A stretch of DNA of 64,000 nucleotides. Origin: a bacterium. Its GTDB lineage: Bacteria; Hydrothermota; DG-26; JAUXAN01. Positions 1-64,000 of this stretch are shown piece by piece. A program made the position numbers and the translations under genes. Below the pieces are notes generated by a model, which was not told where the DNA came from, searched no databases, and saw nothing but the letters and a program-made list of their open reading frames with translations. Positions within the stretch are counted from its first letter, which is position 1. Each line of letters opens with the position of its first letter. The stretch covers positions 1 to 64,000 of the forward strand of contig JAUXAN010000003.1 in assembly GCA_030619885.1 (NCBI GenBank). The letters run 5' to 3'.

Positions 1-78
1 AAAAGTCCCTGTGATTTCTAAAAATAAAAGGAAGCCTATCATAGATATAGCTCCCTTTTTCAATGAGTACCGATGCTT

Positions 79-297
79 TTATCGAATCAGCACCACCTTC
101 TTCGTAGATGTGAAATCACCTGTTTCTAATCTGTAGAAGTAAACTCCACTTGGTAGATCGCTTTCGTGTTTATCTTTTCCATCCCATCGCACAGTATAGA
201 TTCCTGCTTTTTTGGTTCCATTTACAAGTGTGCGCACCAACTGCCCTGCCTGATTATAAATCTTCAGACTGACTTTAGTCTCCTTTAGGTTAATGTG
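79..297 (-). pseudogene. C-terminal fragment of a secreted protein with FlgD-like/T9SS-type sorting domain
   Basis: Minus-strand reading gives LKIYNQAGQLVRTLVNGTKKAGIYTVRWDGKDKHESDLPSGVYFYRLETGDFTSTKKVVLIR*, closely resembling the C-terminus of the C25 protease at 42365-45613; upstream in-frame stop at the junction with the RAYT remnant. Confidence 0.7.
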
Positions 298-303
298 AAG
301 GGG

Positions 304-558
304 TCAAGCATAAATATTATGCTTTTTACCTATAGCGAGTTCTCTTTGGAGTTCTGAAATCAGTTTCTTAATCTCCATATCTTCAGGTAATTTCTTCTCT
401 ACTTTTCCTATAGCTGTACTCTAAGTCGCAGGTTCACGGTTGAAGTACTCTCCAATCTCTTTTACCTTATATCCTTCCACTACTCTTCCTAAATAGCCAA
501 TTATACTTCTTGCTTTAGATGCGCTTCGATTTCTGGAGGTATGAATATCTTTTTTTAC
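304..558 (-). pseudogene. C-terminal remnant of a REP-associated tyrosine transposase (RAYT, Y1/IS200-like)
   Basis: Minus-strand frame: SRNRSASKARSIIGYLGRVVEGYKVKEIGEYFNREPAT*STAIGKVEKKLPEDMEIKKLISELQRELAIGKKHNIYA*; RAYT-like C-terminal HTH with an in-frame TAG (421-423); GGGGTCA motifs at both ends. Confidence 0.6.
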
Positions 559-605
559 GTCTGACCCCTCCTGCTGGCCACAAGTTTTTACAAAGTTGAA
601 AAAAT

Positions 606-640
606 TGAATCAAATATTGGAATCGTCCCCGCTATATGTT
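606..640. repeat. Direct repeat copy 1 (35 bp identical core; partner 1491-1525)
   Basis: TGAATCAAATATTGGAATCGTCCCCGCTATATGTT identical at both sites; similarity extends about 20 bp further upstream. Confidence 0.95.
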
Positions 641-649
641 ATTAGTATG

Positions 650-1108
650 TCAGCTTTTGGTTTTTGCTTGGCGGTTTTTAGATAGATCATCGGAACTTCG
701 TTTTCGAACCCATTCGAGTTCGATTGTCCTTTTATCTTGCTTAAAACTCACATAGAAGTTGTCAAATATATCTATTCTACCCAATAATGGAACTACTTCC
801 TCACTTAATGCCCAGGCAACTTCAGTCTCAAATTTATGCTCTCCAATTTTCACCTCTACAGTTTTGAAAATTACAGGTATTCCCTGCCTGCCAAGTCCAT
901 ACAATTCTTCAATCTTATTCTTCTCAATCTCTAATCCTAAAAGTTTTCCCAATGAAAGTGGAAGCAATGTCACATCTGCACCCGAATCGATGTATGGATG
1001 ACATTCAATCCATTCCCCCGTAAAACTTTTAAATTCAATATCCGCCACTGGACGAAATATCGAGGTTCCCTTTCTTCCTGTTTCCTTTCTGTATTTAAAG
1101 ACTACCAT
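650..1108 (-). CDS. Retropepsin-like (clan AA) aspartic protease family protein
   Basis: ORF 152 aa with YIDSGADVTLLPLSLGKLLGL (D-S/T-G-A type active-site motif) and LLGRIDIFDNF near the C-terminus. Confidence 0.75.
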   Translation of the reverse strand: MVVFKYRKETGRKGTSIFRPVADIEFKSFTGEWIECHPYIDSGADVTLLPLSLGKLLGLEIEKNKIEELYGLGRQGIPVIFKTVEVKIGEHKFETEVAWALSEEVVPLLGRIDIFDNFYVSFKQDKRTIELEWVRKRSSDDLSKNRQAKTKS

Positions 1109-1332
1109 ATTTCTGCCATTAGAACCAGGATTTCTTTACTCGGGACCTTGGCTATTGAAGGCTTCTTCTTTGGATATTTCGTTTTCGCCTCCTTGTAGAC
1201 CTTTTCCGCATCATCTCCAGAAGTTACAACCCTCTGGTCTACAATAGCTATCCATTTCCCAGCATACCTTTGAGTGTCAGCCCTTATATACCACTCATAA
1301 TTTTTGGATACGGGAACGGTGCTAGATTTCAT
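1102..1332 (-). CDS. DUF5678-like small protein
   Basis: 76 aa, YAGKWIAIVDQRVVTSGDDAEKVYKEAKTKYPKKKPSIAKVPSKE; overlaps the protease gene start; AGGAGGG SD upstream. Confidence 0.6.
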   Translation of the reverse strand: MKSSTVPVSKNYEWYIRADTQRYAGKWIAIVDQRVVTSGDDAEKVYKEAKTKYPKKKPSIAKVPSKEILVLMAEIW

Positions 1333-1490
1333 TGTCAGCCCTCCTTTTATTTTTTACCATTGTTTGTTATTTTTACAATAAAATCTGATAAAAGTCAAGA
1401 GAAATAAAATGTCAAAGTAGGTAGAAAGTGGGGTAAAGTAAAGTTCACAGATTTTACATTGGTGCCAGGTTTTGACAAAGTTGACAAAAA

Positions 1491-1525
1491 TGAATCAAAT
1501 ATTGGAATCGTCCCCGCTATATGTT
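1491..1525. repeat. Direct repeat copy 2 flanking the protease cassette
   Basis: Identical 35 bp to 606-640; preceded by TTACATTGGTGCCAGGTTTTGACAAAG, related to motifs at 54787 and 56737. Confidence 0.95.
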
Positions 1526-1560
1526 TTACAGCGATAGAATTGGTCAAACTATATTCTCGG

Positions 1561-2259
1561 TCACCCTGTTGATAATTTCTCTTCTTTGAACTTTATACCG
1601 AACTGCGATTCAAACCCATCTTTTAAGAAGCGTATCACTTCTCCTATCTCTATTTTTCTTTTCAACACAGAAGCGATACTTATGAATTCATCTTCTGTAT
1701 CAAATATTTCCGAATGAGGGATATTTGGCTCATCTGTCAATATCGTTCCCTGCTGAAGAAAAGCACCTGCTCGTCTCACCTGTGCACTTCCGATGACTTT
1801 TTTCCCTCCACATAGAATTTCATACCTTGAAGGGAGTGAAAAACAGAGGGGGGAGCGGTTAGAGGAACTCCTTCGTATCCTTTGAAGTTCAAAATTCAAT
1901 CCCAGTTTTTTAAAACCCCTTATGAATGCCAGTGCAATCTTTTTGTAAGTATCGAGGACGGTTCCACCAACTATGGGGTCGGAAACCTTTGCAACGATGC
2001 TATAGGTTAAATTATTATCGTGGTAGACAGCCCTTCCACCTGTCGGTCTTCTTACGACTTGAAGGTTAATTTTTTTTGCCCTCTTGAGGGTCTCATCGTC
2101 CAATTCTTGATGATAACCTATGGTGATGGCTGGTGGTTTAAATGAGTAGAAGCGGAGGGTAGGGGGTGAGCTGTCACTGGCGACCGATTTCAGCAATGCC
2201 TCATCCACACCCATCTGGTAGAGACCGCTGGCTTCTATGAATTCTAAAATCCGCCACAT
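1561..2259 (-). CDS. Octanoyltransferase/lipoate-protein ligase family (LipM-like)
   Basis: MGVDEALL, RRPTGGRAVYHDNNLTYS, CFSLPSRYEILCGGKKVIGSAQVRR (LipM-like Cys and K-x-x-GSAQ). Confidence 0.8.
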   Translation of the reverse strand: MWRILEFIEASGLYQMGVDEALLKSVASDSSPPTLRFYSFKPPAITIGYHQELDDETLKRAKKINLQVVRRPTGGRAVYHDNNLTYSIVAKVSDPIVGGTVLDTYKKIALAFIRGFKKLGLNFELQRIRRSSSNRSPLCFSLPSRYEILCGGKKVIGSAQVRRAGAFLQQGTILTDEPNIPHSEIFDTEDEFISIASVLKRKIEIGEVIRFLKDGFESQFGIKFKEEKLSTG

Positions 2260-2404
2260 ATTAAATCAAAAAAACACGGTCGCAGACCCGTATGGGAGTA
2301 CCATCTCTGGATCCGCATGGACGGATGCTGACACTGATAAACACAGAACGGGGAATTTGCAAATCTTATCTATACGGATCTGTTGCACAGCATTAGTATA
2401 TTTT

Positions 2405-3658
2405 TTATGTTCCCATTTGCCAAGAACTCAGATATTTTTTTTGCTGCTCCGTTAGAATGTCTATCTTTACTCCCATAGAAATTAACTTCAAATTTGCAAT
2501 CTCTTTATCTATCTCTTCTGGAATTTTATAGACCTTCTTATCCATCTTTCTCCCATTCTTTACTATGTATTCTACTGCAAGTGCCTGATTTGCAAAACTC
2601 ATATCCATTACAGATGCTGGATGCCCCTCTGCGGCAGAGAGATTTACAAGCCTACCTTCTGATAGCAGGTAAAGTCTTTTCCCATTTTTGAATTCGAATT
2701 CCTCCACACTCTCTCTAATCATTCGCCTTTTTATACTCAGTTTTTTCAAATCCGCTTTATTTATCTCTACATCGAAATGTCCTGAGTTGGCAAGTATGGC
2801 ACCATCTTTCATCGCTTCAAAATGGCTTTTTCTCATAACATTTATATCTCCGGTAACCGTGACAAAAAGGTCTCCAATAGGAGAAGCATCTTTTATTCGC
2901 ATAACCCTGTACCCATCCATCAATGCTTCTAATGCCCTTATAGGGTTTGTTTCACATACCACAACATTACCACCCATTCCTTTCGCTCTCATCGCTACCC
3001 CTCTTCCACACCAGCCATAACCGCATATGACAACTGCCTTGCCTGCGAGAAGGATATTTGTAGCCCGCAAAATCCCGTCAATAGTTGACTGCCCTGTACC
3101 ATATCTATTATCGAAGAGATACTTGGTTTCAGAATCATTCACAGCAACGATTGGATACTCGAGTTTTTTCTCTTTTTCGAGGGCACGGAGTCTGATGACA
3201 CCGGTCGTGGTCTCCTCTGTCCCACCAAGTATATTTTGAATCAATTCTCTGCGCTTTGAATGTGTGGTTGACACTAAATCCGCACCATCGTCCAATGTAA
3301 CATTCGGTTTTATGTCGAGCACATCATTTATATGTTTATAATAAGTCTTTCTATCTTCGCCTTCAATAGCATATACTGGGACATGATAATCTTCTACAAG
3401 TGAAGCGGCAACATCATCCTTTGTGGAAAGGGGATTTGATGCACAGAGAGAAACTTCCGCGCCTCCGGCTTTCAGAGCTATGGCAAGATTTGCCGTTTCT
3501 GTAGTGATATGAAGACATGCACCTATCTTTATTCCCGAAAGTGGGTTTTCCTTCACAAATCTTTTTTGAATGACCTTCAATACTGGCATCCAGTGGGAAG
3601 ACCATTCTATCTTCAATTTTCCCTGTTTTTTAAGTTCTGGATTTTTTATATCACTCAT
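2405..3658 (-). CDS. ahcY: Adenosylhomocysteinase
   Basis: 417 aa; [49 protein letters not shown]. Confidence 0.95.
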
Positions 3659-4797
3659 TTTCCAATCTCCTTTTTTAAATTATTTGCTTGGTCTGTACTT
3701 TCCCATGTGAATCCTTCTTCTTCTCTCCCAAAATGTCCAAAGCAGGCAGTTCGTTTATAGATGGGTTTCAAGAGAGATAAGTAATCTATGATGCCTGAAG
3801 GTGTGAGGTCAAAAGATTTCTTCACCGCCTTCACCAATTTTTCCTCAGAAACCTTACCTGTACGGAATGTCTGTATATCAACCGAAACGGGCTCGGCTAC
3901 ACCTATAGCGTATGAAAGTTGGATCTCGCATCTTTGGGCAAGGTTTGCCTCTACAATATTCTTGGCGATATATCTTGCCATATATGATGCCGAGCGGTCT
4001 ACTTTGCTGGGGTCCTTGCCAGAGAAACATCCACCACCGTGATGTGCAAAACCACCGTATGTATCAACCATAATCTTTCTTCCTGTAACACCTGTATCAC
4101 CCTGAGGGCCGCCGATCACAAATCTTCCTGTAGGATTTATTAGAATTTTTGTGTTCTGATCCAGCAATTTATCAGACACAACTTCTTTTATCACTTTATC
4201 AAGTACATCTGTCCTCAATTCCTCTTCCTTTACATTCGGGTCGTGCTGAGCTGAAATCAATATCGCATCTACTCTAAAAGGTTTCCCATCTCTGTATTCA
4301 ACTGTAACCTGAGATTTTCCATCGGGTCTCAAATACCTCAATATCTTATTCTTTCTGACTTCTGAAAGTTTTCTCACCAATTTATGCGCAAGCATAATGG
4401 GCAGGGGCATCAACTCAGGGGTTTCTCTGATGGCATATCCAATCATCGTTCCCTGATCTCCTGCTCCACCTATATTCACACCTATTGCTATATCAGACGA
4501 CTGTTCCTGAATAGATGTCATAATCGCACAGGTTTCAAAATCAAAACCGTATTTAGAATTTGTGTAACCACATTCTTTAACGGTATTTCTCACTATCTGC
4601 TGAACATCGACATAGCAGTCGGTGGTTATCTCACCTGATACAATACAAAGTCCTCGTGTCACTAACGTTTCGCATGCTACTCTTCCATTGGTGTCTTTCA
4701 GCATGATTCTATCCAGTATCGCATCCGATATTTGGTCACATAGTTTGTCTGGATGACCTTCAGTAACGGACTCAGAAGTAAAAAAACTTTTTCTCAT
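3655..4797 (-). CDS. metK: S-adenosylmethionine synthetase
   Basis: [54 protein letters not shown]; start chosen at 4797 because of GGAGG SD rather than the longer ORF start (4851). Confidence 0.96.
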
Positions 4798-4822
4798 CAA
4801 ACCTCCTTTTTCAAATTTCAAC

Positions 4823-5731
4823 CTAGCTGCTTCTGGACAGTTTGGCAGCAAGGGCTATTGAGTAAAATTTAGATTCTCCACTGTCTCCTCTCGATGTAAG
4901 AATACAGGGTTTAGTCGTTCCTGCAACCACTGCTGCCAGCTTTGCATTTGATAGACGTGTACCAGTTTTAAAGAATACATTTCCGCTCTCTATATTTGGA
5001 AATATGAGTATATCGGCTGAACCTGCAACGCTACTTTTCAACCCTTTTATATCTGCAGATTCTTTTGAGACTGCTACATCCATAGCGAGGGGTCCATCAA
5101 TCTCAGCGCCTTTTATCTGTCCGCGGTCTGCCATTTTCGATATGACGGCGGCGTCGAGTGTAGGCTGCATCTTCGGATTTACCTTCTCCACAGCACAGAT
5201 GATAGCTACTTTCGGCCGAGATATACCGAGAAGATGCGCCACCTCAATCGTATACTTCACCATCTCTATCTTCTGGAAAAGATCAGGATATGGAATTACA
5301 GCGACATCGGAGACGATTAAGAGGCGTGGATAGGTTGGAAACTCTAAAACCGTAATATGGGATAATACTCTCTTAGGTGGTAACAGTCCTCGCTCTTTGT
5401 CGAGTATAGCCCTCATATATAAAGAAGTATCTATCAATCCCTTCATCAATGCATCACCTTTACCATCCCTTACCAGTTCAACTGACTTTATGAGTGCTTT
5501 TTTAGTATCACTCTCATTTTCTATTTCAAAACTATCAATAGGTACTTTATGTTCAGCAGCAACTTTTTCAATTTTTGTTCTATTTCCAATCAGTGTCGCC
5601 TTTACAACACCTTCACTCACACCCCTTCCCACTGCTTCTATCGTATGTGGGTCTTCTCCGCATGCGACGACCAAATTCTTCGTACTTTCCTTTTTTACCT
5701 CATCTACCAGTTCAGAAAGTTTTCTAATCAT
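4823..5731 (-). CDS. ptb: Phosphate butyryltransferase/phosphotransacetylase family
   Basis: 302 aa; [52 protein letters not shown]. Confidence 0.8.
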
Positions 5732-5799
5732 ACAAGTCCTCCCTAATCTGTTACTGTGATTTTAATATTATATTTAAAAATGTCAAGATAAGAAAAATC

Positions 5800-6005
5800 T
5801 TGCCTTCCCTACGGACCGTATGGTCGGCAAGATGCTTGAACTACCTAATTTGTCCGCAGGATGCTGTGCATAGGGCAAACCTTTCCACAGGATCCTGCGG
5901 ATAGGTTTGCTTTTCGCAAGGCTGAAGCCTTGCCCTACGGGCTGAATTTCAAAAAGAAACCACCAGATTTTCACAGTTGTAGGAAACCCGCACGGGTTCC
6001 CTACT
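5800..6005. repeat. Cluster of REP-like palindromes
   Basis: Hairpins GCAAACCTTTCCACAGGATCCTGCGGATAGGTTTGC (5875-5910), GCAAGGCTGAAGCCTTGC and GTAGGAAACCCGCACGGGTTCCCTAC (5979-6004). Confidence 0.75.
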
Positions 6006-6091
6006 GGCAATGAAATTCTCGGTCATCCTGTCAAACGTTTTGCTTGCATATTTAAATTATATTGGGGTGGAATTCCTGATAAAAAGTTTTT

Positions 6092-7030
6092 TCATTTTCT
6101 CTTCTTCTCAGTTAAAATTTTGGTCTTGATTATAGGCACATATTGGCTGTCTGGATATCTCTCAATAAGCAGTTTATATGCTTCGATGGAAAGTTTATCT
6201 TTTTTCTGCTCTTTTAAAATTTCGGCGATTCGGAACTGAGCATCATCTGCTGCATTTGAATCTGGATATTTTTCCAACAGCTTCCTATATCCACCAAGTG
6301 CATCGTCATATAACCCCTTGGTTTCTTTATTCAACGTCTGATTATACATCTTCAATGGCTTCCAGTCAAAATCAGAATTCTCCTTTATGAATTCAATCCT
6401 CTCTTTTGCCGTTTTTGCATACCATGAAGATTGCGTAAGATTCTGCGCTTTGTTCAACGACTCTACCTTTTTGTAATCTGTGATCGCCTTATCAAAATCA
6501 GTATATACCCGTTCTTGAATTTCAGCCTGTCGCAATTGCGATTGTAGAGCGAGATTACTCGTAGCATACTTTTCTACTAATCGCTTATACGATTTAATGG
6601 CATCTCCATAGTTGTGAAGGTATTTCTCATAAATTTCTCCTATCTTATATTCAGCATCGTCGGCATATTCACTCCCCGTAAACTCCTTGAGGAATTTTTT
6701 GAATATTTTTAGCGCTTTTTTATAATCCCCTACCTCGATATAGCAATATCCAATCCAGAAATGGGCATCGTCTAAAAATTCAACTGTCTTTGCAGTAACT
6801 TCTTTCTTTGCAGGAGCTTTTGCTCTGGCTTCTTTACGATACGCTTTTTCAGGATGTGGCTTTTCTTCATGATATGGGTCTGGAGAAATTAATTTTTCAT
6901 ACAGTGTAATCGCTTCAGTCCATCTACCTTCGTGACATAGTGTCGTTGCGTCAAGATAAATTTGGTATGGATTTTTAACGGTGTTTGATTGTGAAGTTGC
7001 TAAACACAATAACAGTATAATTTTTATCAT
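6092..7030 (-). CDS. Exported TPR-repeat protein (YbgF/BamD-like)
   Basis: Signal-like N-terminus; repeated AHFWIGYCYIEVGDYKKALKIFKKFLKEF and DAQFRIAEILKEQKKDKLSIEAYKLLIERYPDS. Confidence 0.75.
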   Translation of the reverse strand: MIKIILLLCLATSQSNTVKNPYQIYLDATTLCHEGRWTEAITLYEKLISPDPYHEEKPHPEKAYRKEARAKAPAKKEVTAKTVEFLDDAHFWIGYCYIEVGDYKKALKIFKKFLKEFTGSEYADDAEYKIGEIYEKYLHNYGDAIKSYKRLVEKYATSNLALQSQLRQAEIQERVYTDFDKAITDYKKVESLNKAQNLTQSSWYAKTAKERIEFIKENSDFDWKPLKMYNQTLNKETKGLYDDALGGYRKLLEKYPDSNAADDAQFRIAEILKEQKKDKLSIEAYKLLIERYPDSQYVPIIKTKILTEKKRK

Positions 7031-7031
7031 A

Positions 7032-7742
7032 CTACCTCCTTGATTTAGAGTCCTTCGTTTCTATCAATCTGCTGAGTACCCCCGAGCTCAAGATTTCTTT
7101 TTGCACCAATTTCATGTGAGAGGGCTCAGCATTTACTATTTTTATAAAAATCATTTCTAAACTCCTTGCCCTTTCTCCTAGGTCAGGACTATCCTTATAG
7201 GTTGTAACCCTATTCAACAATCCGCTCGACACCAGTTCATTTCGAAGAAAATTCATCTCATCAACGTTCTCTCGAATATTGAGTGCTTTGATTAAAATGA
7301 CTTCCGAGCTGACCATATCACGCATGATAGTCTCGTCTTCCACCTTTGCTTTTAAAAGAATTTCTTCCCTCCCGTGTTTTAACCCAAGGCGATAGATACC
7401 AATCAATAGAATCAAAGCCACACCAGCTGCTGCTGTAGCTACTCTAAACTCCGTTCTCATCAGAATAGAAAGCCACCAGTCTCTCAGGGAAAACCCAGCT
7501 TTGCGTTCGACTTTGGGCGCTACCCTTCTGAGCAATCTACTCGAATACTCTTCCCAGTATTCTTCAGGTGGTTCTTCGGGTATCAGTGATGTAGTCAACC
7601 TATCTACTGATTGAAACGATGCGAATTCAAGAGCACAATCTGAACAGACTTTCAAATGCTCCTCCACTAACTGTCTTTTATTCATAGAAAGTTCATCGTC
7701 AAGGTAAGCACTCAAAAGTTTTTTAACCTCTTTACACTTCAT
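7032..7742 (-). CDS. Anti-sigma factor with putative zinc-finger
   Basis: MKCKEVKKLLSAYLDDELSMNKRQLVEEHLKVCSDCALEFASF (H-x3-C-x2-C) plus one TM; overlaps the upstream sigma factor gene. Confidence 0.85.
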   Translation of the reverse strand: MKCKEVKKLLSAYLDDELSMNKRQLVEEHLKVCSDCALEFASFQSVDRLTTSLIPEEPPEEYWEEYSSRLLRRVAPKVERKAGFSLRDWWLSILMRTEFRVATAAAGVALILLIGIYRLGLKHGREEILLKAKVEDETIMRDMVSSEVILIKALNIRENVDEMNFLRNELVSSGLLNRVTTYKDSPDLGERARSLEMIFIKIVNAEPSHMKLVQKEILSSGVLSRLIETKDSKSRR

Positions 7743-8299
7743 TCTATCATCTCCGCGGTGATATATTCTTTAAGTAGCTCTTTCAAATTTGTCCTTGCTC
7801 GATTCAATCGAGACATAACGGTTCCAAGAGAGCATCCTAATGTCTTTGATATCTCTTTGTAAGAGAGTCCCTCATAGACACGGAGCACAAAAACCGCTTT
7901 ATTCTTTGGTGAAAGGGCAGAAATCGCTCCTTCGATTTTAGTATTCAGTTCCTTCATCTCGGCTAATTTTGCGGGATTCCCACTCTGAGAAGGCACTCTC
8001 CTTAAGAGTTCGTTATGGAGTGAACAGAAGCGAGAAGCCCTTTTCAGATAATTTATGCACAGATTCACAATTATCCGATACAGCCATGGGTAAAATTTAT
8101 AATTTTCATTGAAAGAATTTATGGATTTATACACTTTTATGAAAGCCTCTTGCGAAAGATCATCAGCCACCTCATGGATGCGGCACATTCTGTAAGCGAT
8201 ATAGTAAGCACGCTTTTTATACTTATTAACCAGTTCATTGAAACCATCAATATCGCCTTCTTTAAATCTTCTTACCCAGATTCTATCCTCATTCTCCAT
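7739..8299 (-). CDS. ECF-type RNA polymerase sigma factor
   Basis: Region 2 (DLSQEAFIKVYKSINSF...YPWLYRIIVNLCINYLKR) and region 4 (LRVYEGLSYKEISKTLGCSLGTVMSRLNRARTNLKELL). Confidence 0.92.
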   Translation of the reverse strand: MENEDRIWVRRFKEGDIDGFNELVNKYKKRAYYIAYRMCRIHEVADDLSQEAFIKVYKSINSFNENYKFYPWLYRIIVNLCINYLKRASRFCSLHNELLRRVPSQSGNPAKLAEMKELNTKIEGAISALSPKNKAVFVLRVYEGLSYKEISKTLGCSLGTVMSRLNRARTNLKELLKEYITAEMIE

Positions 8300-8406
8300 A
8301 ACTAACCTTTCTCTATTATATTATACAACACTATGTACAAAATATTCCATAAAATAAAGGAATTGTCAATACTTGACAAGTTTTTTGTCAAAGATATAAT
8401 TTAAGA

Positions 8407-9039
8407 ATGAAATGGAGTGAACTGAAGTTGAAGTTAATTGCTTTTTGGGGGAAACTATTCATGCTCACTTTAGGACATACTTGGAAAATTAAGATAATAG
8501 ACCATTCAAATCTGGACAAACAAAATGCACTCTACGCTGTCTGGCACGGAAGACTTCTCATACCCACTTACACCCTTAGAAATAAAAATTTCTACTGTCT
8601 CATCTCCCAACATAGAGATGGTGAGTATATCTCCAGAATTCTTGAAGGGATTGGGTATACCTCCGTAAGGGGCTCCACAACGCGTGGAGGGACGAAAGCG
8701 ATACTTCAATTGATTAAAAGAGGGGTTGGAGGAGTTAATCTTGCAATCACACCTGATGGCCCAAGGGGACCGAAACACTCCTTGAAACCAGGCATACTCT
8801 ACATCGCATTTAAAACAGGCTTGCCAATCGTTCCTGTGGGGACAGGTGCATCTAAATATATTCGGTTCAAGTCATGGGATAATTTCCTGCTTCCATTCCC
8901 CTTGAGTAAATGTATAGTACTGCTTGATACGCCGATATATATAAAGAGTTTGAAAAATATTGAGAAGAAGAGAGAAAAAATCGAAGATAGATTAAAAAGG
9001 CTCCAGTTTGAGTGTGATAGATATGTGGCTTTTATATAA
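8407..9039 (+). CDS. DUF374-type lysophospholipid acyltransferase-like protein
   Basis: AVWHGRLLIPTY, SQHRDGEYISRILEGIGYTSVRGSTTRGG, ITPDGPRGPKHSLKPGILYIAFKTGLPIVPV. Confidence 0.85.
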   Translation: MKWSELKLKLIAFWGKLFMLTLGHTWKIKIIDHSNLDKQNALYAVWHGRLLIPTYTLRNKNFYCLISQHRDGEYISRILEGIGYTSVRGSTTRGGTKAILQLIKRGVGGVNLAITPDGPRGPKHSLKPGILYIAFKTGLPIVPVGTGASKYIRFKSWDNFLLPFPLSKCIVLLDTPIYIKSLKNIEKKREKIEDRLKRLQFECDRYVAFI

Positions 9040-10246
9040 TATCTTTCTGAATATAATTTATCTATTTGGATTCCCATATTTTATAGCAAAGTCAAAAAGA
9101 GATAGTGCATGGAAAGAAAGGTTGGGCGACTACCCCAAAATCAAGGGGAAGAGTCTCTGGTTTCACGCTTCTTCTGTAGGGGAGGTGAGTGCCATCCTGG
9201 CTCTGATAAAAGAGTTCAAAAACAGTTTTCCAGAGCATAGTATCGTAGTGTCCACATTTACAACAGCGGGTAGAAGGAGGGCAGAGCAGTTGTATCAGGA
9301 GAGGATAGTATATCTCCCTTTAGATTTCAATTTTGCTGTTAAGAAGGCAATTGAGAGAATACATCCCGATGCATTAATAATAGTGGAGACAGAACTCTGG
9401 CCCAATCTGCTTCGGTATGCAAAAAACTACGGCTGTAAAATTTTTCTCGTCAATGGAAGAATCTCTCAGAAAAGTTATATCAGATATACAGGGGTTAAAA
9501 GATTTATAGGAAGTATATTAAGAAGGTTTGACCTGTGCATTATGCAGAGTCGAGAAGACGCAGAGAGGCTGGAGAAACTTGGGGCAGAATCTTGCAGGAT
9601 AAAAGTCGCTGGTAATTTGAAATTTGATAATTTGAACACGAACATTTCAGAGGAAAACCTTAGAGAAATGCTCGGGGTATCTGACAGAAAGGTCTTCGTA
9701 GCCGGAAGTACCAGAGAGGGTGAAGAAGAAATTATATTTGAGGCATTCAACCAGATCAAGGTTGTCGAGCCAAACCTCGTCTTGATTCTAGCTCCAAGAC
9801 ATATCGAAAGGATTGAGAGAATCAAGGTGATGGCAGAGTCTTTTGGACTGAAGGTAAGAAGAAAATCTGAAATCCTCCTCAAACATTCTGATGTAGTATT
9901 AGTTGATACAATAGGTGACCTACCATTCATTTACGGCATAGCTGACATCGCCTTTGTTGGTGGAAGCCTTCTCCCTTACGGTGGTCATAATCCGATAGAA
10001 CCTGCATCTTATGGGATTCCTGTTCTCTTTGGTCCCTATATGGAAGTCCCTGATGCTAAAGATCTATTGAAAGCAGGAAGTGGAATAGTGGTCAAAGATG
10101 CGTTAGGTATAATCGATGTTGTTGTGAATTTGTTGAAAAATGATGCAGAGAGAAATAGGATTGGAGAGTTGTCAAAATATACGATTCAAAAGAAAAGAGG
10201 AGCATCCAGAAAGACTCTTCAATTGATTAAAAATGCACTCTCTTAA
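9023..10246 (+). CDS. waaA: 3-deoxy-D-manno-octulosonic acid transferase (Kdo transferase)
   Basis: LWFHASSVGEVSAILALI, VETELWPNLLRYAKNYGCKIFLVNGRIS, AFVGGSLLPYGGHNPIEPASYGIPVLFGPY; ATG at 9023 preferred over TTG at 9008. Confidence 0.93.
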   Translation: MWLLYNIFLNIIYLFGFPYFIAKSKRDSAWKERLGDYPKIKGKSLWFHASSVGEVSAILALIKEFKNSFPEHSIVVSTFTTAGRRRAEQLYQERIVYLPLDFNFAVKKAIERIHPDALIIVETELWPNLLRYAKNYGCKIFLVNGRISQKSYIRYTGVKRFIGSILRRFDLCIMQSREDAERLEKLGAESCRIKVAGNLKFDNLNTNISEENLREMLGVSDRKVFVAGSTREGEEEIIFEAFNQIKVVEPNLVLILAPRHIERIERIKVMAESFGLKVRRKSEILLKHSDVVLVDTIGDLPFIYGIADIAFVGGSLLPYGGHNPIEPASYGIPVLFGPYMEVPDAKDLLKAGSGIVVKDALGIIDVVVNLLKNDAERNRIGELSKYTIQKKRGASRKTLQLIKNALS

Positions 10247-11297
10247 TTTCTTTAGCTTAATCGAACACTCTGTCGTAAGAAATTTATTCTCTTTTCTCTA
10301 TCCATTTTCTCTTCTTTATTCTATTCTTGTAAGGATCTGGCTTCTGTTGTATAAGCAAAATATTTTTAAAAAAGAGAGACTGCCAGGATATGTGGTCAGT
10401 GTTGGTAATCTTACACTTGGAGGAACAGGAAAGACTTCCTTCTGTATCTACATAGTAGATGCGTTGAAGAGAACGGGACTGAAGGGGGTGATTCTTTCTC
10501 GGGGTTACAAGGCAAAAAGAAAAATGGGCCTCGTCCGTCCAGACGACAATCCAAGAAATTACGGTGATGAACCTGTGCTTTTGGCTCGCAAAACAAAAGT
10601 CCCGATAATAATTGGCAAAGATAGAGTAAAAACAGGGAATGAAGCACTCGGTAGATTCAATCCTGATGTGTTACTGCTTGACGATGGATTTCAATATCTG
10701 AAATTGGACAGGGATTTAGATATTTTACTCATAGATATGACCTCTCCTTTTGGCTATAGTAAATTTCCACCCTGCGGTCTATTGAGGGAGCCACTTTCGA
10801 GTATCGCACGCGCAGATGTGGTCGTCCTCGCAAGAGCGAATGATGTTGCAAATAATCGCTATCTCTTTGTGAAGATAAAAAGACTGAATCCCAATGGACT
10901 GGTTATCAAATCAATCCACTTCCCCACAACCCTTTACAATATGAGATTAAAAAGGAATTTTCCACTCTCTTACATAAGAGGGAAAAGAGTTCTCGCATTT
11001 TCAAGTATTGGAAATCCAACTTCTTTCATACGGACACTCTCTCATCTCGGTGCAAATGTAGTAAAAGAACTACCGTTCCCAGACCATCACTTTTACAAAG
11101 AAACCGATTTTAAAAAGATTGAACGGATTGCGAGTCAGTGTAGAGCTGACATGATCGTTACTACAGAAAAGGATGGTGTAAAAATTCAAATTCCTTTCCA
11201 GGCCTTCGTTCTTAAAGTAGAGACAAAAATCATCGAGGGGGAGGAGAGTTTTTTTAATCTCTTTTTCCAAAAATTGAAGTCCCAATCCTCACCATAG
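10233..11297 (+). CDS. lpxK: Tetraacyldisaccharide 4'-kinase
   Basis: SVGNLTLGGTGKTSFCIYI, LSRGYKAK, GDEPVLLARKTKVPIIIGKDRV, LLDDGFQYLKLDRDLDILLID. Confidence 0.93.
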   Translation: MHSLNFFSLIEHSVVRNLFSFLYPFSLLYSILVRIWLLLYKQNIFKKERLPGYVVSVGNLTLGGTGKTSFCIYIVDALKRTGLKGVILSRGYKAKRKMGLVRPDDNPRNYGDEPVLLARKTKVPIIIGKDRVKTGNEALGRFNPDVLLLDDGFQYLKLDRDLDILLIDMTSPFGYSKFPPCGLLREPLSSIARADVVVLARANDVANNRYLFVKIKRLNPNGLVIKSIHFPTTLYNMRLKRNFPLSYIRGKRVLAFSSIGNPTSFIRTLSHLGANVVKELPFPDHHFYKETDFKKIERIASQCRADMIVTTEKDGVKIQIPFQAFVLKVETKIIEGEESFFNLFFQKLKSQSSP

Positions 11298-11937
11298 ATG
11301 AGCCTTCTTCTATTGCAACTTCAAAATCAGAACTCATTCCCATAGACAGATGTTTGAGTTCGATTCCTGCTTCTTCAGCATCTCGTTTAAGATTTCTCAG
11401 AGTTTTAAAACAAGGCCTTACCTGCTCCGGGTAGGGCGTGAAAATCCCAATCGTCATAAAACCTTTAACCCGTATGTTATCGAAACTGCGTATCCTTTTT
11501 AAAAATTTAACCGTTTCTTCAACTTTTAGACCATATTTCGTCTCTTCTTTTGAAGTATTTACTTCTACCAATACATCTAATACCTTCCCAGCATTCGATG
11601 CCCTTTTTTGAATCTCTTCTGCCAACCTTATACTATCTACTGACTGAATCATCTCAAAGAGTTCAATCGCTTTCTTTACTTTATTCGTTTGCAGATGACC
11701 AATCATATGCCATTTGACACTCTCTTTGATGGATTCGTATTTACTCAGCGCCTCCTGAACCCTATTTTCGCCAATGATGTTGATCCCACATTTCACCGCC
11801 TCTTTGATTCTATCTGGAGGAACATTTTTCGTTGCGGCTATAAGAGTGATCTCTGCTGGCTCTCTACCAACTTTTTCACAGGAGTTTTTTATTCTTTCCC
11901 TTACCTCTTTCAAATTTTCTTCGATTGTGTTATCCAT
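11254..11937 (-). CDS. YggS/PROSC family pyridoxal phosphate homeostasis protein
   Basis: LIAATKNVPPDRIKEAVKCGINIIGENRVQEALSKYE, WHMIGHLQTNKVKKA, LSMGMSSDFEVAIEEGSSMVRIGTSIFG. Confidence 0.93.
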   Translation of the reverse strand: MDNTIEENLKEVRERIKNSCEKVGREPAEITLIAATKNVPPDRIKEAVKCGINIIGENRVQEALSKYESIKESVKWHMIGHLQTNKVKKAIELFEMIQSVDSIRLAEEIQKRASNAGKVLDVLVEVNTSKEETKYGLKVEETVKFLKRIRSFDNIRVKGFMTIGIFTPYPEQVRPCFKTLRNLKRDAEEAGIELKHLSMGMSSDFEVAIEEGSSMVRIGTSIFGKRD

Positions 11938-11995
11938 ATCGCCACCGTAATTTAAAAGATATAAAAATTATTTGACAGGATTAACAGGATTTTTA

Positions 11996-12210
11996 TTCAA
12001 AAAACATTTTAATAGGACGCAGATTTCCGCAGATTTATTTCACGTTTAGTACCAAGATAATTTTTTCTGATATATCCTTTTAGATCCTGAAAATCTGCGT
12101 TCACCCCGTTAGAAAGGAGGAAACCAAATGAATTATTTCCTTTCACCTTATAAACAAATTTTCTAACGGGGTTCATCTGCGTCCCTATTTCCAAAATGAC
12201 TTGTATATTA
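11996..12210 (+). mobile_element. MITE-like element, copy 1 (adjacent to tmRNA 3' end)
   Basis: Begins TTCAAAAAACATTTTAATAGGACGCAGATTTCCGC (identical to 57360-57394); ends ...GGTTCATCTGCGTCCCTATTTCCAAAATGACTTGTATATTA; imperfect terminal inverted repeats (CATTTTAATAGGACGCAGAT / ATCTGCGTCCCTATTTCCAAAATG) and inner CCCCGTTAGAA/TTCTAACGGGG inverted repeat. Confidence 0.75.
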
Positions 12211-12214
12211 TAAA

Positions 12215-12557
12215 TGGAGGCGGCGGTATTGAAACCGCGTCCAGAGATGAAGATATAGAAGTTACTACATGTTTAGCCCTATTCTATTCTCATCCCTCCG
12301 TTTCTATAGAGCAAGAAACGGAGAGACCAGCTTTATTAAATTCTTGCCCCATCCTCTAAAGCGAAGGATTGAAGCCAGTCTGACTAACCTGTCCACTCTT
12401 TGCCCATCAGACGAGGCAAAGGGGACTTGGCCGCTCATCCTTAGGCAGCCAGAGCATAGTTGTTGGCAGTTATTTTGCTTTCCGTTTTTTAACGAGCGAA
12501 CGGATGCTCGACATGCAACTTCTATCCCTTCCATCCCTGTCGAAACCTTTCGCCCCC
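12215..12557 (-). ncRNA. ssrA: tmRNA (ssrA), tag ending ...ANNYALAA
   Basis: Minus strand: GGGGGCGAAAGGTTTCGACAGGGATGG..., tag ORF end AACTGCCAACAACTATGCTCTGGCTGCCTAA, 3' TGGACGCGGTTTCAATACCGCCGCCTCC-A; acceptor pairing includes the Ala-type G3-U wobble. Confidence 0.95.
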
Positions 12558-12621
12558 ATACATAATATAACAAAAAACAAAGAATTGTCAAGGAAAAAAA
12601 CAACCTGGAGTTTGTTTTTTC

Positions 12622-12649
12622 TTGACTTTGGGATTCTCTTTAGTATAGT
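12622..12649 (+). promoter_or_regulatory. Sigma-70-like promoter for lepB
   Basis: TTGACT (12622-12627) - 16 nt - TATAGT (12644-12649), followed by AGGAGG and ATG at 12667. Confidence 0.6.
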
Positions 12650-12666
12650 CTACATCAGGAGGAAAT

Positions 12667-13344
12667 ATGAAACAGAAATCGAAAGCGAGAAAGTGGGCTG
12701 AAGATATACTATGGGGTGTATGTATAGCAATGCTTGCCCGGTATTTTCTTGTACAGGCGTTTAAAATACCTTCGGGCTCAATGAAAGATACCCTGCTTGT
12801 TGGAGACCTTCTTTTCGCAAATAAATTCATATATGGATTGAAGGTTCCGTATACGAATAGATACATTGTCAAGTTTAAAGAACCTGCGAGGGGAGATATA
12901 GTAGTGTTCAGATATCCTCTTCAAAGAAAGGATTTCGTTAAAAGATGCATCGCTACTGAGGGTGATATTGTTGAGATAAAAAATAAGCAGGTTTATGTGA
13001 ACGGAGAACCCATCGAAGAATCATATAAGAAACATATAGACCGAAGAATTCTCCCTGGTCTTAATCCTCATTCAGATTTTCAGAGAAACTGGGAGATGAG
13101 GAGATTTTTGAGAAATCCATATGTGAGAGATAATTTCGGCCCTGTAAAGATTCCAGAAGGACATATCCTTGCGTTGGGAGATAACAGGGATAATTCATCA
13201 GATTCCAGATTCTGGGGTCCACTGGATAAGAAACTGATAAAAGGCAAGGCACTTATCATCTATTTTTCATGGAACCCTCAGCCCCCCCTCTACACAATAT
13301 GGAAAAAGATTAGATGGAAAAGGATTGGAAGGTTGATAAGATAA
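12667..13344 (+). CDS. lepB: Signal peptidase I
   Basis: FKIPSGSMKDTLLVGDLLFANKFIYG, RGDIVVFRYPLQRKDFVKRCIA, ALGDNRDNSSDSRFWGPL. Confidence 0.95.
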   Translation: MKQKSKARKWAEDILWGVCIAMLARYFLVQAFKIPSGSMKDTLLVGDLLFANKFIYGLKVPYTNRYIVKFKEPARGDIVVFRYPLQRKDFVKRCIATEGDIVEIKNKQVYVNGEPIEESYKKHIDRRILPGLNPHSDFQRNWEMRRFLRNPYVRDNFGPVKIPEGHILALGDNRDNSSDSRFWGPLDKKLIKGKALIIYFSWNPQPPLYTIWKKIRWKRIGRLIR

Positions 13345-14702
13345 TGAGATTAAAGATGTATAAACTTTGTATCTCATTGCTTTCAATATCGGTCCTCGGA
13401 TGTGCTTACTACAATACTTTTTATAATGCAAAGAAATTTTATGCAGAGGCTATGAAATTGAAAAAAGATAAAGAAACAACTCCACAGGCAGCAAAAGATT
13501 TGCTGGATAAATCTATCGAGAAATGTTCAAAGGTTATAGAATATTATAAAAATAAAAATCGTGCTAGGGCTAGATGGTTGGATGATGCAGTCTTTTTGAT
13601 GGGCAAATGTTTTTATGAGAAAGGAGAATACCAACAGGCGATGAGGAAATTTGACGAGTTAATAACCTACCTTCCCAATAGCCCGTTTTATAAAGAGAGC
13701 CATCTCTATCTCGGAAAGTCACATCTAAAAAATGGCGACTATATTGAGGCGATTGCAATCTTCGAAAAGATTTCTGATGACCCCAGGGCGTCTTTTTTGA
13801 TATGCGAAGCTCTGTTTGAATCCCAAAAGTATACTAAGGCGAAGGAAAAGTATGAGGAATTTATCGAAGAAAATCCAAAAAACGATTTTAAAAAAAAGGC
13901 AATTCTGCGTATGGCAGAAATCTATACCATCCTTTTAGATTATAATAATGCCATCACTTCATATAAAGATTTTCTCAAGACCCGACCGCCAAGAGATACG
14001 AGGTTTGAAGTAGAACTAAAGATCGGGAAATGTTATCTGGAACTCCAAGAAGTCGAACTCGCGTTGAAGACTTTTACAGATTTGAAGAAAAAGACAGTAG
14101 ATAAAAAAAAGTTGGCAAGGGTAAATTTGGGGATTTCTGAGTGTTATCGCAGATTTGGAAATTATGAGGAATCACTTACCATACTAACATCCATTATAGA
14201 AGATTGTCCAAGAACAGAAGAATCTGCGCGTGCGTACTACAAAAAAGGGATGATATACGAAGAGAATCTCGCAAATTTAGATAGTGCCAGGATTGCATTC
14301 AATAAAGTGAAAGAAGAACATCAGTCGATTGGTATCTCAAAGGATGCGCTCGAGAGGGCGGTCTCTTTAGAAAGATTCGTTGCTTTAAAGGAAAGTTTGA
14401 CTGCAGGAGAAACAGAAAAAATTGCGAGAAATCAATTTCTATTAGCAGAACTCTATTTTTTTGACCTGCAAAAGTTGGACCAGGCTATAGAAGAGTATGA
14501 GAAAGTAGCAAGAGATTTCCCTGATACCGATTATGGTCCAAAAGCGGTCTATGCCGTAGCATGGCTTTATGAGAATGAAAAAGGGGATAGTTCGAAGGCA
14601 GCGATTTATTATAAAAAGTTGATCGATGAGTTCCCAAATACAGAGTATGCACACAAAGCGAAACAGAGTTTATCTCAAATACTTCGTGAAAACACCGAAT
14701 GA
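13344..14702 (+). CDS. TPR-repeat lipoprotein
   Basis: Lipobox-like LLSISVLGC followed by AYYNTFYNAKKFYAEA; many TPR-like repeats; start ATG 13344 preferred. Confidence 0.75.
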   Translation: MRLKMYKLCISLLSISVLGCAYYNTFYNAKKFYAEAMKLKKDKETTPQAAKDLLDKSIEKCSKVIEYYKNKNRARARWLDDAVFLMGKCFYEKGEYQQAMRKFDELITYLPNSPFYKESHLYLGKSHLKNGDYIEAIAIFEKISDDPRASFLICEALFESQKYTKAKEKYEEFIEENPKNDFKKKAILRMAEIYTILLDYNNAITSYKDFLKTRPPRDTRFEVELKIGKCYLELQEVELALKTFTDLKKKTVDKKKLARVNLGISECYRRFGNYEESLTILTSIIEDCPRTEESARAYYKKGMIYEENLANLDSARIAFNKVKEEHQSIGISKDALERAVSLERFVALKESLTAGETEKIARNQFLLAELYFFDLQKLDQAIEEYEKVARDFPDTDYGPKAVYAVAWLYENEKGDSSKAAIYYKKLIDEFPNTEYAHKAKQSLSQILRENTE

Positions 14703-14874
14703 CACCAAAATACCAGAGAATTACAAAAACTATGATTCAGACAGTAGACACAGATTTACACCAGAAAATAGAAATTAGGAAATTGGAAATTAAGAAATTT
14801 ATTCATTCAGTTTCACAATTTCCATTTTCTTATTTTCCCTCTAGTATCTTGTGATAATCAGTGTCTGAATTGTA

Positions 14875-15507
14875 ATGATGACTAAAATATCGATACTTGT
14901 TACATTTTTAGTTCTTGTGCTCCTTCCCGCAGTAGTATCTGGAGACATTGGCAAGGAGATCGCCTCCTTTATGGATAAGCATGGAATACCTGAAGAAATG
15001 GTAGTTTTGTGCATATCAGCCCTGCCGATAGTCGAACTTAGAGGGGCGATTCCTATTGCTATTTTTACTTTTGACTTTCCATGGGCGAAAAGTTACATAA
15101 TTTCAGTACTCGGAAACCTTATCCCTGTCGTGCCCATACTTCTTCTTTTAGAATCTGTGGCAAAATTTTCGAGAAAATACAGGGTTTTTGACAAATTTTT
15201 TGAATGGCTCTTTTTGAGGACGGAAAAAAAGGGAAAGATAGTAGAGGAATATGAAACTATTGGATTAATGTTATTCGTTTCAATACCACTTCCAATTACT
15301 GGGGCATGGACAGGTTGCGTAGCAGCGGTTCTCTTCGCTTTAAAAAAGAGATATTCCCTGATTGCTATAACATTAGGTGTTCTGATCGCTGGATGCATCG
15401 TTACTACCTTCTGTTTACTCGGCAAAGTGGGTGGGGTGTTAGCAGGGATTGCGCTTCTCGCCCTCGCTACATCTGCTGTAATAGGTTCGTTTAAGCGGGG
15501 GAAATGA
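14875..15507 (+). CDS. COG2426-type small multi-drug export family membrane protein
   Basis: ISALPIVELRGAIPIAIFTFDFPWAKSYIISVLGNLIPVVPILLLLE, PLPITGAWTGCVAAVLFALKKR. Confidence 0.8.
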   Translation: MMTKISILVTFLVLVLLPAVVSGDIGKEIASFMDKHGIPEEMVVLCISALPIVELRGAIPIAIFTFDFPWAKSYIISVLGNLIPVVPILLLLESVAKFSRKYRVFDKFFEWLFLRTEKKGKIVEEYETIGLMLFVSIPLPITGAWTGCVAAVLFALKKRYSLIAITLGVLIAGCIVTTFCLLGKVGGVLAGIALLALATSAVIGSFKRGK

Positions 15508-15508
15508 A

Positions 15509-15733
15509 CTGGAGTGGAATACAGTTACACCCATCACCATCAGGTCTGCATATATTTTCAAAAATTTTCATATGGATGGCGGATGCAGATTCTATCTGCT
15601 TGAACAGGAACCGCGGACGAAACACGACGTTATTCTATCATCTGAAAATACAGGAAATTTTTGGACTGAGAAGGATAAAAAATTTGGAATCGTCATTGGA
15701 GGTGCAGCCTATCATTTCATAGAAAAAGAATAA
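15509..15733 (+). CDS. Possible small protein with non-ATG (CTG) start, not in the ORF track
   Basis: Frame LEWNTVTPITIRSAYIFKNFHMDGGCRFYLLEQEPRTKHDVILSSENTGNFWTEKDKKFGIVIGGAAYHFIEKE*; purine-rich GGGGGA upstream of CTG; protein-like composition. Confidence 0.4.
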   Translation: MEWNTVTPITIRSAYIFKNFHMDGGCRFYLLEQEPRTKHDVILSSENTGNFWTEKDKKFGIVIGGAAYHFIEKE

Positions 15734-15926
15734 CCACAGAGATTATGGAGAAAAAACGAATTTAATATGTTTATTGAAGATGGACAAAGAGAACGCTGAA
15801 AAGCCTTTTTTAATTCAATTATAGACTGAAATGTAGGTGGGTTTTGCACAGACTTGGCAGAAAAGACTTGACAAGTTTAGAAATATATCTAAATAAAGGA
15901 TGGGAATTAATTGCATAGGGGGTGCA

Positions 15927-16553
15927 ATGAAAAAAATATGTCTGGTTCTTCTTATCGCAATCGCATCGACTGTGTGTGGTGATGAGGAGAAAGGCGAAAC
16001 GAGATTACCACTTGAAGGAAAAAATTGCCTTTTCGTCATTGCCCATAGAGACTTCCGAGATGAGGAACTCTTGATACCAAAAAACATTCTCGAGGAAGCA
16101 GGTGCGACTATAACTATTGCATCGACCGATACGACATCTGCAAAAGGGATGCTTGGTGCAACGATAAAGCCGGATATTTTCCTAAAAGATGCCAAAATTG
16201 AGAACTATGTTGCTATAATACTCATCGGGGGTATCGGTTCCAAAGACTACTGGGAAAGCAAAGTTGCCCATAAACTCTTGAAAGATGCTGATGAAAAGGA
16301 TAAGGTTATTGGTGCAATATGTCTTGCACCCGTCACCCTTGCAAACGCTGGCTTGTTGAAGGGCAAAAATGCTACCTGTTACGAAACGAAGGATACAAAA
16401 AAGATATTCGAAAAATCGGGTGTAAAATATACCAAAAATTCAGTTGAGGTAGATGGAAGGATTATAACTGCAAATGGACCGAAAGCAGCAAAGGAATTCG
16501 CTAAAAAAATAATGGGACTGCTCTTAAGTGAAGATAGTCCTTCAGAGAGTTAA
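15927..16553 (+). CDS. Exported DJ-1/PfpI family protein
   Basis: MKKICLVLLIAIASTVCG signal/lipobox-like; FRDEELLIPKNILEEAGATITIAS; nucleophile-elbow GAICLAPVTLANAGLLKGKNAT. Confidence 0.85.
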   Translation: MKKICLVLLIAIASTVCGDEEKGETRLPLEGKNCLFVIAHRDFRDEELLIPKNILEEAGATITIASTDTTSAKGMLGATIKPDIFLKDAKIENYVAIILIGGIGSKDYWESKVAHKLLKDADEKDKVIGAICLAPVTLANAGLLKGKNATCYETKDTKKIFEKSGVKYTKNSVEVDGRIITANGPKAAKEFAKKIMGLLLSEDSPSES

Positions 16554-16965
16554 ATCTGCGAAGGTCTCTGTAGCGGGTAAGAGCGTTGCAGAAATCAAAA
16601 AGGGAATTTTGCTCCTCGTTGGGGTAAAAAGAGAAGAAAGGGAAGAGGGTATAAGGTATTTAGCTGAAAAATGTGTGAACCTGCGAATTTTTGAAGACGA
16701 ATCTTCGAAGATGAATCTTTCCCTTTCTGAAGTGGATGGAGAGGCACTGGTCGTATCGCAATTTACCCTGTATGGAGATATTAAAAAAGGTAGAAGACCC
16801 AGTTTCGACAAAGCTGCTCCTCCAGTTTATGCTGAACAAGTTTATAATACTTTTGTAAACTACCTTAAAAATAGAGGAATACGGGTAAAAACCGGAGCTT
16901 TTGGCGAAAAGATGCTGGTAGAAATAGAAAATGATGGACCGGTGACTTTCATATTGGAATCTTGA
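16528..16965 (+). CDS. dtd: D-aminoacyl-tRNA deacylase
   Basis: MKIVLQRVKSAKVSV, VSQFTLYGDIKKGRRPSFDKAAPP, TGAFGEKMLVEIENDGPVTFILES. Confidence 0.95.
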   Translation: MKIVLQRVKSAKVSVAGKSVAEIKKGILLLVGVKREEREEGIRYLAEKCVNLRIFEDESSKMNLSLSEVDGEALVVSQFTLYGDIKKGRRPSFDKAAPPVYAEQVYNTFVNYLKNRGIRVKTGAFGEKMLVEIENDGPVTFILES

Positions 16966-17855
16966 TGTTAAAGAGTATGACAGGTTACGGCAGGGATGAG
17001 AGAAGATGCGGTTCTCCAGGTTATACTCTAATCTGTGAGATTAGATCCGTCAATGGAAGGTTTCTCAATATATCAACTAAACTGCCTCGCATCCTACAGG
17101 ATGAGGAAGAAGAAGTAAAGAAAATTGTAAGGAATAGAATTTCAAGGGGGAAAATAAATGTTCATCTATTCTGTAATGGAATGGAAAATTTCCCCCCTTC
17201 TTTCACGGTGGATACCGATTTAATCTCACACTACCTCAACTTGTTCAAAGAGTTGAAAACAAAATTCAATTTGAAAGATGAAATGAGTGTGAATTTTCTG
17301 GCTTCTCTGCCAGGTGTATTTAAGGAAGAGGCAAAAGAATTCGATAAAGCTATCGCGTTGAAAGTTATGTCCGATGTAATTAACGCAGCTCTTGGCAAGG
17401 TTATGGAGATGAAGCTAAGCGAAGGAAGATTCTTACTCAATGATATAAAAAACAGAATCAAGAAGATAGAAGGATGCTTGAGAGAGATAGAAGATGCAAA
17501 CGAAAAACAACTTGAGCAAAGGAGGTCCAAACTCCGACAAAAGGTCGAAGGCCTACTTCCCAAAACTTTTCCTATGGATATTGAGGAAAGGCTCGAACTG
17601 GAGATTCTATTTTGGGCAGAGAGGCTCGATATTACAGAAGAGATAGTCAGATTAAAAAGCCATCTCATCCACTTCAATGATACCCTCGAATCTGAAGGTA
17701 TTCTTGGGAGCAAACTAACATACATTACTCAGGAGATATCGAGGGAAACGAATACTATCGCATCTAAATCGATGGATGCGAGTATATCGAGAAATGTTAT
17801 CTTAATAAAGGAAGAGTGTGAAAGAATACGGGAACAGTTGCAAAATGTTGAATAA
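16962..17855 (+). CDS. YicC family endoribonuclease-like protein
   Basis: SMTGYGRDE, EIRSVNGRFLNISTKLPRIL, C-terminal EISRETNTIASKSMDASISRNVILIKEECERIREQLQNVE. Confidence 0.93.
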   Translation: MMLKSMTGYGRDERRCGSPGYTLICEIRSVNGRFLNISTKLPRILQDEEEEVKKIVRNRISRGKINVHLFCNGMENFPPSFTVDTDLISHYLNLFKELKTKFNLKDEMSVNFLASLPGVFKEEAKEFDKAIALKVMSDVINAALGKVMEMKLSEGRFLLNDIKNRIKKIEGCLREIEDANEKQLEQRRSKLRQKVEGLLPKTFPMDIEERLELEILFWAERLDITEEIVRLKSHLIHFNDTLESEGILGSKLTYITQEISRETNTIASKSMDASISRNVILIKEECERIREQLQNVE

Positions 17856-18477
17856 AAACAGAAGAATAACCTTTCCGGTTATCGTCTCCGCACCATCTGG
17901 AACTGGGAAAACGAGTATCTGCCGCTTTTGCGCAAAAAAGTTGAAAGGACTGAAATATTCTGTCTCGGTTACTACCAGACCGAAGAGGAAGGGCGAAGTT
18001 AATCGTAGAGACTATTATTTTGTAACCGAAGACGAGTTCAAACTCTGGATAGAACAGAAGAAATTCATCGAATGGACATCCTTTCACGGTTTCTATTATG
18101 GAACTCTAAAAGAGAAATTCGAGAGTATGCTTGAAAACGGATATGATGTAGTTGCAGATTTAGATATCAACGGTGGGAAGAATATGATGAAGAGATATCC
18201 AGAAGGGGTATTTATCTATCTTCTACCCCCTTCTATGGGAGAGTTAAAAAGGCGCCTTTTAAAGCGAGGTACCGATCCGCTCTCCGTCATCTCCCAGCGA
18301 TTATCAAAAGTTTTTGAAGAAGTTAGATACGCCAAAGGATATACTTATATTGTAGTGAACAAAACTTTTCAGACAACGGTAGAAAGCATCATATTAATAA
18401 TTGAAGCGGAAAGATTGAAAACCTCTCGCTTTGAGACCTATTTAAACCATTTAAAGGAAGAAGAATGGAGAGAGTGA
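17845..18477 (+). CDS. gmk: Guanylate kinase
   Basis: VIVSAPSGTGKTSICR, SVTTRPKRKGEVNRRDYYFV, FIEWTSFHGFYYGT. Confidence 0.93.
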   Translation: MLNKNRRITFPVIVSAPSGTGKTSICRFCAKKLKGLKYSVSVTTRPKRKGEVNRRDYYFVTEDEFKLWIEQKKFIEWTSFHGFYYGTLKEKFESMLENGYDVVADLDINGGKNMMKRYPEGVFIYLLPPSMGELKRRLLKRGTDPLSVISQRLSKVFEEVRYAKGYTYIVVNKTFQTTVESIILIIEAERLKTSRFETYLNHLKEEEWRE

Positions 18478-18656
18478 GTGTCGAAGATATTTTAAAAGTA
18501 GTAGATAATAAATACGAAGCAATCATAATAGCAGCCAAAGAGGCGAGAAGATTGAGCAAATTAGAAAAGGAAACTGAAGAAAAGGGTGAGCACAAACCCC
18601 CTATAGTTGCCCTCGAGAATTTAGTAAAAGGTAAGATAAAAATCAAAAAAAAATGA
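18465..18656 (+). CDS. rpoZ: DNA-directed RNA polymerase subunit omega
   Basis: 63 aa: VDNKYEAIIIAAKEARRLSKLEKE...KPPIVALENLVKGKIKIK; directly after gmk. Confidence 0.85.
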   Translation: MERVSVEDILKVVDNKYEAIIIAAKEARRLSKLEKETEEKGEHKPPIVALENLVKGKIKIKKK

Positions 18657-18694
18657 TATTCACTCAGGATGAACTCCGCAATCTCTTCAAGAGT

Positions 18695-19738
18695 TCAAAA
18701 GGTTTTGTCAATTTCGCTAAACAGGGCATCAACAATCTGTTCTTCTTTTACCTTTTTGATTGGTTTGCCTTTTTTAAATAAAAGCCCTACTCTCTTTCCA
18801 CCCGCTATACCAATGTCTGCTTCTTTTGCTTCACCAGGACCATTCACAACGCATCCCATAATTGCAATCTTAATGGGTAGTCTATAGTTATCTATCCTCT
18901 TTTCTACTCGTTTGACAATCTTTGTTAGGTCTATTTCACATCTTCCACAGGTAGGGCAGGAGATAATGGTAGGAGCATTATTTCTCAAGCCCAGTGATTT
19001 GAGGAGTTCTGTTCCAACCATCACTTCCTCCTCCATGCTACCAGTTAGAGACACCCTTATCGTATCACCTATACCATCTGCAAGCAGACTTCCTATCCCG
19101 ACACTCGATCTGATACTTCCATAAAATGGCGTGCCTGCTTCTGTTATTCCTATGTGCAAGGGGGAATCTACTAATTTTGAAATCTTCCTATATGCTTCTA
19201 TCGTTGTTAAAACATCCGATGCTTTCAAAGAGAGCACGATATTTTGAAATTTTTTGCTCTCGAAAAAATCAACGAAGGAAAGCACACTCGAAACGAGCGA
19301 CTTCGCATCTGACCTTTTGTATCTTTTCTCCAATGACCCTGCATTCACTCCAATCCTTATTGGTATGTTATATGAAGAAGCGCATTGTATAACTTCGTTC
19401 ACCTTCCATTTTGCTCCAATGTTACCTGGATTAATTCTCAGTTTGTCTGCGCCGTTTTTTGCTGCTAAAATTGCGAGTTTGTAATTGAAATGGATGTCTG
19501 CAACCAATGGTATCGAAATTGTCTTTTTGAGTTCTTTTATCGCTTCTGCTGCCCTTTTATTCGGTACTGCAACCCTTATTATATCACATCCAACCCTTGC
19601 AACTTTTCTTATATCCTTAATTACAGATTTGATGGCTTCTGTATTCCTTTTGACCATTGACTGGACGGTAATTGGAGAATTTCCGCCTATATAAATATCT
19701 CCGCATTGAATTTTTTTCGTTGGTCTCCTCGTAATCAC
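18695..19738 (-). CDS. ispG: 4-hydroxy-3-methylbut-2-enyl diphosphate synthase
   Basis: IYIGGNSPITVQSMVKRNTE, LVADIHFNYKLA, RINPGNIG, SCPTCGRCEIDL, IAIMGCVVNGPGEAKEADIGIAGG. Confidence 0.96.
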   Translation of the reverse strand: MITRRPTKKIQCGDIYIGGNSPITVQSMVKRNTEAIKSVIKDIRKVARVGCDIIRVAVPNKRAAEAIKELKKTISIPLVADIHFNYKLAILAAKNGADKLRINPGNIGAKWKVNEVIQCASSYNIPIRIGVNAGSLEKRYKRSDAKSLVSSVLSFVDFFESKKFQNIVLSLKASDVLTTIEAYRKISKLVDSPLHIGITEAGTPFYGSIRSSVGIGSLLADGIGDTIRVSLTGSMEEEVMVGTELLKSLGLRNNAPTIISCPTCGRCEIDLTKIVKRVEKRIDNYRLPIKIAIMGCVVNGPGEAKEADIGIAGGKRVGLLFKKGKPIKKVKEEQIVDALFSEIDKTF

Positions 19739-20997
19739 TCTGCTACCCTTTCTATCTTTGCCCCTAAATTTCCGAGTTTCTTTTCCAGTGATTCATATCC
19801 CCTGTCGAGGTGGTAAATTCGTGATACAGAGGTTTCTCCGTTTGCAATCAACCCTGCGATGACTAAAGCAGCAGAGGCACGAAGGTCGGATGCCATAACA
19901 GGTGCTCCCTCGAGTCTTTTTTTCCCCTTGATTATAGCGCTATTTCCTTCTATACTTATATCAGCACCGAGTCTTATAAGTTCGGGCACCTGCATAAATC
20001 TATTTTCGAAGATGGTTTCTGTTACAATACTGATTCCTTTAACTTTCGTCAGCATCGCCATCGCCTGTGCCTGGAGGTCTGTTGGAAAACCAGGATACGG
20101 GGCGACAGATATATTTATGGGTGTTTTGGCTCTACCACTGCTTACCCGTATTCCACCAGGTATCCTTTTTATCTTCACTCCAGCTTCCTTTAATTTATCA
20201 AGCACCGATTGAAGATGTTCAACCCTGCCACCTTTGATTTTAACATCTCCATTTGTGGCAGCAGCAGCAAAGGCGAATGTTCCTGCTTCAATTCTATCAG
20301 GAATGATTCTGTAAGAACATCCTTTCAGTCGTTTCACCCCCTTTATCTTTATAAGTGGAGACCCTGCGTCGTCAATCTTGGCACCCATACACTTCAAAAA
20401 ATTTGCACAATCTACAACCTCTGGTTCACATGCTGCCCCCTCAATCACGGTTGTGTCAGAAGAGAGTGTTGCCGCAGACATCACATTTATGGTGGCGCCA
20501 ACACTCGAACCTTTTGGACCTGCCAGATAGATATGTTTTCCACGAAGTTTCTGACAGGACGCCTCTATATATCCATGAACTATATCAATATTACACCCGA
20601 GTTCTTGCAACCCTTTAAGATGTAAATCGACAGGTCTTGTACCAATCGCACACCCCCCAGGGAGAGAGACCCTTGCTTTTTTAAACTTTGCTATCAAAGG
20701 TCCAAGAACATAATAAGATGCTCTCATCTTCTTTACGAATTCATAAGGTGCCTCAAAATGGGGTCTTTTGGGCGGCGATATTTCTACTCTGTCTTTTTCA
20801 AAACTAATCTTTGCTCCAAGAAACTCCAAAATTCTTGCCATGGTTTTTACATCTGTAACATCAGGAACACCCTGTATGATGCATTTCCCATCTGTCAATA
20901 GTGAAGCCGCCATAATGGGTAGGGAAGCATTCTTTGCACCGCTTAATTGAACCTCTCCTTCAAGTGGCACACCCCCCTTTATGACGAATTTGTCCAT
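19735..20997 (-). CDS. murA: UDP-N-acetylglucosamine 1-carboxyvinyltransferase
   Basis: GEVQLSGAKNASLPIMAASLL, PGGCAIGTRPVDLHLKGLQELG, PYPGFPTDLQAQAMAML, ETIFENRFMQVPEL. Confidence 0.96.
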   Translation of the reverse strand: MDKFVIKGGVPLEGEVQLSGAKNASLPIMAASLLTDGKCIIQGVPDVTDVKTMARILEFLGAKISFEKDRVEISPPKRPHFEAPYEFVKKMRASYYVLGPLIAKFKKARVSLPGGCAIGTRPVDLHLKGLQELGCNIDIVHGYIEASCQKLRGKHIYLAGPKGSSVGATINVMSAATLSSDTTVIEGAACEPEVVDCANFLKCMGAKIDDAGSPLIKIKGVKRLKGCSYRIIPDRIEAGTFAFAAAATNGDVKIKGGRVEHLQSVLDKLKEAGVKIKRIPGGIRVSSGRAKTPINISVAPYPGFPTDLQAQAMAMLTKVKGISIVTETIFENRFMQVPELIRLGADISIEGNSAIIKGKKRLEGAPVMASDLRASAALVIAGLIANGETSVSRIYHLDRGYESLEKKLGNLGAKIERVAE

Positions 20998-21188
20998 CTA
21001 TCAAAAATCTTACAAGCATTCTATCAGAAGTCAAGAAAAAACATTGGGGTCAATCCTTGGAATTTTAAATCTTGAAATTATAAGATTGCCACACTCCCTA
21101 TCTCTGTGGGTCATATGACTCGCCATGACAAAAGGGAATTCTCTCTTTTTCCTTGACATAGTGGTTTCGCTTTTTAAAATATTTGAGA

Positions 21189-22433
21189 ATGAGATATAAG
21201 CTTGTAAAAGGAACAAAGGATATTTTTCTCAACGATATAAATAAATGGCAGTATATAGAATCTACTTCAAAGAAAATTCTTGAAGATTTTGGCTACAGCG
21301 AGATAAGAACCCCTATCTTCGAGTCGACAGACCTCTTTTCAAGGTCAATTGGTGTCTCAACAGATATTGTAGAGAAAGAGATGTATTCTTTTAAGGATAA
21401 AAAGGGGAGGGATTTGACTTTGAGACCTGAAGGGACAGCTTCCATCGTCAGAGCGTATGTTGAGCACAGTTTGGTTCCACCTGTGAAATTTTACCATATT
21501 GGAACTATGTATCGCTATGAGAAACCACAGAGCGGAAGATACAGGGAGTTTTATCAGATAGGTATTGAGGCCATAGGTTCAATCTCGCCATTCATCGACT
21601 GTGAAGTGATAGATTTAGCACTATTTCTATTGAGTAAACTCGGGCTTACAAATCTTAAAATAAGGCTAAATTCTATAGGTTGCAGAAAATGCAGAGAGGT
21701 CTATAAAAAAATTCTGCTCGAATATTTAAAAAAGAAAGAGTTATGCAAAGATTGTATTCGTCGAATGAATTTGAATCCATTCAGGGTATTGGATTGTAAA
21801 AACGAGCAATGTATTCGGGTGACATCCACTCCGCCGTCAATTCTTAATAGTCTCTGCGAAGACTGCAAAAAACATTTTGCAGAGGTAAAAGAAATTTTAG
21901 CAGAGTATAAAATATCCTATTTTGAAGACCCCAGACTTTTTAGAGGGCTCGATTATTACACCAAGACGACATTTGAGATAGTTACAGATGAACTTGGTGC
22001 AAAAAATTCTGTTCTGGGTGGTGGAAGATATGACTATCTCGTTGAGGAGTTGGGTGGGGACTCCACACCTGCAATAGGTTGGGCATTTGGTGTTGATAGA
22101 TTGGTCTTGGCACTCGAGTCAGCAAAATTTAGATTTCCTGACGAGAGTAAAAAATTGATATTCATTGCATGGACGACTGAAACTGCAAAGAAACAGGCAT
22201 TCAAAATCGCAAGGCGGTTGAGAACGGAGGAGTTTCGATGTGAAATGAATTATGAGAAGAGTTTAAAAGCACAGTTAAAACTGGCTGATAGATTGGAGGC
22301 AAAACTTACCGTAATCGTTGGAACTCATGAATTAAAAGAAGGGAAGGTCATTTTAAGAAATATGGAAGACGGCTCCCAGAGGAAAATAGATATCGAAAAG
22401 ATAGAATTGGAGTTGAAGCAAATAATGTGTTAA
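21189..22433 (+). CDS. hisS: Histidyl-tRNA synthetase
   Basis: KLVKGTKDIF, LRPEGTASIVRAY, YEKPQSGRYREFYQIGIE, RGLDYYTKTTFEI; ATG at 21189 (ORF track uses TTG 21183). Confidence 0.95.
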   Translation: MRYKLVKGTKDIFLNDINKWQYIESTSKKILEDFGYSEIRTPIFESTDLFSRSIGVSTDIVEKEMYSFKDKKGRDLTLRPEGTASIVRAYVEHSLVPPVKFYHIGTMYRYEKPQSGRYREFYQIGIEAIGSISPFIDCEVIDLALFLLSKLGLTNLKIRLNSIGCRKCREVYKKILLEYLKKKELCKDCIRRMNLNPFRVLDCKNEQCIRVTSTPPSILNSLCEDCKKHFAEVKEILAEYKISYFEDPRLFRGLDYYTKTTFEIVTDELGAKNSVLGGGRYDYLVEELGGDSTPAIGWAFGVDRLVLALESAKFRFPDESKKLIFIAWTTETAKKQAFKIARRLRTEEFRCEMNYEKSLKAQLKLADRLEAKLTVIVGTHELKEGKVILRNMEDGSQRKIDIEKIELELKQIMC

Positions 22434-22779
22434 TAAACCACAAGATTAACACAGATAAGTGAATACCAGTCCACAGGATCCGTATGGAATGGAGAAGTCA
22501 GATTATCAAAAATCAGAAGAACATATATCTGGTGCTCTGATGTCTGAAACCTTATTCTGATACTCTGATGTTCTGATACTCTATTCTTCAATATCTGTGA
22601 AAATCTGCGATAAATTTTATAAAGAAAAAGATTGACTTTTGAAACTAAATTATTATATTTATCCTAAATAATGCGTAAAGAGAAATTCCAAATACTACTA
22701 AATCACATTTGTAATATTATTTTGGGAAATATCCAAAGGCAAAATATAGTATGAAATATCCTACAATCAGAGACATGGC

Positions 22780-22908
22780 ATGAGTAAAAAAACGAGAAAA
22801 CGGCTAATGAAAAAAGGTCTCGAAACCCTAATGGACTCCGAACTTTTGGCAATTCTTTTGGATTCAGAATATAAAGAGAAAAAACAAGCAAGGAGAGAAA
22901 CATGGTAG
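22780..22908 (+). CDS. Mini-ORF resembling the N-terminal RadC/UPF0758 helix-hairpin segment (42 aa)
   Basis: MSKKTRKRLMKKGLETLMDSELLAILLDSEYKEKKQARRETW*; compare RadC-type R-E-R-L-L-x-x-G-x-E-x-L-S-D-x-E-L-L-A-I-L-L; stop overlaps the next start. Confidence 0.5.
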   Translation: MSKKTRKRLMKKGLETLMDSELLAILLDSEYKEKKQARRETW

Positions 22909-24479
22909 TTAAAAAACTGTCAGTTAGAGAAGAAGAATTCAAGAAGTTTAACATCACTGAAGAGCAATTTGGTCCGGTGATGCTTAGCAGATTGGGTAAG
23001 GGTCTATATAAAAATTCTTTACATTGTGTTCGTGAATACATTCAAAATGCTGTGGATGGAATTAACAAGTTCAATAGGGAATTTCCCGATGATCCAACAG
23101 ACAAGATCATTAGAATTCAGGCTGAGGGTGATACTATAATTTTTCATGATAATGGAATAGGTATGAATAAAGAAGATATTCTTACAGCCATAAGCTTTGG
23201 AGTTTCTCTAAAAGAAAGAATATACGACGCTGGTTTTTTGGGAATCGGTATTTTTTCTGGCGCTGCGATTGCTGATAGGTTACGAATATATACTACCAAG
23301 AAGGATGAGGTGAAGGCATTGGTGTTTGAAATTGACTTCAAATACATTGACAAAAATTATAAAGAGTACACAAGTGGTCTGAAATTATTGAGGGATGCAA
23401 CTCAATTTCAAGAAGTGGATGAAGACGAAAACAAACACTATTGCGAAGCCACTCTTTATGTAAATAAAGAATATCGATCTTTGCTTAAAAATGATGCAGA
23501 GATTAGACGATATATTTCGAATGTTTGTCCAGTAGATTTTCCAGATGAGTTTGAATACAAACCAATTATTACCGATTTTTATAAAAAATATGAAATAGAA
23601 GATCAAATTTTTGACATTCGATTAAATAAGATTCCCGTTTATCGACCATTTCCAACGAAAGTTAAAGAACCTGAATTTAAAGAGGTAATACACAAAGGTA
23701 AGCGATTGGCTGTATATTGGTACTGTGAAAATAAAAAGAAAGGTGTCATTGAAGGAAAAGAGAAAAAGAACGAAGATGATATAAGATACATAACTTATAG
23801 GTGGCGCAATTTCTTGATAGATGATCCTGACAGGCGAGATTATGCTGCTAGAGAGTTATTTAGAGGAAGACCTGAATTGATGAAAAATTATTTTGGAGAC
23901 ATTCATATATTGGACTTGGAGGATATTGAACCTGATTTGGAGAGAACAGGAGTTAGGCACACAGACACATATAAGCAATTTAAAGGTAGTATTAGAGATA
24001 GAAAAAATCCTAACAATATATTACTACTCTATGACCAAGCACACGATGTATCTAAACAAAAAACGTTGATGAAGGAAGTTGAAAAAGTCGAAGAAATTTG
24101 TAATAAAATCAATGAAAGAAAGCTTCCAACTAAGACGGAAGAACTTTATAAGAAAAAATTTGAAATCGAGGAACAGAAAAAGAATATAATGAAAAGGAAA
24201 AGGGAGAGCAGGGGCAGGGCTTATGATAAACTTTCAACTCCCGAAAAACAAAAGGTAGAAAAAAGCATAAAGAAATTAGAGAAGAAAGAGAAGAAAATAG
24301 AAAAGCATATTGTTGAATCACAGAAGGATAGGACCAAACCCAAGGAACCCCGTTTTGATTCCAAGATTGAGATAAAAATTGAACAGGTATTAAGGATTCT
24401 TAAAAGACATCTTAAGAATCATGCAACTCTTTATAATGCTATTATTAAAGATTTAGAAGCGTTGGTCAAAGGCAAGTAA
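22902..24479 (+). CDS. HSP90-like (GHKL) ATPase protein
   Basis: Bergerat fold motifs: REYIQNAVDGIN (N box), IIFHDNGIGMNKEDI (DxGxG), GFLGIGIFSGAAIADRLRIYT (GxxGxG); charged coiled-coil C-terminus. Confidence 0.85.
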   Translation: MVVKKLSVREEEFKKFNITEEQFGPVMLSRLGKGLYKNSLHCVREYIQNAVDGINKFNREFPDDPTDKIIRIQAEGDTIIFHDNGIGMNKEDILTAISFGVSLKERIYDAGFLGIGIFSGAAIADRLRIYTTKKDEVKALVFEIDFKYIDKNYKEYTSGLKLLRDATQFQEVDEDENKHYCEATLYVNKEYRSLLKNDAEIRRYISNVCPVDFPDEFEYKPIITDFYKKYEIEDQIFDIRLNKIPVYRPFPTKVKEPEFKEVIHKGKRLAVYWYCENKKKGVIEGKEKKNEDDIRYITYRWRNFLIDDPDRRDYAARELFRGRPELMKNYFGDIHILDLEDIEPDLERTGVRHTDTYKQFKGSIRDRKNPNNILLLYDQAHDVSKQKTLMKEVEKVEEICNKINERKLPTKTEELYKKKFEIEEQKKNIMKRKRESRGRAYDKLSTPEKQKVEKSIKKLEKKEKKIEKHIVESQKDRTKPKEPRFDSKIEIKIEQVLRILKRHLKNHATLYNAIIKDLEALVKGK

Positions 24480-24480
24480 G

Positions 24481-25428
24481 ATGATAGATGTTTTTACTGG
24501 AGGTCCAGTTAAGGATAAAATAAGAAAGGAGTTGGATGCTCCACTTATAAAAGAGGTTAGTAAAGACGGAAAAGAAAAGTTGTCATATTTTGGCCTATCT
24601 GGTCCATTGCTCTATGATATTATCGAATGGCAAGACTACTTGAAAGACTTTACAGTAGTTGAGGAAAGTTATACTGGAAGAAAAGAAAGGAGTATGGAAA
24701 GAAACCGCCAAGAGTTACTTCTAAAGAATTCTTTTATTACACAATTACGAGATGGTAGAGGAGTAATCAATGATTTTCTTGCAGTAATATACGGAGACAT
24801 TGATAGAGATATCATTCTAAAAGGCAAAGGAGATTTTGGTAAGGAATTACCAAGACAACAGTTTGGGCTTATATATCTAGACTACTATGGCGGTATCTTC
24901 AAAGCCAAACACAGAGAAGATGCAATCAAGAAACTTATTTCCAATCAGAAAGAAATTTCTGAAAAGGATTATGATTACGTTTTGCTCATTACAGTGGAAA
25001 ATTTGGATAAAGGAGAGGCAGAAAAAAGGAAATTAGCGAATGAAATATTGGATAATTTAAAAAATGCTCGAGTAGAAAATGGGTCTATAGAGAACTTTAA
25101 TAAGTTTTTACAGGGTTGTAGATATGGGTTATTGCAGAAAATATATGTTCCTATCCAGATATATTTGTATACAAAGTTTTGTGGAGATGGAATAAAATTT
25201 TATGAACCTGTTATTTATCAAGAGAATAAAATCGAGATCAAGAAAAGTGCCGAAATGCTTCATTTTAGATCTATTATTTCAATTCAGAAAGGAAAAAGGA
25301 CAACCACGCCTTTAATCAAAGATATAGTAGGTATTTGTAATTTGAAGCTTCTGACTGTAGAAAATGGTAAAATTGTTCCATACAAAGAGCAATTTCCTGA
25401 ATTATACCTAAATAAGAAAGCACAATGA
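24481..25428 (+). CDS. Uncharacterised protein, possibly a diverged Rossmann methyltransferase-like/TcmP-like protein
   Basis: Order of segments YFGLSGPLLYDIIEW, FTVVEES, FGLIYLDYYGGI parallels methyltransferase motifs I/II/IV; directly follows the ATPase gene. Confidence 0.4.
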   Translation: MIDVFTGGPVKDKIRKELDAPLIKEVSKDGKEKLSYFGLSGPLLYDIIEWQDYLKDFTVVEESYTGRKERSMERNRQELLLKNSFITQLRDGRGVINDFLAVIYGDIDRDIILKGKGDFGKELPRQQFGLIYLDYYGGIFKAKHREDAIKKLISNQKEISEKDYDYVLLITVENLDKGEAEKRKLANEILDNLKNARVENGSIENFNKFLQGCRYGLLQKIYVPIQIYLYTKFCGDGIKFYEPVIYQENKIEIKKSAEMLHFRSIISIQKGKRTTTPLIKDIVGICNLKLLTVENGKIVPYKEQFPELYLNKKAQ

Positions 25429-26573
25429 AAAAAAATGTTCTACTTGTTGAACCAGCATATAAGAACCCATATCCTCCTTTGGGTATGATGAAAATTTCAA
25501 CATGGTATAAGAGAAAGGGAAATGATGTCCAGTTTATTAAAGATACCCTCCATAGTCCCGAACTCGATCGTTTTGATAAGAAAAGGATGTGTTACAAGAA
25601 ACTCAAGGATTACTATGATATTATATATATAACAAGTTTGTTCACATATCAAGCCCATTATGTTATTGCTTCAACAAATTACTACAAAAACAGGTTCCCT
25701 GATACTCAAATAAAAGTGGGGGGGATCATGGCAACCCTCATGCCAGAACATATCGAAAAAAAGACTGGCATAAAACCGCATATTGGGCTACTCCGAGGAG
25801 CTGAAAACTGTCCACCAGATTATTCTTTGTACCCTAACCTAGAATATTCGATCACTTTCACAACTAGGGGATGTCCTAGACATTGTCCTTTCTGTGCCGT
25901 AAGGAAGCATGAACCAGAGTTTATTTTAAAAGAAAATTGGTTGGAAGACATTGACATTACAAAAAAGGGCATAATTTTCTGGGATAATAATTGGTTTTTT
26001 TCACCCAATTTCGAAAAGGATATTAAAAGGCTTATTGAATTTCAGAAAGTAGGAATAATCCAAATTGATTTTAATCAAGGTCTAGATTGCAGATTATTTG
26101 ATGAAGATAAAGCCAAACTTTTGAGCAAAGTAAAGATTAATCCACTGAGATTTGCATTTGATAATTGTTCAGAAGACAAATATATACAGAAAGCTATACA
26201 GTTGGCTCAAAAATGTAGATTCAAAGACATAAGGGTTTATGTCTTATATAATTTTGAAGATAATAACGATACACCAGAATACTTTTATTATAGAATCAAT
26301 GAACTGAATAAATTGGGGGTACTGACATATCCAATGCGTTATCGTCCTTTTAGTCTCAATGGTCAGTATGTCTCTCCCAAATGGGATAAACAACTGCTAA
26401 GGGCTCTAAAATTATCTCTTATGTTCTATTATACGAAAGGAATGATTAGAAAAAGCCGAGAAGCTTTTAAAGATATCTACGGAAACAATGCTAATGAATT
26501 TAAGAATAAATTATATAAGATATATGAGAATGATAAATTAAAAAATAAAAACAAAACTGAGGACATAAATTGA
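25425..26573 (+). CDS. Radical SAM protein with B12-binding-like N-terminal region
   Basis: NVLLVEPAYKNPYPPLGMMKISTWYK, VGGIMATLMPEHI, FTTRGCPRHCPFCAVRKHEPEF (CxxxCxxC). Confidence 0.85.
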   Translation: MKKNVLLVEPAYKNPYPPLGMMKISTWYKRKGNDVQFIKDTLHSPELDRFDKKRMCYKKLKDYYDIIYITSLFTYQAHYVIASTNYYKNRFPDTQIKVGGIMATLMPEHIEKKTGIKPHIGLLRGAENCPPDYSLYPNLEYSITFTTRGCPRHCPFCAVRKHEPEFILKENWLEDIDITKKGIIFWDNNWFFSPNFEKDIKRLIEFQKVGIIQIDFNQGLDCRLFDEDKAKLLSKVKINPLRFAFDNCSEDKYIQKAIQLAQKCRFKDIRVYVLYNFEDNNDTPEYFYYRINELNKLGVLTYPMRYRPFSLNGQYVSPKWDKQLLRALKLSLMFYYTKGMIRKSREAFKDIYGNNANEFKNKLYKIYENDKLKNKNKTEDIN

Positions 26574-26646
26574 AAAACAGATTGAAAGTGAGGATCGCGA
26601 GAACCTTTAAATATAAGGTGAGAAAGAAATTGAGATTTTCATCATT

Positions 26647-27684
26647 ATGGGAAAGGTGAAGGCAACAAGAGAAATATATGAAGGCACATTGCCATTGCTA
26701 ATACCTGAAAAGGTAAAGCCTGTCAAGCTGCCTATCCGAATAAAATACAAGGAATATCCAATGCTTGATGGGTCAAGAAAAAATTTAGTTCAACAGGTTG
26801 GAGATGGAGCAATTATCAAGCGATTCGAAAAAACACCAGTGCCTCAAAAGAAAATAGATGTAGTATGCCCACATTTTCTTGAACTAAAATGGGCTACTGG
26901 TTGTCCTTACGACTGTTCGTGGTGCTACCTAAAAGGGACTTTCCGCTTTTTGCCTTACAAGACTAAACCCCATATAAAAGATTTTGATAAGATTAAAAAA
27001 CATACTCAAGTGTTCTTGGAATATGTCGAAGAGCCTGAAATCTTAAATACAGGTGAGTTAGCAGATTCACTAATGTATGAAGGAAACAAAAAATCGTTTG
27101 TAAATTTTATAGTCCCTTTATTTGAAAATAAAAGTAAACATAAGGTCCTTTTCTTAACCAAATCAGATAGAATACAGAATCTCATGAAACTTGATTCTCA
27201 TAAGCAAGTAATAACAAGTTTTAGCTTGAACGCCATCCCTGTGGCTTGTAAGTGGGAACTTAAAGCCCCGTCTGTAAAAAGACGAATAAAGGCCGCAAAA
27301 ACACTTTATGACGAAGGATTTGAGGTAAGAATACGTATAGATCCTATGGTTCCTATAGAAAATTGGGAGAAATTATATCTTGAGTTAATTGACGATTTAT
27401 TTGATTCACTTATACCCGAAAGGATAACTTTGGGTTCTCTTCGTGGATTACAAAGCACTATCAACGGGGCAACAGATACATCATGGGTTAAATATCTTTC
27501 AGAATATTCAAATTGGGGTAAAAAAATAGATATAAATTCAAGACTTGCTATGTATAAAAATCTTATTTCATATCTACAAAAGAAACACAATTTTACCAAA
27601 GTAGCTTTTTGTAAAGAAAGCGTAGCTGTATGGGAAATACTCAAATTGGATTACAAAGAAATAAGATGCAACTGTGTTTGGTAA
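26647..27684 (+). CDS. Radical SAM protein, spore photoproduct lyase-like
   Basis: LKWATGCPYDCSWCYLKGTFRF (CxxxCxxC), NTGELADSLMYEG, FLTKSDRIQNLM, VRIRIDPMVPIENW. Confidence 0.8.
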   Translation: MGKVKATREIYEGTLPLLIPEKVKPVKLPIRIKYKEYPMLDGSRKNLVQQVGDGAIIKRFEKTPVPQKKIDVVCPHFLELKWATGCPYDCSWCYLKGTFRFLPYKTKPHIKDFDKIKKHTQVFLEYVEEPEILNTGELADSLMYEGNKKSFVNFIVPLFENKSKHKVLFLTKSDRIQNLMKLDSHKQVITSFSLNAIPVACKWELKAPSVKRRIKAAKTLYDEGFEVRIRIDPMVPIENWEKLYLELIDDLFDSLIPERITLGSLRGLQSTINGATDTSWVKYLSEYSNWGKKIDINSRLAMYKNLISYLQKKHNFTKVAFCKESVAVWEILKLDYKEIRCNCVW

Positions 27685-27696
27685 AAAGGATAAACT

Positions 27697-28794
27697 ATGG
27701 TTGTTAAAGAAACAATATGGAAGATTGAAGCACATACACAAGCGAAGCACGCCGTATTGGACAGATATCTGAAAGCTTGGCTTCCCATAATGAGTAAGTG
27801 GAATGGTCGGATTCTTTATATCGACGGTTTTGCAGGGCCAGGTAAATACTTTGATGAGGAGAATTTGCCAACTATCGATGGGTCTCCACTCATTGCCCTT
27901 AATGCAGCAAGAAAACATAAACTTCAGCTAAATGCAGAAATAGTATTCCTTTTTATTGAAGCAAGACATGATAGGTGTGAATATCTTAAAAGCCTGCTTG
28001 AATCAATAGATATACCTAAAAATATGAGATACGAAGTAATAGAAAGCAAATTTGACGAAACTCTCTCTTCCTTGCTTGATTATCTTGATGAACAGAAGAA
28101 AAGGCTTGCTCCAGCTTTCGTATTTATTGATCCATTTGGCTACTCGGATACTCCTTTTTCACTCATTAAACGAATAACAGAAAATAAAAAATGTGAGGTG
28201 CTTATCACATTTATGTATAGTTTTATTAAAAGAGCACTTACTAAATCTGACCAAGAAGGACATTTAGATAGACTTTTGGGAACTCAAGATTGGAGAAAGG
28301 TTCGTAATATCAATATTCCTCTAAAGAGAAAAGAATTTATTCAGCAACTTTATAAGAAACAACTGGAGGAAGAAGCAAAAATAAAATATGTCCGATTCTT
28401 TGAAATGATCAATAAATTCAACCAAACTGAATATTTCCTTTTCTTTGGAACCAATAATCTTGAGGGACTTAGACAAATAAACGCTGCCATGTGGAAGGTT
28501 GATCCAAAGGGCACATTTCAATTCTCGGATAGAACAAATCCTAACCAAACAGTGCTCTTCACTCCTGAACCTGACTATAATTTACTTAAAAAGTTAATTG
28601 TCCGAGAATTCAGGGGTAAAACAGTTCCAGTTGAAGAAATTGATGAGTTTGTTTTAATATCTGGGTTTACTCATTTCAAAAGGAATATTTTGAAGCCAAT
28701 GGAAAAAGCAAAACCTCATGAGATAGAAATAATTGAGAGCAGTAGGGAGCGGAAAGGAACTTATCCTCCGGATTCACTTATTAAGTTTTTATGA
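27697..28794 (+). CDS. tcmP: Three-Cys-motif partner (TcmP) family protein
   Basis: KHAVLDRYLKAWLPIM, ILYIDGFAGPGKYF, GSPLIALNAA, AFVFIDPFGYSDTPFSLIKRI. Confidence 0.85.
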   Translation: MVVKETIWKIEAHTQAKHAVLDRYLKAWLPIMSKWNGRILYIDGFAGPGKYFDEENLPTIDGSPLIALNAARKHKLQLNAEIVFLFIEARHDRCEYLKSLLESIDIPKNMRYEVIESKFDETLSSLLDYLDEQKKRLAPAFVFIDPFGYSDTPFSLIKRITENKKCEVLITFMYSFIKRALTKSDQEGHLDRLLGTQDWRKVRNINIPLKRKEFIQQLYKKQLEEEAKIKYVRFFEMINKFNQTEYFLFFGTNNLEGLRQINAAMWKVDPKGTFQFSDRTNPNQTVLFTPEPDYNLLKKLIVREFRGKTVPVEEIDEFVLISGFTHFKRNILKPMEKAKPHEIEIIESSRERKGTYPPDSLIKFL

Positions 28795-29000
28795 CTTGGG
28801 TAAAAATTATGAAGGCAGATAATACAGAAGTTAAAAACAAATTTTCTGAAAGGCCAAAGTTACTTAATCGCCCACGTTGTTATACTTACAATCCAAAAGA
28901 CGGCTGTTTGTATTGCGGGAATAAAACTTTCCGGTATTATTCTTCTGTATTTGGGAAAAAGTACTATCAATGCGAAAAATGCGGGGGTATAAATCATTAA
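28791..29000 (+). CDS. Mini zinc-ribbon protein
   Basis: CLYCGNKTFRYYSSVFGKKYYQCEKCGG (two CxxC knuckles); ATG overlaps the TcmP stop. Confidence 0.6.
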   Translation: MTWVKIMKADNTEVKNKFSERPKLLNRPRCYTYNPKDGCLYCGNKTFRYYSSVFGKKYYQCEKCGGINH

Positions 29001-29146
29001 CTTTGAAATTTCTTGATGTTACTGAAACAAGAAGAATTTGACTGCATAATGAAACTTAAGCAGTTCAAAAATGATGATGAAATTAACTTATTCTATTCTA
29101 TCGGGCGAATGACCCCATATTTTCAGTTAATGTATGAGATAGAATT

Positions 29147-29824
29147 ATGAAAGCGTGTTTTTTTGATTTTGGCGGAACATTGATGGACGACAAGAGTGAC
29201 AGACTTGCTCATCTGGAGGTCATAAAGAAGATAGAACAGACCTACAAGGTTGAGACCCCCTCAGAAAAGATACTCTCTCAACTGGAAACATATATAAGAT
29301 TTTTTGCAGAGAAACGTGCGAAGAGATGGATTAAATCAAAAAGTTTATTTTTAGATTCTTTTAAAAATATACTCGGTCTTGAAATCGACCCGGATTGGTT
29401 TATGAAAATCTACTACGATGCCCATAAACGATGCTGTAAATTATTTCCTTATGCTAAACAAGTATTGAAAGATGTGAAAGAGATGGGATGGTATTTGGGG
29501 CTCATCTCCGATATAGACGATGAGTATCTGTATTTTCAACTTGGTGAATTTTCTATAAGCGAAGACATTTTCGATTCGATAACCACATCCGATGCGGTGG
29601 GTGTTGGGAAACCGACCCCTTTGATATTCAAAACAGCACTCGATAAATGTGGAGGTGAGCCAAAAGTTGCTTTCTACATAGGAGATTCGCTTGATAAGGA
29701 TATAAAAGGGGCAAAGAGGATGGGTATGCAAACGATATGGTTTAAGGGCAATAAACACGAAGATGCAGATTATGTGATAAGTCAACTGAATGAAATCCCG
29801 CTGATTCTATCTAATGAAGGTTAG
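29147..29824 (+). CDS. HAD superfamily hydrolase
   Basis: ACFFDFGGTLMDDKSD, YLGLISDIDDEYL, VGVGKPTPLIFKTALDKCG, YIGDSLDKDIKGAKRMGMQTIWF. Confidence 0.85.
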   Translation: MKACFFDFGGTLMDDKSDRLAHLEVIKKIEQTYKVETPSEKILSQLETYIRFFAEKRAKRWIKSKSLFLDSFKNILGLEIDPDWFMKIYYDAHKRCCKLFPYAKQVLKDVKEMGWYLGLISDIDDEYLYFQLGEFSISEDIFDSITTSDAVGVGKPTPLIFKTALDKCGGEPKVAFYIGDSLDKDIKGAKRMGMQTIWFKGNKHEDADYVISQLNEIPLILSNEG

Positions 29825-30443
29825 CAAACTCGTTTCTTTTCTGAATTCAAAATATCCATTTAAAATCTCCTCCAGAGAGCCATTTAAAGTATTGATCTCC
29901 ACAATTCTATCTCAGCGTACCCGTGATGAAAATACCGAGATTGCATCTTCTAATCTGTTTTCAAAATATACCACACCCCAGGCTATAGCGGATGCAAGGC
30001 TCGAAGATATAGAGAGCCCAATCAAACCAGCAGGTTTTTACAGAGTAAAGGCAAGAAGGATAAGAGAAATTTCAAGAATCATACTGCGTAGGTTTAATGG
30101 TAGGGTGCCGTCTTCTTTTGAAGAACTGCTCACTCTACCAGGGGTAGGGAGAAAGACTGCAAATTGTGTTCTGGTATTTGCTTATGGGAAAGATGCACTA
30201 CCCGTAGATACCCATGTTCATCGTATATCAAACCGCCTCGGTTTAGTCTCGAGCAGAACTCCTCATCAGACTGAAGCCAAATTAAAATCTGTAATACCCA
30301 AGAGGCATTGGAAACCGATAAACGCACAACTCGTTCAGTTCGGTCGTGAAATATGCAGACCTATAAATCCACAATGCTCTATCTGTGGACTGAACGCTCT
30401 CTGTCAATTTAGAAAAAAGAGACTACAGATTAAACAGAAATAG
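29814..30443 (+). CDS. nth: Endonuclease III
   Basis: LISTILSQRTRDENT, LPGVGRKTANCVLVFAYG, VDTHVHRISNRLGLV, C-terminal 4Fe-4S cysteines CRPINPQCSICGLNALC. Confidence 0.95.
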   Translation: MKVSKLVSFLNSKYPFKISSREPFKVLISTILSQRTRDENTEIASSNLFSKYTTPQAIADARLEDIESPIKPAGFYRVKARRIREISRIILRRFNGRVPSSFEELLTLPGVGRKTANCVLVFAYGKDALPVDTHVHRISNRLGLVSSRTPHQTEAKLKSVIPKRHWKPINAQLVQFGREICRPINPQCSICGLNALCQFRKKRLQIKQK

Positions 30444-30525
30444 TAAGTTAGAATCTTTAAGAAAAGTTTTTGAAGGTAACCAAGTGGAAGGAATTTTCTT
30501 TTTTTCTCTGTGGGCAATTTTTTTC

Positions 30526-30555
30526 TTGACATTATCTCTGTTTTATTTTTATTAT
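30526..30555 (+). promoter_or_regulatory. Promoter of lpxD
   Basis: TTGACA (30526-30531) - 18 nt - TATTAT (30550-30555), 5 nt before ATG 30561. Confidence 0.5.
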
Positions 30556-30560
30556 ATAAT

Positions 30561-31574
30561 ATGAAGGTAAAAGAAATCGCCAGAGCTGTTGAAGGAAGAT
30601 TGATAGGAAATGGAACCATTGAGATAGAAAATGTTGTGCCTATCAAAGAAGCAAAGAAAGGGGATATTACTTTTTTTCATGATAAGAGATATATCAAATA
30701 TTTGCATAAAAGCAAGGCATCTTGCATAGTCGTTCCACAAGGGATGGAAGAGCTAACGACTACAGTCATAGAAGTAAAAAATCCTGCCCTTGCCTTTGCC
30801 AAAATTCTAAACTTTTTTGCTCCTCAAAAGAAAATGGAAAAGGGGATACATAATACTGCAATCATTGGAAAGAATGTATCTATCCACAAGACCGCATCTA
30901 TTCAAGCCTTCTGTTGCATCGGTGATGATGTGAGAATTGAAAAGGGTGTCTGTATCTTCCCTTATGTCTATGTCGGTTCAGGAACTACGATAAGGGAAAA
31001 CTCAAAGATTTATTCCAATGTAACAGTTAGAGAAAACTCAAAGATAGGAAAGAGGGTGATAATCCATTCTGGAACTGTAATAGGTTCGGATGGCTATGGA
31101 TATGTGAAGGGCGACGGTCATCATCGCAAGATTCCACAGATAGGAAAAGTAATAATTGAGGATGATGTCGAGATAGGTGCCAACACCGCTATAGACCGTG
31201 CAACCCTCGGCGCTACAGTGATAGGGCGAGGTACGAAGATAGATAATCTTGTCCATATAGGTCATAATGTAAGAATAGGAGAAAATTCGCTCATAATCGC
31301 CCAGGTTGGAATATCTGGCAGCGTAGAAATCGGTAAAAATTGTGTACTCGCAGGACAGGCAGGTATTAGTGACCATATAAAACTTGGAGATAATGTAATA
31401 GTTGGGGGTCAGGCAGGGGTTACAAAATCTTTCCCGTCCAATATGAAAATCTCCGGTTATCCTGCAAGACCCCACTCCGATGCGCAAAGGTCTTATGCAA
31501 CTATTTCAATGTTGCCTGAACTGCTGCATAGATTGAAGAATCTGGAAAAAAAATATGCAGAGAACATTAAATAA
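30561..31574 (+). CDS. lpxD: UDP-3-O-(acyl)glucosamine N-acyltransferase
   Basis: [44 protein letters not shown], hexapeptide repeats, GSDGYGYV; start set to 30561, not 30510. Confidence 0.95.
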
Positions 31575-32838
31575 AAAAGGTTCTTTTACTGGAACGGGGC
31601 TTCATACAGGAAACAAGACGACCATAACCTTTAATCCATCCCCAGATGATAGTGGAATCAAATTTGTGCGGACAGACCTCAAAGATAGACCCGTCATTGA
31701 AGCAGACATTGACCATGTAGTGGAGACTGATAGAGGAACGACCATATCTTTAAATGGCGTAAAAATCCACACGGTCGAACATGTGCTTGCGTCTATATCT
31801 GGTCTTGAAATTGATAATGTGAGAATCGAACTGAACGGTTCTGAACCACCTGTCGGCGACGGAAGTTCTCTACCATTTGTTGATACGATAAAAAAGGCAG
31901 GCATTAAAGAAGGGCAGAAAGAAAGGGACTATTATGTAATTCGCAAACCTTATGTTTTTTCCGATGGTGATGTTCATATAGTTGCAAATCCCGCAGATAA
32001 CTTGAAAGTATCGTTCACAATAGACTACCCGAATCCTATAGTGAAATCACAGTATATATCCCTGTCAATAGACCCGAAGACTTTTTCGAAGGAAATCGCA
32101 CCTGCAAGAACTTACTGTTTTGCTGAAGATGTGGAGAGGCTGAGAAGTAAGGGGTTGATAAAAGGCGGAAGTTTTGATAATGCAATAGTAATAACAAAAG
32201 ATGGTTTTATGAACGAAACACCACTCAGGTTTCCCAACGAGTTCGTGCGGCACAAAATAATTGACCTTCTTGGTGACCTGGCACTCTTGGGTGGTCCTCT
32301 CAATGCCCATATAATCTCTATAAAATCCGGCCATAGAACTAATGTTAAATTTATACAAAAGTTAAAAAAATATGTTCAAAAAGAAAAAGCTGGATCTTTT
32401 GATATTTCAAATATACTCGAAGTTATGCCTCATAGATACCCTTTCTTGCTCGTTGACAGAATCATTGAACTTGAACCCAAAAGGGTTGTTGGGATAAAAA
32501 ATGTCACTTTTAACGAACCTTACTTTCAAGGACATTTCCCTGGAGTGCCGGTAATGCCTGGTGTGCTCATTGTAGAGGCGATGGCTCAGGTAGGTGGGTT
32601 TCTTCTACTCCACTCGGTAGAGAAGAAAGAGAACAAACTCGTCTATTTTGTAGGAATAGATGGGATAAAATTCAGAAGACCTGTGAAACCTGGGGACCAA
32701 ATCAGGTTTGAACTCAATCTACTTAAACACAAGGCAAGGATGTACAAGATGTCAGGGCATGCATATGTGGATAATCACTTAGTATGCGAGGGCGAACTTC
32801 TTGCCCAGGTAGTGGAGAAACCAGATGGAAATAGATAA
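31555..32838 (+). CDS. lpxC-fabZ: Bifunctional LpxC deacetylase / FabZ dehydratase fusion
   Basis: Lpx[65 protein letters not shown]; Fab[38 protein letters not shown]. Confidence 0.95.
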
Positions 32839-33595
32839 GACAGCGATCGTAAGCTCTGAAGCGAAACTCGGAAAGAATGTGAAGATAGGTCCATTCAGCA
32901 CCATCGATAAGAATGTAACCATTGGTGATGGAACTAAGATAGGTCCGAACTGCCACATAACTGGATGGACAGAGATAGGGAAGAATTGTGATATCTTACA
33001 CGGGGTGGTAATCGGCAATCCACCACAGGATGTGAAATTTAAAGGTAAAAGGAGTTTTTGCGTCATAGGAGATGGAAACATGGTAAGGGAATATGTGACG
33101 ATCCATAGAGGTTCGGACTATGAGAGTAAGACGGTAATAGGTTCCAGTAATTTTTTAATGGCATATTCACATGTCGGACATAACTGCAACATTGGAAACG
33201 GCATAATACTCGCAAACGCAGCTAACCTCTCTGGATATGTTGAGGTAGAGGACTTTGCCTTCATATCAGGGCTTGTTCCTGTCCATCAATTCGTGAGAAT
33301 AGGCTGTTACTGTATGATCGGAGGTGGTTACAGAGTACCAAAAGATATTGTTCCATATTCACTTGCAGGTGGTTATCCGATCCGCATATGTGGGCTCAAT
33401 ACCGTGGGTCTGAAACGGCACAAGTTTAAAGCCGAAATAAGAAATATACTGAAGGAGGCATACAAGATAATATTTTTTTCCAACCTCAATACGCATCAGG
33501 CGATTGCAAGGGCAAAGACAGACCTCCCACAGAGAGAAGAGGTAAAACATCTGATAGAATTTATTGAGAATTCTACCAGGGGTATCGTAAAATGA
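32825..33595 (+). CDS. lpxA: UDP-N-acetylglucosamine acyltransferase
   Basis: IGPFSTIDKNVTIGDGTKIGPNCHITGWTEIG, NPPQDVKFKG, VREYVTIHRGSDYES, SHVGHNCNIGNGIILANAA, GLNTVGLKR. Confidence 0.96.
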   Translation: MEIDKTAIVSSEAKLGKNVKIGPFSTIDKNVTIGDGTKIGPNCHITGWTEIGKNCDILHGVVIGNPPQDVKFKGKRSFCVIGDGNMVREYVTIHRGSDYESKTVIGSSNFLMAYSHVGHNCNIGNGIILANAANLSGYVEVEDFAFISGLVPVHQFVRIGCYCMIGGGYRVPKDIVPYSLAGGYPIRICGLNTVGLKRHKFKAEIRNILKEAYKIIFFSNLNTHQAIARAKTDLPQREEVKHLIEFIENSTRGIVK

Positions 33596-34704
33596 ATAAA
33601 AAGTTAGAACTGGATGCAGTCTTAGAAGATATGGTTAAAAGGGAAGGTTCTGACCTTCATTTGAAAGTGGGAGAACCGCCTATGTACAGAATATTTGGAA
33701 AGCTTACCAGAAGCAGGTTTCCAATAGTAGATGACGAATCGATTAACAGGATGATATACGGTATTCTTACAGAAGAGAGGAGGGAGAGGTTCGAAAACGA
33801 GTCTGAATTGGACCTCTCATATGAAATTCTTGACTTTGCAAGATTCAGGATGAGTGTCTTTCGCCAGAGTGGTCACATAGGTGCGGTCTTTAGATATATA
33901 CCTTTAGAGATTAAGAGCATAGATGATTGGGAACTGCCTCCTGTGTTGAAAAGACTTGCACTTCTACGAGGTGGACTCATCCTCGTAACCGGGCCAACGG
34001 GTTCAGGCAAATCTACTACCCTCTCTGCAATGATACTCCATATAAATGAGAGTGTTCGCAGACATATCATAATTATAGAAGACCCTATAGAATTTCTTCA
34101 CAAGGATATAAAGTCTACCATAGAACAGTTAGAACTGGGTATAGACACCCTTTCTTTTGCCGATGCTTTGAAGTCGGTAGTGCGTCAATCACCCGACTTG
34201 ATAATGGTGGGTGAGGTAAGAGATCTGGATACTTTGAGAGAGGCATTGAATGCTGCAGAGACAGGACATTTAGTGCTGGCTACCTTGCACACTGCCGATG
34301 CTTCCCAGACTGTTGATAGAATCGTAGATATGCATCCCCCAGGTGAGATACACAAAGCCCGACTGCAACTATCGAACACCCTTCATGCAGTAATATCCGA
34401 ATCTCTACTCCGAAGATTGGAGGGGAAGGGTTTGGTTGCTGCATTTGATATACTGATATGCACCGACGCTGTTCGTACCTGTATTAGAGAAGGGAAAACC
34501 CATCAGATACCTTCAATAATTCAGACGGGGACAAAATTTGGAATGCAACTTTTGGATGACAATTTGAAGGAACTCTATCTCAACGGTATTGTTGCCTATG
34601 ATGAGGCGTTATCAAAATCGTCCAATCCGGATGATTTTGAGAAAAGCGTATCAAAACCTGCTTTTGCATCACTTAAGGAGCGTGTAAAGGATGGAGCTGG
34701 CTGA
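33592..34704 (+). CDS. PilT-type twitching motility ATPase (paralog 1)
   Basis: GSDLHLKVGEPPMYRIFG, VTGPTGSGKSTTLSAMI, IIEDPIEFLH, SPDLIMVGEVRDLDTLREALNAAETGHLVLATLHT, CIREGKTHQIPSIIQTG. Confidence 0.92.
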   Translation: MNKKLELDAVLEDMVKREGSDLHLKVGEPPMYRIFGKLTRSRFPIVDDESINRMIYGILTEERRERFENESELDLSYEILDFARFRMSVFRQSGHIGAVFRYIPLEIKSIDDWELPPVLKRLALLRGGLILVTGPTGSGKSTTLSAMILHINESVRRHIIIIEDPIEFLHKDIKSTIEQLELGIDTLSFADALKSVVRQSPDLIMVGEVRDLDTLREALNAAETGHLVLATLHTADASQTVDRIVDMHPPGEIHKARLQLSNTLHAVISESLLRRLEGKGLVAAFDILICTDAVRTCIREGKTHQIPSIIQTGTKFGMQLLDDNLKELYLNGIVAYDEALSKSSNPDDFEKSVSKPAFASLKERVKDGAG

Positions 34705-35743
34705 GTTATTACTTACGATGCACCAGAATAAGGCATCTGACCTCATTCTGAAGGTGGATAGTCCACCTCTCGTGAGGATAGATGGTGAAATCGTTCCGCT
34801 CGATATGGAAAGACTGAAACCTGTGGATGCATTGAATATCATGAAGAGTATAGCAGATGAGAAACAGTTGGGTGTATTCAAAGAGAAGAAAGTAGTTGAC
34901 ATCGCATTTACCATACCAGAATTGGCGAGGTTCAGGGTGAATATATTTCGACAGAGAAAAAACATCGGGCTCGTATTTCGGCTAATTCCACTCCAGATTC
35001 CTAAGATTGAGGAACTCAATCTACCAAAAATCTTAACCGATCTTGTGTTGAGACCGAGAGGACTCGTGATTTTAACAGGACCTTCAGGTTGTGGTAAGTC
35101 GTTTACCATAGCAGGAATGATAGAATATAGAAACCAGAATAAGGAGTGTCATATAGTTACGATAGAGGACCCGATAGAATTTGTGTTTAAGGATGAGAAG
35201 GCTTTGATAAACCAGAGAGAAGTTGGAGGCGACACTCTTTCTTATTCGAGGGCACTGAAGGCTGTACTGAGGCATGACCCTGACTGTATAGTTATCAGTG
35301 AGTTGAAAGACCTTACGACTATCTCACAAACAATCACTGCTGCAGAGACAGGGCATTTAGTGCTGACTACCTTGCACACAGTAGGAGCTGTTCCAACGAT
35401 AGAACGTCTAATAGATGTATTCCCAGGACATCAACAGCAGCAGGTAAGGATGCAGATTTCAGCAAATCTGATTGGCGTTATAACACAGGTGCTGGTAAAA
35501 AAGAAGGAAGGAGGAAGAATACCAGCATTTGAGATACTGATTTCCACTGCTGCTATCAGGAATTTAATCAGAGAGGGAAAGACCCATCAAATAAACAGTC
35601 TTATACAGACGGGTCATAAATCAGGAATGATTCTTTTGAACCAATCTCTGGCGCAACTTGTAAAAAGCAATGTAGTATCCACTGATGATGCACTCTCTGT
35701 CTCTTCTGACAGGACACAACTCCGCAGTTTAATCGGTGCGTAG
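34691..35743 (+). CDS. PilT/PilU-type ATPase (paralog 2, atypical Walker B)
   Basis: KASDLILKVDSPPLVRIDG, LTGPSGCGKSFTIAGMI, TIEDPIEFVF, DPDCIVISELKDLTTISQTITAAETGHLVLTTLHT, LIREGKTHQINSLIQTG. Confidence 0.9.
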   Translation: MELAELLLTMHQNKASDLILKVDSPPLVRIDGEIVPLDMERLKPVDALNIMKSIADEKQLGVFKEKKVVDIAFTIPELARFRVNIFRQRKNIGLVFRLIPLQIPKIEELNLPKILTDLVLRPRGLVILTGPSGCGKSFTIAGMIEYRNQNKECHIVTIEDPIEFVFKDEKALINQREVGGDTLSYSRALKAVLRHDPDCIVISELKDLTTISQTITAAETGHLVLTTLHTVGAVPTIERLIDVFPGHQQQQVRMQISANLIGVITQVLVKKKEGGRIPAFEILISTAAIRNLIREGKTHQINSLIQTGHKSGMILLNQSLAQLVKSNVVSTDDALSVSSDRTQLRSLIGA

Positions 35744-35883
35744 TCCATATTTTCCCTCTCTCAAGAACACCTAACCCCATACCTGTGACCTCTTTCCGTA
35801 TTTATCCGTCCATTCCATACGGATACTGCGCAACGGATCCAGAGATGTCAACATCAGTGCAGTGAGAACTCTGCAGTTTTCTC

Positions 35884-35912
35884 TTGACACATCGTCCTTT
35901 TTGAGGTATATT
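35884..35912 (+). promoter_or_regulatory. Promoter of neuB-like gene
   Basis: TTGACA (35884-35889) - 17 nt - TATATT (35907-35912), ATG at 35920. Confidence 0.55.
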
Positions 35913-35919
35913 AAAAAAG

Positions 35920-36960
35920 ATGAGAAAGATAAAAATAGGAGATAGGTTTATAGGAAACGGCGAACCTATCTATATCATTGGAGAAGCAGGTGTGAATCAT
36001 AACGGAAACTTGGATTTAGCCTTTGAACTCGTTGATATAGCAAAAGACGCAGGATGCGATGCGGTTAAGTTTCAGACATTCATTGCAGAAGATGTGGTTT
36101 CAAAATATGCCCCAAAAGCCCCTTACCAGAAAGCTCTCAACGGAAGTCAGTTAGATATGGCAAAGAGGCTCGAATTGAAATTTGAGGATTTTAAAAAACT
36201 CAAAATATATTCCGATAAAAAGGGTATCACCTTCTTGTCTACTCCGTTCGATCCAAGAAGTGTCGACTTTCTTGATGAACTTGGGGTTCCCTTATTCAAA
36301 GTGGGTTCAGGGGAACTCACCAACCTTCCATTTCTAAAATACATTGCAGAAAAAAGACGCCCTGTTATACTCTCAACGGGTATGTCCACACTTGGTGAGA
36401 TAGAAGAGGCATTGGGAACGATCCAATCTGCAAAAAACGAAAATGTGGCACTTCTTCACTGCACTTCAAACTATCCATCCACTCTAAAAAGTTGCAACCT
36501 TCTGGCTATAAAAACCCTTAAAGAGGTTTTTGATACACCTGTTGGCTACTCTGACCATACATTGAGTCTATCGGTGCCTTCCGCATCAGTGGCACTTGGT
36601 GCATGCATTATTGAAAAACATTTCACAAAGGATAGAAATTTGCCGGGTCCAGACCACCGTGCATCTGTGGACCCTTATCAATTAAAACAGATGGTATGTA
36701 TGGTGAGGGAAACAGAAGAGGCACTCGGTTGTGCTTTGAAAAGGCCACAGGATGAAGAATTAGAAGTAGCAAAGGTAACACGCAGGTCAATAGTAGCTGC
36801 TGTGTGTATAAAAAAGGGCACAGAGATAAAAAGAGAGATGGTAACATTGAAAAGACCGGGATATGGAATGCCACCCAAGTTCCTAAAATTCGTTTTTGGA
36901 AGAACTGCGAAAAGAGATATTGCAAAAGATGAGATTATAAAATTGGAGGATTTGAAATAG
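35920..36960 (+). CDS. neuB: N-acetylneuraminate/pseudaminate synthase family
   Basis: IIGEAGVNHNGNLDLAFELVDIAKDAGCDAVKFQTF, FLSTPFD, KVGSGELTNLPFL, LSTGMSTLGEIEEAL, C-terminal SAF-like RRSIVAAVCIKKGTEI. Confidence 0.93.
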   Translation: MRKIKIGDRFIGNGEPIYIIGEAGVNHNGNLDLAFELVDIAKDAGCDAVKFQTFIAEDVVSKYAPKAPYQKALNGSQLDMAKRLELKFEDFKKLKIYSDKKGITFLSTPFDPRSVDFLDELGVPLFKVGSGELTNLPFLKYIAEKRRPVILSTGMSTLGEIEEALGTIQSAKNENVALLHCTSNYPSTLKSCNLLAIKTLKEVFDTPVGYSDHTLSLSVPSASVALGACIIEKHFTKDRNLPGPDHRASVDPYQLKQMVCMVRETEEALGCALKRPQDEELEVAKVTRRSIVAAVCIKKGTEIKREMVTLKRPGYGMPPKFLKFVFGRTAKRDIAKDEIIKLEDLK

Positions 36961-39900
36961 ATGCAAAACTATTATGATAATATAGTTGGTGTCTTAAAGA
37001 CCATCAGAAATAGAGAAGTGAAGTTTTCTTTATACTCTCACTCTTTGATTCTATTTTTAACTCTTGCTTCGGTGCTCTTACTATACATAATTTTCAGTAT
37101 ATTTATTCACTCACCCGTATTGGATAAGATATTTTTATTCACTTCTTTCGCTCCGATTGCTTTCTTTCTGGGATATTCTCTCTTTCGGGGCTTGAAGATA
37201 TGGCCACTCGAAAGCGTCTGTATCAGAATTGAAAACAGGTTTCCTCAATACAAGGATAAGATATTACCTGCTGTGCAGTTATTTAGAAAAAGAGACTCGA
37301 AGGAAAATTATTCAGAGGCTTTAATAAATACCATACTTTTTAATATTGATAAACTTTTTAAAAAATTAGATATAAATGGACTGGTTGATAAATCGAGACT
37401 GCAAAGCCTCGAAAGAATTGCACTTGGAAGTTTTATCTTTATACTCGCTCTTGCGGCTTTTATACCGTCTAAATTTTACCTTCCGCTGTTTCTATTTGGA
37501 AAGTATCAAAGTTACCATAAGACTATATTGAAAGTCTTCCCCAAGGATGCAGAGGTCATAAAAGGCGATGATGTAGTAGTTACGGTGCACACACTCGGCA
37601 GACCACCCAAAGAGGTCTTTCTCTGTTTAAAAGAAGATGGAAGCAGTTGGAGAAGAAAAGACCTGTATGAAAAAGAGAAGGGTATATACCAGACAGAACT
37701 TTTAAATTTGCAAAGGGATTTGACTTACTACGCTGCTACAGATAAGCGTAAAAGTAAATCTTATCTCCTATCGATTGTAGAACTGCCAGAGATAACAAAC
37801 CTGAGCCTCAAGTTTTTCTACCCTGCTTATACAAAACTTCCCCCGCTTACTCTAAATGAAAATAACGGAGACATCCTCTCAATCGTTGGAACGGCGGTGG
37901 AAATTGAAGGAGAGTCGAGTAATGAACTTTCTGAATGTGAAGCAGTATTCAGTGACTTCACAATCAAAACTGGCAGAGTCAGGGAGAATAGTTTCAAGCT
38001 CAACCTTACCGTTGTGAAGGCTCTCAGTTATCATATCGAAATTGAAGATAGATTTGGGAATAGAAATCGGGAACCTATCGAATATACGATAGCGCCGGTT
38101 ATAGATGAATTCCCCTCAATAAAAATTCTCTACCCTGCTAAAGATATTGAGCTGCCAAGAGAGATGGAGGTAGATATAGAATGTAAGGTACTGGACGATT
38201 TTGGAATAACGAAGACCGAACTTTGTTACAAAACAGATGATGACTCATCCGTGATAGAAATTTCTGACCTTGCAGGTGATGTTTCAGAGAAGGTATTAAC
38301 TTATAGATGGGATTTAACTACACTTGGTCTCCTCCCCGGTGATCTGGTTGAATACTATCTTAAAACTTTTGATAACGACACTTACTCTGGTCCCAAGAGT
38401 GCGAGGAGTAAACTCTATACGATCAGATTTCCAACTATGCTCGAAATATATAAAAAGGTTGCAAAAAAGCAGACAGAAAGTATGGATGAGATGAGTGAAC
38501 TACTACCAGAGCAGCGCAGGTTGAAAGAGGAACTTGAGAGAATAATAGAAGAACTCAAGACGACGAATGTTCTATCATGGGGAGAGAAAAAATCTACAGA
38601 GGAGCTTATCAAACACCAGCAAGAACTGATGGAGAGAATGGAAAAGACCGTATCCGATTTAAAGGGTGCAATTGAGGAGATGAATAAGTCGGTGATAGTT
38701 GATGAGGAAGCGTTAAAAAAGATGCAAGAGATTGCAGAACTTCTCTCTGAGGTATTGACAGAGGAGATGAAGAAAGCCCTTCAAAAATTGCAGGATGCGA
38801 TGGAGAGTATGAATCCTGAAGAGGTCAAAAAAGCCCTCGAGGAGTTGAGGCTCTCTCAGAAAGAGTTGAAAGAGAGACTGGACCGCACACTTGAAATATT
38901 AACCCGGTTGAGACAGGAACAGAAACTGAAGGAACTACTTTGCGAGTTGGACCAACTGATTGCTGAAGAGGAGAGTCTGAGGGATAGAACAGAAAAAGAT
39001 TCAGAACTCGAACCTCTATCATCACACCAGGAGGATATAAGGAGACATCTTGAAGAGATAAAGAACGATGTGGATAAATTGAGTGAAGAACTTGCTGATA
39101 GTGATTATGAAGTTTCATTTTCACTTAAGGAAGAGGTCAAAAATCTTACGGAAATATCTCAAAAAATGGCTGAAATTTCTTCTTCACTTTTAGAAGAGAA
39201 CAGAAAAGAGGCATTATCAAAAGAAGGCGAAGTGCTTTCAAATTTATCGAGTCTGAGAGAAGGGCTTGCGAGTGCTTCTGCATCCCTCGTATCGGAGAGA
39301 AAGAAAGAACTCGAAAAGGCGATAAACAATGTCATTAAAGACCTACTATATCTTTCCAGACGGCAGGAGGAGATAAACAGAAAGATTGCAGATGCCCAAA
39401 AATCATCGAGTGTGGATACCAGAGAATTGGCGGTCATGGAAGAAAATCTAAAAATGGGGTTAAGGCGAGCAGCAGATAATGTGTATAATCTCTCTCAAAA
39501 GACCCTCTTCATTCAACCTGTTACTGGGATGCATCTCGGAAGGGCGATTGCAGGTCTCGAATCAGGAAAAGCAAGTCTGGAAAATGGGGATCCGCGGCGT
39601 GCATTCACTAAAGGGATTGGTATTATGTCCAGTTTGAATCAGGCAACATTGACTCTTTTGGAATCTCAGAATGAACTCTCCGCCGCTTCATCATCTGCAG
39701 GATTACAGGAGGCTATGCAAAAATTGGCTGGACTTACCGCTCGTCAGGCAGCTTTGAACAAGGCGACACAGGAACTCTTTTCATTTGGAGAAGGTTTAAG
39801 TATGGAAGCGAGGGCATCTATGGCAAGACTTGCGGCAGAACAGGAGGCGATAAGGAAGGGGATGGAGGGTGTGGCAAGCACATTCGATGAACGAGCAGAG

Positions 39901-40230
39901 CTGGCAGGCAGGCTTGATAAGGTTATAGAGGAGATGAAACAACTAACCGAAGATTTAAAAAGTCAAGCTATCGACAGAAGGATGATCGAACGGCAGGAAA
40001 AGATTCTCACAAGGCTCTTAGATGCACAGCGTTCTGTTAGAAGAAGGGATTACAGCAAAAAAAGGAAATCGGAGGTAGGGGAGGATGTGCACAGAAGATC
40101 GCCATCTCTTTTGGATGCGGAGGAAAGGGAGAAAAGAATAAAGGAAGACCTTCTGCGTGCCCTCAAAGAGGGTTATCCACCTGAATATGAAGCATTGATA
40201 AAAGCTTACTTCAGAGCACTTTCCGAATGA
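36961..40230 (+). CDS. Large membrane-anchored coiled-coil protein (DUF4175-like)
   Basis: 1089 aa; two N-terminal TM segments, beta-rich middle, then several hundred residues of E/K/L-rich coiled coil. Confidence 0.6.
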   Translation: MQNYYDNIVGVLKTIRNREVKFSLYSHSLILFLTLASVLLLYIIFSIFIHSPVLDKIFLFTSFAPIAFFLGYSLFRGLKIWPLESVCIRIENRFPQYKDKILPAVQLFRKRDSKENYSEALINTILFNIDKLFKKLDINGLVDKSRLQSLERIALGSFIFILALAAFIPSKFYLPLFLFGKYQSYHKTILKVFPKDAEVIKGDDVVVTVHTLGRPPKEVFLCLKEDGSSWRRKDLYEKEKGIYQTELLNLQRDLTYYAATDKRKSKSYLLSIVELPEITNLSLKFFYPAYTKLPPLTLNENNGDILSIVGTAVEIEGESSNELSECEAVFSDFTIKTGRVRENSFKLNLTVVKALSYHIEIEDRFGNRNREPIEYTIAPVIDEFPSIKILYPAKDIELPREMEVDIECKVLDDFGITKTELCYKTDDDSSVIEISDLAGDVSEKVLTYRWDLTTLGLLPGDLVEYYLKTFDNDTYSGPKSARSKLYTIRFPTMLEIYKKVAKKQTESMDEMSELLPEQRRLKEELERIIEELKTTNVLSWGEKKSTEELIKHQQELMERMEKTVSDLKGAIEEMNKSVIVDEEALKKMQEIAELLSEVLTEEMKKALQKLQDAMESMNPEEVKKALEELRLSQKELKERLDRTLEILTRLRQEQKLKELLCELDQLIAEEESLRDRTEKDSELEPLSSHQEDIRRHLEEIKNDVDKLSEELADSDYEVSFSLKEEVKNLTEISQKMAEISSSLLEENRKEALSKEGEVLSNLSSLREGLASASASLVSERKKELEKAINNVIKDLLYLSRRQEEINRKIADAQKSSSVDTRELAVMEENLKMGLRRAADNVYNLSQKTLFIQPVTGMHLGRAIAGLESGKASLENGDPRRAFTKGIGIMSSLNQATLTLLESQNELSAASSSAGLQEAMQKLAGLTARQAALNKATQELFSFGEGLSMEARASMARLAAEQEAIRKGMEGVASTFDERAELAGRLDKVIEEMKQLTEDLKSQAIDRRMIERQEKILTRLLDAQRSVRRRDYSKKRKSEVGEDVHRRSPSLLDAEEREKRIKEDLLRALKEGYPPEYEALIKAYFRALSE

Positions 40231-40410
40231 TATTTTCGAAAGACCTCCGTGTACTATCTCATACGACCTGTATTGGTAGTTTCATTATTCCTTGACCGCA
40301 TAGGAATTTAATAGGGAGGCTCTTTTGAAAAATTGAAAAGTCTATGAAATGCTTGGTATTAGATGGTATAAAAATTCTTAAATCTGTGTTAATCTGTGGT
40401 TTCTTTTTCC

Positions 40411-40438
40411 TTGACAAATTTTTTGAAATGATTATATT
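40411..40438 (+). promoter_or_regulatory. Promoter of hslV
   Basis: GTGG-N11-TTGACA (40411-40416) then TATATT (40433-40438). Confidence 0.55.
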
Positions 40439-40468
40439 ATATATTAGGAAGTAGTAATTTGCTCTCAA

Positions 40469-41005
40469 ATGAATACTTTTAGATCTACGACTATTATAGG
40501 TGTGAGGCGTAATGGCAAGGTTGCACTGGGTGGTGATGGACAGGTCAGTTTCGGTGATACTGTTATAAAACAGGGTGCAAATAAGATAAGAAAAATATAT
40601 AATGATACAGTGCTGGTCGGCTTTGCCGGGACTGCTGCCGATTCTTTTACACTTTATGAAAAATTTGAGGGCAAATTGGAAGAACATAAAGGCAATCTTA
40701 AAAGAGCAATCGTCGAACTGGCAAAGTACTGGAGGTCTGATAGGATATTGAGAAGACTTGAGGCACTTCTTGTAGTGCTCGGCAAGGAACATTCATACAT
40801 TATTTCAGGACAGGGTGAGGTAATAGAACCCGATGATGATATAGTCGCTATTGGCTCCGGGGGACCCTACGCTCTGGCTGTAGCAAGAGCACTTGCCAAA
40901 CATTCCAAATTGTCTGCAAGGGAGATCGTGGAGGAATCGATACGCATCGCTGCCTCTATCTGTGTATATACAAACGAAAATCTGACAGTGGTAGAACTTG
41001 GTTAA
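40469..41005 (+). CDS. hslV: ATP-dependent protease subunit HslV
   Basis: [66 protein letters not shown]; predicted mature N-terminal Thr. Confidence 0.96.
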
Positions 41006-42368
41006 AAAAGTTGAATCTTCTATAAGAAAATACGACCTTATATGTAAAAACGATAGGATTCTCGTTGCCGTTTCAGGTGGTCCTGATTCTGTCTGCCTAT
41101 TGTATATTTTAGTTGGTCTAAAAGATAAATATTCGCTATCATTCCATATAGCCCATCTTAACCATTCATTTCGCGGAAAAGAATCACAGAGGGATGCAAC
41201 ATTTGTGAGAAATCTTGCAAAGAGGATTGGAATACCCTCTACCATTGAAAAGATGAATGTGAGCAAAATAATTAAAGAGAGAAAATTGTCAAAAGAGGAT
41301 GGTGCGAGGGAGATAAGGTATGAATTTTTAGAAAGGGTTGCTGAAGAGCAGAACTGCAACAAGATTGCTTTGGGGCATACAGCCGATGACCAGGCGGAAA
41401 CGGTGCTCCTCCGACTGTTTAAAGGAACGGGCAGGACCGGAATCTGCGGTATTCCCCCGAAACGCGGAAAGATAATAAGACCGCTTATAGAAGTTAGAAG
41501 AGAAGATGTGCTCCAGTATTTGAATAAGAATAAGATCCCGTGGTTGATGGATTCTTCAAATCTTGAGAGGAACTATCTCAGAAATTTCATACGATTGGAT
41601 ATAATTCCGACACTGAAGAAAAGAGTCAACCCGAAGCTGATAGATGCCATTTCAAAATTCGTCGTGCTTTCCCGCATAGACGAATCCTACCTCGATATGG
41701 AGGCGGATGAGTTGTATACTGATGCAATCATTGAGAAGAAAAGAAGTGAGATAGTTTTGAAAATAGATAGTATTCTTTCGTCTCACACCGCCATATCGAT
41801 GAGGATGGTTAGGAAAGCCATAAAAGATTTTAAGGGAGACCTGCGCAAGGTGACTGCAAAGCACATCGAGTCCATTCTGAGACTATGCAGGGGCGAAACG
41901 GGTAAAAAGGTATCGCTCCCTTTTCATATCATTGCCGAAAAAAGTTATGACAGATTGACACTTTCAAAGATTGGTGAGTCGGTTAAAGGATATAAGGGAG
42001 TGGTTAAAATACTTGGTGTGTGTGTAATAGATGGTTTGAAAATCTTTACTGCAGTGCAAAAAAAGTTTAAAAAGCAATGGAAGAATAAAAATGATTTCGA
42101 GGCATATTTTGACCTTGACGAGATCAGTCCGCCACTCTATATAAGAAATAGACTTCCTGGGGACAAGTTCATTCCGTTGGGGATGAAAGGGGAGAAGAAG
42201 ATAAAGGATATATTCATTGATGACAAGGTCCCAAAAGACGAGAGGAATAAACCACTGTTAATAGACAAAAAAGGTATATTATGGATAATAGGGAATAGAA
42301 GAAGTGAGCGTGCAAAACTAAAGAAAAGAACAGAGAAGGTATTATATATGAAAGTGGAGAAATTATGA
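40998..42368 (+). CDS. tilS: tRNA(Ile)-lysidine synthase
   Basis: [16 protein letters not shown] (PP-loop SGGxDS), [57 protein letters not shown]. Confidence 0.95.
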
Positions 42369-45300
42369 ATAGCCTCAGTCTGGTCTTTCTGGTATTTTTT
42401 ACTTCCACTCCTGCTGAGTTGGTGGCAGCGAATAGAACAGGATTTACACTTGAAGTATCTATCCCTGAAATATCCGAGAGTGAGAAAAATATTGAAGGAA
42501 AGTTTTTTAGTTCATTATCCTTTGATGGGTGTAGTTATACATCACAGATAGGAAAACCTAAAATTCCTGTCGTGACAAAACTCGTGGAACTCCCTTATGA
42601 TGCAGAAATCAATACTATAATTAAAAATTTTACAGTGAAAGAATGTGGAGTAAAGTATCCTGTTTTACCTGTTCAACCTCCTGTTCCGAAAATTAGAGGG
42701 GCAAGGGTCGAATTCAGAATCGATGAAGAATTTTATTCAAAGGACACTTATTATCCAGAAGAGATTGTAAAGGTAGTTGAGATAGGGATAATCCGTGGGC
42801 ATAGAATAGGGTTACTTGAAATCTCTCCTGTAAGATATAATCCTTTAAAAGGAAAATTCGAGTTCTATCAAAGAATGCGTATAGAAGTCGAATATAAGAA
42901 TTCAGACTTCACAAAGACTGTACAGAATATAAACAAATATTATTCGCCACCATTTGAGAGGAGTTTAAGAAGGGTTCTGTTCAATTACGGGGTTTTTGAA
43001 AAGGGACTGAAATTGCAAACCATTGGTTATCTCATAATTACTGCTGATGATTATTTCATATATTTGGACTCGTTCATAGAATGGAAAGAAGCGGTTGGCT
43101 ACGATGTCAGAGTGGCGATGACATCCGAAATCGGTTCAGATACCACATCTATAACGAATTATATAAAGGAGACCTATAATAATTGGCCAACTCCACCTAC
43201 CTTTGTCCTTCTTGTAGGGGATGTGGACGATATACCATGTTACCAAAGGGGTAGCATAGCAACCGACCTATACTTTGTCACAGTTGATGGAGATGACTAT
43301 CTGCCAGACATTGGTATAGGAAGATTCGCAGTGAAGGGTAATGCTCAATTGAATAGGATTATCGAAAAGACAATAACTTATGAAAAAAGTTTTATAGAAA
43401 AACTGTATTTCATTGCATCTGATGCTTCAGACGGACACACGATAGCGGAAGGAACCCATAACTACTGTATAGGATTAGCAAGGGAATATGGGATGGTCTG
43501 CGATTCACTCTTTTTATGGGACGATTATGGCGGAACACCCATTCCGGATGCCGTAAATGATGGAAGATCGATGGTGATATATTCAGGACATGGTGGTGTA
43601 AATAGTTGGGTAGATCCATCATTTGATCAATCAGATATACGAGAACTTTACAATCTCAGATACCCTGTGGTATTCAGTTTTGCATGTCATACAGGCAAGT
43701 TTACTTATGCAGAGTGTTTTGGTGAAACATGGATTAGAGAGGCAGATAGAGGTGCGGTCGCATTCTGGGGGTCTTCCACTACTTCTTATTGGGATGAGGA
43801 TGATATCTTGCAGAGGGGGATGTTCGATGCGATATTTCCCGATAAGAAATGGGGAGTCTTTGAAGCTTTCAATGAGGGGAGACTGCGACTTCTTAAGGAG
43901 AGTGGTATTGATACAGATTATGTGCAAGACTATTTTGAACAGTATAATCTGCTTGGAGACCCGTCACTTTCTTTTGTAATTGATAAGATAGTTTTAGAAA
44001 ACTATTGGCTCGATGATGATGCTATCGGTATGAGTCATGGGAATGGGGATGGTAATCTCAATCCTTTAGAAACTGTTGAACTGGAAATAACTCTAAAAAA
44101 TTACAGCACAAATCCAAAGGATGACGTTATCGGAATTTTGCACACAGATGACCCGTATGTTACAATATCCGATTCGATAATGAACTTTGGTTATATTGAC
44201 TCCTTTGCATCGGTGGATTGTGATATGCCTTTTGTCTTTACTGTAGGTGATATACCAGATAACAACATAAAGCTTGGATTTGAACTCGTGGTTAAAGATG
44301 CGAATGACTCTGTGTGGGTATCGAGATTTAATATCGTTTGTGGGTTCCCTGAAGTTATCTATTACAGTTGTTCTGTTGACAGTTTTATAAACCCTGGTGA
44401 TACGGTCGATTTAAAGATATTGTTTAAAAATGTAGGACCATTCATTGCCAAAGATGTTTCTGCAGTGCTCGGGACTGGTGATGAAAACATCACTGTTATG
44501 GACTCTATTCAGTTCTACGGAAGTATCGAACCAAACAGTGTATCTTCTACAGTCATTGGCAATTATAAAATAGCAGTAGGAGATCAAATCGTACCAGGAA
44601 CCAAAGTTCGATTTTTTCTCGATGTATACCTGAAGGGGAATTTTCACAATACTGAGAGTTTCAAACTTCTAATCGGGAGGGGTGGTGACTTTTTAGTGTG
44701 GGACCCTGACTCTAATCATTCGAGCGGTCCAATTATAAAAGAGATTTTGGATGCGAACGGTTATTATGGTTTCTATACGGACAGTCTTGGGGGATACTAC
44801 GATGTCCTCCCGTATTTCAAGAGCATATTCGTATGTCTTGGTGTATACAATCAAAACTATGTGATAGATGCCACAAGTGCTGATGCAGAATCACTGATAA
44901 GTTATATAGTGAACCATAACGGGAACCTGTATATCGAGGGTGGTGATGTATGGTTTTATGACCCAAGGGAGAAAGGGTTCGACTTTTGCCCGTTTTTTCA
45001 TATTAACCCAATCAGTGACGGACCTGTATCTGGAAATTTGTATGCAGTAACTGGAGAGAATGGAACTTTTACCAATGGTATGGAATTCAATTATGTAGGC
45101 GAGGATTCATCTATAGATATAATAGAATCTATAGATAATGCATTCGAAATTTTTTCAAACCAAAACGACTCATGTATAGGCGTTGCTTACGACGGTAAAG
45201 ATTACCGAACTATAGCACTCTCCTTTGAACTTGGCGGTTTAGTCGACAGAGATTTTACGAAGGAAGTTCTTCTCGATTCGATAATGCACTTCTTCACGAA

Positions 45301-45613
45301 AGAAAGACGAATACCACCAGGCCCCCCGATACTTTCCCAGAACTTTCCGAACCCATTCAGCTCTTCCACCACACTTTGCTACCAGATACCCTCTGCTGGC
45401 ACCTATCATTCAGTACCTATTACCTTGAAGATATACAATGTAGCAGGACAACTCATCAAAACGCTCGTTGACGGACCCCAGTATCCTGGTTACTATTCAG
45501 TTACCTGGGATGGGAAGGATAACAATGGCGGAAAAGCAGCCTCAGGCGTATATTTCTTCAGATTGACAGTGGAGAACAGCTCCAGAACTACGAAGACAGT
45601 TTTGATAAGATAA
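42365..45613 (+). CDS. C25 (gingipain-like) secreted cysteine protease with T9SS/FlgD-type C-terminal domain
   Basis: VIYSGHGGVNSWVD (His) and VVFSFACHTGKFTYAECFGETWIREADRGAVAFWGSS (Cys); C-terminus SQNFPNPFSSSTTLCYQIP...LKIYNVAGQLIKTLVDG...GVYFFRLTVENSSRTTKTVLIR. Confidence 0.92.
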   Translation: MNSLSLVFLVFFTSTPAELVAANRTGFTLEVSIPEISESEKNIEGKFFSSLSFDGCSYTSQIGKPKIPVVTKLVELPYDAEINTIIKNFTVKECGVKYPVLPVQPPVPKIRGARVEFRIDEEFYSKDTYYPEEIVKVVEIGIIRGHRIGLLEISPVRYNPLKGKFEFYQRMRIEVEYKNSDFTKTVQNINKYYSPPFERSLRRVLFNYGVFEKGLKLQTIGYLIITADDYFIYLDSFIEWKEAVGYDVRVAMTSEIGSDTTSITNYIKETYNNWPTPPTFVLLVGDVDDIPCYQRGSIATDLYFVTVDGDDYLPDIGIGRFAVKGNAQLNRIIEKTITYEKSFIEKLYFIASDASDGHTIAEGTHNYCIGLAREYGMVCDSLFLWDDYGGTPIPDAVNDGRSMVIYSGHGGVNSWVDPSFDQSDIRELYNLRYPVVFSFACHTGKFTYAECFGETWIREADRGAVAFWGSSTTSYWDEDDILQRGMFDAIFPDKKWGVFEAFNEGRLRLLKESGIDTDYVQDYFEQYNLLGDPSLSFVIDKIVLENYWLDDDAIGMSHGNGDGNLNPLETVELEITLKNYSTNPKDDVIGILHTDDPYVTISDSIMNFGYIDSFASVDCDMPFVFTVGDIPDNNIKLGFELVVKDANDSVWVSRFNIVCGFPEVIYYSCSVDSFINPGDTVDLKILFKNVGPFIAKDVSAVLGTGDENITVMDSIQFYGSIEPNSVSSTVIGNYKIAVGDQIVPGTKVRFFLDVYLKGNFHNTESFKLLIGRGGDFLVWDPDSNHSSGPIIKEILDANGYYGFYTDSLGGYYDVLPYFKSIFVCLGVYNQNYVIDATSADAESLISYIVNHNGNLYIEGGDVWFYDPREKGFDFCPFFHINPISDGPVSGNLYAVTGENGTFTNGMEFNYVGEDSSIDIIESIDNAFEIFSNQNDSCIGVAYDGKDYRTIALSFELGGLVDRDFTKEVLLDSIMHFFTKERRIPPGPPILSQNFPNPFSSSTTLCYQIPSAGTYHSVPITLKIYNVAGQLIKTLVDGPQYPGYYSVTWDGKDNNGGKAASGVYFFRLTVENSSRTTKTVLIR

Positions 45614-45616
45614 ATA

Positions 45617-45642
45617 TAGGGAACAGACATGTCTGTTCCCTA
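45617..45642. repeat. REP-like perfect palindrome after the C25 protease gene
   Basis: TAGGGAACAGACATGTCTGTTCCCTA; same family as 49099-49126. Confidence 0.9.
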
Positions 45643-45785
45643 CAGTAACTCATTGATTCATATAGAGTCCATACGGATCCTGATGATTAGCAAAATTGTG
45701 GCTAAATTTTTGGGGGAATGTCCAGAACACTTTACTATTGACAACCAGGAAAATCAATAATATAAACGAACATAAACCATAATGT

Positions 45786-46766
45786 ATGAGAGTAGAATTT
45801 AAAAGAACAATTTCTTTAAAAAACAGTGATGTGAGGCTGGATAAATACCTTGTCTCTGCAGGAGTCGGACTTTCGAGGTCTCAAATCCAGAAGTTAATAG
45901 AGGAAGGGAAAGTTGTAGTTGGTAATAAGAGAGTGAAACCCCATTATCACCTCCATGGAGGTGATGAGGTCTATGCTGTCTTTGAAAAACAAGAGCGTCC
46001 ACAGATTGAACCCGAGGATATACCACTCAACATAATCTATGAAGACGATGAGATAATAGTTGTGGATAAACCTCCAGGGCTCGTCGTCCATCCTGCGAGA
46101 GGAAATTTGACTCATACTTTGATAAATGGGCTCCTGTTCCACTGCAAGACCCTTGCCAAATCAGATGATAAGGTGAGACCCGGGGTGATTCACCGTCTCG
46201 ATAAGAATACATCAGGACTTCTCGTATTTGCAAAAACAGATGAGGCACTCCGTGGACTGGCTTCGCAGATAGCAAAGAGGGAGATGAACCGTGAATATAG
46301 GGCATTCTGCTGGGGCAGATTTCCACAGAGTAGTGGAGCGATAGAAGCGCCTCTTGGTAGACATCAAATAGATAGGAAAGTAATGACTGTTACACCCTTT
46401 TCTTGCAAGACCGCAGTGACAAAATTTGAGGTGATAGAAAAGTTCAAATTCATAACCTTTCTCAAACTGAAACTATTAACAGGAAGGACACATCAAATAA
46501 GAGTCCATCTTTCATATTTTGGTTATCCTGTAGTCGGTGACCCGACTTATGGTGGGAGGAAAAAGACTATACTGCTCAGTATAGGAAAAATCTATGCGGA
46601 GAAGATGGATGAAGTATTACAGATAATGAATCGACAGGCACTCCATGCGTATTCACTCGGATTTGAGCATCCGATAAAGGAAAAATACATGGAATTTGAA
46701 TCGCCATTGCCAGAGGATATGGAAAGATTACATAACTATTTGAGAACAGGAGGGGGAGATGTTTAA
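45786..46766 (+). CDS. rluD: RluA/RluD family pseudouridine synthase
   Basis: S4-like VRLDKYLVSAGVGLSRSQIQKLIEEGKVVV; GVIHRLDKNTSGLLVFAKTDEA; TGRTHQIRVHLSYFGYPVVGDPTYG. Confidence 0.94.
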   Translation: MRVEFKRTISLKNSDVRLDKYLVSAGVGLSRSQIQKLIEEGKVVVGNKRVKPHYHLHGGDEVYAVFEKQERPQIEPEDIPLNIIYEDDEIIVVDKPPGLVVHPARGNLTHTLINGLLFHCKTLAKSDDKVRPGVIHRLDKNTSGLLVFAKTDEALRGLASQIAKREMNREYRAFCWGRFPQSSGAIEAPLGRHQIDRKVMTVTPFSCKTAVTKFEVIEKFKFITFLKLKLLTGRTHQIRVHLSYFGYPVVGDPTYGGRKKTILLSIGKIYAEKMDEVLQIMNRQALHAYSLGFEHPIKEKYMEFESPLPEDMERLHNYLRTGGGDV

Positions 46767-47418
46767 AATTGTGCCTTCATTACTTTCAGCAGATTTTTCA
46801 AAATTGAAAGAGGAACTGGCACTTGTGGAAGAGGCAGAGTGTGAAATCATGCACCTGGATGTGATGGATGGACATTTTGTGAAAAATATTACCTTTGGTC
46901 CGATTATAGTAGAGGCTATTCGAAAATTGACAGATTTGACATTGGATGTTCACCTCATGATTGAGAACCCTGAGTTTTATATTGAAAAATTTGCAGAAAG
47001 TGGTTCAGACTGGATTACTTTTCATATAGAGACGGTGAGTGAAGTAGGCCAGATTATAAACAAGATTAAAAAGTATAAGAAAAAAGCGGGTATATCTTTA
47101 AACCCGTCAACACCAATTGAAAATGTAGAACCTTATCTATCCGATCTGGACCTTGTATTGGTGATGAGTGTCAACCCTGGTTTTGGGGGTCAGTCATTCA
47201 TCCCAGAAGTCATACAGAAGATAAAAGCTTTGCGGGGATTCATACATGGAAACAGTCCAAAAATTGAGGTGGATGGGGGGATAAATAAGGAGAATATAAA
47301 GGATGTAGTGAACGCAGGTGCGGAACTATTAGTATGTGGCTCTGCTATTTTCAAAGCCGACGACCCGAAAGCCATGATAAACCAGTTGAACAAGCGGGTT
47401 AATAGTTCAAAAGTATAA
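46759..47418 (+). CDS. rpe: Ribulose-phosphate 3-epimerase
   Basis: VPSLLSADFSKLKEEL, MHLDVMDGHFVKNITFGP, DVHLMIENPE, MSVNPGFGGQSFIPEVIQKI, EVDGGINKEN. Confidence 0.96.
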   Translation: MFKIVPSLLSADFSKLKEELALVEEAECEIMHLDVMDGHFVKNITFGPIIVEAIRKLTDLTLDVHLMIENPEFYIEKFAESGSDWITFHIETVSEVGQIINKIKKYKKKAGISLNPSTPIENVEPYLSDLDLVLVMSVNPGFGGQSFIPEVIQKIKALRGFIHGNSPKIEVDGGINKENIKDVVNAGAELLVCGSAIFKADDPKAMINQLNKRVNSSKV

Positions 47419-47591
47419 AAAATTTCTCATCAACTGGCTCAAAATCTACGAAATCTATACCACCACTCACAACTGTGCTGTTCTTTTTTCATTAAAAATT
47501 TGTAGGAAGATTGCTCACAGAACTGTAGATTAGTCTCTGTGGTTAATTTTTTATTGACAAAGAATCTCGAATATTTAGAATACGATTGATT

Positions 47592-48518
47592 ATGGGCTAT
47601 GATTTGACCATCATCGGGGGAGGAGCAGCAGGTTTAACAGCAGGCATTTATGCATCAAGGGGAGGGCTCAAAACCCTCCTGGTCGAAAAACTTCCATTGA
47701 TAGGCGGACTTGCAAGAACAACAGATAGAATAGAAAATTATCCTGGTTTTCCTTCCGCTATCACAGGTACAGAATTGATGGAAAATATGAAACAACAGGC
47801 GCAAGGTTTTGGAGTCCAAATCCTTACAAAAGAGATAGTCTCAATAGATTTTAAATCCGAAATCAAATCCATCTCTACAAAGGATGAAGAATTCAAAGCA
47901 ACTTCCATAATAATCGCTACGGGAACCCAGCCTGTAAAATTGGGAATTCCAGGAGAAGAAAAATTCATGGGAAGAGGTGTTTCATATTGTGCTACCTGTG
48001 ATGGGCCGCTCTTTAAAAACAAAAATATTGTCATTGTAGGCTGTGGTAACTCGGGATTGCAGGAAGGACTCTTTTTGCTCAAATTCGTTAATCATATAAC
48101 ATATATTGAATTCCTCCCATATATGACCGGTGAGAAGATTCTGCAGGATAGAATAAAAGATAAAAAAAGAACGACTTTTTATTCAAATACTATCTTAACA
48201 GAGATAAAAGGGGGCGATAAGGTAGAGGCGGTAACTGTAAAAAATAGAGGGAATAATGAATTGAAAGAGATACCCGCAGATGGCGTATTTATCTATGCAG
48301 GTTCGAAACCGAACACACTCTTTTTAAATGGTGCGGTAGAACTCGACAAAGCTGGTTATATAATTACTAATGAAAGAATGGAAACATCCGTTTCAGGAAT
48401 CTATGCGGCCGGAGATGTTAGAAAGAAAGATTTACGTCAAGTAGCCACTGCAGTAAGTGACGGGGCAACCGCCGCTTTTATGGCGATTGAATACATTGAA
48501 AGAAAGGAGAGTTTATGA
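47592..48518 (+). CDS. trxB: Thioredoxin-disulfide reductase
   Basis: DLTIIGGGAAGLTAGIYASRGGLKTLLVEK, CATCDGPLF, GIYAAGDVRKKDLRQVATAVSDGATAAFMA; ATG 47592 (TTG 47586 alternative). Confidence 0.94.
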   Translation: MGYDLTIIGGGAAGLTAGIYASRGGLKTLLVEKLPLIGGLARTTDRIENYPGFPSAITGTELMENMKQQAQGFGVQILTKEIVSIDFKSEIKSISTKDEEFKATSIIIATGTQPVKLGIPGEEKFMGRGVSYCATCDGPLFKNKNIVIVGCGNSGLQEGLFLLKFVNHITYIEFLPYMTGEKILQDRIKDKKRTTFYSNTILTEIKGGDKVEAVTVKNRGNNELKEIPADGVFIYAGSKPNTLFLNGAVELDKAGYIITNERMETSVSGIYAAGDVRKKDLRQVATAVSDGATAAFMAIEYIERKESL

Positions 48519-49009
48519 AGAAAATATTGGTTTTCGCCTTAATTTTAATAATATTTACAGGATTTGGATGCTCGGATAAGGAGAGTACATCGTCAAGAAA
48601 GACACCGATTGATTTCACTTTACCAGATTTGGATGGAAATGATGTAAAACTGAGTTCACTCAAAGGTAATGTCGTTCTCGTTGATTTCTGGGCAACATGG
48701 TGTCCACCCTGTAAAGCAGAAATTCCGCATTTGATTACATTATATGAGACATACAAAGGAAAGGGGCTCGTCGTTTTGGGAGTAGGACTGGATGATGAAC
48801 AAAAATTGAAAGATTTCGCAGAAGAATATAGCATCACCTATCCAATTCTCATAGGCACAAAAGACCTCTCGCAAAAGTATGGAATAATCGGTATACCTAC
48901 CACCTACCTTATAGATAAAAAAGGAAAAATCGGTTTTAAACACATCGGATTTCGTGAGGGGCTTGAGAAGGAGATGGAAAGGGAGATAAACATACTCCTT
49001 GAAGAATGA
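48515..49009 (+). CDS. TlpA/ResA-like thioredoxin-fold lipoprotein
   Basis: Lipobox-like IIFTGFGC; FTLPDLDGNDVKLSSLKGNVVLVDFWATWCPPCKAEIPHL. Confidence 0.92.
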   Translation: MKKILVFALILIIFTGFGCSDKESTSSRKTPIDFTLPDLDGNDVKLSSLKGNVVLVDFWATWCPPCKAEIPHLITLYETYKGKGLVVLGVGLDDEQKLKDFAEEYSITYPILIGTKDLSQKYGIIGIPTTYLIDKKGKIGFKHIGFREGLEKEMEREINILLEE

Positions 49010-50331
49010 GAGACCTGCGCGACGATGCATTAAAAATTTTTAATTACTCTCTGAAAGCAGCCAATGCTGGACATGCGGTCGATCGCCATTTGAAAATTGT
49101 AGGGAACAGGCATGCCTGTTCCCTACTTGTCGCAGACGACTGTGAATACGAGCTTAAAAACTATGAGAATATCTATGTGGTTGGGGCAGGAAAGTGTAGC
49201 GGTGCCATGGGGGCTAAACTTGAGCAGATACTGGGGAAAAGAATCACCCGTGGTCTACTCATTGTAAAATATGGACAGAAAAGGTATTTGGAACGAATAG
49301 ATGTGGTTGAAGGGGCTCACCCTGTTCCTGATAGGGTATGCATCGATGCCACCAGAAAGATTGTAGAACTTCTCTCAACGACAACATCGAATGATTTAAT
49401 TATATGCCTTCTATCAGGTGGTGGTAGTTCTCTCCTTACATTACCTCAAAACGGAATAGAACTCGAGGATCTTGAAAAAGTCACTTCTCTTTTTTTAGAA
49501 TGTGGTGCGACCATATCAGAAATCAATACCGTAAGAAAACATCTATCAAGGGTCAAAGGTGGGAGGCTCGCCAGAATTGCCTTTCCTTCGCAGATGGTAA
49601 CCCTTATCCTTTCGGATGTAATCGGTGACCCTTTGGATGTGATTGCTTCAGGACCAACCGCTCCCGACCCTTCCACATTTCAAGACTGTATAACTATGTT
49701 TAAAAAATACGAGATTGAAAGAAAAATACCGGAACCGATTTTAAGGTATATCAAAACTGCACCTGAAGAAACACCTAAAGATTCTGATCCTGTATTTAAA
49801 AGGGTGAAGAATATAATAGTGGGAAATAATAGACTTGCTATCGATGCGGCAGAAAGATGCGCATCAGAACTCGGGTACAACACCCTGATTCTATCGTCTT
49901 CAATTGAAGGTGAGGCAAGGGAGATTGCAAAGATTCATTCTTCCATCGCAAAAGAGGTTCTAAACTCAGGCGACCCTGTAAAACCACCCGCGTGTATCAT
50001 CTCTGGTGGGGAAACTACAGTCACTCTGTCAGGGAAGGGCAAAGGGGGGAGGAACACAGAATTTGCACTCGCATCAGCTCTGTGTATAGATGGGCTGGAC
50101 AGAGTAGCCATACTGAGCGGTGCCACCGATGGTACGGATGGTCCTACCGATTCTGCGGGGGCAGTTGTTAATGGGAAAACTGTAAAGAGAGCGGCAAAAA
50201 AAGGTATTGATGCAAAAGCGTATTTAAAAAACAACGATTCTTACAATTTCTTTGCCCACATCAAAGACTTGCTCAAAACAGGCAACACCGACACCAATGT
50301 TATGGACATCCAGTTAGTCTTGGTGAGATAG
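49006..50331 (+). CDS. Glycerate 2-kinase (GckA/MOFRL family) with embedded REP palindrome
   Basis: YVVGAGKCSGAMGAKLEQILG, CLLSGGGSSLL, MOFRL-like ISGGETTVTLSGKGKGGRNTEFALASA, LSGATDGTDGPTDSAGAVV. Confidence 0.92.
   Translation: MRDLRDDALKIFNYSLKAANAGHAVDRHLKIVGNRHACSLLVADDCEYELKNYENIYVVGAGKCSGAMGAKLEQILGKRITRGLLIVKYGQKRYLERIDVVEGAHPVPDRVCIDATRKIVELLSTTTSNDLIICLLSGGGSSLLTLPQNGIELEDLEKVTSLFLECGATISEINTVRKHLSRVKGGRLARIAFPSQMVTLILSDVIGDPLDVIASGPTAPDPSTFQDCITMFKKYEIERKIPEPILRYIKTAPEETPKDSDPVFKRVKNIIVGNNRLAIDAAERCASELGYNTLILSSSIEGEAREIAKIHSSIAKEVLNSGDPVKPPACIISGGETTVTLSGKGKGGRNTEFALASALCIDGLDRVAILSGATDGTDGPTDSAGAVVNGKTVKRAAKKGIDAKAYLKNNDSYNFFAHIKDLLKTGNTDTNVMDIQLVLVR
49099..49126. repeat. 28-bp perfect REP-like palindrome inside CDS
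   Basis: GTAGGGAACAGGCATGCCTGTTCCCTAC is its own reverse complement. Confidence 0.98.
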
Positions 50332-50343
50332 ATAAGGAGAGCA

Positions 50344-51351
50344 TTGCCACCTCAAAAGATATTTCTTAAAGAGAGGATTAAAAGAGGGTTAAGACTATTT
50401 TTGATCATCACTATAATAACTCTCATCATAATCCTTCTTTTAACCATTAAAAAAGAGACATGGGGTTCTTTCAAAAAGTTGAAGGCACAATATTTCTTAA
50501 TAATAGGAGCTTTGTGGATGATCTATATTCTTTTCGATGGTTTGAGGTTAATGACACTGGTAAATTCTCTTGGAGGTAGAATAAATTTAAAGGCATCGAT
50601 TGATGTCATATTAGCAGGTATATTTCTTGCAGCAGTGACCCCGTTCCAGTTAGGTGGATTTCCACTCCAACTTTATATACTTAACAAAAAATCTTTATCA
50701 CTTGGTAAAGGAAGCCTTGCTCTCATATCTAGAGGTATCTTGACGGGTGTGCTACTTTCAACTATTTTCCCTTTCATAATTGTCTATTATAGAAATTATT
50801 TCACAAGGGGACCGATTAGGGTGCTCTTTGGCTACCTCTCAGTAGTATACATTATTTTCATCACTTCCTTCGTTCTCTTTCTTGTTTTCCCTGCACGTTT
50901 AAAAAGATTTTTTTCTTTTCTGAAAAAATATAGATGGCTGGGAAGATTTTATGATAAATTCTTCTATGAAGTTTATGAAATGAGAAGTGGATTTGGAAAT
51001 TTTTTTACCACCCAAAAGGCTATGCTACTTGTGGCATTTCTGTATACTATTGTTTCTATGGGAGCATACTATCTGATGCCGTTCTTTATAATCACAGGGC
51101 TCGGAGTTGATGCTCCATTTATAAATGTTACTGTTTTACAGATAATAATACACTGTCTACTTATGTTCATTCCAACCCCAGGGGCATCGGGTGTTGCAGA
51201 AGGGGGGTTCACTTTCCTTTATAAAGGTATCTGTCCTTTAGAACTCTTGGGAATCTACACCTTGATATGGCGATTTTTCACCTTTTATCTGGGAGCAGCG
51301 ATTGGAGGTATATTCATTGTGAAACTGCTTAAAACAAAAGAAATCTTGTGA
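50344..51351 (+). CDS. LPG synthase TM/UPF0104-type flippase-like membrane protein
   Basis: Multiple TM helices; TPFQLGGFPLQLYILNKKSLSLGKGSLALISRG, FIPTPGASGVAEGGFTFLY; TTG start with AAGGAG upstream. Confidence 0.8.
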   Translation: MPPQKIFLKERIKRGLRLFLIITIITLIIILLLTIKKETWGSFKKLKAQYFLIIGALWMIYILFDGLRLMTLVNSLGGRINLKASIDVILAGIFLAAVTPFQLGGFPLQLYILNKKSLSLGKGSLALISRGILTGVLLSTIFPFIIVYYRNYFTRGPIRVLFGYLSVVYIIFITSFVLFLVFPARLKRFFSFLKKYRWLGRFYDKFFYEVYEMRSGFGNFFTTQKAMLLVAFLYTIVSMGAYYLMPFFIITGLGVDAPFINVTVLQIIIHCLLMFIPTPGASGVAEGGFTFLYKGICPLELLGIYTLIWRFFTFYLGAAIGGIFIVKLLKTKEIL

Positions 51352-52178
51352 ATGAGAGAATATATATAAGGAAAGTCTTAAAACAGACCTCTATTCGTTT
51401 GAACAAAAAACTGGGTCAGACTTTTCTCATAGATGATGGAATAGCAGAAAAGATAGTAGAATCAGCACATATAAAAAAAGACGATGTCTGCCTGGAAATA
51501 GGCGCTGGATTTGGAGTGTTGACTCAAAAGATAGCACGAAGAGCCAAAAAGGTTATAGCGGTTGAAATAGACAGGCGGATATTTGAAATTTTAAAAAAAA
51601 GATTGAAATGCAGTCAAAATTTAACCTTGCTCAACGATGACATTTTAAAATTGGGCTTGGAAGAGATATTTCAAAAATATGGTAAAGTAAAAATAGTATC
51701 CAATCTGCCTTACAGTATCACCACGCCTGTAATTGCATACTTGATAAGGAATAGAGAATTTATCGATGGCTGTATCCTTACAATGCAAAAAGAAGTTGCA
51801 GAAAGATTGGTGGCTCGACCTGGCACGAAGGCATACGGTGTACTCACGGTTAAAGTGAAATATTTCATAGAAACGCATCCTCTATTCTATATACCGAAGG
51901 ACAGATTCCTACCTTCTCCAGAAGTAGATTCAGCTACGGTGAATTTGGAATTTTTAGACAAACCGAGGATCAGCGTGATCTGTGAAGATCTTTTCTTTAA
52001 AGTTATAGATTTGAGTTTCCAGCAGAGGAGGAAGATGTTAAAAAACTGCATCTTTATATCGAAAAAAGATGCATCCCAACTACCTATTGACTTGCGTCGG
52101 AGAGGAGAAACTTTAAGTGTGGAAGAATTCGCAAAGCTGGCAAATGGTCTGACCAAAATTGGTATCACTTCTCTGTAA
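51348..52178 (+). CDS. rsmA: 16S rRNA dimethyladenosine transferase
   Basis: KKLGQTFLIDDGIAEKIVESA, VCLEIGAGFGVLTQKIARRAKKVIAVEID, IVSNLPYSITTPVI, FLPSPEVDSATVNL, FQQRRKML. Confidence 0.96.
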   Translation: MNERIYIRKVLKQTSIRLNKKLGQTFLIDDGIAEKIVESAHIKKDDVCLEIGAGFGVLTQKIARRAKKVIAVEIDRRIFEILKKRLKCSQNLTLLNDDILKLGLEEIFQKYGKVKIVSNLPYSITTPVIAYLIRNREFIDGCILTMQKEVAERLVARPGTKAYGVLTVKVKYFIETHPLFYIPKDRFLPSPEVDSATVNLEFLDKPRISVICEDLFFKVIDLSFQQRRKMLKNCIFISKKDASQLPIDLRRRGETLSVEEFAKLANGLTKIGITSL

Positions 52179-52207
52179 TTAAGTGAACGAGTATTGTAAT
52201 CATACGC

Positions 52208-53062
52208 TTACATCTTCAAGAACTTCCTTATGGAGATTGCACTCCCGATATATCCGAGAACGCATCCAAAGATTACTATTCCTCCTACAAGTTCCTTTAC
52301 AGGGAATATTATCCCATGGAATTTTATCGTCACTAGTTTATAGAGTCCGAAAAGGACGCAGGATGCAAAAAAGCCTCCGAAGAGTCCATAGAAGAATCCT
52401 TCGAGGAGGAAGGGCCTTCTTATAAATCCGCTTTTTGCTCCAACGAGTTTCATAATTTCGATGGCATCTCCTCTTGTAATTAAAGTGAGTTTTATGGTAT
52501 TTGACACAACAAAAATCGATGCGAGCCCTAATGCAATACCCAATATCAAATCCAATATAACCCCTCCTGTAATTATCTTCTGGAGACGCTCTACGGTTTT
52601 TTCCCCATATCTGACTTCTTCTACGCCAAGCATGTTTTCAATCATGGATGAAATTTTTGCCACTGCCTCTTTTGTTTTAAATCTGTCTTCGAGTTTTATC
52701 CTGAAGGATGCAGGGAGAGGGTTCGTCTTTATAGCAGAGAGTAGTTCTGGTGTGTCCTGTAACTCTTTGCTGAATTCTTCCATCGCTTTCTCTTTCGAGA
52801 TGAAAACAATTTCCTCAACGCCACCTATAGTTAAAATCTCTTTCTGTAACTTTTCTATATTTTCTTTGTCCATGTCGTCTTTGAGGAAAGCGGTTATTTC
52901 AACCCTTGTTTTAAAAATATCTATAATCTCAAGCAGATTGACTGTTACAAGGAGGAAGAGTCCGATTATGAATAATGAAGCGGTTGTTACTCCGATTGTA
53001 AGAAAAGTAGTGGTCTTTCTTTCTTTGAATGACCTAAAGGCTTCGTTTACGGCGTAGCCCAT
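52208..53062 (-). CDS. ftsX: Cell division protein FtsX
   Basis: FtsX-like permease topology; LKDDMDKENIEKLQKEI, SNTIKLTLITRGDAIEIMKLVGAKSGFIRRPFLLEGFFYGLFGG. Confidence 0.93.
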   Translation of the reverse strand: MGYAVNEAFRSFKERKTTTFLTIGVTTASLFIIGLFLLVTVNLLEIIDIFKTRVEITAFLKDDMDKENIEKLQKEILTIGGVEEIVFISKEKAMEEFSKELQDTPELLSAIKTNPLPASFRIKLEDRFKTKEAVAKISSMIENMLGVEEVRYGEKTVERLQKIITGGVILDLILGIALGLASIFVVSNTIKLTLITRGDAIEIMKLVGAKSGFIRRPFLLEGFFYGLFGGFFASCVLFGLYKLVTIKFHGIIFPVKELVGGIVIFGCVLGYIGSAISIRKFLKM

Positions 53063-53723
53063 CTTCGTCTCCCTTTATCTCTCCGTGTTCCATACTTATA
53101 ACTCTAAAGGGTAAACTTTTAACAATGTCAAGATTATGTGTTGCCATCAAAATGGTAGTTCCTTTCGCATTTATATCTTTGAGTAAATCGATTATCTCCT
53201 CCGATCCCTCAGGGTCAACATTCCCTGTTGGTTCATCGGCAAGCAGGATAAAAGGTTCCTTCACCAACGCCCTTCCAATGGCAACCTTCTGCTGTTCACC
53301 ACCTGAAATCTGGTATGGATATTGACTCCTTCTGTGCTGAAGTCTTAAATCAGTCAAAACTTCCAGAACTTTTCTTTTTATATATTTTTTTGCCGCTCCT
53401 GTAACCTCAAGTGAGAAGGCTATATTATCGAAGACATTTCTATCAGAGAGTAGTTTAAAATCCTGAAAGATAACACCAACCTTCCTCCGTAGATGAGGTA
53501 TATCTTTTCCCTTAATCGTCTTTGACGAATAGTTTAGAACTGTAATTTCTCCTGTTGTCGGTCTTTCGTCCATATATATGATTTTCAACAGAGTACTCTT
53601 TCCTGCTCCTGTAGGACCGAGGAGGAAAGCGAATTCACCCTTATCAATTTCCAAGTTGATATCATTCAATGCCCTCCAGTCTTTTTTGTAGACTTTGGAT
53701 ATATCTTTGAATTCAATTATCAT
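53034..53723 (-). CDS. ftsE: Cell division ATP-binding protein FtsE
   Basis: LLGPTGAGKSTLLKIIYMDERPTTGEI, RRKVGVIFQDFKLLSDRNVFDNIAF, ISGGEQQKVAIGRALVKEPFILLADEPTGNVDPEGSEEI. Confidence 0.95.
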   Translation of the reverse strand: MIIEFKDISKVYKKDWRALNDINLEIDKGEFAFLLGPTGAGKSTLLKIIYMDERPTTGEITVLNYSSKTIKGKDIPHLRRKVGVIFQDFKLLSDRNVFDNIAFSLEVTGAAKKYIKRKVLEVLTDLRLQHRRSQYPYQISGGEQQKVAIGRALVKEPFILLADEPTGNVDPEGSEEIIDLLKDINAKGTTILMATHNLDIVKSLPFRVISMEHGEIKGDEDGLRRKRSL

Positions 53724-53774
53724 TTTTACAGTAGTTCCAGTCTAATACACGGTACTGGATTACCTCTCTCCCTC

Positions 53775-53830
53775 AAAGAACGAGATAAAATCCGTAGCAT
53801 TTAATATAATATAAATAGGAACTTTGTCAA
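53775..53830 (-). promoter_or_regulatory. Promoter-bearing repeat upstream of ftsE (copy 1)
   Basis: Minus strand TTGACAAAGTTCCTATTTATATTATATTAAATGC...; 56 bp identical to 54712-54767. Confidence 0.75.
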
Positions 53831-54084
53831 GTATTTAGTGTAGACGGTTTAATACATGTTAACCAGGGGACTCTATTTTCGTAGGAAATAGAGTGTTTTC
53901 GCATCGTTATGGGAGGACATTTTTCCTTGAATAATGAAAGTATAAACGCTATTTGAAAAAGATTTTTGACAAATTTCTGGTTTTATGGCATACTCAATTT
54001 GATTATTCGTGTATTTCGTGTGATTCGTGGGTTCTTTTTTCTTGACACAGAGTCTTTGATATGTGTCAGGCGAAGGTTTGAATT

Positions 54085-54702
54085 TCATTCAATTTTAATT
54101 CCTATTTTTTTTAAATCATGAATCATTTTATCATGCGAACTTACCGTAAGGCTTTTTATCCCCATTTCAGATGCGCTCTTGACACAATCATAATTGTCAT
54201 CTAAATACACAATCCTTTTGGATCCAATATTCAAGTATTTTAACACAATTTCATATACCTTGTGTTCAGGTTTCCTGACCTTTATTTCGTGTGAGCAAAA
54301 TATCTTTTCAAAAAAATTCAAGGCCTCTGCATATTTTATTTTCCAAACTTTTGAATGTATAACATTTGTGTTCGTTAAGGCAACCAATTTATAATTGATT
54401 CTTAATGCTCTTAGTGTATTTAGAATGCCCGGAACCATTTCTTCATAAATCGAATTCCATCCCTTTTCAAACTGCTCCTCTGTCAACTCGAATCCTAACT
54501 TATTAGAAACATGTTTCATAAATTGATTGGGAGTGATTTCATTTTTTTCGAATTGTTTAAAAGCCCCATTGAACTCAAATCGTTGACTAACCTCGTTTGG
54601 TTCCAGATTTAAAATTTTTGCCCAATAATTAAAAGTATTTTCAAAGGAGAATTTGAATATTACGTTACCTAAGTCGAAAATTATCGCTTGATAATTATTC
54701 AT
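54085..54702 (-). CDS. HAD-like hydrolase
   Basis: QAIIFDLGNVIFKFSFENTFNYWAKILNLE, LVALTNTNVIHSKVWK, YLDDNYDCVKSASEMGIKSLTV; start at the internal ATG because the longer ORF runs into the promoter repeat. Confidence 0.85.
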   Translation of the reverse strand: MNNYQAIIFDLGNVIFKFSFENTFNYWAKILNLEPNEVSQRFEFNGAFKQFEKNEITPNQFMKHVSNKLGFELTEEQFEKGWNSIYEEMVPGILNTLRALRINYKLVALTNTNVIHSKVWKIKYAEALNFFEKIFCSHEIKVRKPEHKVYEIVLKYLNIGSKRIVYLDDNYDCVKSASEMGIKSLTVSSHDKMIHDLKKIGIKIE

Positions 54703-54711
54703 TTTTAAGAT

Positions 54712-54767
54712 AAAGAACGAGATAAAATCCGTAGCATTTAATATAATATAAATAGGAACTTTGTCAA
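54712..54767 (-). promoter_or_regulatory. Promoter-bearing repeat upstream of HAD gene (copy 2)
   Basis: Identical 56 bp to 53775-53830. Confidence 0.75.
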
Positions 54768-54786
54768 CCATTTAATATTTTATTGG

Positions 54787-54809
54787 ATACATGGTGTCAA
54801 GTTTTGACT
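54787..54809. repeat. ATACATGGTGTCAAGTTTTGACT repeat (copy 1)
   Basis: 21 of 23 bp identical to 56737-56759. Confidence 0.85.
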
Positions 54810-54964
54810 TGACATTTATTCTAAGACAGTTTTCCTATTATGTCAAGAACCGTCTCCGAACTTATCAAGTTCCAAGACCAACATACGACCTTATACCGGA
54901 ATTTGTAACAACATTTCTTTTTGCGTTATTTTCATCAAACCATCTTATTCCAGGTACATTTGCT

Positions 54965-55969
54965 CTACAGTAGATTGGAGAAAAAGAAAGAAAGGTTATC
55001 CTTTACCAATCTCCCAAAGGATTTATCGCTATAAGCCCTAATTGCCACGTAGCACTCTCCGCATTTATTGCGCTTTGAGAATCCCTCCAACATTTCCGCT
55101 TGTGTTGAATATACCCGATGATGGGAGCGCATTGAACATGGGATTAAATAGCCGTTTGGCCTGACAACTAGAGATCTTCTTCCAGCATTACAATTAAGAA
55201 TATAGCCATCCCTAAAGAATTCATATGTCCTCATCAAAGTGTATGTTGAATTGAGAATTCTTCTCTTTTCCTTTTTCATTTGTATAAGCTCATGAATTTT
55301 TTGCTGTAACATTTCCAGGTCTTCTTTGGAGTAGATAAAAAAACTTTTATCTCCCGTACGTAAAACGCCATAGGCGCTATAGGATACGGATACACCCCAT
55401 TCCTCGGCTTTATTAACCAAATCTACCAGGTATAGCAAGTTTCTTCGGGTTATTGCAGAATTCAACACAATGTCGTTATAACCAAACTCGGCTACAAGAC
55501 GCGGGATGGTTTCCTCCAAATGAGCATATAGACCAGGATGTCTGCGAAACTCGTCGTGCTTCTCATTAGGGAAATCTAGCGATACAGAAAAGCGGTCAAC
55601 GCCAGCTTCCTTCAATTGTGCATAATTCTCTTTATTCAAAAGGGAACCATTGGTAACCAGAATCACATATGGAAGCCCGTTAGGATACTTTTTAGTCGCT
55701 TTAACTATATCTACCAAGTCTGTTCTGAGAAGTGGCTCACCACCTGACACTTGCACCACAGAAGGGCGTAATGATAACACCAGAGCTGTATAGCCTGCTG
55801 GTTCGAGGAGATCATTTTCTTCAATTTTCCCTCCTCTATTACAGTGCAGACAATTACAAGTACAGGAATATGTAACTTCAAATGAAATAACCAATGGTTT
55901 ATTGGCTATATAATTACGCAAGCCTCGTTGTGCAATGCGCACAGATTGAGCCAACGACATACCTTTCAT
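54965..55969 (-). CDS. Radical SAM/SPASM-type protein
   Basis: FEVTYSCTCNCLHCNRGG (CxxxCxxC), VVQVSGGEPLLRTDLVDI, DRFSVSLDFPNEKHDEFRRHPGLY, C-terminal Cys set CNAG...CSM...CGEC. Confidence 0.88.
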   Translation of the reverse strand: MKGMSLAQSVRIAQRGLRNYIANKPLVISFEVTYSCTCNCLHCNRGGKIEENDLLEPAGYTALVLSLRPSVVQVSGGEPLLRTDLVDIVKATKKYPNGLPYVILVTNGSLLNKENYAQLKEAGVDRFSVSLDFPNEKHDEFRRHPGLYAHLEETIPRLVAEFGYNDIVLNSAITRRNLLYLVDLVNKAEEWGVSVSYSAYGVLRTGDKSFFIYSKEDLEMLQQKIHELIQMKKEKRRILNSTYTLMRTYEFFRDGYILNCNAGRRSLVVRPNGYLIPCSMRSHHRVYSTQAEMLEGFSKRNKCGECYVAIRAYSDKSFGRLVKDNLSFFFSNLL

Positions 55970-56063
55970 TCGTATTCCTCTTTATCTACTTTTGACAGAT
56001 TTAAGATTTTATAAACTTGGTCAGTTCTCATAGCATATCATAATACTAATAATAAACATGTCT

Positions 56064-56717
56064 TTATAATTTTTTGTTTTTAGTCTCTTGGCGAAACCAA
56101 GAAATAACTATTAAAGTAAACAGGAAAACGAACAATAGAGCAATAATTTTATTTGGTAGTACAACAATATGACCAAAGTACGCCAACGTATAAAAGCGAG
56201 GAGTTCTGCCAAGGATAATAGCTAGTAGATATTTTTTCACTGAGTACCTGCTCACAGCGGCAATTATTCTGAATGGATAAAACGGTACAGGAGTAATTGC
56301 AGCGATGACTAAACTAACAAAAGGCACCAATAAAAAGTAGTGTATCGCTTTCTGAAAAGTTTTACGCTTCTTTAAATCATCCAATCGTGGAATCTTAAAA
56401 AATATTGTTACTAACATGTAGTTTAAGTACTCAGTAAGAACAGTCCCTATCAACGTTACCCATGTTACTGTAAATGGATGATATAACTTGCCAAAATAAA
56501 TAACCATTGGTTCTTGGGGTACAATAGCGATGAGAAACTCGGCTGGTATAGTATATAAAAACAGAACCCAGAGTTCATTATACTGAGGGTAAAAATATAG
56601 GGTTATCCAGAGTGTAACTCCCAAAATTGCAGTAACTGAAATTATAACTAACCAAAGGGTTCGGCTCCACCGTACTCTTTTTCTCATACCATTGACCACA
56701 TACTCAAGATATTTCAT
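56064..56717 (-). CDS. VTT/DedA-like (SNARE-associated type) membrane protein
   Basis: Several TM segments; AEFLIAIVPQEPMVIYFGKLYHPFTVTWVTLIGTVLTEYLNY, AAITPVPFYPFRIIAAVSRYSVKKYLLAIILGRTPRFYTLAYFG. Confidence 0.6.
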   Translation of the reverse strand: MKYLEYVVNGMRKRVRWSRTLWLVIISVTAILGVTLWITLYFYPQYNELWVLFLYTIPAEFLIAIVPQEPMVIYFGKLYHPFTVTWVTLIGTVLTEYLNYMLVTIFFKIPRLDDLKKRKTFQKAIHYFLLVPFVSLVIAAITPVPFYPFRIIAAVSRYSVKKYLLAIILGRTPRFYTLAYFGHIVVLPNKIIALLFVFLFTLIVISWFRQETKNKKL

Positions 56718-56736
56718 TGCTTTTTACAAAAATTAA

Positions 56737-56759
56737 ATACATGGTGTCAAATCTTGACT
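56737..56759. repeat. ATACATGGTGTCAAATCTTGACT repeat (copy 2)
   Basis: See copy 1 at 54787-54809. Confidence 0.85.
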
Positions 56760-57000
56760 ACAGCAAAAAGTCTGCATCGTAATCCTGTGGAAAACTTGTC
56801 CATAGGATTCGTATGGACAGGCTCTCTTTTGATAGCGAGTAGATTTTCAAAAAATATCATTTTACCATTGTGTAGAATAAATATAATCTATTTTTAAAAC
56901 TTGTCAAGTTTTTTTTCTTTACACCGAGCCTTTAGGGTGAAGAATTTGGGGACGCTGCTTGACTCTGTGACTCTATGATACTTGGGTGTAAGATAAAGAT

Positions 57001-57129
57001 ATGAGGATAGCAAGGGTAACTTATAAGGGTGCATATCACCGTGTGATGAACAGGGGAATAGAAGGAAAGAATATATTTGCGGATGACAGAGAAAAAACTT
57101 CTTTGGGTATCCGTATGGACAAGATTTAA
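57001..57129 (+). pseudogene. N-terminal remnant of a REP-associated tyrosine transposase (RAYT)
   Basis: MRIARVTYKGAYHRVMNRGIEGKNIFADDREKTSLGIRMDKI*; typical RAYT N-terminus, truncated where the ATCCGTATGGAC motif begins. Confidence 0.75.
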
Positions 57130-57181
57130 AAAGCAGGGGCTAAAGACCCTGTTCTACCTTCTGAGAATTTTTTATAACCTG

Positions 57182-57207
57182 CCCCGCACTTATGCATAAG
57201 TGCGGGG
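57182..57207. repeat. 26-bp perfect palindrome (REP-like)
   Basis: CCCCGCACTTATGCATAAGTGCGGGG is its own reverse complement. Confidence 0.95.
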
Positions 57208-57274
57208 TGAATGTGTTTCGTGGTTGCTTTTATCTTGACAATGGAATGAAAAAATAATATAATCTCTACAATAG

Positions 57275-57359
57275 GGAGGGCTAGTCCTAACCGGTAAGGC
57301 AGCGGATTTGAAATCCGCCGGGTTTTATACCCATGGGGGTTCGAATCCCTCGCCCTCCG
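57275..57359 (+). tRNA. tRNA-Ser(UGA)
   Basis: Acceptor GGAGGGC/GCCCTCC, discriminator G, anticodon stem-loop GCGGA-TTTGAAA-TCCGC, long variable arm CGGGTTTTATACCC, T arm GGGGGTTCGAATCCCTC; CCA not encoded. Confidence 0.93.
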
Positions 57360-57706
57360 TTCAAAAAACATTTTAATAGGACGCAGATTTCCGCTGATAA
57401 TCGCGGATTTTTTTATTACTTTCTCAAATTATTAAATGTCTTATGCTTCTGCTTTAGGATAAGTTCAGTAGCAAACCGACTTCTTCTAAAAATCCATATC
57501 CAAAGGTATTATAAACATTGTAGAGGGTTTTAATAATCTTTTCAGTTAGATTTGTATATTTAAGATCCTAAGAATCTGCGTTCACCCCGTTAGAAAGAAC
57601 GGGGAGAGGAGTTTCTTCTAATGAATTATTTCCATTTATCTTAAATGAACTTTCTGACGAGGTTCATCTGGGTCCCTATTTTTAGAATGACTTACATATT
57701 ACATAA
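57360..57706 (+). mobile_element. MITE-like element, copy 2 (adjacent to tRNA-Ser 3' end)
   Basis: Same 35-bp left end as copy 1, shared AATCTGCGTTCACCCCGTTAGAAAG core, similar right end GTCCCTATTTTTAGAATGACTTACATATTA; larger internal segment. Confidence 0.7.
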
Positions 57707-57710
57707 ATCC

Positions 57711-59165
57711 CTATTTAGAATGGATCGTTCTTAACGCTTCAAGTACCTTTGGGTCGTATGCTTTACCGCTTTCGAGTTCCAATTTTTTTTCTGCTTCCTC
57801 AGGGGAGAATTTATCCTTGTAGATATACTCATCGTATGCATTGGCAACTGCAATGATTCTCGAACCGATGGGTATCTTTTCCCCCTTCAACTTACTGCGG
57901 CAACTCCCGTCCCATCGCTCATTTATATACCTGATAATTGGTTTCGACGTCCCAAGAAATCTTATTGGCGATATGATCTTCTCAGATATGGATAGATACT
58001 CTCCTTGTGGCGTAACAATTTTGCCTATGTCGTGAAACATCGCTGCATATTTGATTGCAGAGATTTCACCTTCGGGCACACTCAGTGCATATGCGAGTTC
58101 CCATCCAAGATTCGCTACCCTTTCTGAATGCTCTTTCATCTCTTTGTCAAGCGCTTCCTCAATCGACATCAGAGAAAGGGATGCTTCAAAATAACTCTTC
58201 TGCAGGGAATTGAACAGCAGAGAGTTCTGTAAAGCGATACTTGTAGCCTGCGAGATGGTTGATAAAAATTCAAGGTCACTCTCGTCAAAATTCTCCCCAT
58301 CCGTCCTGTCTGCTACACAGATTATTCCATAAGTTTCATCCTTTTCCTTCAATGGAGAACAGGCAAATATCTTTTCAGGCTCGCCAAATTTCACAAGCAT
58401 TGCTTCTCCCAGAGGAATAACCGGGGCAAATTCGCTTTGAGACAGCGAGAGTCTGGAACCTCTGGGAAGCAATTTATCAATTCCTATACTCGATTTTACG
58501 AACAATTGATTACTTCTTACTTCAGAGAGCATTAGAACACCCCCAGTGGTCTCCATAGCTTCAACCGTCATCTTTACAGAGGACTCGAGGAGTTTTGTCA
58601 AGTCTCTCTCTAAAAGTAATTGTCCCATCAAATGGTTCAGTTTTGTCAATGCGTTTTTTTTCTTCTCCAATTTTTTATCTACCCTTGCCTTCTCGTCTGC
58701 AAGCTCGGCATGTGCCTGCTCAAATTCATAATTCGTCTCCTGTAATTTTTGGGATAAATCTGTAAGTTCTTCGAGTAACGCTTTCTTTTCTTTCAGCGCA
58801 TTTCTTTTGTCCAATGCATTTCTCACCAACGATTTTATCTGTGACTCCTCGAATGGTTTTAAAATGTAGTCGTATGCCCCCAGCCTCAAAGCCTCGGTCG
58901 AAGTCTCTAAGGATGCATATCCTGTTATCATTATCACCTGAATATCTGAACCTACTTCCTTTATCGCTTTCAAAATCTCCATTCCTGACGGATCGGGAAG
59001 CATTATGTCTAAAAGGACTACATCGAGAGATTTCTCAATAGACTCCAACCCATCTGAAGCGGTCGATGCTGTTGTTACCTCGTAATCTTCTGCAAACAAC
59101 TTTGTAAGCAATTTCAGAACAGTATCTTCGTCATCCACAATTAACAGTCTTGGTTTATCTGCCAT
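57711..59165 (-). CDS. Response regulator with GAF and degenerate HD-GYP-like output domain
   Basis: LLIVDDEDTVLKLLTKLF, VVLLDIMLPDPSGMEILKAI, ITGYASLETSTEALRLGAYDYILKPF; GAF region; HSERVANLGWELA, FHDIGKIVTPQGEYL, YINERWDGSCRSKLKGEKIPIGSRIIAVANAYDEY. Confidence 0.88.
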   Translation of the reverse strand: MADKPRLLIVDDEDTVLKLLTKLFAEDYEVTTASTASDGLESIEKSLDVVLLDIMLPDPSGMEILKAIKEVGSDIQVIMITGYASLETSTEALRLGAYDYILKPFEESQIKSLVRNALDKRNALKEKKALLEELTDLSQKLQETNYEFEQAHAELADEKARVDKKLEKKKNALTKLNHLMGQLLLERDLTKLLESSVKMTVEAMETTGGVLMLSEVRSNQLFVKSSIGIDKLLPRGSRLSLSQSEFAPVIPLGEAMLVKFGEPEKIFACSPLKEKDETYGIICVADRTDGENFDESDLEFLSTISQATSIALQNSLLFNSLQKSYFEASLSLMSIEEALDKEMKEHSERVANLGWELAYALSVPEGEISAIKYAAMFHDIGKIVTPQGEYLSISEKIISPIRFLGTSKPIIRYINERWDGSCRSKLKGEKIPIGSRIIAVANAYDEYIYKDKFSPEEAEKKLELESGKAYDPKVLEALRTIHSK

Positions 59166-59167
59166 AG

Positions 59168-60247
59168 TTATTTTGGTAAAACTATTGTGAATTTTGTTCC
59201 TTTTCCTTCTTTACTCTCTACACCGATCGTTCCTTTATGGTCACAGATTATACGATATATTATTGATAGACCTAACCCCGTGCCTCCTTTCTTGGTGCTG
59301 AAGAAAGGGTCGAATACCTTTTTCAGTTTCCCGGGTGGGATACCAGTGCCTGTATCTTCAACCTCAGCAACCAGATTTTTAGAAAGTGATTGAAGATTTA
59401 TCGATAGGATTCCTCCATCTGGCATCGCGTCTTTTGCGTTTAAAAACAGATTCAAAAAGACTTCTCCAATCTGATCATCATCGAGGGAGATTTTACCGAG
59501 TTTTTCGGGATAGTTTTTTTTGACCTTAATCTTTAAGGATTCAAAATCTTTTTTTAATAAAGTGATATTACGCTCTATAATTTCTCTAATATCACAGGGT
59601 GATAACACAGGTTTTGGTCTTTTTGAGTAGGAAGTCATATCAATAACGAACCTGTTCAGCCTTTTGAGTTCCCCTTCCACTATATTCAGTATTTCACTGG
59701 CATCCTTGTTTCCTCCGATACTCTTTTTAAGGGAATCTATACCCAATTTCATTCCACTAAGAGGATTTCTGATCTCGTGTGCTAAAGAAGCCGCCATTTC
59801 ACCGAGCGATGCCAACCTCTCTGACCTCTTCATTCGCTCCTCAAGTTCCTTCGAATCTGTCAAGTCTCTTACTATCCCAATTGCACCTTTCACATTGCCC
59901 TTCTTATCTTTAAGTAATGAAGTGGACATTCCGAGAATCATCGTTTTCCCATCTTTTTTCTCAATATTCAATTCCAATCTATTATACTCTCTTTTATTCT
60001 TGAGTGTCTTTTTAAATATTGACTCTTCACCATAAGATGCAGGGAAGAAGATATCCACATCTCCGTTTATCAATTCCTCTCGAGGATAGTCGAGGAGTTC
60101 TGCGAAAGATTCGTTTACCCTGATTATTTTACCATCACTGTCAACTATAACGATCCCACTCGTTATACTTTCAAAGATGGATTTACTGAACTCTTCCAAT
60201 GATTTTATTTCCGGGGGGGGATTTTTTAATTTAAATCTCATCTTCAC
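59168..60247 (-). CDS. PAS-domain sensor histidine kinase (NtrB-like)
   Basis: PAS region; LASLGEMAASLAHEIRNPLSGMKLGIDSL; DDQIGEVFLNLFLNAKDAMPDGG, VEDTGTGIPPGKLKKVFDPFFSTKKGGTGLGLSI. Confidence 0.94.
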   Translation of the reverse strand: MKMRFKLKNPPPEIKSLEEFSKSIFESITSGIVIVDSDGKIIRVNESFAELLDYPREELINGDVDIFFPASYGEESIFKKTLKNKREYNRLELNIEKKDGKTMILGMSTSLLKDKKGNVKGAIGIVRDLTDSKELEERMKRSERLASLGEMAASLAHEIRNPLSGMKLGIDSLKKSIGGNKDASEILNIVEGELKRLNRFVIDMTSYSKRPKPVLSPCDIREIIERNITLLKKDFESLKIKVKKNYPEKLGKISLDDDQIGEVFLNLFLNAKDAMPDGGILSINLQSLSKNLVAEVEDTGTGIPPGKLKKVFDPFFSTKKGGTGLGLSIIYRIICDHKGTIGVESKEGKGTKFTIVLPK

Positions 60248-60301
60248 TCAAAGTCGATGAAATCACCTTAGAGACTTGATGAAGTATATCTATCTTGTTT
60301 C

Positions 60302-60565
60302 TCATTTGCCTACCAGTTTCTCAAGGTGTTCTTTTGCAGAGGTGAAATTTTCATCTAAACTCAGTGCTTTTCTAAAAGATTCTTTGGCAAGATCCAGTAT
60401 GTTCATACTTTCGTAAACAATTCCTAAATTATAGTGAAGATGTGGGTCATTGGGGTTGAGTTTTATCGCCTCTTTATATTTTTTCACAGATTCCTCAAAT
60501 TTTTTATTCAAAAAATAGAATTTTGCCAGCTCAGCAAGTTCTTCCGGTTTCTCTTTTTGACTCAT
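60302..60565 (-). CDS. TPR-repeat protein
   Basis: AKFYFLNKKFEESVKKYKEAIKLNPNDPHLHYNLGIVYESMNILDLAKESFRKALSLDENF. Confidence 0.85.
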   Translation of the reverse strand: MSQKEKPEELAELAKFYFLNKKFEESVKKYKEAIKLNPNDPHLHYNLGIVYESMNILDLAKESFRKALSLDENFTSAKEHLEKLVGK

Positions 60566-61248
60566 AATTTTTTAATCTTCTCCAATGATGCATATTCACC
60601 AAGGAGATAGAGTCTATCTCCACTCTGTATATCGTCTCCAGCAACGGGTGCGATCTTTGTCTCTTCGGAAAACTCTGTGTCGCCATCCTCTTTTACTATA
60701 GGAATCTTTCGCTTTATAGCAATACAACTGACTCCATATTTTGACCTGAGTTTAATTTCTTTGAGGGTCTTACCTTCAAAGGACTTTGGTGCGACTATCT
60801 CCATCATAGAGTGAGTTGACGACAGTTCTATGAAATCGAAAATCTTTGGTGTTATCAAACTTTCTGCTACTCTTATTCCCATATCCCTTTCAGGGAAAAC
60901 GACTCTATCGCAACCTATTTTTACAAGAATTTTTGCATGCAGTTCATCAATCGCCTCAGTAACGACTTCTTTCACGCCCAATTCTTTCAATATGACGGTG
61001 ATCAGTATGCTCGCTTCTATATTTTTCCCCACGCTTACTATTGCACAATCAGAATCCTGCGCACCAATCTCTTTTAATGCCTTCTCATCCGTAGCATCCA
61101 GTGTTGCAACCTGGGTAGCGATACTTTCGAAGTTTTGAACCTTCTTGCTGTCTTTATCTATTGCGAGCACTTCAAGACCTTTCTTAGATAAAGCTTCTGC
61201 TATCGATGAACCAAATCTTCCCATACCGACTACCAAAAATTGTCTCAT
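60562..61248 (-). CDS. trkA: TrkA/KtrA-type potassium uptake regulatory protein
   Basis: FLVVGMGRFGSSIAEALSKKGLEVLAIDKDSKKV; RCK-C-like GKTLKEIKLRSKYGVSCIAI. Confidence 0.93.
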   Translation of the reverse strand: MRQFLVVGMGRFGSSIAEALSKKGLEVLAIDKDSKKVQNFESIATQVATLDATDEKALKEIGAQDSDCAIVSVGKNIEASILITVILKELGVKEVVTEAIDELHAKILVKIGCDRVVFPERDMGIRVAESLITPKIFDFIELSSTHSMMEIVAPKSFEGKTLKEIKLRSKYGVSCIAIKRKIPIVKEDGDTEFSEETKIAPVAGDDIQSGDRLYLLGEYASLEKIKKL

Positions 61249-62615
61249 CCTATAACCAACCTTGTTTCAGGGAATTTTATCTTCTCTTCTTTTGGCAGTA
61301 GCACTGCTGATCCAATAGTGAGTGGTCCTATCCTGCCTGAGAGCATGGTTAAAATTATTATTAACTTACCAAAGGGAGTGAAGTTATGGGCTAGACTCAA
61401 GTTTGGATTACTGAAAGAACCTAATGAGAGACCAACGGTTCCAAGTGCAGAGGTCTGTTCAAACAAAACTCCTAAAAACCCCTTATTTTTGCAGACTTCT
61501 CCTTCAGTAAAGAGCAGAATAAAGGTACCAAGTGAAATTATTGATCCAGCGATGACCGTTATTAGAAATGCCCTTCTAATTGTATCATCTGCTATTTGCC
61601 TTTTGAAAAGATTGACAGGTGAAGACCTGCTCATATTTTTTATAGAATGTAAAACTATCCCGAAAGTGGTCGTTTTTACCCCGCCTCCAGTCCCCCCTGG
61701 TGATGCCCCCACAAACATGAAAAAAATTATGCATGCTATAGTTGGCAATGTGAAATTGCGTATATTGAATATAGAAAATCCGGCTGTTCTTGGTGTGGTT
61801 GCATGAAAAAAGGAGACCATCAGTTTATCTTTTAGCGCCATCTCGTTGAATGCATTCCCCCATTCATTGAAAAGAATCAAAATAGTTCCGCAAACAATGA
61901 GTGTCAGAGTGATGAGAATTGTAAACTTCGTATGTACAGAAACAGCCTTGGTTTCTCTCTTTAGATAGGTTTTGTACAAATCACTTATGCATATAAATCC
62001 GACACCGCCAATGATAAAAAGGACTGGTACTGTTATGGCGATAAAGAAGTCATTTTGATAATTAACGAGATTTGTTGAAAAACAAGAAAAACCGGCGTTA
62101 CAAAATGCAGAAATAGAATGGAAAATGGATACCCCTGCTGATTTCAGATATGGAAAAAAATTGGTGAATCTAAAAAACAGAATAAAAGCCCCTATGAATT
62201 CTAAAATGAGTGAAATCTGCAATACCCTTATAGAAAATTTAGCCAGGTCTTTAAATGTGAGTTGATTGAAGGATTCTTTTATGATCAATCTTTCTCTTAA
62301 AGATATTTTCCTTTTCAAAATTACCGAAAATGTTGTTGCAAGGGTCATATATCCGATCCCACCGGCTTGTATCAGAAGGAGAATAATAACTTTTCCGAAT
62401 AGAGAAAAATCGTATTCGGTATCTTTAACGATGAGACCTGTGACGCAGACTGCAGAGGTAGCGGTAAAGACTGAATCTATGAGTGAACACCTCTTTTGTG
62501 TAGATGAGAATGGCAGAGTCAAAAGCAGTGAACCAACAATGACGAAAAAGAGATATCCAAAAATGATGAATCTGGTTGGTGTGAGTTCTCTTCTATAAAA
62601 ACTCCCTATACTCAT
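61245..62615 (-). CDS. trkH: TrkH/KtrB-type potassium transporter
   Basis: SVFTATSAVCVTGLIVKDTEYDFS, SAFCNAGFSCFS, TPRTAGFSIF, FMFVGASPGGTGGGVKTTTFGIV, GPLTIGSAVLLPKEE. Confidence 0.94.
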   Translation of the reverse strand: MSIGSFYRRELTPTRFIIFGYLFFVIVGSLLLTLPFSSTQKRCSLIDSVFTATSAVCVTGLIVKDTEYDFSLFGKVIILLLIQAGGIGYMTLATTFSVILKRKISLRERLIIKESFNQLTFKDLAKFSIRVLQISLILEFIGAFILFFRFTNFFPYLKSAGVSIFHSISAFCNAGFSCFSTNLVNYQNDFFIAITVPVLFIIGGVGFICISDLYKTYLKRETKAVSVHTKFTILITLTLIVCGTILILFNEWGNAFNEMALKDKLMVSFFHATTPRTAGFSIFNIRNFTLPTIACIIFFMFVGASPGGTGGGVKTTTFGIVLHSIKNMSRSSPVNLFKRQIADDTIRRAFLITVIAGSIISLGTFILLFTEGEVCKNKGFLGVLFEQTSALGTVGLSLGSFSNPNLSLAHNFTPFGKLIIILTMLSGRIGPLTIGSAVLLPKEEKIKFPETRLVIG

Positions 62616-62622
62616 CTCGAAT

Positions 62623-62651
62623 ATTATAGGTTATACAACAAAATCTGTCAA
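62623..62651 (-). promoter_or_regulatory. Promoter of trkH
   Basis: Minus strand TTGACA - 17 nt - TATAAT, 7 nt before ATG (62615). Confidence 0.6.
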
Positions 62652-62834
62652 GGAAAAAGAAACCATGAACACAGATTGGGATCAGTCCAACAAATTACAA
62701 ATACGGACTGACTCGCTTTCATACGATAGAAATAGACTTCTTAATACAAATAAATGGACGCTGATATTATTCGTGTAATTTGTGTGATTCGTGGGTTCTT
62801 TCTTCTTGACATTTCATCTTAATCAAAAATTTCT

Positions 62835-63608
62835 CTACACCTTTTTTAATCTTATCATTAGAAAAACTGAAAATACGAGCAGAGATAAAGATGCAAACTG
62901 ATTTATGGTAAATTCAATTCCCCATCGTTTTAAAATTATGTTACTTTCTTCGTAATACCTTATGAAGTCTATAAAAAATCTAAATATCGAATAGGAGATT
63001 AAATAGAAGGAGAAAAGAAATCCATCGTATCTCCTCTTTCTACCAAGCACTATCAATACAAAGAAAATTAGAAATCCAGTGAGTGATGAGTAGAGTTGTG
63101 TAGGATGTATTGTTTCGGTTGGAAACTGATGGTAAGGGTAGGAGCCAGGAGGAAATCTCACACCACACCCTAACTGTGTCGGTTTACCGAAACAGCACCC
63201 GTTCAAAAAGCATCCGATTCTCACTATTCCTATACCAAGAGCGATGGCGGGTGCGGTGAAATCTGTGACCTTCCACACATTGAGTTTCTGCTTTTTCAGA
63301 TAGAGGATACCCACCACCACCGCAGGAATCAATCCTCCATAGAAGGTGAGCCCTCCCTCCCATATCGCTACTACCCTCCACAGTTCGTCCCTATAATCAC
63401 CGAGATGGGTGACTACGAAAAGAACCCTTGCACCTGCTATCGCTGTAATGAGAACCCAGAATGCGAAGTCATATATCTTCTGTGAGTCAATTCCATTTTT
63501 CTTCGCTTTGAATTCGACTATGTATATACCCAAAAATACAGCAATGGCAAGTGCCACGCCATAGGAGTGAATGGCGAAGGGTCCAATTTTAAACAACGTA
63601 GGAGACAT
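62835..63608 (-). CDS. lgt: Prolipoprotein diacylglyceryl transferase
   Basis: AIHSYGVALAIAVFLGIYI, WEGGLTFYGGLIPAVV, GIVRIGCFLNGCCFGKPTQLGCGVRFPPGSYPYHQFPTETIHPTQLYSSL. Confidence 0.95.
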   Translation of the reverse strand: MSPTLFKIGPFAIHSYGVALAIAVFLGIYIVEFKAKKNGIDSQKIYDFAFWVLITAIAGARVLFVVTHLGDYRDELWRVVAIWEGGLTFYGGLIPAVVVGILYLKKQKLNVWKVTDFTAPAIALGIGIVRIGCFLNGCCFGKPTQLGCGVRFPPGSYPYHQFPTETIHPTQLYSSLTGFLIFFVLIVLGRKRRYDGFLFSFYLISYSIFRFFIDFIRYYEESNIILKRWGIEFTINQFASLSLLVFSVFLMIRLKKV

Positions 63609-64000
63609 CAGTAGAAAAGCCTCCTTCTTTTGATATTCAATAAAAGCCCTACGGATATGAGGGATACTACCAAAGAAGAACCCCCATAACTTATGAATGG
63701 AAGTGGCACCCCTGCAACAGGTAGTATACCGAGTGCCATACCAAGGTTTATTAGAGTCTGTGACAAAAACAGACTCACAATTCCACTGCCCAAAAGACTT
63801 GCAAAATTATTTTTGGTGTTCTTTGTTATAACTATTGCCCTGTATATCAAAATAAAGAAAAGTCCGATAACTACTGTACTCCCAATAAAGCCCATCTCCT
63901 CACATATTACAGAATAGATAAAATCTGTATGAACACCCGGTAAGAATGAGAGTTTTTTCTGTGTGCCTTGAAATAACCCTTTACCAAATAGACCTCCTGA
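63608..64000 (-). CDS. rodA: RodA/FtsW-family cell-shape protein, C-terminal part (runs off the window)
   Basis: GGLFGKGLFQGTQKKLSFLPGVHTDFIYSVICEEMGFIGSTVVIGLFFILIYRAI...LPVAGVPLPFISYGGSSLV. Confidence 0.92.
   Translation of the reverse strand, partial: SGGLFGKGLFQGTQKKLSFLPGVHTDFIYSVICEEMGFIGSTVVIGLFFILIYRAIVITKNTKNNFASLLGSGIVSLFLSQTLINLGMALGILPVAGVPLPFISYGGSSLVVSLISVGLLLNIKRRRLFY

Follow-up and report, generated by a model that had tools for sequence, protein, structure and literature searches.

The two repeats that abut stable RNA genes in the window, that is, the whole 64,000-nucleotide stretch of contig JAUXAN010000003.1 analysed here, are very probably dead, internally deleted single-gene cassettes, which consist of an open reading frame (ORF) for a GxxExxY protein between two inverted repeats (IRs) and which settle behind genes. 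What we observed of these cassettes comprises their anatomy, their homology, a rule of position and orientation, a series of decay states and a spread across phyla.

Anatomy and homology of the window copies

Copy 1 (11996..12210, minus strand in the cassette sense) lies between the tmRNA gene (12215..12557, minus strand, tag ANNYALAA; ARAGORN, and Rfam RF00023 with 1.2e-70) and a co-directional YggS-like ORF (11254-11937, minus strand; named by eye), downstream of and co-directional with the tmRNA and separated from its 3' end by 4 nt. Copy 2 (57360..57706, minus strand) begins with its ORF-end side at 57360, the base after the tRNA-Ser(UGA) gene (57275..57359, plus strand; ARAGORN and Rfam), while its ORF-start side is faced, at about 15 nt, by the 3' end of a response-regulator-like ORF (57711..59165, minus strand; named by eye). 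An earlier note on this DNA had described IR-bounded repeats without a transposase of their own that recur at the 3' ends of RNA genes and have TIR-like ends and an internal CCCCGTTAGAAA stem in common, and all of this holds for both copies. The ends common to them are TTCAAAAAACATTTTAATAGGACGCAGATTTCCGC and TTCATCTG[CG]GTCCCTATTT; the TIRs are imperfect (CATTTTAA--TAGG-ACGCAGAT versus CATTTTAAAAATAGGGACGCAGAT), and the outer ends are soft, conservation fading across about 10-20 nt. No tyrosine integrase was found inside the copies, and inspection by eye of their far side did not show the tRNA 3' end repeated there. A second repeat, TTTGACAGGATTAACAGGATTTTTATTC (11973-11998), adjoins copy 1 and several other copies, and an inverted arm that matches it, AATCCTGTTCATCCTGTCAAA, lies downstream of some copies flanked in this way.

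Three longer copies in the same genome carry an ORF antisense to the orientation used in the earlier note. This interior ORF matches PF13366 PDDEXK_3 (1.6e-41) and TIGR04256 GxxExxY (2.6e-40); the intact copies are members of this family (TIGR04256/PF13366) above the curated cut-off, with the E...D...ExK residues present, and the window copies, as fragments, fall below it. The repeat end itself supplies the codons for the N-terminus of the ORF (MNADFQDFKYKDITEKII...), reading GGACGCAG-ATG-AAC-GCA-GAT-TTT-CAG-GAT. The left IR arm (GGACGCAG-ATG-AAC-GCA-GAT) contains the start codon, and the right arm provides the C-terminus together with the stop codon (for example, AAT CTG CGA AAA TCT GCG TCC TAA, with the C-terminus NLRKSAS*). 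In a BLASTN comparison with the intact cassette C4:52316-52880, copy 1 aligned at 90% over 141 columns (1e-53) and at 91% over 34 columns (4e-10), with 358 bp of the cassette absent between the two blocks. Copy 2 aligned with the intact cassette at 75.6% over 205 columns (1e-38) and at 78% over 127 columns (1e-24), and again the middle is absent. Since both window copies are two blocks of an intact cassette with the middle missing, we take them to be dead GxxExxY cassettes. They are thus better described as deletion derivatives of a GxxExxY gene cassette (BLASTN, PF13366/TIGR04256) than as orphan MITEs of an IS.

The remaining parts of the cassette can be followed along the minus strand of each copy. 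In copy 1, the ORF-start-side IR AAATAGGGACGCAGATGAACC (12170..12190) contains the ATG (12176-12174), a remnant of the GxxExxY N-terminus (NADFQD...; 12056..12103) reaches the internal deletion junction, and the ORF-end-side IR lies in the AAATCTGCGTCCTATTAAAATGTT region (12001..12034; end motif and BLASTN against the intact cassette). In copy 2, the ORF-start-side IR (57661..57681; motif match and BLASTN against the intact cassette) includes the ATG (57667-57665), and the ORF-end-side IR (57377..57409; end motif) reads TAGGACGCAGATTTCCGCTGATAATCGCGGATT on the plus strand. The remnant between them, which matches TIGR04256 with an E-value of 9e-4, reads NGVNADS*DLKYTNLTEKIIKTLYNVYNTFGYGFLE followed by EVGLLLNLS, about 214 bp being missing at this junction; since NLTEKIIKTLYNVYNTFGYGFLE is followed directly by EVGLLLN, the deletion fused the part with the GxxExxY motif to the C-terminal part.

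Both copies also contain a nested hairpin. In copy 1 the CCCCGTTAGA...TCTAACGGGG hairpin (12104..12171, no strand assigned) is bounded by TTCA/TTCA, a flanking seen at the nested hairpin only, and forms an in-frame insertion just after the ATG on the minus strand; it splits AATCTGCGTTCATCTGCGTCC, which is uninterrupted in other copies. Copy 2 has a CCCCGTTAGA-type hairpin at the same position (57585..57662, no strand assigned). The short ATGAATTATTTC frame that had been thought conserved between the copies belongs to this hairpin. It differs in length (12 codons in copy 1, 7 in copy 2), is not in fact conserved and does not represent a gene; the opposite strand carries the frame that matters, which is part of the deleted GxxExxY gene. 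There are 45 strict copies of the CCCCGTTAGA...TCTAACGGGG hairpin in the window's genome (G000; e.g. C5:42242-42268 and C10:10276-10302), several of them outside any cassette, and a similar hairpin occupies the equivalent spot of the cassette start region in other genera.

In a set of 106 GxxExxY proteins, conservation of the catalytic-type residues E23, D62, E72 and K74 reaches 98-100%. Between close copies, synonymous codon changes exceed non-synonymous ones, so the GxxExxY protein has been kept. We found no relatives of this protein in the PDB or in defence-system libraries. The window's genome harbors three further GxxExxY genes at C37:7318-7665 (L301), C4:49443-49790 (L300) and C32:21617-22351 (L305), among which one has CACGAAACACACGAAAA arms, one has CCACGGATTTCACAGATT arms and an internal TAG, and one is an armless, fused double GxxExxY gene.

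Position and orientation of the cassettes

We scanned the whole genome (2.46 Mb in 86 contigs) with the end motifs and found the left end at 64 places and the right end at 28, compared with 0-1 for a reversed control pattern; a looser scan of genome stretches gave 34 right ends. Of 31 cases in this genome, 23 have the ORF-start end directed at a gene 3' end, mostly that of a CDS, at a distance of at most 40 nt in 21, and where this end faces a gene start it is never closer than 55 nt. By flank arrangement, 48 of all copies are turned toward a gene 3' end, compared with 18 that are not (p = 3e-4). For intact cassettes, the upstream neighbour has the direction of the cassette in 73/84 cases in the phylum (p ~2e-12) and in 25/27 cases in other phyla (p ~6e-6), the p values being calculated against the ~50% expected from random insertion orientation; since 57/71 neighbouring gene pairs in these genomes are already co-directional, this rule is strong solely against random insertion. 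The IR arm starts at a median of 28 nt behind the host gene, and in 27/59 cases within 20 nt; the order at the junction is the host-gene stop or the tRNA end, often 0-20 nt, and then the IR that holds the start codon. Both window copies follow the rule: for copy 1 the host is the tmRNA, toward which its ORF-start end points, and for copy 2 the host is the CDS 57711-59165 (minus strand), with tRNA-Ser at the other end of the copy. The opposite orientations of the two copies relative to their RNA genes, as noted earlier, arise because the ORF-start end of copy 2 abuts the convergent CDS 57711-59165 and not tRNA-Ser.

Stable RNA genes are nevertheless used more often than expected in this genome. 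In 7/47 stable-RNA genes (those beside the two window copies and five other tRNA genes), an element core is located no more than 60 nt from the 3' end, compared with ~34 contacts at the 3' ends of an assumed ~2,200 CDSs, so that the genome-wide tabulation gives an association beyond chance (odds ratio 11, p = 1.5e-5). In other genomes, cassettes stand directly behind tRNA-Leu (L352 and L372), tRNA-Met (L407 and a congener) and tRNA-Ser. However, of the copies retrieved first from other phyla, only 1/98 is near a tRNA, and tRNAs make up 3/73 of the co-directional upstream neighbours of GxxExxY genes phylum-wide. tRNA ends are thus used and enriched in this genome, and they are not the defining target; of the preference for tRNA-like 3' ends put forward in the earlier note, the enrichment here stands, while the preference itself extends to the 3' ends of genes of any kind, mostly CDSs.

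Spread in the phylum and beyond

GxxExxY genes above the cut-off are present in 77 of 147 genomes of the phylum. We scored an IR by a local alignment score of at least 13 at loci with enough flank, a cut-off chosen after the control distribution had been seen (its 99th percentile is 12). Under this criterion, IRs flank 71/86 GxxExxY loci in the phylum versus 1/393 spacing-matched controls, where gene calls are plain ORFs and some of the loci are mutual orthologues; a preliminary set of 32 GxxExxY loci gave a similar picture. Outside the phylum, we considered 20 named genomes reached via a cross-phylum repeat scan (Desulfobacterota, anammox Planctomycetes, Anaerolineae, Omnitrophota, Nitrospinae and others); GxxExxY is present in 17 of them, and IRs were found at 22/28 loci versus 0/128 controls. 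The IR sequences vary by locus (CGCAGATGAACGCAGAT, CCACAGAGnnCACAGAG, CACGAAnnCACGAA and CACCAAGnnCACCAAG), and a tandem layout is common to all. We found no published account of GxxExxY as an IR-bounded cassette in the literature covered, which was mostly non-subscription, and such an account may exist.

Turnover at orthologous sites

At orthologous sites in related genomes, most of whose flanks are 95-100% alike within a genus, we encountered intact, MITE-like, type-switched and empty states. For instance, the locus L404 holds an intact cassette in G144, a MITE-like stump in G146 and no element in G145, the junction of this empty site being too diverged for alignment. In G036, the locus L409 carries a cassette whose IRs are of another type and whose ORF remnant gives a weak TIGR04256 match (E 0.1), and the element at the tRNA-Met site has its interior inverted. 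The tmRNA loci of 40 relatives, the nearest of which belong to the same class only, were left out of the empty-site comparison. Contigs C74 and C77 of the window's genome look as if a single tRNA locus were represented by two haplotypes (99.6% over 264 bp and 93% beyond). They constitute a filled/unfilled pair, in which a 341-bp element is present on one, and of the outer end the C77 allele retains about 24 bp. The near-identical tRNA pieces at C74:1-264 and C77:2054-2317 suggest a strain mixture in the assembly. Neither a target-site duplication nor a clean excision was demonstrated in the filled/unfilled pairs (C74/C77 and the orthologous sites), and the orthologous sites show decay and turnover without a clean transposition event.

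Four-helix-bundle cassettes and 23S rRNA intervening sequences

A different small gene occurs between ends of the same kind. At C77, the same TIRs enclose a four-helix-bundle gene (PF05635, the 23S rRNA intervening-sequence protein), and for PF05635 loci in the phylum IRs are present at 18/28 versus 1/119 controls, with a co-directional upstream neighbour in 24/25; many of the arms of these cassettes are 7-nt tandem repeats. Four-helix-bundle cassettes also stand between tRNA-Ser(UGA) and tRNA-Ser(GCU) at L451 and L452, in genomes of two families. In Coxiella, the intervening sequence (IVS) has tandem GACAGAT heptamers ahead of the ATG and is excised by RNase III (PMC4990558). The 23S rRNA IVS is similar to our cassettes in that it is a selfish-looking unit of ~0.4-0.5 kb with one small ORF, in its tandem-repeat inverted ends forming a stem, and in its sporadic distribution and decaying ORFs (PMC4990558); the IVS-like stem, with inverted repeats around a small ORF, is present in the cassettes. 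It differs from them in being located inside the 23S rRNA, whereas the cassettes are instead located behind genes, tRNA and tmRNA, and in that the main ORF of the cassettes encodes a PD-(D/E)XK protein. In our reading, the GxxExxY and four-helix-bundle cassettes are sisters, both variants of a single kind of unit.

By analogy with the IVS, the cassettes may act at the RNA level: RNase III would cut out the IR stem, the insertion would be harmless, and spread would proceed via DNA repair or RNA. The PF05635 gene within the same TIRs, the IR cassettes with 7-nt tandem arms and the Coxiella precedent all speak for such elements. However, the cassettes examined lie behind genes and not inside rRNA, so excision is not needed for host function, and we regard this explanation as a serious one that falls somewhat short of even chances.

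Other explanations of the repeats

The repeats could alternatively be ordinary MITEs that are moved by the transposase of an IS, acting in trans on the GGACGCAGAT ends, with GxxExxY as a passenger. Such a view accommodates the TIR-like ends, the many internally deleted copies and the scarcity of intact GxxExxY genes relative to the dozens of copies. However, a transposase is enclosed by 0/64 of the left ends inspected, and the parent in this genome carries GxxExxY; the arms are at most 700 bp apart, absent, or, in two cases, placed around other genes (a nucleoside diphosphate kinase, named by eye, and a DRT-type reverse transcriptase, a PADLOC match). Moreover, the IRs diverge widely between GxxExxY loci while the gene is constant, which is unlike an IS family, and no target duplication was seen. 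We consider trans-mobilisation unlikely and rejected an IS parent, as none was found between the cassette ends. A fragment of a DRT-type reverse transcriptase (RT_UG34, 1.2e-73) is found at C41:39427-40840, about 100 bp from one copy.

Somewhat less probable still is that the repeats are retained terminators or 3'-UTR hairpins, which would persist through a role of the IR hairpin in ending or processing the transcript of the host gene. In agreement with this, the elements are positioned behind genes, and copy 1 folds stably in the tmRNA sense (-63 kcal/mol, z = -6.0). However, the better U-tract, CCCTATTTTT, is on the strand that reads toward the host gene and not away from it, for which reason we rejected the terminator model; in addition, the fold of copy 2 is less distinctive (z = -2.2 and -3.25), and the conserved nuclease ORF is left unexplained. 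A MITE that specifically targets tRNA-like 3' ends, as the earlier note read the pair, is improbable and was rejected, since CDS 3' ends adjoin most copies here and the association fails in other phyla, the contacts with stable RNA genes described above notwithstanding.

A possible mode of spread

Reading the repeats as GxxExxY cassettes, we propose that a cassette settles immediately behind a gene, usually in the same direction, so that its promoterless ORF would be read from the transcript of the host gene, as its orientation suggests. tRNA and tmRNA genes serve as hosts as well, and internal deletion converts cassettes into MITE-like stumps; the cassette would spread as a selfish mobile unit. 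The window elements are like MITEs in being short, non-coding, TIR-bounded, internally deleted and multicopy and in having no transposase of their own, but they differ from them in that the cassette parent carries GxxExxY rather than a transposase, the cassette ends are coding, and no target-site duplication is shown. Promoterless ORF cassettes are also known as integron gene cassettes, and group IIC introns insert behind genes in a fixed orientation; the former have attC and an integrase and the latter an intron RNA and a reverse transcriptase, whereas the interior of the GxxExxY cassette has none of these. The Rpn/YhgA 'PD-(D/E)XK nuclease family transposases' belong to the same nuclease superfamily and have been linked to recombination, but their Pfam families differ from that of GxxExxY. 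The GxxExxY nuclease may itself cut target or donor DNA, leading to copying of the cassette; we put forward such self-mobilisation tentatively, as the least certain part of the proposal and a possibility with rather less than even odds.

If our interpretation of the repeats is correct, anonymous intergenic repeats in several phyla are footprints of one kind of gene cassette. More tentatively, the GxxExxY cassettes and their four-helix-bundle sisters might represent an undescribed class of mobile element, in which a PD-(D/E)XK gene with its start and stop in the terminal IRs copies itself co-directionally behind genes, and which might have given rise to a considerable part of the 'CACAGATGAACACAGAT'-type repeats between genes in environmental bacteria. 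On our interpretation of the repeats, the hitherto unexplained GxxExxY family gains a genomic niche and a connection with the intervening sequences of 23S rRNA. The small nuclease and the defined ends also allow the movement of the cassette to be tested directly.

What the first reader, a model, noticed from the sequence alone, without database searches (positions are those of the whole stretch)
22780..29000. Island coupling an HSP90-like ATPase with two radical SAM enzymes, a TcmP protein and a mini zinc ribbon
Between hisS and a HAD/nth pair lies a co-directional, tightly packed set: RadC-like mini-ORF, GHKL ATPase with coiled-coil tail, uncharacterised methyltransferase-like protein, B12-binding-like radical SAM, SPL-like radical SAM, TcmP, and an overlapping zinc ribbon. 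Several starts and stops overlap or abut (22902/22908, 24479/24481, 25425/25428, 28791/28794), suggesting one transcription unit. TcmP-type proteins are known (from memory) as partners of SPL/Gp37-Gp68-like radical SAM proteins and lack a defined function. A GHKL chaperone-like ATPase plus a second radical SAM protein in the same operon could form an undescribed nucleic-acid modification/repair or anti-phage module. Function is inference.
Basis: partly seen in the sequence, partly recalled or inferred. Interest (0 to 1): 0.85.

Follow-up and report, generated by a model that had tools for sequence, protein, structure and literature searches.

The report
HSP90-like ATPase with radical-SAM enzymes
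A horizontally acquired gene island carries an uncharacterised pairing, an HSP90-like ATPase next to a radical-SAM enzyme, that recurs across about 19 phylum-level groups of bacteria and archaea, mostly among anti-phage genes and joined to different nucleases, so it looks like the core of an undescribed DNA-modifying or defence system.

Summary
In detail: six genes (22902-29000) form a packed, low-GC, one-strand island between hisS and a HAD/nth pair. The 'RadC-like mini-ORF' is only a radC fragment. Gene content shows two modules joined in one island.

Module 1 is HSP90/MORC-like ATPase + Trm1-fold methyltransferase-like protein + B12-type radical SAM. An ATPase-based scan gave 77 distinct loci from about 19 phylum-level groups; 73 hold this radical SAM, 65 of them directly adjacent, always co-directional. 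Accessory effectors vary: HerA-NurA, ParB/SNF2/DndB-like, PIN, DrmB-like, DUF5131, DNA methyltransferases. Flanks match 153 PADLOC profiles against 12 for random genes of the same genomes. Phages carry the radical SAM alone, catalytic motif intact, often near DNA methyltransferases or helicases.

Module 2 is SPL-type radical SAM + TcmP (+ zinc ribbon). It is fused in two relatives and resembles PADLOC candidate pair PDC-M30, but with an SPL-type partner in place of DUF5131. It is not a spore photoproduct lyase: Cys140 is missing.

Best reading: a defence-type nucleic-acid modification system with the ATPase as an ATP-gated clamp. Substrate and function are inferred; no nuclease was recognised in the window copy. 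No description was found in PADLOC 2023 or open papers.

The parts
22780..22908 (+). 42-aa fragment of the RadC/UPF0758 N-terminal domain; probable remnant, not a component
   Evidence: PF20582 E 2e-6; intact radC at G000:C13:17100-17468
22902..24479 (+). P0001, 525 aa, HSP90/MORC-like GHKL ATPase: N-terminal and middle domains (res. 19-390) plus helical coiled-coil tail (res. 391-525)
   Evidence: PF13589 8e-8, NF010683 5e-10; AF2 model pLDDT 81; Hsp90 Z 25, about 300 residues, MORC3 Z 21; ATP-site motifs REYIQN, DNGIGM, GFLGIG intact
24481..25428 (+). P0002, 315 aa, class I methyltransferase fold most like tRNA G26 methyltransferase Trm1; 'P2L' family with conserved motif-IV-like NLDFYGG
   Evidence: AF2 pLDDT 81; Trm1 3axs Z 14.3 over 233 residues; 11 relatives, all directly 3' of an HSP90-like ATPase; weak NF047698 2e-4
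25425..26573 (+). P0003, 382 aa, radical SAM enzyme with B12-binding-like N-terminal domain, CX3CX2C at residues 150-157
   Evidence: phrog_9298 2e-59; Radical_SAM 5e-6, B12-binding 6e-5, both below the curated cut-off; motif invariant in A1
26647..27684 (+). P0004, 345 aa, SPL-type radical SAM protein, TcmP partner; CX3CX2C present, SPL catalytic Cys140 absent
   Evidence: PF20903 1e-14, TIGR04070 6e-19; close homologues fused to TcmP in L016 and L018; alignment to SPL structures
27697..28794 (+). P0005, 365 aa, three-Cys-motif partner protein TcmP, methyltransferase-like (GFAGPG ... IDPFG), weak C-terminal wHTH
   Evidence: TIGR04474 7e-67, 226 bits against cut-off 53; PADLOC PDC-M30A 8e-60; GMT-wHTH 0.004
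28791..29000 (+). P0006, 69 aa, small zinc-ribbon protein (CLYC-x17-CEKC), 4-nt overlap with the TcmP gene
   Evidence: sequence only; no Pfam, NCBIfam or PADLOC match

Best explanation
The island is a mobile, defence-type system that acts on nucleic acid, most likely DNA. Its core is an ATPase built like HSP90/MORC (ATP-gated dimeric clamp) and a radical SAM enzyme with a B12-binding-like domain. Proposed steps: the radical SAM enzyme, helped here by a Trm1-fold methyltransferase-like protein, places or reads a chemical mark on a nucleobase. The ATPase closes on the target strand or complex when ATP binds and passes the signal to a swappable effector (elsewhere HerA-NurA, PD-(D/E)XK/SNF2/ParB or PIN nucleases). 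In the window this core has been joined by a second, separable modification pair, SPL-type radical SAM + TcmP with a zinc ribbon. Shown by computation: gene content, folds, recurrence of the core pair across phyla, intact ATP and [4Fe-4S] motifs, defence-gene neighbourhood, horizontal mobility, solo phage copies. Inferred: the DNA target, the modification chemistry, the clamp role, any anti-phage effect, and the effector of the window copy, in which no nuclease was recognised.
For: An HSP90-based scan of 84,980 genomes gave 77 non-redundant loci; 73 hold the P0003-type radical SAM, 65 directly adjacent and all 65 co-directional, over about 19 phylum-level groups. P2L relatives: 11 of 11 directly follow the ATPase gene. 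The reverse search by P2L found two new HSP90-linked loci, L230 and L232, and one without, L231. Effector genes: HerA profile hits solved HerA 7f6d at 1e-63 and NurA profile hits NurA of the same entry at 0.003; SNF2, DndB, PIN_8, DUF87; DpdB-like 8e-19, DndH-like 3e-47; DrmB-like. DNA methyltransferases lie in the closest architectures: Eco57I-like in L041, Dam-type in L230. Defence enrichment: 153 PADLOC profiles hit in 125 flank proteins against 12 in 125 random proteins of the same genomes. CX3CX2C in 89 of 94 cellular and 79 of 79 viral radical SAMs. Phage copies without the ATPase lie beside DNA methyltransferases, helicases or HerA-NurA. TcmP pairs with DUF5131 or is fused to SPL-type or other three-Cys radical SAMs.
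Against: No nuclease is recognisable among the six window genes, and the island's flanks are housekeeping genes. The substrate of the radical SAM is unknown; Trm1-like folds, the RimO-like match and PIN domains would equally suit RNA. P0001 sits on a long branch (2.03) and its place in the tree is unsure. The defence test counts profiles, not proteins; PADLOC profiles are redundant, and some hits (DndD-like, DrmB-like) may be parts of the loci themselves. P2L and TcmP profiles do not align with each other. No experiment exists.
Confidence: 0.5

Rival explanations
1. RNA-directed system: the radical SAM and the Trm1-fold and TcmP methyltransferase-like proteins modify tRNA or rRNA, as protection against, or as part of, a tRNA-targeting conflict system; PIN effectors cut RNA.
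For: P0002 is closest in fold to tRNA methyltransferase Trm1 (Z 14.3); the radical SAM profile's only solved-structure matches are RimO-type methylthiotransferases; a PIN_8 protein is in 13 of 77 loci; one phage copy lies near an RNA ligase.
Against: Most accessory genes act on DNA: HerA-NurA, SNF2 with ParB and DndB/DpdB-like, DNA methyltransferases, DrmB-like. Phage copies lie in DNA replication/recombination modules.
Confidence: 0.2
2. DNA repair rather than defence: a GHKL (MutL-like) ATPase with an SPL-like radical SAM and HerA-NurA end resection repairs lesions.
For: P0004 is related to spore photoproduct lyase (TIGR04070 6e-19); HerA-NurA process DNA ends; nth lies 0.8 kb downstream.
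Against: SPL Cys140 has no counterpart in P0004; sporadic distribution (1 of 147 genomes in the phylum), plasmid and viral-contig carriage and defence-gene flanks fit mobile conflict systems better.
Confidence: 0.12
3. The radical SAM modifies a peptide effector (RiPP-like), as suggested for a different radical SAM in vWA-MoxR FtsH ternary conflict systems (PMC7159879).
For: A precedent in conflict systems; small ORFs such as the 69-aa zinc ribbon could be substrates.
Against: No conserved small peptide family emerged beside the ATPase-rSAM pair in the clustering (only ORFs of 90 aa or more were clustered, so shorter ones were not tested); no extra Cys cluster is visible in the P0003 sequence.
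Confidence: 0.1
4. The six genes are two functionally independent modules (ATPase-P2L-rSAM; SPL-rSAM-TcmP-zinc ribbon) that merely share an integration site.
For: TcmP with DUF5131 or an SPL-type partner stands alone in many genomes; no ATPase-rSAM locus examined held TcmP; the largest intergenic gap (73 nt) is at the module border.
Against: L041 puts an SPL-type radical SAM directly 5' of ATPase-P2L-rSAM, and DUF5131 lies in the same locus as ATPase-P2L in L027, L029, L033, L037, L091 and L230, so the two kinds of module co-occur more than once.
Confidence: 0.45

Closest known systems
HSP90 / HtpG chaperones
   Same: GHKL ATP-binding domain plus middle domain; Hsp90 Z 25 over about 300 residues
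   Different: HtpG and HSP90 models reach only 27-39 bits against cut-offs of 371-455; residues 391-525 form a coiled-coil tail not covered by the HSP90 matches; set in defence-type neighbourhoods
MORC / paraMORC GHKL ATPases of restriction-modification neighbourhoods (PMC3710099)
   Same: GHKL plus S5-like middle domain (MORC3 Z 21), R-M-like neighbourhood
   Different: Partnered with a radical SAM enzyme; no HEPN or REase fusion seen
PADLOC candidate PDC-M30 (TcmP + DUF5131)
   Same: TcmP component matches PDC-M30A at 8e-60; a three-Cys partner lies next to it
   Different: The partner here is an SPL-type radical SAM, not DUF5131; in L016 and L018 the two are one protein
Spore photoproduct lyase
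   Same: Radical SAM core, residues 80-254, E 1e-7 to solved SPL
   Different: No Cys140 counterpart; far below the TIGR04070 cut-off; next to or fused with TcmP
Dnd / Dpd / DISARM modification-restriction systems
   Same: Share effector-type genes with relatives of the window locus: DndB/DpdB-like, SNF2, DndH-like HerA, DrmB-like
   Different: The constant pair is ATPase + radical SAM; the hallmark modification genes of those systems were not among the recurrent families
HerA-NurA defence and repair machinery
   Same: 26 of 77 loci have HerA-NurA, usually directly before ATPase-rSAM; profiles match PDB 7f6d
   Different: HerA here has a non-canonical P-loop (SGLATKTS) and is co-operonic with ATPase-rSAM; the window copy lacks HerA-NurA

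Membership tests
TcmP (TIGR04474) | score above the curated cut-off | tested here: met
   226 bits against 53
PDC-M30 candidate system | TcmP-type PDC-M30A | tested here: met
   PDC-M30A 8e-60
PDC-M30 candidate system | DUF5131-type partner PDC-M30B | tested here: not met
   P0004 has no DUF5131 or PDC-M30B match; it is SPL-type
Radical SAM superfamily (P0003, P0004) | CX3CX2C cluster motif in a radical SAM domain | tested here: met
   CPRHCPFC and CPYDCSWC; Pfam Radical_SAM 5e-6 and 1e-5, below the gathering score but supported by phrog_9298 2e-59 and SPL 1e-14
Cobalamin-dependent radical SAM (P0003) | functional B12-binding domain | tested here: inconclusive
   B12-binding 23 bits against cut-off 32; relative in L028 passes at 40 bits
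Spore photoproduct lyase (P0004) | H-atom donor Cys140 | tested here: not met
   wild-type SPL has ...EAACTSD...; P0004 has no Cys between its cluster motif and residue 200
Spore photoproduct lyase (P0004) | score above the TIGR04070 cut-off | tested here: not met
   68 bits against 400
HSP90/HtpG (P0001) | N-terminal GHKL plus middle domain | tested here: met
   Hsp90 Z 25, residues 19-390
HSP90/HtpG (P0001) | HtpG/HSP90 family score above the curated cut-off | tested here: not met
   26.5 against 371 and 38.6 against 455 bits
HSP90/HtpG (P0001) | HSP90 C-terminal dimerisation domain | tested here: inconclusive
   the helical tail is not covered by the matches; it was not folded alone
Trm1 tRNA methyltransferase (P0002) | class I methyltransferase fold close to Trm1 | tested here: met
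   3axs Z 14.3, 233 residues, 4.2 A
Trm1 tRNA methyltransferase (P0002) | sequence-family membership | tested here: inconclusive
   no Pfam or NCBIfam Trm1 match; structural rows share 11-13% identity
PADLOC 2023 defence systems (ATPase-rSAM core) | core proteins match a PADLOC profile | tested here: not met
   10 ATPases: none at 1e-5; radical SAM P0003 and L006: none
Anti-phage defence system | protects cells from phage | not testable with these tools
   needs a phage challenge

The most novel reading that the evidence does not exclude
The HSP90-like ATPase + B12-type radical SAM pair is the constant core of an undescribed, widespread class of prokaryotic immune systems in which radical chemistry marks DNA and an HSP90/MORC-type clamp licenses interchangeable nucleases; phages carry solo copies of the radical SAM as self-protection. 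The window holds a rare composite in which this core is joined to a second radical SAM/methyltransferase pair.
Probability: 0.35. Interest if true: 0.92.

Novelty: new variant of a known kind. Interest (0 to 1): 0.72.

Why it matters
If true, radical SAM chemistry would enter the restriction/defence field as a general modification step, and an HSP90-fold ATPase would act in immunity instead of protein folding. It would also give function to several orphan families at once (TcmP, DUF5131, phrog_9298, the P2L family). The four-gene NurA-HerA-HSP90-rSAM loci from cultured hosts make it directly testable.

Tried and rejected
Single-protein pattern scans with P0002 (genome contigs, viral contigs) and P0003 (viral contigs) found nothing, so alignments were used. 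P0002 in plasmids: none. P0002 and TcmP as homologues: profile comparison gave no support (probability about 0.1%), so I do not call P2L a TcmP. Spore photoproduct lyase for P0004: rejected on Cys140 and score. RadC as a component: rejected, it is a fragment. Flanking direct repeats or an integration signature: only weak repeats typical of AT-rich sequence. Promoter hits are no more frequent than in shuffles (25 against 27.7); five terminator-like sites against a mean of 2.7, none on + between 29000 and 29200. A P2L alignment scan of viral contigs was not possible. Foldseek against viral structures for P0002 gave only generic methyltransferases. Papers: no open-access text combined these genes; subscription journals and preprints were not searchable, so prior description is not excluded. 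The PP_RS20740 family, weakly like P0002, turned up only in a furfural-tolerance study (PMC9630843).
Full report
Observation. The island is AT-rich (32-34% GC against 36-43% in the flanks), and its ATPase and 315-aa protein occur in only 1 of 147 genomes of the phylum, so it was probably acquired horizontally. The 42-aa 'RadC-like' ORF is a piece of the RadC N-terminal domain; a complete radC is elsewhere in the genome.

What the proteins are. P0001 is a GHKL ATPase with the N-terminal and middle domains of HSP90: predicted structure pLDDT 81, Hsp90 Z 25 over about 300 residues, MORC3 Z 21, GyrB Z 19-20. It falls far below the HtpG cut-offs and ends in a coiled-coil tail. The ATP-site motifs are intact and conserved in the family: REYxQN in 110 of 113, DNGxG in 100, GFxGIG in 105. 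P0002 is a class I methyltransferase fold (pLDDT 81) closest to the tRNA methyltransferase Trm1 (Z 14.3 over 233 residues), with a conserved Asp in a motif-IV-like NLDFYGG. P0003 is a radical SAM protein with a weak B12-binding-like N-terminal domain; the only solved relatives by profile are RimO-type enzymes, while its best family match is phage family phrog_9298. P0004 is an SPL-type radical SAM protein that lacks the Cys140 of spore photoproduct lyase. P0005 is TcmP, far over its cut-off. P0006 is a small zinc ribbon without relatives.

Recurrence of the core pair. An alignment of P0001 with relatives from alphaproteobacterial plasmids was used to scan one genome for each of 84,980 species; 279 relatives were found and the best 80 kept. 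After removal of near copies, 77 loci remained. In 65 a P0003-type radical SAM gene is the direct neighbour, always on the same strand; in 8 more it is elsewhere in the locus; of the 4 without it, two are contigs of about 4 kb or less. The plasmid loci used to build the query were themselves found with P0001, and P0003 independently hit nearly the same set of alphaproteobacterial plasmids. The loci span about 19 phylum-level groups including methanogens. In 278 kb of random sequence from the same genomes, the radical SAM profile found one weak match (6e-6).

Accessory genes vary around the constant pair. 26 of 77 loci have a NurA and/or a HerA-like gene, usually immediately upstream; their profiles hit the HerA (1e-63) and the NurA (0.003) of one solved complex, 7f6d. 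16 of 77 have ParB-like genes and an SNF2 helicase, often with a small gene I read as a PD-(D/E)XK nuclease (no Pfam match; inference) and a DndB/DpdB-like DGQHR protein. 13 have a PIN_8 protein, typically with its own HSP90-like ATPase. 12 have a P0002-like gene (P2L) or, in 11 loci clustered by sequence, one directly downstream of the ATPase; five also have DUF5131 in the locus, usually with a DndH-like HerA ATPase. Single cases have DrmB-like, helicase with DndD-like, or DNA methyltransferases. The labels are strongly clustered on the ATPase tree but still need about 20 changes, which fits module exchange.

Reverse test. A search with the P2L alignment in three phyla found P2L in under 2% of genomes. 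Of the three P2L copies not known before, two lie in loci with an HSP90-like ATPase: L230 (DUF5131 - Dam-type methyltransferase - ATPase - P2L) and L232 (GHKL - P2L - rSAM - ATPase). L231 does not.

The second module. In the phylum of the window and in the other genomes searched, TcmP lies next to DUF5131 in most cases. In L016 and L018, close homologues of P0004 (E 1e-123 and 5e-141) are the C-terminal half of a TcmP fusion. So P0004-P0005 is the unfused form of an SPL-type radical SAM/TcmP pair. PADLOC lists TcmP and DUF5131 as components of the candidate system PDC-M30. TcmP was found in 12 of 40 genomes that carry the ATPase, but in other places of those genomes. The window therefore combines two modules. 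The nearest known arrangement is L041 (Caldisericales): NurA - HerA - Eco57I-type methyltransferase - SPL-type radical SAM - ATPase - P2L - degenerate radical SAM - radical SAM.

Defence context. 125 flanking proteins of the ATPase loci hit 153 PADLOC profiles at 1e-10; 125 random proteins from the same genomes hit 12, mostly housekeeping look-alikes. One control stretch overlaps a foreground contig, which makes the contrast conservative. Caveat: profiles are redundant and some hits may be parts of the loci themselves.

Phage copies. Relatives of P0003 are common in viral contigs (287 matches). Of the 80 kept, few have the ATPase next to the radical SAM (L113, L114, L116-L118, L161, L169); the others are solo. 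All 79 viral radical SAM proteins examined keep CX3CX2C. Annotated phages place it beside a DNA methyltransferase (overlapping in L236; nearby in L010 and L234), helicase, RecT/Erf and exonuclease genes, ParB or HerA-NurA (Marinitoga camini virus 1). Solo copies next to DNA-modifying genes are what one expects of a protective modification enzyme, but this is inference.

Mechanism, with status. Shown by computation: a mobile, modular pairing of an ATP-competent-looking HSP90/MORC-type ATPase with a radical SAM enzyme whose cluster motif is intact, among defence genes and with DNA-acting effectors. Inferred: the radical SAM acts on a nucleobase; the ATPase is a clamp or sensor; effectors destroy unmarked or invading DNA; in the window the P2L and TcmP methyltransferase-like proteins assist the chemistry. 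No nuclease was recognised in the window copy, so it may be modification-only, may rely on an effector in trans, or may act through an unrecognised protein such as P0006. RNA as target remains a serious rival because of the Trm1-like fold.

Novelty. No PADLOC-DB 2023 profile matches the core, and no open-access paper was found. I rate it a new variant of a known kind (modular, defence-island, restriction-type systems) and give the stronger reading, a new class, as the novel case, because function is untested and subscription literature was out of reach.

Noticed in passing
window 22780-22908: Truncated radC N-terminal fragment at the island's left edge while a full radC lies on another contig; could mark an old insertion or recombination junction.
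   Followed up: partly
L035, L053, L054, L065, L081, L087, L101: A compact four-gene NurA-HerA-HSP90-rSAM operon, probably the simplest testable form of the system; the HerA has an unusual P-loop (SGLATKTS).
   Followed up: partly
L033, L041, L091, L105, L028: Tandem radical SAM genes in which one copy lacks the CX3CX2C motif (pseudoenzyme next to active enzyme), all in P2L-type loci.
   Followed up: partly
L021 and L026: TcmP fused to another three-Cys radical-SAM-like domain (Cx3Cx3C), distinct from both DUF5131 and the SPL type.
   Followed up: no
L187 6801-8030: Next to the TcmP-SPL fusion of G126 lies a protein that reads as DUF262-HNH (GmrSD-like nuclease), by eye only.
   Followed up: no
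L111, L123, L131, L174: Viral contigs that carry both the P0003-type radical SAM and DUF5131 within about 8 kb.
   Followed up: no
L002, L003, L006, L012: Large ParB/SNF2/DndB-like/rSAM/HSP90/PIN islands on rhizobial and Novosphingobium plasmids.
   Followed up: partly
window 31555-32838: LpxC and FabZ appear to be encoded as one fused ORF, by length and sequence.
   Followed up: no
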